Positions 1-16,715 of a DNA stretch of 16,715 nt are shown in pieces. The position numbers and the translations under genes are program-made. The stretch is from Blautia sp. (GTDB lineage Bacteria > Bacillota > Clostridia > Lachnospirales > Lachnospiraceae). Position 1 is the stretch's first letter. Every line of letters starts with the position of its first letter. A model generated the notes under the pieces. It saw only the letters and a list, made by a program, of their open reading frames with translations, did not search any database and was not told where the DNA came from. The DNA lies in assembly GCA_017515945.1 (NCBI GenBank), contig JAFWDX010000488.1, positions 1 through 16,715 of the forward strand, read 5' to 3'.

Positions 1-40
1 CAGGTTCCTTGACTCGCACATGCGTGTGAGGAGGAACCTG
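1..40. repeat. Imperfect palindrome (long hairpin)
   Basis: The two ends (CAGGTTCCT and AGGAACCTG) pair, one G-T pair extends the stem, two bases (11-12) bulge out, and a second 7-bp stem (13-19 with 24-30) closes on a four-base loop. It is followed by TCCCCGTGACTCACCC, and the inverse of TGACTCACCC occurs again at 16698-16707. It resembles dispersed REP-type palindromes; no gene overlaps it. The left edge of the window cuts its context, so a larger element is possible. Confidence 0.7.
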
Positions 41-55
41 TCCCCGTGACTCACC

Positions 56-96
56 CGTGAACGCTGTTCACAGAATGTTTGGAGGGCCTGACCCCA
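56..96. repeat. Partial copy of the GGGGTC/GGCCCTCC palindromic repeat
   Basis: It contains the palindrome GTGAACgctGTTCAC (57-71) followed by a TGTTTGGAGGGCC-type stretch and GACCCCAT. The right arm of the large palindrome before rpoB (5920-5970) carries the same order of motifs with only a few base differences, so both belong to one dispersed repeat family. Only one half of the palindrome is present here. It lies upstream of the promoter at 121. Confidence 0.75.
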
Positions 97-120
97 TCAG
101 ACTTTCCGCGTTTCACGCCG

Positions 121-149
121 TTGACGAACGCACGGGAATGGTGTACAAT
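121..149 (+). promoter_or_regulatory. Sigma-A-type promoter of the ABC importer operon
   Basis: TTGACG at 121-126 and TACAAT at 144-149 are separated by exactly 17 bases. Each hexamer is one base from consensus. Transcription would start near 156, giving a leader of about 48 nt with AAGGAGG at 190-196 before the ATG at 204. No operator or riboswitch is evident in the leader. Confidence 0.8.
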
Positions 150-203
150 AGCAAACTGAAACAAAGTACCTCATTAACCAAAGTTTCTTAAGGAGGAAAC
201 ATC

Positions 204-1469
204 ATGAAAAAGATCATCAGTTTGATCCTTACCATGACCATGGTCCTTTCGTTTTCTGTTCTGCCCGTTTTTGCGGCCAGCGTAGAGACGATCGAGATCG
301 AGGATGATGCGGAAGAGGTCGAGGAGACCGGTGAAGAGGAGACCACAGAGGCCTCCGGCGACTATCACATCGGTATCGTGACCGGTTCTGTATCCCAGTC
401 CGAGGATGACCGCCGCGGTGCGGAGGCATTCCAGGCCATGTATGGCGAGGATCGCGTCACTCTCGCGATCTATCCCGACAACTTCACAGAGGAGCTTGAG
501 ACCACCATCCAGACCATCGTAAACCTTTCCGATGATCCGGATATGAAGGCCATCATCGTCAATCAGGCGATCCCTGGCACCACCGAGGCTTTCCGTCAGA
601 TCAAGGAAAGACGTCCTGACATCCTCTGCATCGCCGGTGAGTCCCATGAGGATCTGCCCGAGATCGGCAGCGCCGCTGACCTTGTCTGCAACAACGACTT
701 TGTTGCCCGCGGCTATCTGATCATCCGCACAGCCCATGAGCTCGGCTGCGATATCTTCGTACACATTTCCTTCCCGCGTCATCTGTCCTATGAGACCATG
801 AGCCGCCGTGTGGCGATCATGAAGGCCGCCTGTGAGGAGTTCGGCATGGAGTTCGTTATGGAATCCGCTCCCGATCCCACCACAGACGTAGGCGTACCGG
901 GTGCTCAGGCTTATATCCTTGAGCATGTTCCGGAATGGGTCGAGAAATACGGCACAAATTCCGCTTACTTCTGCACCAACGATGCGCATACCGAGCCGCT
1001 GCTCAAGCAGCTCCTTGAGTATGGCGGATACTTCATCGAAGCAGACCTTCCGTCTCCTCTGATGGGTTATCCGGGAGCCCTTGGCCTTGACCTGACCGAA
1101 GAGGCCGGTGACTTCGAAAAGATCCTCGCCAAGGTTGAAGAAGCAGTTGTGGAAAAGGGCGGCGAAGGCAGATTCGGAACCTGGGCTTATTCCTATGGCT
1201 ACACCGTATCCGCTGGTCTGGCTCAGCATGCCATGAACGTCATCGACGGTGTCAGCGAGCTTGATAACATCGACGATATCGCGGCAGCTTACCAGGTATT
1301 CTCCCCGAAGGCAGAATGGAACGGATCCAACTACACCAACGCCGACACAGGCGTGAAGCTGGACAACGTATTCCTTGTATACCAGGATACCTATATCATG
1401 GGTAACCCCGGAAAATACATGGGCTCCACTCAGATCGAAGTTCCGGAGAAATATTTCACAACCAAGTAA
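204..1469 (+). CDS. DUF3798-type substrate-binding protein of an ABC importer
   Basis: Likely the extracytoplasmic solute receptor for the transporter encoded next to it. The 421-residue protein opens with a signal peptide (MKK, hydrophobic 4-22, VFAA cut site near 25), then an acidic linker (about 28-50, rich in Glu), then a periplasmic-binding-like domain from about 54 (HIGIVTGSVSQSEDD) to the end. The ATG at 204 is chosen for AAGGAGG seven bases upstream and because the signal peptide starts there. Length and order fit the DUF3798 family, which I recall as about 370-420 residues and related to the BMP/Med and sugar binding-protein fold. Oddly, no lipobox cysteine follows the signal peptide, although most binding proteins of monoderm bacteria are lipid-anchored. 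The substrate is unknown; a sugar or nucleoside is possible from the transporter class. Confidence 0.85.
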   Translation: MKKIISLILTMTMVLSFSVLPVFAASVETIEIEDDAEEVEETGEEETTEASGDYHIGIVTGSVSQSEDDRRGAEAFQAMYGEDRVTLAIYPDNFTEELETTIQTIVNLSDDPDMKAIIVNQAIPGTTEAFRQIKERRPDILCIAGESHEDLPEIGSAADLVCNNDFVARGYLIIRTAHELGCDIFVHISFPRHLSYETMSRRVAIMKAACEEFGMEFVMESAPDPTTDVGVPGAQAYILEHVPEWVEKYGTNSAYFCTNDAHTEPLLKQLLEYGGYFIEADLPSPLMGYPGALGLDLTEEAGDFEKILAKVEEAVVEKGGEGRFGTWAYSYGYTVSAGLAQHAMNVIDGVSELDNIDDIAAAYQVFSPKAEWNGSNYTNADTGVKLDNVFLVYQDTYIMGNPGKYMGSTQIEVPEKYFTTK

Positions 1470-1485
1470 ACAGGAATCTGACAAA

Positions 1486-1515
1486 GGGGGGAGGAGCGGA
1501 TCGCTCCTCCCTTTT
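1486..1515 (+). terminator. Intercistronic hairpin / partial terminator
   Basis: A perfect 10-bp stem (1489-1498 with 1502-1511, GGGAGGAGCG arm, loop GAT) is followed by TTTT, and further G-T and A-T pairs extend its base. It lies between the binding protein and the ATPase gene, and I found no good promoter between it and 1558. It therefore probably acts as a leaky terminator or mRNA-stabilising hairpin that keeps the binding protein in excess over the membrane components, as in many binding-protein operons. Confidence 0.8.
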
Positions 1516-1557
1516 AATGTTAAAGGTTTGAAATCATAATCTTTGAAAGGTATATAC

Positions 1558-3162
1558 ATGGACAAGGAAAAGACGAAACTCCTTGAAATGCGGAACATCC
1601 GCAAGGATTTCTTTGGAAATCTCGTCCTGTCGGACATCAATCTTTCCCTGGACGCAGGAGAGGTCATCGGGCTGGTGGGTGAAAACGGCGCCGGAAAATC
1701 GACCCTGATGCGGATCCTCTTTGGTGCGAACATGATCCAGGAGACCGGCGGGTACGAAGGGGATGTGATCCTGGACGGAAAGACCGTGCATTTTACGTCT
1801 CCTTTTGATGCCATCGAGGCCGGAATCGGCATGGTGCATCAGGAATTTTCGCTTATTCCCGGATTTACCGCTACAGAGAATATTCTCCTGAACCGGGAAC
1901 CGAAAAAGAAAAATCTGATCTCCGAGGTATTCGGAGATCGTATGAATACATTGAACCGCACGGAAATGGATGAACGGGCGGCGAACGCGATCGAGATGAT
2001 GGGCGTGGACATTGACCGCAAGATGATCAACTACGACATGCCTGTCGGACATAAGCAGTTCACGGAGATCGCGAGAGAACTGTCCAAGGAGCAGCTCAAG
2101 CTCCTGATCCTGGATGAGCCTACGGCCGTCCTCACAGAGAAGGAGGCGGAGGCTCTGCTGGAGTCGATCCGCGGGATGGCTGCACGGGGAATCGCCATCA
2201 TCTTTATCACGCACCGGCTTCAGGAAATCCTGGCTGTCTGCGACAGAGTCGTGGTTATGAGAGACGGACTGATCGTCTCCGAAAAGCCGGCAGGCGCCAC
2301 TACCGTGGCGGAGATCACGCGCAACATGGTGGGCAGAGAGATCAGCGGTTCACCCGCGGCTGCGCAGAACAGTAACAGGGCGGAAGCGGCCGGCACAGGC
2401 CGGACCATCCTGGACATCCGCAGGCTCTGGGTGGATATGCCCGGGGAGATCGTACGCAATGTCAACCTCGAAGTGAAGGAGGGCGAGATCCTGGGCATCG
2501 GCGGACTGGCCGGCCAGGGCAAGCTGGGCATCCCCAACGGGATCATGGGCCTGTATCCCGCCGGCGGTGAAGTGACATTTGAGGGAAAACAGATCCCGCT
2601 GAATTCGCCCAGGAACTGCCTGGATTCCTCCTTTGCCTTTGTATCGGAGGACCGGCGCGGCGTCGGCCTGCTGCTGGATGAATCCCTGGAGTGGAACATC
2701 GCTTTCCCGGCCATGCAGGTGCAGAATAAATTCCTGAAAAACTATCTGGGCGGTCTGATCAAATGGCGTGATGAAAAAGCCATCAAGGAAGTGACGGATC
2801 GGTATATCGATGAACTGGCCATCAAGTGCACCAGCTCGCGCCAGAAGGCAAAGGAGCTCTCCGGCGGCAATCAGCAGAAGGTGTGCCTGGCAAAAGCCTT
2901 TGCCCTGGAGCCCAGACTCCTTTTCGTTTCGGAGCCTACCCGCGGCATCGACGTAGGTGCCAAGGCCCTGGTCCTTGAGGCATTAAAGAAGTTCAACCGT
3001 GAAAACGGCGTAACCATCGTCATCGTCTCTTCCGAGCTGGAAGAACTCAGGCAGAGCTGCGACCGGATCGCCATCGTGTCCGGCGGAAAAATCGCGGGAA
3101 TCCTGCCGGCCAGTGCTTCGGTGGAGGAGCTGGGTACGCTGATGCTCAGCCAGGTTATATAA
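1558..3162 (+). CDS. ABC importer ATPase with two fused nucleotide-binding domains (RbsA/NupA class)
   Basis: Energises the importer on the cytoplasmic face. The 534 residues hold two ABC domains. NBD1: Walker A GENGAGKST at 41-49, Q95, signature region MPVGHKQ at 161-167, Walker B LLILDEP at 182-188, H219. NBD2: degenerate Walker A GLAGQGKLG at 317-325, canonical signature LSGGNQQK at 434-441, Walker-B-like LLFVSEP at 454-460, switch region SSELEE at 491. The ATG at 1558 is preferred over the in-frame TTG at 1543 because GAAAGG lies seven bases upstream of it. The composite site built from Walker A1 and signature 2 is canonical; the other is degenerate at Walker A2, signature 1 and Walker B2 (Asp to Ser). 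One catalytic site is usual for this class. Specificity cannot be read from the ATPase; annotation software would probably say sugar ABC transporter. Confidence 0.92.
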   Translation: MDKEKTKLLEMRNIRKDFFGNLVLSDINLSLDAGEVIGLVGENGAGKSTLMRILFGANMIQETGGYEGDVILDGKTVHFTSPFDAIEAGIGMVHQEFSLIPGFTATENILLNREPKKKNLISEVFGDRMNTLNRTEMDERAANAIEMMGVDIDRKMINYDMPVGHKQFTEIARELSKEQLKLLILDEPTAVLTEKEAEALLESIRGMAARGIAIIFITHRLQEILAVCDRVVVMRDGLIVSEKPAGATTVAEITRNMVGREISGSPAAAQNSNRAEAAGTGRTILDIRRLWVDMPGEIVRNVNLEVKEGEILGIGGLAGQGKLGIPNGIMGLYPAGGEVTFEGKQIPLNSPRNCLDSSFAFVSEDRRGVGLLLDESLEWNIAFPAMQVQNKFLKNYLGGLIKWRDEKAIKEVTDRYIDELAIKCTSSRQKAKELSGGNQQKVCLAKAFALEPRLLFVSEPTRGIDVGAKALVLEALKKFNRENGVTIVIVSSELEELRQSCDRIAIVSGGKIAGILPASASVEELGTLMLSQVI

Positions 3163-3172
3163 GGAGGAAACG

Positions 3173-4234
3173 ATGAACGGGAAAACAAAAGAAAAAGGCG
3201 CGTTCGGAAAGATGCTGGAGAGCTTTGGCCTGCCCAGGCTGATCATCACGCTCTTCCTGCTGCTCCTCCTTGCGCTGGCGCCCTTTGTCGGCGCGGATCT
3301 GCCCACGCAGATCACCAATATCATCGCCCGGTTTTCATGGAACGGCGTACTGGTGCTGGCTATGGTGCCGATGGTGCATTCCGGCTGCGGCCTGAACTTC
3401 GGCCTGCCGCTGGGGATCATCTCCGGCCTGCTCGGCGCGACACTGTCCATCGAGTTCGGCTTCACAGGGGCGTTGTCCTTTTTGGTGGCCATTCTGATCG
3501 CCACGCCCTTTGCACTGGTGTTCGGGAGTCTGTACGGATGGCTGCTGAACAAGATCAAGGGCGGAGAGATGATGATCGCCACGTATGTAGGGTTTTCATC
3601 GGTCTCCATGATGTGCATGATGTGGCTGATCCTTCCCTATAAGAGCCCCAACATGGTATGGGGGCTGTCGGGCAAGGGCCTGCGTACCACAATCTCTCTG
3701 GAGGGGTATTACAATCGTGTGCTGGCGGACTTCCTGCCCATCAATATCGGTAAGCTGTCCATTCCCACCGGGACACTCCTGTTCTTTGCCGTACTGGCGC
3801 TGGCCATGTGGGCCTTCCTGCACACAAAGACGGGCACGGCCATGACGGCTGTAGGTTCCAATCCGACCTTTGCCCGGGCTGCGGGCATCAATGTGGACAG
3901 GATCCGGCTGCTGTCGGTGGTCATGTCCACATGGCTGGCTGCGGTGGGCATTCTGGTTTATGAACAGGGCTTTGGGTTCGTGCAGCTGTATATGGCACCG
4001 TTTTACATGGCTCTGCCGGCTGTGTCCGCGATCCTGATCGGCGGCGCATCGGTCAACAAGGCCTCCATCATGAACGTGATCATCGGCACGATCCTTTTCC
4101 AGGGAATCGTGACCATGACGCCTACGGTCATGAATAATATGATCCATATGGACATGAGTGAAGTCATCCGGATCATCGTCTCCAACGGCATGATCCTGTA
4201 TGCGCTGACAAGGAAAACGGAGGGCACGAAATGA
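3173..4234 (+). CDS. ABC importer permease 1 (BPD_transp_2 family)
   Basis: Forms half of the membrane channel. The 353-residue protein is largely hydrophobic with about 8-10 membrane segments, the first at about 23-40. The cytoplasmic loop AVGSNPTFARAAGINVDR (about 227-244) matches the conserved A-G-N-x(4)-A-x(2)-A/S-G-I loop of CUT2/BPD_transp_2 permeases that docks on the ATPase. The start is clear: AAGGAGG at 3161-3167 overlaps the stop codon of the ATPase gene and lies five bases before the ATG. The gene ends in ATGA shared with the next permease, indicating translational coupling. It is related to but clearly different from permease 2, so the channel is likely a heterodimer. Confidence 0.9.
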   Translation: MNGKTKEKGAFGKMLESFGLPRLIITLFLLLLLALAPFVGADLPTQITNIIARFSWNGVLVLAMVPMVHSGCGLNFGLPLGIISGLLGATLSIEFGFTGALSFLVAILIATPFALVFGSLYGWLLNKIKGGEMMIATYVGFSSVSMMCMMWLILPYKSPNMVWGLSGKGLRTTISLEGYYNRVLADFLPINIGKLSIPTGTLLFFAVLALAMWAFLHTKTGTAMTAVGSNPTFARAAGINVDRIRLLSVVMSTWLAAVGILVYEQGFGFVQLYMAPFYMALPAVSAILIGGASVNKASIMNVIIGTILFQGIVTMTPTVMNNMIHMDMSEVIRIIVSNGMILYALTRKTEGTK

Positions 4235-5340
4235 AGAAGAAAAGTTCACGCAGCTTCGGAGCCTTTTTGCGTTCCGGTTCCGTGCCGATGATGTTCGTAC
4301 TGATCTGTGCCGTGTGTATCCCGCTGTCCGGGCTTTCACCCAGCTACCTGATCAACGAGATCGTGACCCGTATGGGCAGAAACGCGTTCCTGATCCTCTC
4401 CCTGCTGATTCCGATCATGGCCGGCATGGGGTTGAATTTTGGCATGACTTTGGGAGCCATGGCCGGTGAGATCGGCCTGATCCTGGCCAGCGACTGGCAG
4501 ATCGTGGGGATCCCGGGCATGGTGCTGGCTATGATCATTTCTGTCCCGATTTCCATCCTGCTGGGTCTTTTCTGCGGAAAGATCCTCAATATGGCAAAGG
4601 GCCGTGAAATGATTACAAGTCATATCATCAGCTACTTTATCAACGGTGTGTATCAGCTGGTGGTGCTGTATCTGATGGGTTCCGTGATCCCGATCAAGCA
4701 CAGCAGCATCAAGCTGCCCAGAGGCTATGGCATCCGCAATACCGTCAGTCTCCTGAGCATGCGCCAGAAGCTGGACAACCTGATCCCGCTGACGGTCAGG
4801 GGGGTCAAGATCCCTGTGGCAACGTTTATCATCGTAGCAATCCTGTGCGTGTTCATCGTGTGGTTCACCCGCACAAAGCTCGGCCAGGACATGCGGGCGG
4901 TCGGCCAGGACATGGAGGTGGCCCGGGACGCGGGTATCAATGTGGAGCGGACGAGGATCATTTCCATCATCCTTTCCACTGTGCTGGCGGGCATCGGCAT
5001 GGTGATCTACCTGCAGAATATGGGCAACATCGCCACCTACAGCTCTCATTCACAGATCGGCATGTTCTGTATCGCGGCGCTGCTGGTCGGCGGCGCGTCG
5101 GTGGATAAGGCTTCCATCTGGAACGTGTTCCTGGGAGTCATCCTTTTCCATCTGATGTTCATTGTCGCACCAAAGGCCGGCGCGGCCATCACGGGAGACT
5201 CCATGATCGGTGAATATTTCCGTGTCTTTGTATCTTATGCCGTCATCACGGTGGCTCTGGTCATGTATGAGACAAACAAGCGCAAAGCCAGGAGCATGGA
5301 GGGCGAACGCCTCAGACTGGAACAGGAGGAAGAGAAATGA
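4231..5340 (+). CDS. ABC importer permease 2 (BPD_transp_2 family)
   Basis: The second channel subunit, 369 residues. It has multiple hydrophobic segments and the same docking loop (AVGQDMEVARDAGINVER, about 223-240) as permease 1, followed by the ISIILSTVLAGIGMVIYLQ membrane segment. A charged cytoplasmic tail (MYETNKRKARSMEG...EQEEEK) ends the protein. Its ATG overlaps the stop of permease 1 by four bases, and its own stop overlaps the next start in the same way, so the genes are almost certainly translated as one coupled unit. The motif GLNFGMTLGAMAGEIG near the N-terminus parallels GLNFGLPLGIISG in permease 1, showing common descent of the pair. Confidence 0.9.
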   Translation: MKKKSSRSFGAFLRSGSVPMMFVLICAVCIPLSGLSPSYLINEIVTRMGRNAFLILSLLIPIMAGMGLNFGMTLGAMAGEIGLILASDWQIVGIPGMVLAMIISVPISILLGLFCGKILNMAKGREMITSHIISYFINGVYQLVVLYLMGSVIPIKHSSIKLPRGYGIRNTVSLLSMRQKLDNLIPLTVRGVKIPVATFIIVAILCVFIVWFTRTKLGQDMRAVGQDMEVARDAGINVERTRIISIILSTVLAGIGMVIYLQNMGNIATYSSHSQIGMFCIAALLVGGASVDKASIWNVFLGVILFHLMFIVAPKAGAAITGDSMIGEYFRVFVSYAVITVALVMYETNKRKARSMEGERLRLEQEEEK

Positions 5341-5804
5341 AGAAAAGAACGTTTCTGATCCGCATCCTGTTCGTAGCGGTGCTGATCGGAATTGCGGCGG
5401 TGATGTGTGTCATCGGGCGCGGCCATACGGTTTATTTTGACAACAAGACCGTTACAGGCCCGGACGGGACTGTATATGAAGCGCCTTATCAGATCCAGGT
5501 GTTCGTGGAGGATGAGTCCGCAGGAAAGCTCAAGGAGGGCGACCGCGGCATGGCCTCTGTGATGGGTCAGGATTTTAAGATGATCCTGCATATCACGCCC
5601 GAGAAGGACGCCAAAAAGGTGGGCAGTGCGGTCAGCTTTAAGCTGCCGTACAACATGGACGGCGTGATCATCAATCTGCCGGCTCTGCTCGGGGGTGCGC
5701 CTGAGGATGTGTATATGGAAGAATTCGTTCCGGCTCCGGTTGAGGAGGATGAGGACGAGGAGGTCGTGGTGACCGACGAATTTGAGATGCCGTCGGAAGA
5801 ATGA
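5337..5804 (+). CDS. Small membrane-anchored acidic protein, last gene of the importer operon
   Basis: A 155-residue protein I cannot assign a function. It starts with KKR and one hydrophobic segment (about 6-26), which would anchor it with most of the chain outside the membrane. A compact region follows (about 30-130: HTVYFDNKTVTGPDG, then a predicted beta-rich part with SFKLPYNMDGVIINLPALLGG), and the last 23 residues are very acidic (PVEEDEDEEVVVTDEFEMPSEE). Possibly it belongs to the family I recall as DUF6672, but I am not certain. The ATGA overlap with permease 2 ties its synthesis to the transporter, so an accessory or assembly role is the natural guess. It could also be an uncleaved signal-anchor protein serving the cell envelope. 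Confidence 0.75.
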   Translation: MKKRTFLIRILFVAVLIGIAAVMCVIGRGHTVYFDNKTVTGPDGTVYEAPYQIQVFVEDESAGKLKEGDRGMASVMGQDFKMILHITPEKDAKKVGSAVSFKLPYNMDGVIINLPALLGGAPEDVYMEEFVPAPVEEDEDEEVVVTDEFEMPSEE

Positions 5805-5810
5805 AATATG

Positions 5811-5874
5811 GGGGTCGGCCCTGGCAGTTAAAAGGGGTCTGGCCCTCCGGCAGTTAAATGGGGTCTGGCCCTCC
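5811..5874. repeat. Tandem repeats with GGGGTCTGGCCCTCC core
   Basis: Two adjacent 26-bp units (5823-5848 and 5849-5874) read GGCAGTTAAA[A/T]GGGGTCTGGCCCTCC and differ at one base. A degenerate earlier core, GGGGTCGGCCCT, begins at 5811. The last unit is also the outer part of the left arm of the palindrome that follows. This is non-coding sequence directly after the stop codon at 5804. Confidence 0.85.
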
Positions 5875-5972
5875 AAACAAATCGTGAACAGCGTTCATAA
5901 AATGTTCATGAGTATCTCATGAACATTTTATGAACGCTGTTCACGGTTTGTTTGGAGGGCCAGACCCCATTT
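5856..5972. repeat. Near-perfect 117-bp palindrome, possible operon terminator
   Basis: Arms of 57 bases (5856-5912 and 5916-5972) pair along their whole length around the three-base loop TAT, with a single mismatch that would be a G-U pair in RNA (5882 against 5946). The outer part carries the GGGGTCTGGCCCTCC core; the inner part carries GTGAACAGCGTTCAT and AATGTTCATGAG. The right arm runs into TTTTTTATAAA, so RNA from the importer operon would form a very long hairpin with a U tract and probably terminate. The rpoB promoter starts 16 bases further on. Confidence 0.9.
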
Positions 5973-5987
5973 TTTATAAAATAATCC

Positions 5988-6016
5988 TTGACAGGGAAAA
6001 TTCGAGATGTTATATT
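5988..6016 (+). promoter_or_regulatory. Sigma-A-type promoter of rpoB-rpoC
   Basis: A perfect -35 TTGACA at 5988-5993, a 17-base spacer and TATATT at 6011-6016. A second candidate -10 with a TGn extension (TGCTATATT, 6023-6031) lies just downstream, so two starts are possible. The leader to the ATG at 6142 is about 120 nt and AT-rich; I see no riboswitch or ribosomal-protein binding structure in it. rplJ/rplL, which often precede rpoB, are absent from the upstream 6 kb. Confidence 0.88.
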
Positions 6017-7860
6017 GAAAAATGCTATATTATGGAAAGGTACGCCTTTTGATTCATTATCATTATAATCCCTTTGACTGTGAATCGTCAAGAGTGTATC
6101 CAATTGTAATATAAATTTTAGAATACAGGGGTGAGACGTCAATGGAAAAAAACAGAATTCGTTCTGTACAGGCCGGTAAGAGCATGCGGATGAGCTACCA
6201 GAGACAGAAGGAAGTTCTTCAGATGCCGAACCTGATCGAGGTCCAGAAGGACTCCTATCAGTGGTTCCTGGATGAAGGGCTCCGGGAGGTCTTCCGGGAT
6301 ATTTCTCCGATCGCGGATTACGGCGGGAAGCTGAGCCTTGAGTTCATCGACTTTACTTTTGACGAAAAGGACGCAAAGTATTCCATCGCTCAGTGCAAAG
6401 AGCGGGATGTGACGTACGCCGCTCCTTTGAAGGTCAAGGTACGCCTTATTAACAAAGAAACAGAGGAGATCAACGAGCATGAGATTTTCATGGGCGATCT
6501 GCCTCTGATGACGGCCACCGGTACGTTTGTGATCAATGGCGCGGAGCGTGTCATTGTCAGCCAGCTGGTGAGATCCCCCGGTATTTACTACGCGATCACC
6601 CACGATAAGCTGGGCAAGACGCTCTATGCCTGCACGGTCATCCCCAACAGAGGCGCATGGCTGGAGTACGAGACGGATTCCAATGACGTCTTTTATGTAC
6701 GTGTGGACCGCACGAGAAAGGTGCCGATCACGGTGCTGATCCGTGCCCTGGGCGTTGGAACCGACGCGGAGATCACGGAGCTCTTTGGCGAGGAGCCCAA
6801 GATCCTGGCCAGCTTCACCAAGGATACCTCCACCAATTATCAGGAGGGTCTGCTGGAGCTGTACAAAAAGATCCGCCCCGGCGAGCCGCTGGCCGTAGAG
6901 AGCGCGGAGACGCTGATCAATGCGATGTTCTTTGATCCCCGCCGCTATGACCTGGCCAAGGTGGGCCGCTATAAATTTAATAAGAAACTTCATTTTAATA
7001 AGAGAATTGTCGGACACCGTCTGGCGGAGGATGTCGTGGATCCTTCCACAGGTGAGGTGCTGGCCGAGGCCGGCGCCACGATCCACCGCAAGGAGGCCGA
7101 CATGATCCAGAACGCCGCCGTTCCCTTTGTCTGGATGGAAGGAGAGGAAGGACGTAAGATCAAAGTCCTCTCCAGCCTCATGGTGGATATCCGCACATGG
7201 ATTCCTGAGGTCCAGGACATGAACGACGAGCAGCTCAAGGATGAGCTGGGTGTGACGGAGCTGGTTTACTATCCGGTGCTGGAGCATATCCTGGAGGAAT
7301 ATCCGGATTATGAAAGCCGCAAAGCGGCGATCCGCAGGGATATCCGGGATCTGATCCCCAAGCATATCACCCGTGAGGATATTTTTGCATCGATCAATTA
7401 CAACATGCATCTGGAATACGGTCTGGGCAATGACGACGATATCGATCATCTGGGCAATCGTCGTATCCGCGCCGTGGGCGAGCTACTGCAGAACCAGTAC
7501 CGGATCGGTCTGTCCAGACTGGAGAGAGTGGTCCGTGAGCGCATGACCACACAGGATACGGAGAGCATTTCCCCGCAGTCCCTGATCAATATCAAACCGG
7601 TCACCGCGGCGGTCAAGGAGTTCTTCGGATCTTCCCAGCTGTCCCAGTTCATGGATCAGAACAACCCGCTGGGCGAGCTGACCCACAAGAGACGTCTCTC
7701 CGCCCTGGGCCCTGGCGGTCTGTCGAGAGACCGTGCCGGATTTGAGGTGCGAGACGTACATTATTCCCATTACGGCAGGATGTGCCCCATCGAGACACCT
7801 GAAGGTCCCAACATCGGCCTGATCAACTCCCTTGCATCCTATGCAAGGATCAATCAGTAC

Positions 7861-7865
7861 GGTTT

Positions 7866-7869
<4 letters not shown>
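7861..7869 (+). other. Apparent one-base deletion (frameshift) in rpoB
   Basis: The sequence reads TAC GGT TTG TGG AGG where the family needs [10 protein letters not shown]. Adding one T to the TTT at 7863-7865 gives GGT TTT GTG GAG GCC CCC TAC CGC AAG and joins the two frames perfectly, with 1300 residues in total. No canonical slippery heptamer (X XXY YYZ) is present in the zero frame. A lost T in a short homopolymer is the simplest reading. Confidence 0.92.
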
Positions 7870-10043
<2,174 letters not shown>

Positions 10044-10045
10044 AA

Positions 10046-10211
10046 GTACCTGTTCGGTCAGCACCTCGCATTTACTGCGACACCGCAGGCGTGCCTTGGC
10101 AGGTGCGTGAGAAAGAAGTTGAACAGCCAGGGCCGGGCGCACTTTCATTGCGACGATAGGAGCCTGCGTCCGCCCTCGGAACTGTGAAGGAGCTTGTGAC
10201 TGAACAGTTAC
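10046..10211 (-). mobile_element. MITE copy A, between rpoB and rpoC
   Basis: A 166-bp non-coding element in the opposite orientation to copies B and C. Ends GTACCTGTTCGGTCA and TGACTGAACAGTTAC are inverted repeats with two mismatches in 15. It is flanked by GAATAAAA (10038-10045) and GAATAATA (10212-10219), a 7/8 direct repeat. Internal parts match copy B throughout: the GCACCTCGCATTTACTGCGA block and a GGGCCGGGCGCA/TGCGTCCGCCC stem. The duplicated target includes the last Glu codon and stop of rpoB, so insertion hit exactly the end of that gene without changing its product. The element has no open reading frame and must be moved in trans. It would be transcribed inside the rpoB-rpoC mRNA. 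Confidence 0.85.
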
Positions 10212-10223
10212 GAATAATATGGG

Positions 10224-10257
10224 GTAACTGTGAAGAAACTTGTGACTGAACAGTTAC
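10224..10257. repeat. 34-bp solo end of the MITE family
   Basis: This stretch repeats the terminal 34 bases of copy A (10178-10211), from AACTGTGAAG to CTGAACAGTTAC, with a few changes. It starts GTAACTGT and ends ACAGTTAC, so it forms its own 8-bp-stem hairpin. No 8-bp direct repeat flanks it. It is either a tandem duplication of the end of copy A or the remnant of a fourth copy. Confidence 0.75.
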
Positions 10258-10282
10258 CGATCACGATGAAAGGGGAATCATA

Positions 10283-13200
10283 ATGGCAGAAGTAACCAGC
10301 ACCCCGGAGGCGAAATCAAATCAGCCGATGACCTTTGATGCCATAAAGATCGGACTGGCATCCCCTGAAAAGATCAGGGAATGGTCGCGTGGTGAGGTAT
10401 TAAAGCCTGAAACAATCAATTACCGCACGCTCAAACCGGAGAAGGAAGGGCTTTTCTGTGAAAAGATCTTCGGGCCGAGCAAGGACTGGGAGTGTCACTG
10501 CGGCAAATACAAAAAGATTCGCTACAAAGGCGTGGTCTGTGACCGCTGCGGCGTTGAGGTCACAAAGGCCTCCGTCCGGCGTGAGCGCATGGGCCATATC
10601 GAGCTGGCCGCGCCGGTTTCACATATATGGTACTTTAAGGGAATTCCTTCCAGGATGGGTCTGATCCTGGATCTGTCTCCCAGGACGCTGGAGAGAGTGC
10701 TCTATTTTGCGAGCTACATCGTACTGGATCCGGGCGAGACGGGACTGATGCGCAAGCAGATCCTCTCAGAGCGGGAGTATCAGGAGGCCGTGGAGACATG
10801 GGGTCATACCTTCCGCGTGGGCATGGGCGCAGAGGCGATCATGGAGCTGCTGCAGGCCATCGACCTGGAGAAGGATTCCGCTGAGCTCAAGGAGGAGCTG
10901 GAGACGGCATCCGGACAGAAACGGGCCAGGATCATCAAAAGGCTCGAGGTCGTGGAGTCCTTCCGCGAGTCCGGCAACCGTCCGGAGTGGATGGTGATGA
11001 CGGTGATCCCCGTGATCCCGCCGGATCTGCGCCCGATGGTCCAGCTGGACGGCGGCCGCTTTGCCACCTCCGACCTGAATGATCTGTACCGCAGGATCAT
11101 CAACCGCAATAACCGTCTGAAAAGACTGCTGGAGCTGGGGGCTCCGGACATCATCGTCCGCAATGAAAAGCGCATGCTCCAGGAGGCTGTGGACGCGCTG
11201 ATCGACAACGGCCGCAGAGGCCGTCCGGTCACAGGCCCCGGCAACCGTGCGCTGAAATCTCTTTCCGACATGCTCAAGGGTAAATCCGGACGTTTCCGTC
11301 AGAACCTGCTGGGCAAGCGTGTCGACTATTCCGGCCGTTCCGTTATTGTTGTAGGACCGGAGCTCAAGATTTATCAGTGCGGTCTGCCCAAGGAGATGGC
11401 CATCGAGCTGTTCAAGCCCTTCGTCCTGAAGGAGCTGGTAGCGGGCGGGATCTCCCACAACATCAAGAGCGCCAAAAAGATGGTCGAAAAGCAGGAGACC
11501 GAGGTCTGGGATGTCCTCGAGGAGGTCATCAAGGAGCATCCGGTCATGCTGAACCGTGCGCCTACGCTGCATCGTCTGGGTATCCAGGCCTTTGAGCCGA
11601 TCCTGGTCGAGGGCAAGGCCATCAAGCTCCATCCGCTGGTGTGTACGGCTTTCAACGCGGACTTCGACGGCGACCAGATGGCCGTCCATCTGCCGCTTTC
11701 CCAGGAGGCACAGGCCGAGTGCCGCTTCCTGCTCCTGTCGCCCAACAACCTGCTGAAGCCGTCTGACGGCGGTCCTGTGGCCGTACCTTCCCAGGATATG
11801 GTACTTGGTATCTATTACCTGACCCAGGAGCGCCCGGGCAGCATCGGTGAGGGCAAGTACTTCCGCAGTGTGAACGAGGCGATCCTTGCATATGAGAACG
11901 GTGTCATCAAGCTGCAGACCAAGATCAATGTCCGCAGGTCAGGAGTGGACAAGGACGGCAACCCGATCACGGGGAACGTTTCTTCGACACTGGGCCGTTT
12001 CCTGTTTAATGAGATCCTTCCGCAGGACCTTGGCTTTGTGGACCGGAGCATTCCGGGTAACGAGCTGGTTCCGGAGGTGGATTTCCTTGTAAAGAAAAAA
12101 GAGCTCAAAAAGATCCTTGAGAAGGTCATTAACACCCACGGGGCGACCACCACGGCTGAGGTGCTGGACTCCATCAAGGCTATGGGATACAAATATTCCA
12201 CCCGTGCGGCCATGACGGTTTCCATTTCCGACATGACCGTGCCGCCGCAGAAGCCGCAGATGATCCAGGAAGCACAGGACCGTGTGGACCGGATCACCCG
12301 CAACTACCGCCGTGGTATGATCACCGAGGAGGAGCGCTACAAAGAGGTCGTCAGCACCTGGAAAAAGACCGACGATGACCTGACCAAGGCTCTGCTGGGC
12401 GGACTGGATAAATACAACAACATCTTCATGATGGCTGATTCCGGCGCGCGTGGTTCTGATAAGCAGATCAAGCAGCTGGCCGGTATGCGTGGCCTGATGG
12501 CGGATACCACAGGTCATACGATCGAGCTGCCGATCAAGTCCAATTTCCGTGAGGGTCTGGACGTTCTGGAGTATTTCATGTCGGCGCACGGCGCCCGCAA
12601 GGGCCTGTCCGACACGGCTCTGCGTACCGCGGACTCCGGATACCTGACCAGACGTCTGGTCGACGTTTCACAGGAGCAGATCGTCCGTGAGACAGACTGC
12701 TGTGAGACCCGTCCTGAGATCGCGGGCATGTATGTGACCGCATTTACGGACAACAAGGGCGACGACAGGGACAAGATCGATTCCGAGTCCTCGATCGAGA
12801 GCCTGCAGGAGCGTATCACGGGAAGATTCTCCTGTGAGACCATCAAGGACAAGAACGGCGAAGTCATCGTCAAGAAGAATCATATGATCACGCCCAGGCG
12901 CGCGGCCCGGATCATGAGCGAGGGTGTCAGCAATGAGACCGGCGGCCGGATCGAGAGAGTCAAGATCCGTACGATCCTGACCTGCCGCTGCAAGGTGGGT
13001 GTGTGCGCGAAGTGCTACGGCGCCAACATGGCTACCGGCGAACCGGTGCAGGTGGGTGAATCCATCGGTATCATCGCCGCTCAGTCCATCGGTGAGCCCG
13101 GTACGCAGCTGACCATGAGAACCTTCCACACGGGCGGTGTGGCCGGCGGTGATATCACCCAGGGTCTTCCCCGTGTCGAGGAGCTTTTTGAAGCCCGTAA

Positions 13201-14152
13201 GCCCAAGGGTCTCGCGATCATCACTGAGATCCCCGGCATGGCGGTTCTCAACGATACCAAGAAAAAGAGAGAGATCATCGTCACCAATCCGGAGGACGGT
13301 TCTTCCAAGACCTATCTGATCCCCTACGGCTCCCATCCGACGATCAAGGAGGAAGAGGGCCAGAGAATGGTGGAGGCCGGCGATCCTCTGACCGAAGGTA
13401 GTCTGAATCCGCATGACATCCTCCGGATCAAGGGTATCCGTGCCGTGCAGGATTACATGCTCAAGGAAGTGCAGCGCGTGTACCGCCTCCAGGGCGTGGA
13501 GATCAACGACAAGCATATCGAGGTCATCGTGCGCCAGATGCTGAAGAAGATCCACATCGAGGAGCAGGGCGACTCCGAGTTCCTGCCTGGCTCGATGGTC
13601 AATGTCCTTGAGTTCGAGGATGTGAATGAGGAGCTGGTCGCGCAGGGCAAAGAGCCCGCCGTCGGCACCCAGGTCATGCTCGGTATCACAAAGGCCTCTC
13701 TGGCTACGGATTCCTTCCTGTCGGCCGCTTCCTTCCAGGAGACCACAAAGGTCCTGACCGAAGCTGCCATCAAGGGCAAGGTCGACCATCTGATCGGTCT
13801 GAAGGAGAACGTGCTGATCGGTAAACTGATCCCGGCCGGTACAGGACTCAAGACCTATCAGGAAGTAGAACTCGACACAGTTATGCCGACTCCGGCACCT
13901 GCCGCTGCGCCTGCGCCAAAGGCAGACAAAAAAGCAGTGGAAGAGGATGAAGAGACGTCGGATTATGACGAGGAGGGTCAGATCGACGACGAGGATGATA
14001 TCGACTGGCCTGAGGAGGAGCATGCTTCAGCCGAAGCCGGTGAACCTGATATGACGACCGCAGCTGAAGAGCCGGATGAAATCGCTGAAGCGCAGACCGC
14101 TGAGGAAGCGGATGAGCTTTTCGGTGAAGCGGATCCGGATGAAGATCAGTAA
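10283..14152 (+). CDS. rpoC: RNA polymerase beta' subunit
   Basis: Catalytic subunit of RNA polymerase, 1289 residues and intact. Seen in order: zinc site 1 (C71, C73, C86, C89), catalytic [10 protein letters not shown] with Asp 460, 462 and 464 binding Mg, bridge-helix region [25 protein letters not shown], zinc site 2 (Cys 806 or 807 plus C901, C908, C911, spacing as in E. coli), trigger-loop region [40 protein letters not shown], and a conserved C-terminal part to about 1205 ([11 protein letters not shown]). The last 80 or so residues are an unusual tail: an Ala/Pro linker ([12 protein letters not shown]), then a strongly acidic segment to DPDEDQ. The ATG at 10283 has AAAGGGGA at 10269-10276. 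The 239-bp gap from rpoB is filled by mobile-element sequence; I found no convincing promoter in it, so rpoC probably depends on read-through from rpoB. Confidence 0.98.
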
Positions 14153-14213
14153 TTGTCTGTGAACGGGCTTGCGGCCGGATGGCTGCAAGCCGGAAAAAAT
14201 CACAAAAAGATAT

Positions 14214-14264
14214 AAAAAACAGGACCGCCTCTCTGTAAAAGAGGCGGTCCTGTTTTTTATTTTT
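14214..14264. terminator. Bidirectional intrinsic terminator between rpoC and the convergent hydrolase gene
   Basis: A 13-bp GC-rich stem (14220-14232 with 14240-14252, arm CAGGACCGCCTCT) is preceded by six A and followed by six T, then ATTTTT. Read on either strand, the hairpin is followed by a T tract, so it can end rpoC transcription on + and hydrolase transcription on -. On the - strand, copy B of the mobile element lies between the hydrolase stop codon and this terminator. Confidence 0.92.
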
Positions 14265-14430
14265 GTAACTGTTCAGTCACAAGCTTTTTCACAGTTGCGA
14301 GGCCAGGCGCAGGCTCCTTTCGTCGAAATGAAAGTGTGCCTGGCCTTGACTGTTGGATTATTATTTCACGCACCTGCCAAGGCACGCTTGCGGTGTCGCA
14401 GTAAATGCGAGGTGCTGACTGAACAGTTAC
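14265..14430 (+). mobile_element. MITE copy B, downstream of rpoC
   Basis: A 166-bp non-coding element with perfect 15-bp terminal inverted repeats (GTAACTGTTCAGTCA, TGACTGAACAGTTAC). It is flanked by TTATTTTT (14257-14264) and TTAATATT (14431-14438), 6/8 identical and probably a decayed target duplication. Internally it has an AGGCCAGGCGCA / TGTGCCTGGCCT stem and a nested GCACCTGCC...CGCAGTAAATGCG...GGTGC block. It entered directly behind the T tract of the rpoC terminator and ends seven bases before the hydrolase stop codon, so on the - strand it forms the 3' UTR of that gene. Confidence 0.88.
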
Positions 14431-14437
14431 TTAATAT

Positions 14438-16438
14438 TTAGTGGTATGAATCGTAAAGTACGCGGCTGGCGTTCGCGATCGCATTCTGCGCTTCGCCGAC
14501 TGCGCCGAGATTTTCCGACATGAAGACAACGACCAGATCGGATCCGTTGTCGGTGTCATAGATGATGCCGGCATCGTTTTCCACATCGCCGAGCTCGCCG
14601 GTCTTGTTGGCGACGAGGACGCCGTCAGGCAGAGCGGCGGGAATCTTGTTCCGGCGGGTCTGAGCCTTGAGAAGGTTGAACATATCTCCGGCATGGGACA
14701 GGGTGGAGGTCACCTGCGGAGCGGTCCAGACACTGCCTGCCTCTTCGTTCGCCGCACCTGCTTCGGCCTGCGCGGAGCGGTATACCTCGCGGAGGAAGCG
14801 GCCACAGTCGACTACGGAGGTATAGTTGTCATCGTATTCGTTGCTGGCAAGAAGGAGCCTGCCCATATGCGTGCTGGTATAGCCGTGGGCTGCGCAGAAA
14901 TCATTGACAACATTCATGCCGGTCTGGCTGTCGCCTCCGCCGAGCATGCCTACCAGGGCATTGGCTGCATCATTGTCACTGACGGTGATCATCGGATACA
15001 GATTATCGTCAAGGGCAGCCTGGCCGTAAGTGGCGGAGAGGGAATCAAAATTCTCATAGACCGCTGCCATGATATAAAGCTTGATCAGGCTGGCTGCCTG
15101 CATGCGTTCGCTGGCAGTAGGCGGTGCAAAGCCGGAAAGGTCATTCTTCAGGTCGCATACGTACATGGCCCAGTGACCGTTGCCCTGGGGGAGTACGCTG
15201 TACGCTGCTGAAACCGCGGATTTGAACAGATCCTGAGCGGCTTCCAGATCCATTTCGGAACCGGCCCCGGCTCCGCCGCCGGAAGAGGGAGAAAGGGCGC
15301 CCTCCTCACGGTTTTCCTCTGGCGCGGGCTCAGCCTGCTCATCTGCGGGTGCGGGCTCGGCCTGCTCCTCTGCGGGCGCGGGTTCGGCCTGCTCCTCTGC
15401 GGGGGCTGCTTCGGCGGCTTCGCCTTCGGAGAATTCGTCTTCTTCGTCAGCTGCTTCGGGGGTGTCTTCCTCATTTGCGGCAGCTGCATCATCTGCATCC
15501 TCGGCCGGGATGGAAGAAGTATCGTCCTCTGCTGTCTCAGCGGTTGTATCCGCAGGAGCGGCAGCCGCATTGTCGGAGTCGGTACCGTCGGAGAAATCGA
15601 ATGATTCACCGGCGTCGTCGGAGTCCTGGGCATTCTTTTCTGCAGCTTCGTCTGTGGAGTTATCTTCTGCGGCATCAGCAGCTTCAGAATCATCTTCTGC
15701 GGTATCAGCAGCTGCTTCTGCGGGAGCTTCGGTGGTCTCTTCTGCGGGAGCTTCAGTGGTCTCCTGAGCGGGGGCTTCGGTGGTCTCTGCCGCAGGGGCT
15801 TCAGTGGTCTCTTCTGCGGGAGCCTCAGTGGTCTCCTGGGCGGGGGCTTCGGTGGTCTCCTCTACAGGAGCTTCCGTGGCCTCCTCTGCGGGAGCTTCGG
15901 CTTCATCTGCCTTAGAAAAATATCCGTCAATGCCGTCTGCGATCACATAGGCTGCCCAGGCTTGATCCGTATCCTTGGCCAGATCCAGCGGAGCCGCCTG
16001 GTTTGTAAACTTGTCAAGCTGGAGCATGACAGTCGGTGCGGCGGACTTTGAGGTCTCTGCCGTGAGGATCTCGGTACCTGACGCCTGCGAAATAGATTCA
16101 TAAGCATCGGCAATACTCTCGGCCAGAGGAAGGGAATCTATATCGTCCGCTCCTTTGACATCCATCGCGATGATCGGAGCTGCGCCGCCCGTGCGCAGCT
16201 GGATCACAGCCTTTGCGTTGGCACCTTCTCCCTTGAGGTCCTCTGTGAGGACAACCTCGTATCCGCGGTTTGTAAGGATATCGGAGAGGATCTGTGCGAT
16301 GGCTTCGTTTGACGCCTCGGCGCCCGCGTCAACAGCAACACTGTGAGTATCTGCCGCGGCTGTGGCAGCGCCGGAGAGGATCATGGACATTGCGGCGCCT
16401 GCGGCGATCCAGGTTTTGATCATTTTTTTCCTTCTCAT
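14438..16438 (-). CDS. Secreted fusion: degenerate Amidase_3-like domain, repeat stalk, class A beta-lactamase-like serine hydrolase
   Basis: A 666-residue exported protein, probably acting in or on the cell wall. Signal peptide 1-29 (MRRKKMIKTW, hydrophobic core, ATAAA cut). Residues 32-174 look like N-acetylmuramoyl-L-alanine amidase (Amidase_3) without its zinc ligands: VAVDAGAEA replaces the usual DAGHGG, AVIQLRTG replaces the IHAN strand, and PTVMLQLDKFTN replaces the V-E-x-G-F-x-N motif, while the ending AYVIADGIDGYF is kept. A stalk follows: TEAPAEET-type octads (188-241), a Ser/Asp/Glu/Ala segment (242-340) and three APAEEQAEP units (345-371). Residues about 397-666 form the hydrolase domain: S450-L-I-K453, SDN 487-489, KTG 612-614. 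I see no ExxLN omega-loop motif, so true beta-lactamase activity is doubtful. The ATG at 16436-16438 has AGGAG seven bases upstream. Confidence 0.85.
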   Translation of the reverse strand: MRRKKMIKTWIAAGAAMSMILSGAATAAADTHSVAVDAGAEASNEAIAQILSDILTNRGYEVVLTEDLKGEGANAKAVIQLRTGGAAPIIAMDVKGADDIDSLPLAESIADAYESISQASGTEILTAETSKSAAPTVMLQLDKFTNQAAPLDLAKDTDQAWAAYVIADGIDGYFSKADEAEAPAEEATEAPVEETTEAPAQETTEAPAEETTEAPAAETTEAPAQETTEAPAEETTEAPAEAAADTAEDDSEAADAAEDNSTDEAAEKNAQDSDDAGESFDFSDGTDSDNAAAAPADTTAETAEDDTSSIPAEDADDAAAANEEDTPEAADEEDEFSEGEAAEAAPAEEQAEPAPAEEQAEPAPADEQAEPAPEENREEGALSPSSGGGAGAGSEMDLEAAQDLFKSAVSAAYSVLPQGNGHWAMYVCDLKNDLSGFAPPTASERMQAASLIKLYIMAAVYENFDSLSATYGQAALDDNLYPMITVSDNDAANALVGMLGGGDSQTGMNVVNDFCAAHGYTSTHMGRLLLASNEYDDNYTSVVDCGRFLREVYRSAQAEAGAANEEAGSVWTAPQVTSTLSHAGDMFNLLKAQTRRNKIPAALPDGVLVANKTGELGDVENDAGIIYDTDNGSDLVVVFMSENLGAVGEAQNAIANASRVLYDSYH
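15326..15406 (-). repeat. 27-bp tandem repeats coding APAEEQAEP
   Basis: Three consecutive nine-residue units (APAEEQAEP, APAEEQAEP, APADEQAEP; protein residues 345-371) lie just before the Gly/Ser linker that leads to the serine hydrolase domain. The repeat is visible in both DNA and protein. It is likely part of an extended acidic spacer and prone to length change. Confidence 0.8.
15716..15877 (-). repeat. 24-bp tandem repeats coding TEAPAEET octads
   Basis: Six full octapeptides of the form TEAP[A/V][E/Q/A]ET and a partial seventh (residues 188-241) follow the amidase-like domain. The codons are similar from unit to unit, so the array is a DNA-level tandem repeat. In Gram-positive surface proteins, such Pro/Thr/Glu/Ala stalks span the wall. 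Copy number may vary between strains. Confidence 0.85.
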
Positions 16439-16478
16439 ATTAATACTCCTGTTATTATTTCTTCGGGTTACATCTTTC

Positions 16479-16623
16479 GTAACTATTCAGTCACAAGCTC
16501 CTTCACAGTTACGAGGCCAGGCGCAGGCTCCTTTCGTCGCATTGGAAGTGCGCCTGGCCCTGGCTGTTCGTCTTTTGCTCCACGCACCTCGCAGTAAATG
16601 CGAGGTGCTGACTGAACAGTTAC
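16479..16623 (+). mobile_element. MITE copy C, in the 5' leader of the hydrolase gene
   Basis: A 145-bp copy in the same orientation as B. Ends GTAACTATTCAGTCA and TGACTGAACAGTTAC match at 14 of 15 positions. A perfect 8-bp direct repeat, CATCTTTC, flanks it (16471-16478 and 16624-16631), the clearest target duplication of the three. Relative to B it lacks 21 bases inside the GCACCT block, leaving the perfect hairpin GCACCTCGCA-GTAAA-TGCGAGGTGC (16584-16608); the GGCCAGGCGCA / TGCGCCTGGCC stem is perfect. It separates the promoter (16634-16662) from the ribosome binding site (16446-16450), so it makes up most of the 5' UTR. Confidence 0.92.
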
Positions 16624-16633
16624 CATCTTTCAA

Positions 16634-16662
16634 ATAATATCATATTATTTGCAGGATGTCCA
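16634..16662 (-). promoter_or_regulatory. Sigma-A-type promoter of the hydrolase gene
   Basis: On the - strand, TGGACA (16657-16662) and TATTAT (16634-16639) are 17 bases apart; both are one base from consensus. Transcription would start near 16627, a few bases before MITE copy C. Before the insertion the leader would have been about 45 nt; it is now nearly 190 nt. Confidence 0.8.
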
Positions 16663-16690
16663 TTTGTTACTGATGATAAGGTTTGAAAAT

Positions 16691-16715
16691 GAGGCGCGGG
16701 TGAGTCAGGGAGGGC
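16691..16715. repeat. Possible start of another palindromic repeat at the window edge
   Basis: GGGTGAGTCA (16698-16707) is the exact inverse of TGACTCACCC at 47-56, next to the hairpin at the other end of the window, and the following GGGAGGGC resembles the GGAGGGCC core of the second repeat family. The window ends before the element can be judged. The AT-rich stretch before it (16663-16690) shows nothing recognisable. Confidence 0.4.

Follow-up and report, generated by a model that had tools for sequence, protein, structure and literature searches.

Short, gene-less repeats of the Correia, ERIC, Chunjie and QMITE families have inverted ends and structured interiors, lie mostly between genes, occur with deletion variants and reach high copy numbers. 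More than 120 Correia copies and up to 711 ERIC copies are given in the available sections of a review (PMC10969869). A lineage-specific expansion of an IS-derived MITE is described for Cardinium, in which MITECca01 is present in 169 copies and makes up 3.5% of the chromosome (available sections of PMC9769881). For ISDge4, a transposase-encoding element assigned to the ISBst12 group, the ends GTGACTACTCAGCA/GTAACTGCTCAGCA are described together with a repeat of 8 bp (PMC12898284, sections available).

The MITE family described here shares the above traits with the Correia, ERIC, Chunjie and QMITE repeats but differs from them in its ends, and their drivers are other or unknown; 34-bp forms at the frequency observed here are not mentioned for any of these four in the available sections of PMC10969869. 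Like MITECca01, it represents a lineage-specific expansion of an IS-derived MITE, whereas MITECca01 stems from IS982, with intact copies present, and the driver here is absent from the assembly (comparison with the available sections of PMC9769881). With the ISBst12 group it has in common ends of the GTAACTGCTCAGCA type and an 8-bp duplication (PMC12898284, sections available). In contrast, ISBst12 elements encode a transposase (about 450-570 aa) while the MITE encodes none, has an asymmetric, hairpin-rich interior, and its exact ends diverge from theirs after about 11 bases. No statement tying a MITE to IS66 was found in the available sections of PMC3189936, PMC9769881 and PMC3281130, and a literature search joining ISBst12 and MITE returned nothing.

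Three MITE copies and a 34-bp unit around rpoC

The window, that is, the whole 16,715-nucleotide stretch of DNA analysed, is contig C354 of a draft genome (2,625,352 bp; 518 contigs; 79% complete). The original prediction placed three IS66-like MITE copies (166, 166 and 145 bp) in it, and both their coordinates and their flanking 8-bp repeats were reproduced exactly. Its tally was incomplete, as a fourth unit of 34 bp (10224-10257), separated from the right edge of copy A by 12 bp, had been overlooked. A full copy consists of one P end and one Q end, which are different but both carry GTAACTGTTCAGTCA; the features are as follows.

10038..10045, no strand: left 8-bp target copy of A, GAATAAAA, containing the rpoB stop codon and the codon before it
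10046..10211, minus strand: MITE copy A, 166-bp form, P end at right, between rpoB and rpoC
10212..10219, no strand: right 8-bp target copy of A, GAATAATA, 7/8 identical to the left copy
10224..10257, minus strand: 34-bp P-end unit without the MITE body; flanks AATATGGG/CGATCACG, no duplication seen
14257..14264, no strand: left 8-bp target copy of B, TTATTTTT, located within the T tract of a terminator-like hairpin (14213-14259) 3' of rpoC
14265..14430, plus strand: MITE copy B, 166-bp form, P end at left
14431..14438, no strand: right 8-bp target copy of B, TTAATATT, 6/8 identical to the left copy
16471..16478, no strand: left 8-bp target copy of C, CATCTTTC
16479..16623, plus strand: MITE copy C, 145-bp form without the 21-bp module, P end at left, upstream of the Beta-lactamase2-type gene 14438-16438 (minus strand)
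16624..16631, no strand: right 8-bp target copy of C, CATCTTTC, 8/8 identical to the left copy

The 15-bp terminal inverted repeats claimed for the copies agree at 13/15 (A), 15/15 (B) and 14/15 (C) positions. Oriented alike, A and B are 87% identical, and C is 77-78% identical to either, partly because a 21-bp segment is missing from it. As for the internal stems that had been read in all three, B and C fold beyond shuffled sequence (z on the two strands, -6.5/-5.6 and -6.9/-7.1, respectively), but the signal is weak for A (-3.5/-0.5). Reading frames cross the copies, and none was judged gene-like on inspection. Rfam matched nothing within the window. The clear terminator in a promoter/terminator scan was the hairpin 14213-14259; a promoter-like site upstream of copy C was rejected as evidence, the scan having given 2 sites against 2.8 expected.

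The window holds further features. A near-perfect 117-nt palindrome with 57-bp arms (5856-5972; fold z about -20) lies between a DUF6672 gene and rpoB, and a half copy of it is found at 58-97. Its motif ATGGGGTC(A/T)GGCCCTCC was counted 20 times in the 501-kb sample described below and thus defines a repeat family additional to the MITE. The rpoB gene is read as two overlapping frames (6142-7941 and 7866-10043), a frameshift which is most likely a sequence error, since the gene is essential and the genome is a draft. In the gene 14438-16438, 24-bp tandem repeats (15667-15922) encode a Thr/Glu/Ala/Pro-rich stretch ahead of the Beta-lactamase2-type domain.

A high-copy family with 8-bp target duplications

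The 16-base P end has 638 matches in the genome (at most 2 mismatches) versus 1 for the reversed control, indicating that the repeats are not due to chance. The exact 15-base end occurs 363 times, and the 34-bp P-end unit 327 times genome-wide (at most 3 mismatches), or once per 8 kb. At this rate 2.1 units are expected per 16.7 kb and 4 are present (Poisson P(>=4) = 0.16), so that the density around rpoC, which had been called high, is ordinary for a genome carrying 327 P-end units per 2,625,352 bp. Because some copies sit at contig ends, the MITE load has probably contributed to the fragmentation of the assembly.

Target duplications were examined in 88 stretches (501,117 bp), in which 265 ends gave 81 pairs; three edge copies were removed, leaving 78. 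This sample is non-random, with about 28 stretches chosen for full copies and 20 contigs taken from the end-match list or for their length, while a subset of 37 contigs picked by number (168,346 bp) held 49 ends. The results showed that flank agreement at 8 bp was 0.763 per base versus 0.296 for shuffled partners, whereas at the nine other lengths (3-7 and 9-12) the same 78 copies gave 0.25-0.31 versus 0.24-0.27 in shuffles. The 8-bp flanks were perfect in 27 of the 78 copies, agreed at 6/8 or better in 57 and at 4/8 or lower in 18. The 8-bp repeats predicted from three copies are thus present around copies across the genome. The perfect duplication of copy C, taken earlier as a sign of recent movement, is compatible with it but not special, as 27/78 copies have one too. 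With a short gene-less element bearing inverted ends, a duplication of fixed length and many copies, the three copies belong to a real MITE family, present at high copy number in a Lachnospiraceae species related to Blautia.

Insertion sites and relatives

Placement is mostly intergenic: among sample insertions with flanks of at least 6/8, 25/79 lie inside called reading frames (plain longest-frame calls), versus 86% of random points. At the site of copy A, the one site compared, the gap between rpoB and rpoC is 239 bp here versus 12-18 bp in 25 of 29 relatives; these 29 are the loci read among the 54 further genomes in which rpoB was matched. The other four have longer gaps (69-243 bp) occupied by other sequence, and no MITE end lies between rpoB and rpoC in any of the 29, as the empty-site comparison put forward in the original prediction would have it. 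Since the left target copy of A retains the stop codon of rpoB, the duplication spares the essential operon. A different insert of about 100 bp, with an apparent ATGAATAAC repeat on either side, is found at the rpoB stop codon in one relative (locus L207 of genome G027).

The exact 15-base end occurs in 8 of 98 genomes including this one, with 363 matches in the latter, 7 in G039, 5 in G032, 2 in G003 and a single one each in G027, G029, G036 and G076. Among 392 genomes of the order, it occurs in six, namely this genome and five others with one match each, a few matches being expected by chance alone. Among the genomes searched, the expansion is therefore seen in this species only. A 149-bp copy in G039 is flanked by a perfect duplication, GGATGAGG, and the flanks of a 135-bp copy in G032 agree at 7/8; further copies in these two genomes are at 3/8 and 5/8, and that of G003 is at 5/8.

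Anatomy of the element

The P end (..CACAAGCTCCTTCACAGTTAC) includes an inverted copy of its terminal 8 bases, and the Q end reads ..GCACCTCGCA... The copies counted fall into size classes of 145 bp (14), 166 bp (31) and 187 bp (11), which track two related 21-bp modules that are 18/21 identical as inverted copies and lie in the two inner hairpins. Both modules score in 9/11 copies of the 187-bp class and neither in 13/14 of the 145-bp class. In the 166-bp class (n=31), the Q module scores in 21 copies, the P module in 4 and neither in 6 by threshold. The module-free form may be older than the others, because the copy of G003 is a 145-bp form (131/145 positions as in copy C).

An ISBst12-type IS66 element as the putative driver

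The transposase profile of IS66, PF03050, matches in 29 of 60 genus genomes. One branch of these elements has a single gene, with a weak PF03050 score and DUF6444, and ends such as GTAACTATTCAGAAC, GTAACAGTTCAGATA, GTTACTGTTCACACC, GTTACTTTTCACGGG and GTTACTGTTCAAGGG. Eight elements of this kind in six genus genomes have GT(A/T)AC..TTCA ends and 8/8 duplications, although they share only 9-12 of 15 end positions with the MITE; in one of them (G011) the transposase frame is broken. We take these to be ISBst12-type elements by their likeness to ISDge4. Given these eight elements with like ends and perfect 8-bp duplications, the ISBst12 group is the likely driver, and as a class an ISBst12-type IS66 is well supported by comparison of ends and duplications.

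A profile of six single-gene transposases (A1) matched in 20 of 64 genus genomes, with no match in this genome (G000) or in the MITE-holding G003, G027, G032 and G039. The full element sharing the exact 15-base end, which the original prediction would have had us look for, was sought and not found in the assembly (79% complete) or the 64 genus genomes. Likewise, no autonomous element with the MITE's ends was detected in 47 viral contigs with the 15-base end, where pairing the ends (4 mismatches allowed) gave 21 candidate pairs with best flanks of 5/8 and no element. A Q-end 24-mer had 0 matches in viral contigs and a Q-end 25-mer 0 in genome contigs, and the MITE had no match in phage and plasmid records. 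We infer that an ISBst12-branch IS66 transposase, from an element that is unassembled or has since been lost, would act on the MITE ends in trans. An IS66-type enzyme acting in trans, as first proposed, is thus still the best reading in view of the ends and the 8-bp duplication; the family stands but is narrowed to the single-gene ISBst12 branch rather than the resident three-gene type, and it is the driver itself that we infer.

Body-less 34-bp units

Some P-end units lack the MITE body. When GAGGCC, with which this body begins, is appended to the P unit, the number of matches is 181, so that at most 146 of the 327 units (45%) are body-less genome-wide, an upper figure since this pattern is the stricter one; in the sample, the fraction is 47/130 (36%). 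In the sample, 17 of the 47 body-less units have a duplication of at least 7/8, 7 of them perfect, where about 0.16 are expected (shuffled flank pairs reach at least 7/8 in 0.33%), and 25 are at 5/8 or lower. Six of the 47 overlap a paired element; excluding them, 16/41 reach 7/8. A second set of 7 body-less units from 14 further loci gave 4 at 7/8 or better, 3 of them perfect. On contig C215, a 34-bp unit is lined up with a 145-bp copy, and the target is present three times, as CGTCATTT, CGTCATTC and CGTCATTC.

The P end carries ACAGTTAC at positions 27-34, and the identical 8 bases terminate the element. Slippage between these inner and outer repeats would remove the MITE body in place and, for most 34-bp units, would have left the P end inside the original target duplication. 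We give such in-place deletion, rather than movement of the units themselves, about three chances in four, because body-less units are more diverged (2.43 versus 0.99 mismatches per 34 positions) and other truncated forms bearing duplications exist (e.g. 22, 55 and 100 bp), the 22-bp form being compatible with a deletion between TCACA repeats.

Alternative explanations

Two observations run counter to deletion and bear on the idea that the 34-bp units are mobile themselves, with the outer GTAACTGT and inner ACAGTTAC of the P end acting as an end pair, in which case one family would make two kinds of insertion, of 34 bp and of about 166 bp. Identical consensus units with perfect duplications (C17; C52, C73 and C80) indicate that body-less units are not merely old. 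A G at position 18 is found in 10/42 body-less units versus 3/81 full P ends (Fisher p 0.001, the sequences not being independent), and could mark a separate lineage of 34-bp units. The frequent 7-8/8 duplications in both sets speak for such mobility, as do same-genus body-less units of 29 bp in G032 (7/8), 34 bp in G039 (6/8) and 34 bp in G027 (6/8), the first retaining the inner inverted copy despite a different spacer. On the contrary, the inner end in this genome matches the outer at the first 8 bases only, and 34 bp leave scarcely any room for two enzyme-bound ends. Nor did a large family with the G emerge: the pattern without mismatch was found in 4 places among the matches listed, one of them (C314) a full copy, the lineage search itself (209 hits) being too permissive in mismatches. 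Overall, we regard self-mobility of the units as unlikely, and the specific arrangement in which the P end would be a complete 34-bp mobile unit nested in the larger MITE, one enzyme moving either, as quite unlikely.

It is also conceivable that selection maintains the repeats for their RNA or DNA structure, for example as terminators or RNase sites, and that they no longer move. The copies fold well, copy B occupies a terminator's T tract, copy C precedes a gene, and in the 145-bp class 8 pairs are changed on both sides versus 1.3 in shuffles. However, covariation in the 187-bp class is 2 versus 0.86 and is reached by 45/200 shuffles, the 166-bp class goes beyond shuffles only in cells and not in pairs (67/200), and the 27/78 perfect duplications point to recent movement. 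Structure and mobility are compatible with each other, and selection in place of mobility appears very unlikely. Even less probable is a driver from the resident three-gene IS66 (contig C266) or from another family duplicating 8 bp. The resident element is the sole PF03050 match in the assembly, has related transposases in G039, itself a MITE holder, and shares its first four bases, GTAA, with the MITE. It was rejected as the driver, since its end is GTAAGCGTC and not the MITE's GTAACTGTTCAGTCA; its right end is GTAAGCGTCAAATAG, the exact point at which the alignment with the G039 relative breaks off. Between its TnpB-like frame and its transposase, this element also encodes a 135-aa protein (locus L043, 364-771) with no Pfam match. 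The explanation that we prefer, a high-copy MITE family with an ISBst12-type driver in trans and 34-bp units arising mostly by deletion, has as a whole a probability of roughly 0.7.

Significance

Both the ends and the duplication connect this MITE family with ISBst12, a branch of IS66 that has received little study. What is new here is that body-less 34-bp units make up 36-45% of the P-end units and are often flanked by duplications. If these units did move on their own, they would be among the smallest bacterial insertions with a target duplication known, and more than one third of this genome's insertions would be of the 34-bp kind. The units raise the question of whether a bacterial MITE decays in one step to its end, or whether an end with a built-in inverted repeat moves alone.
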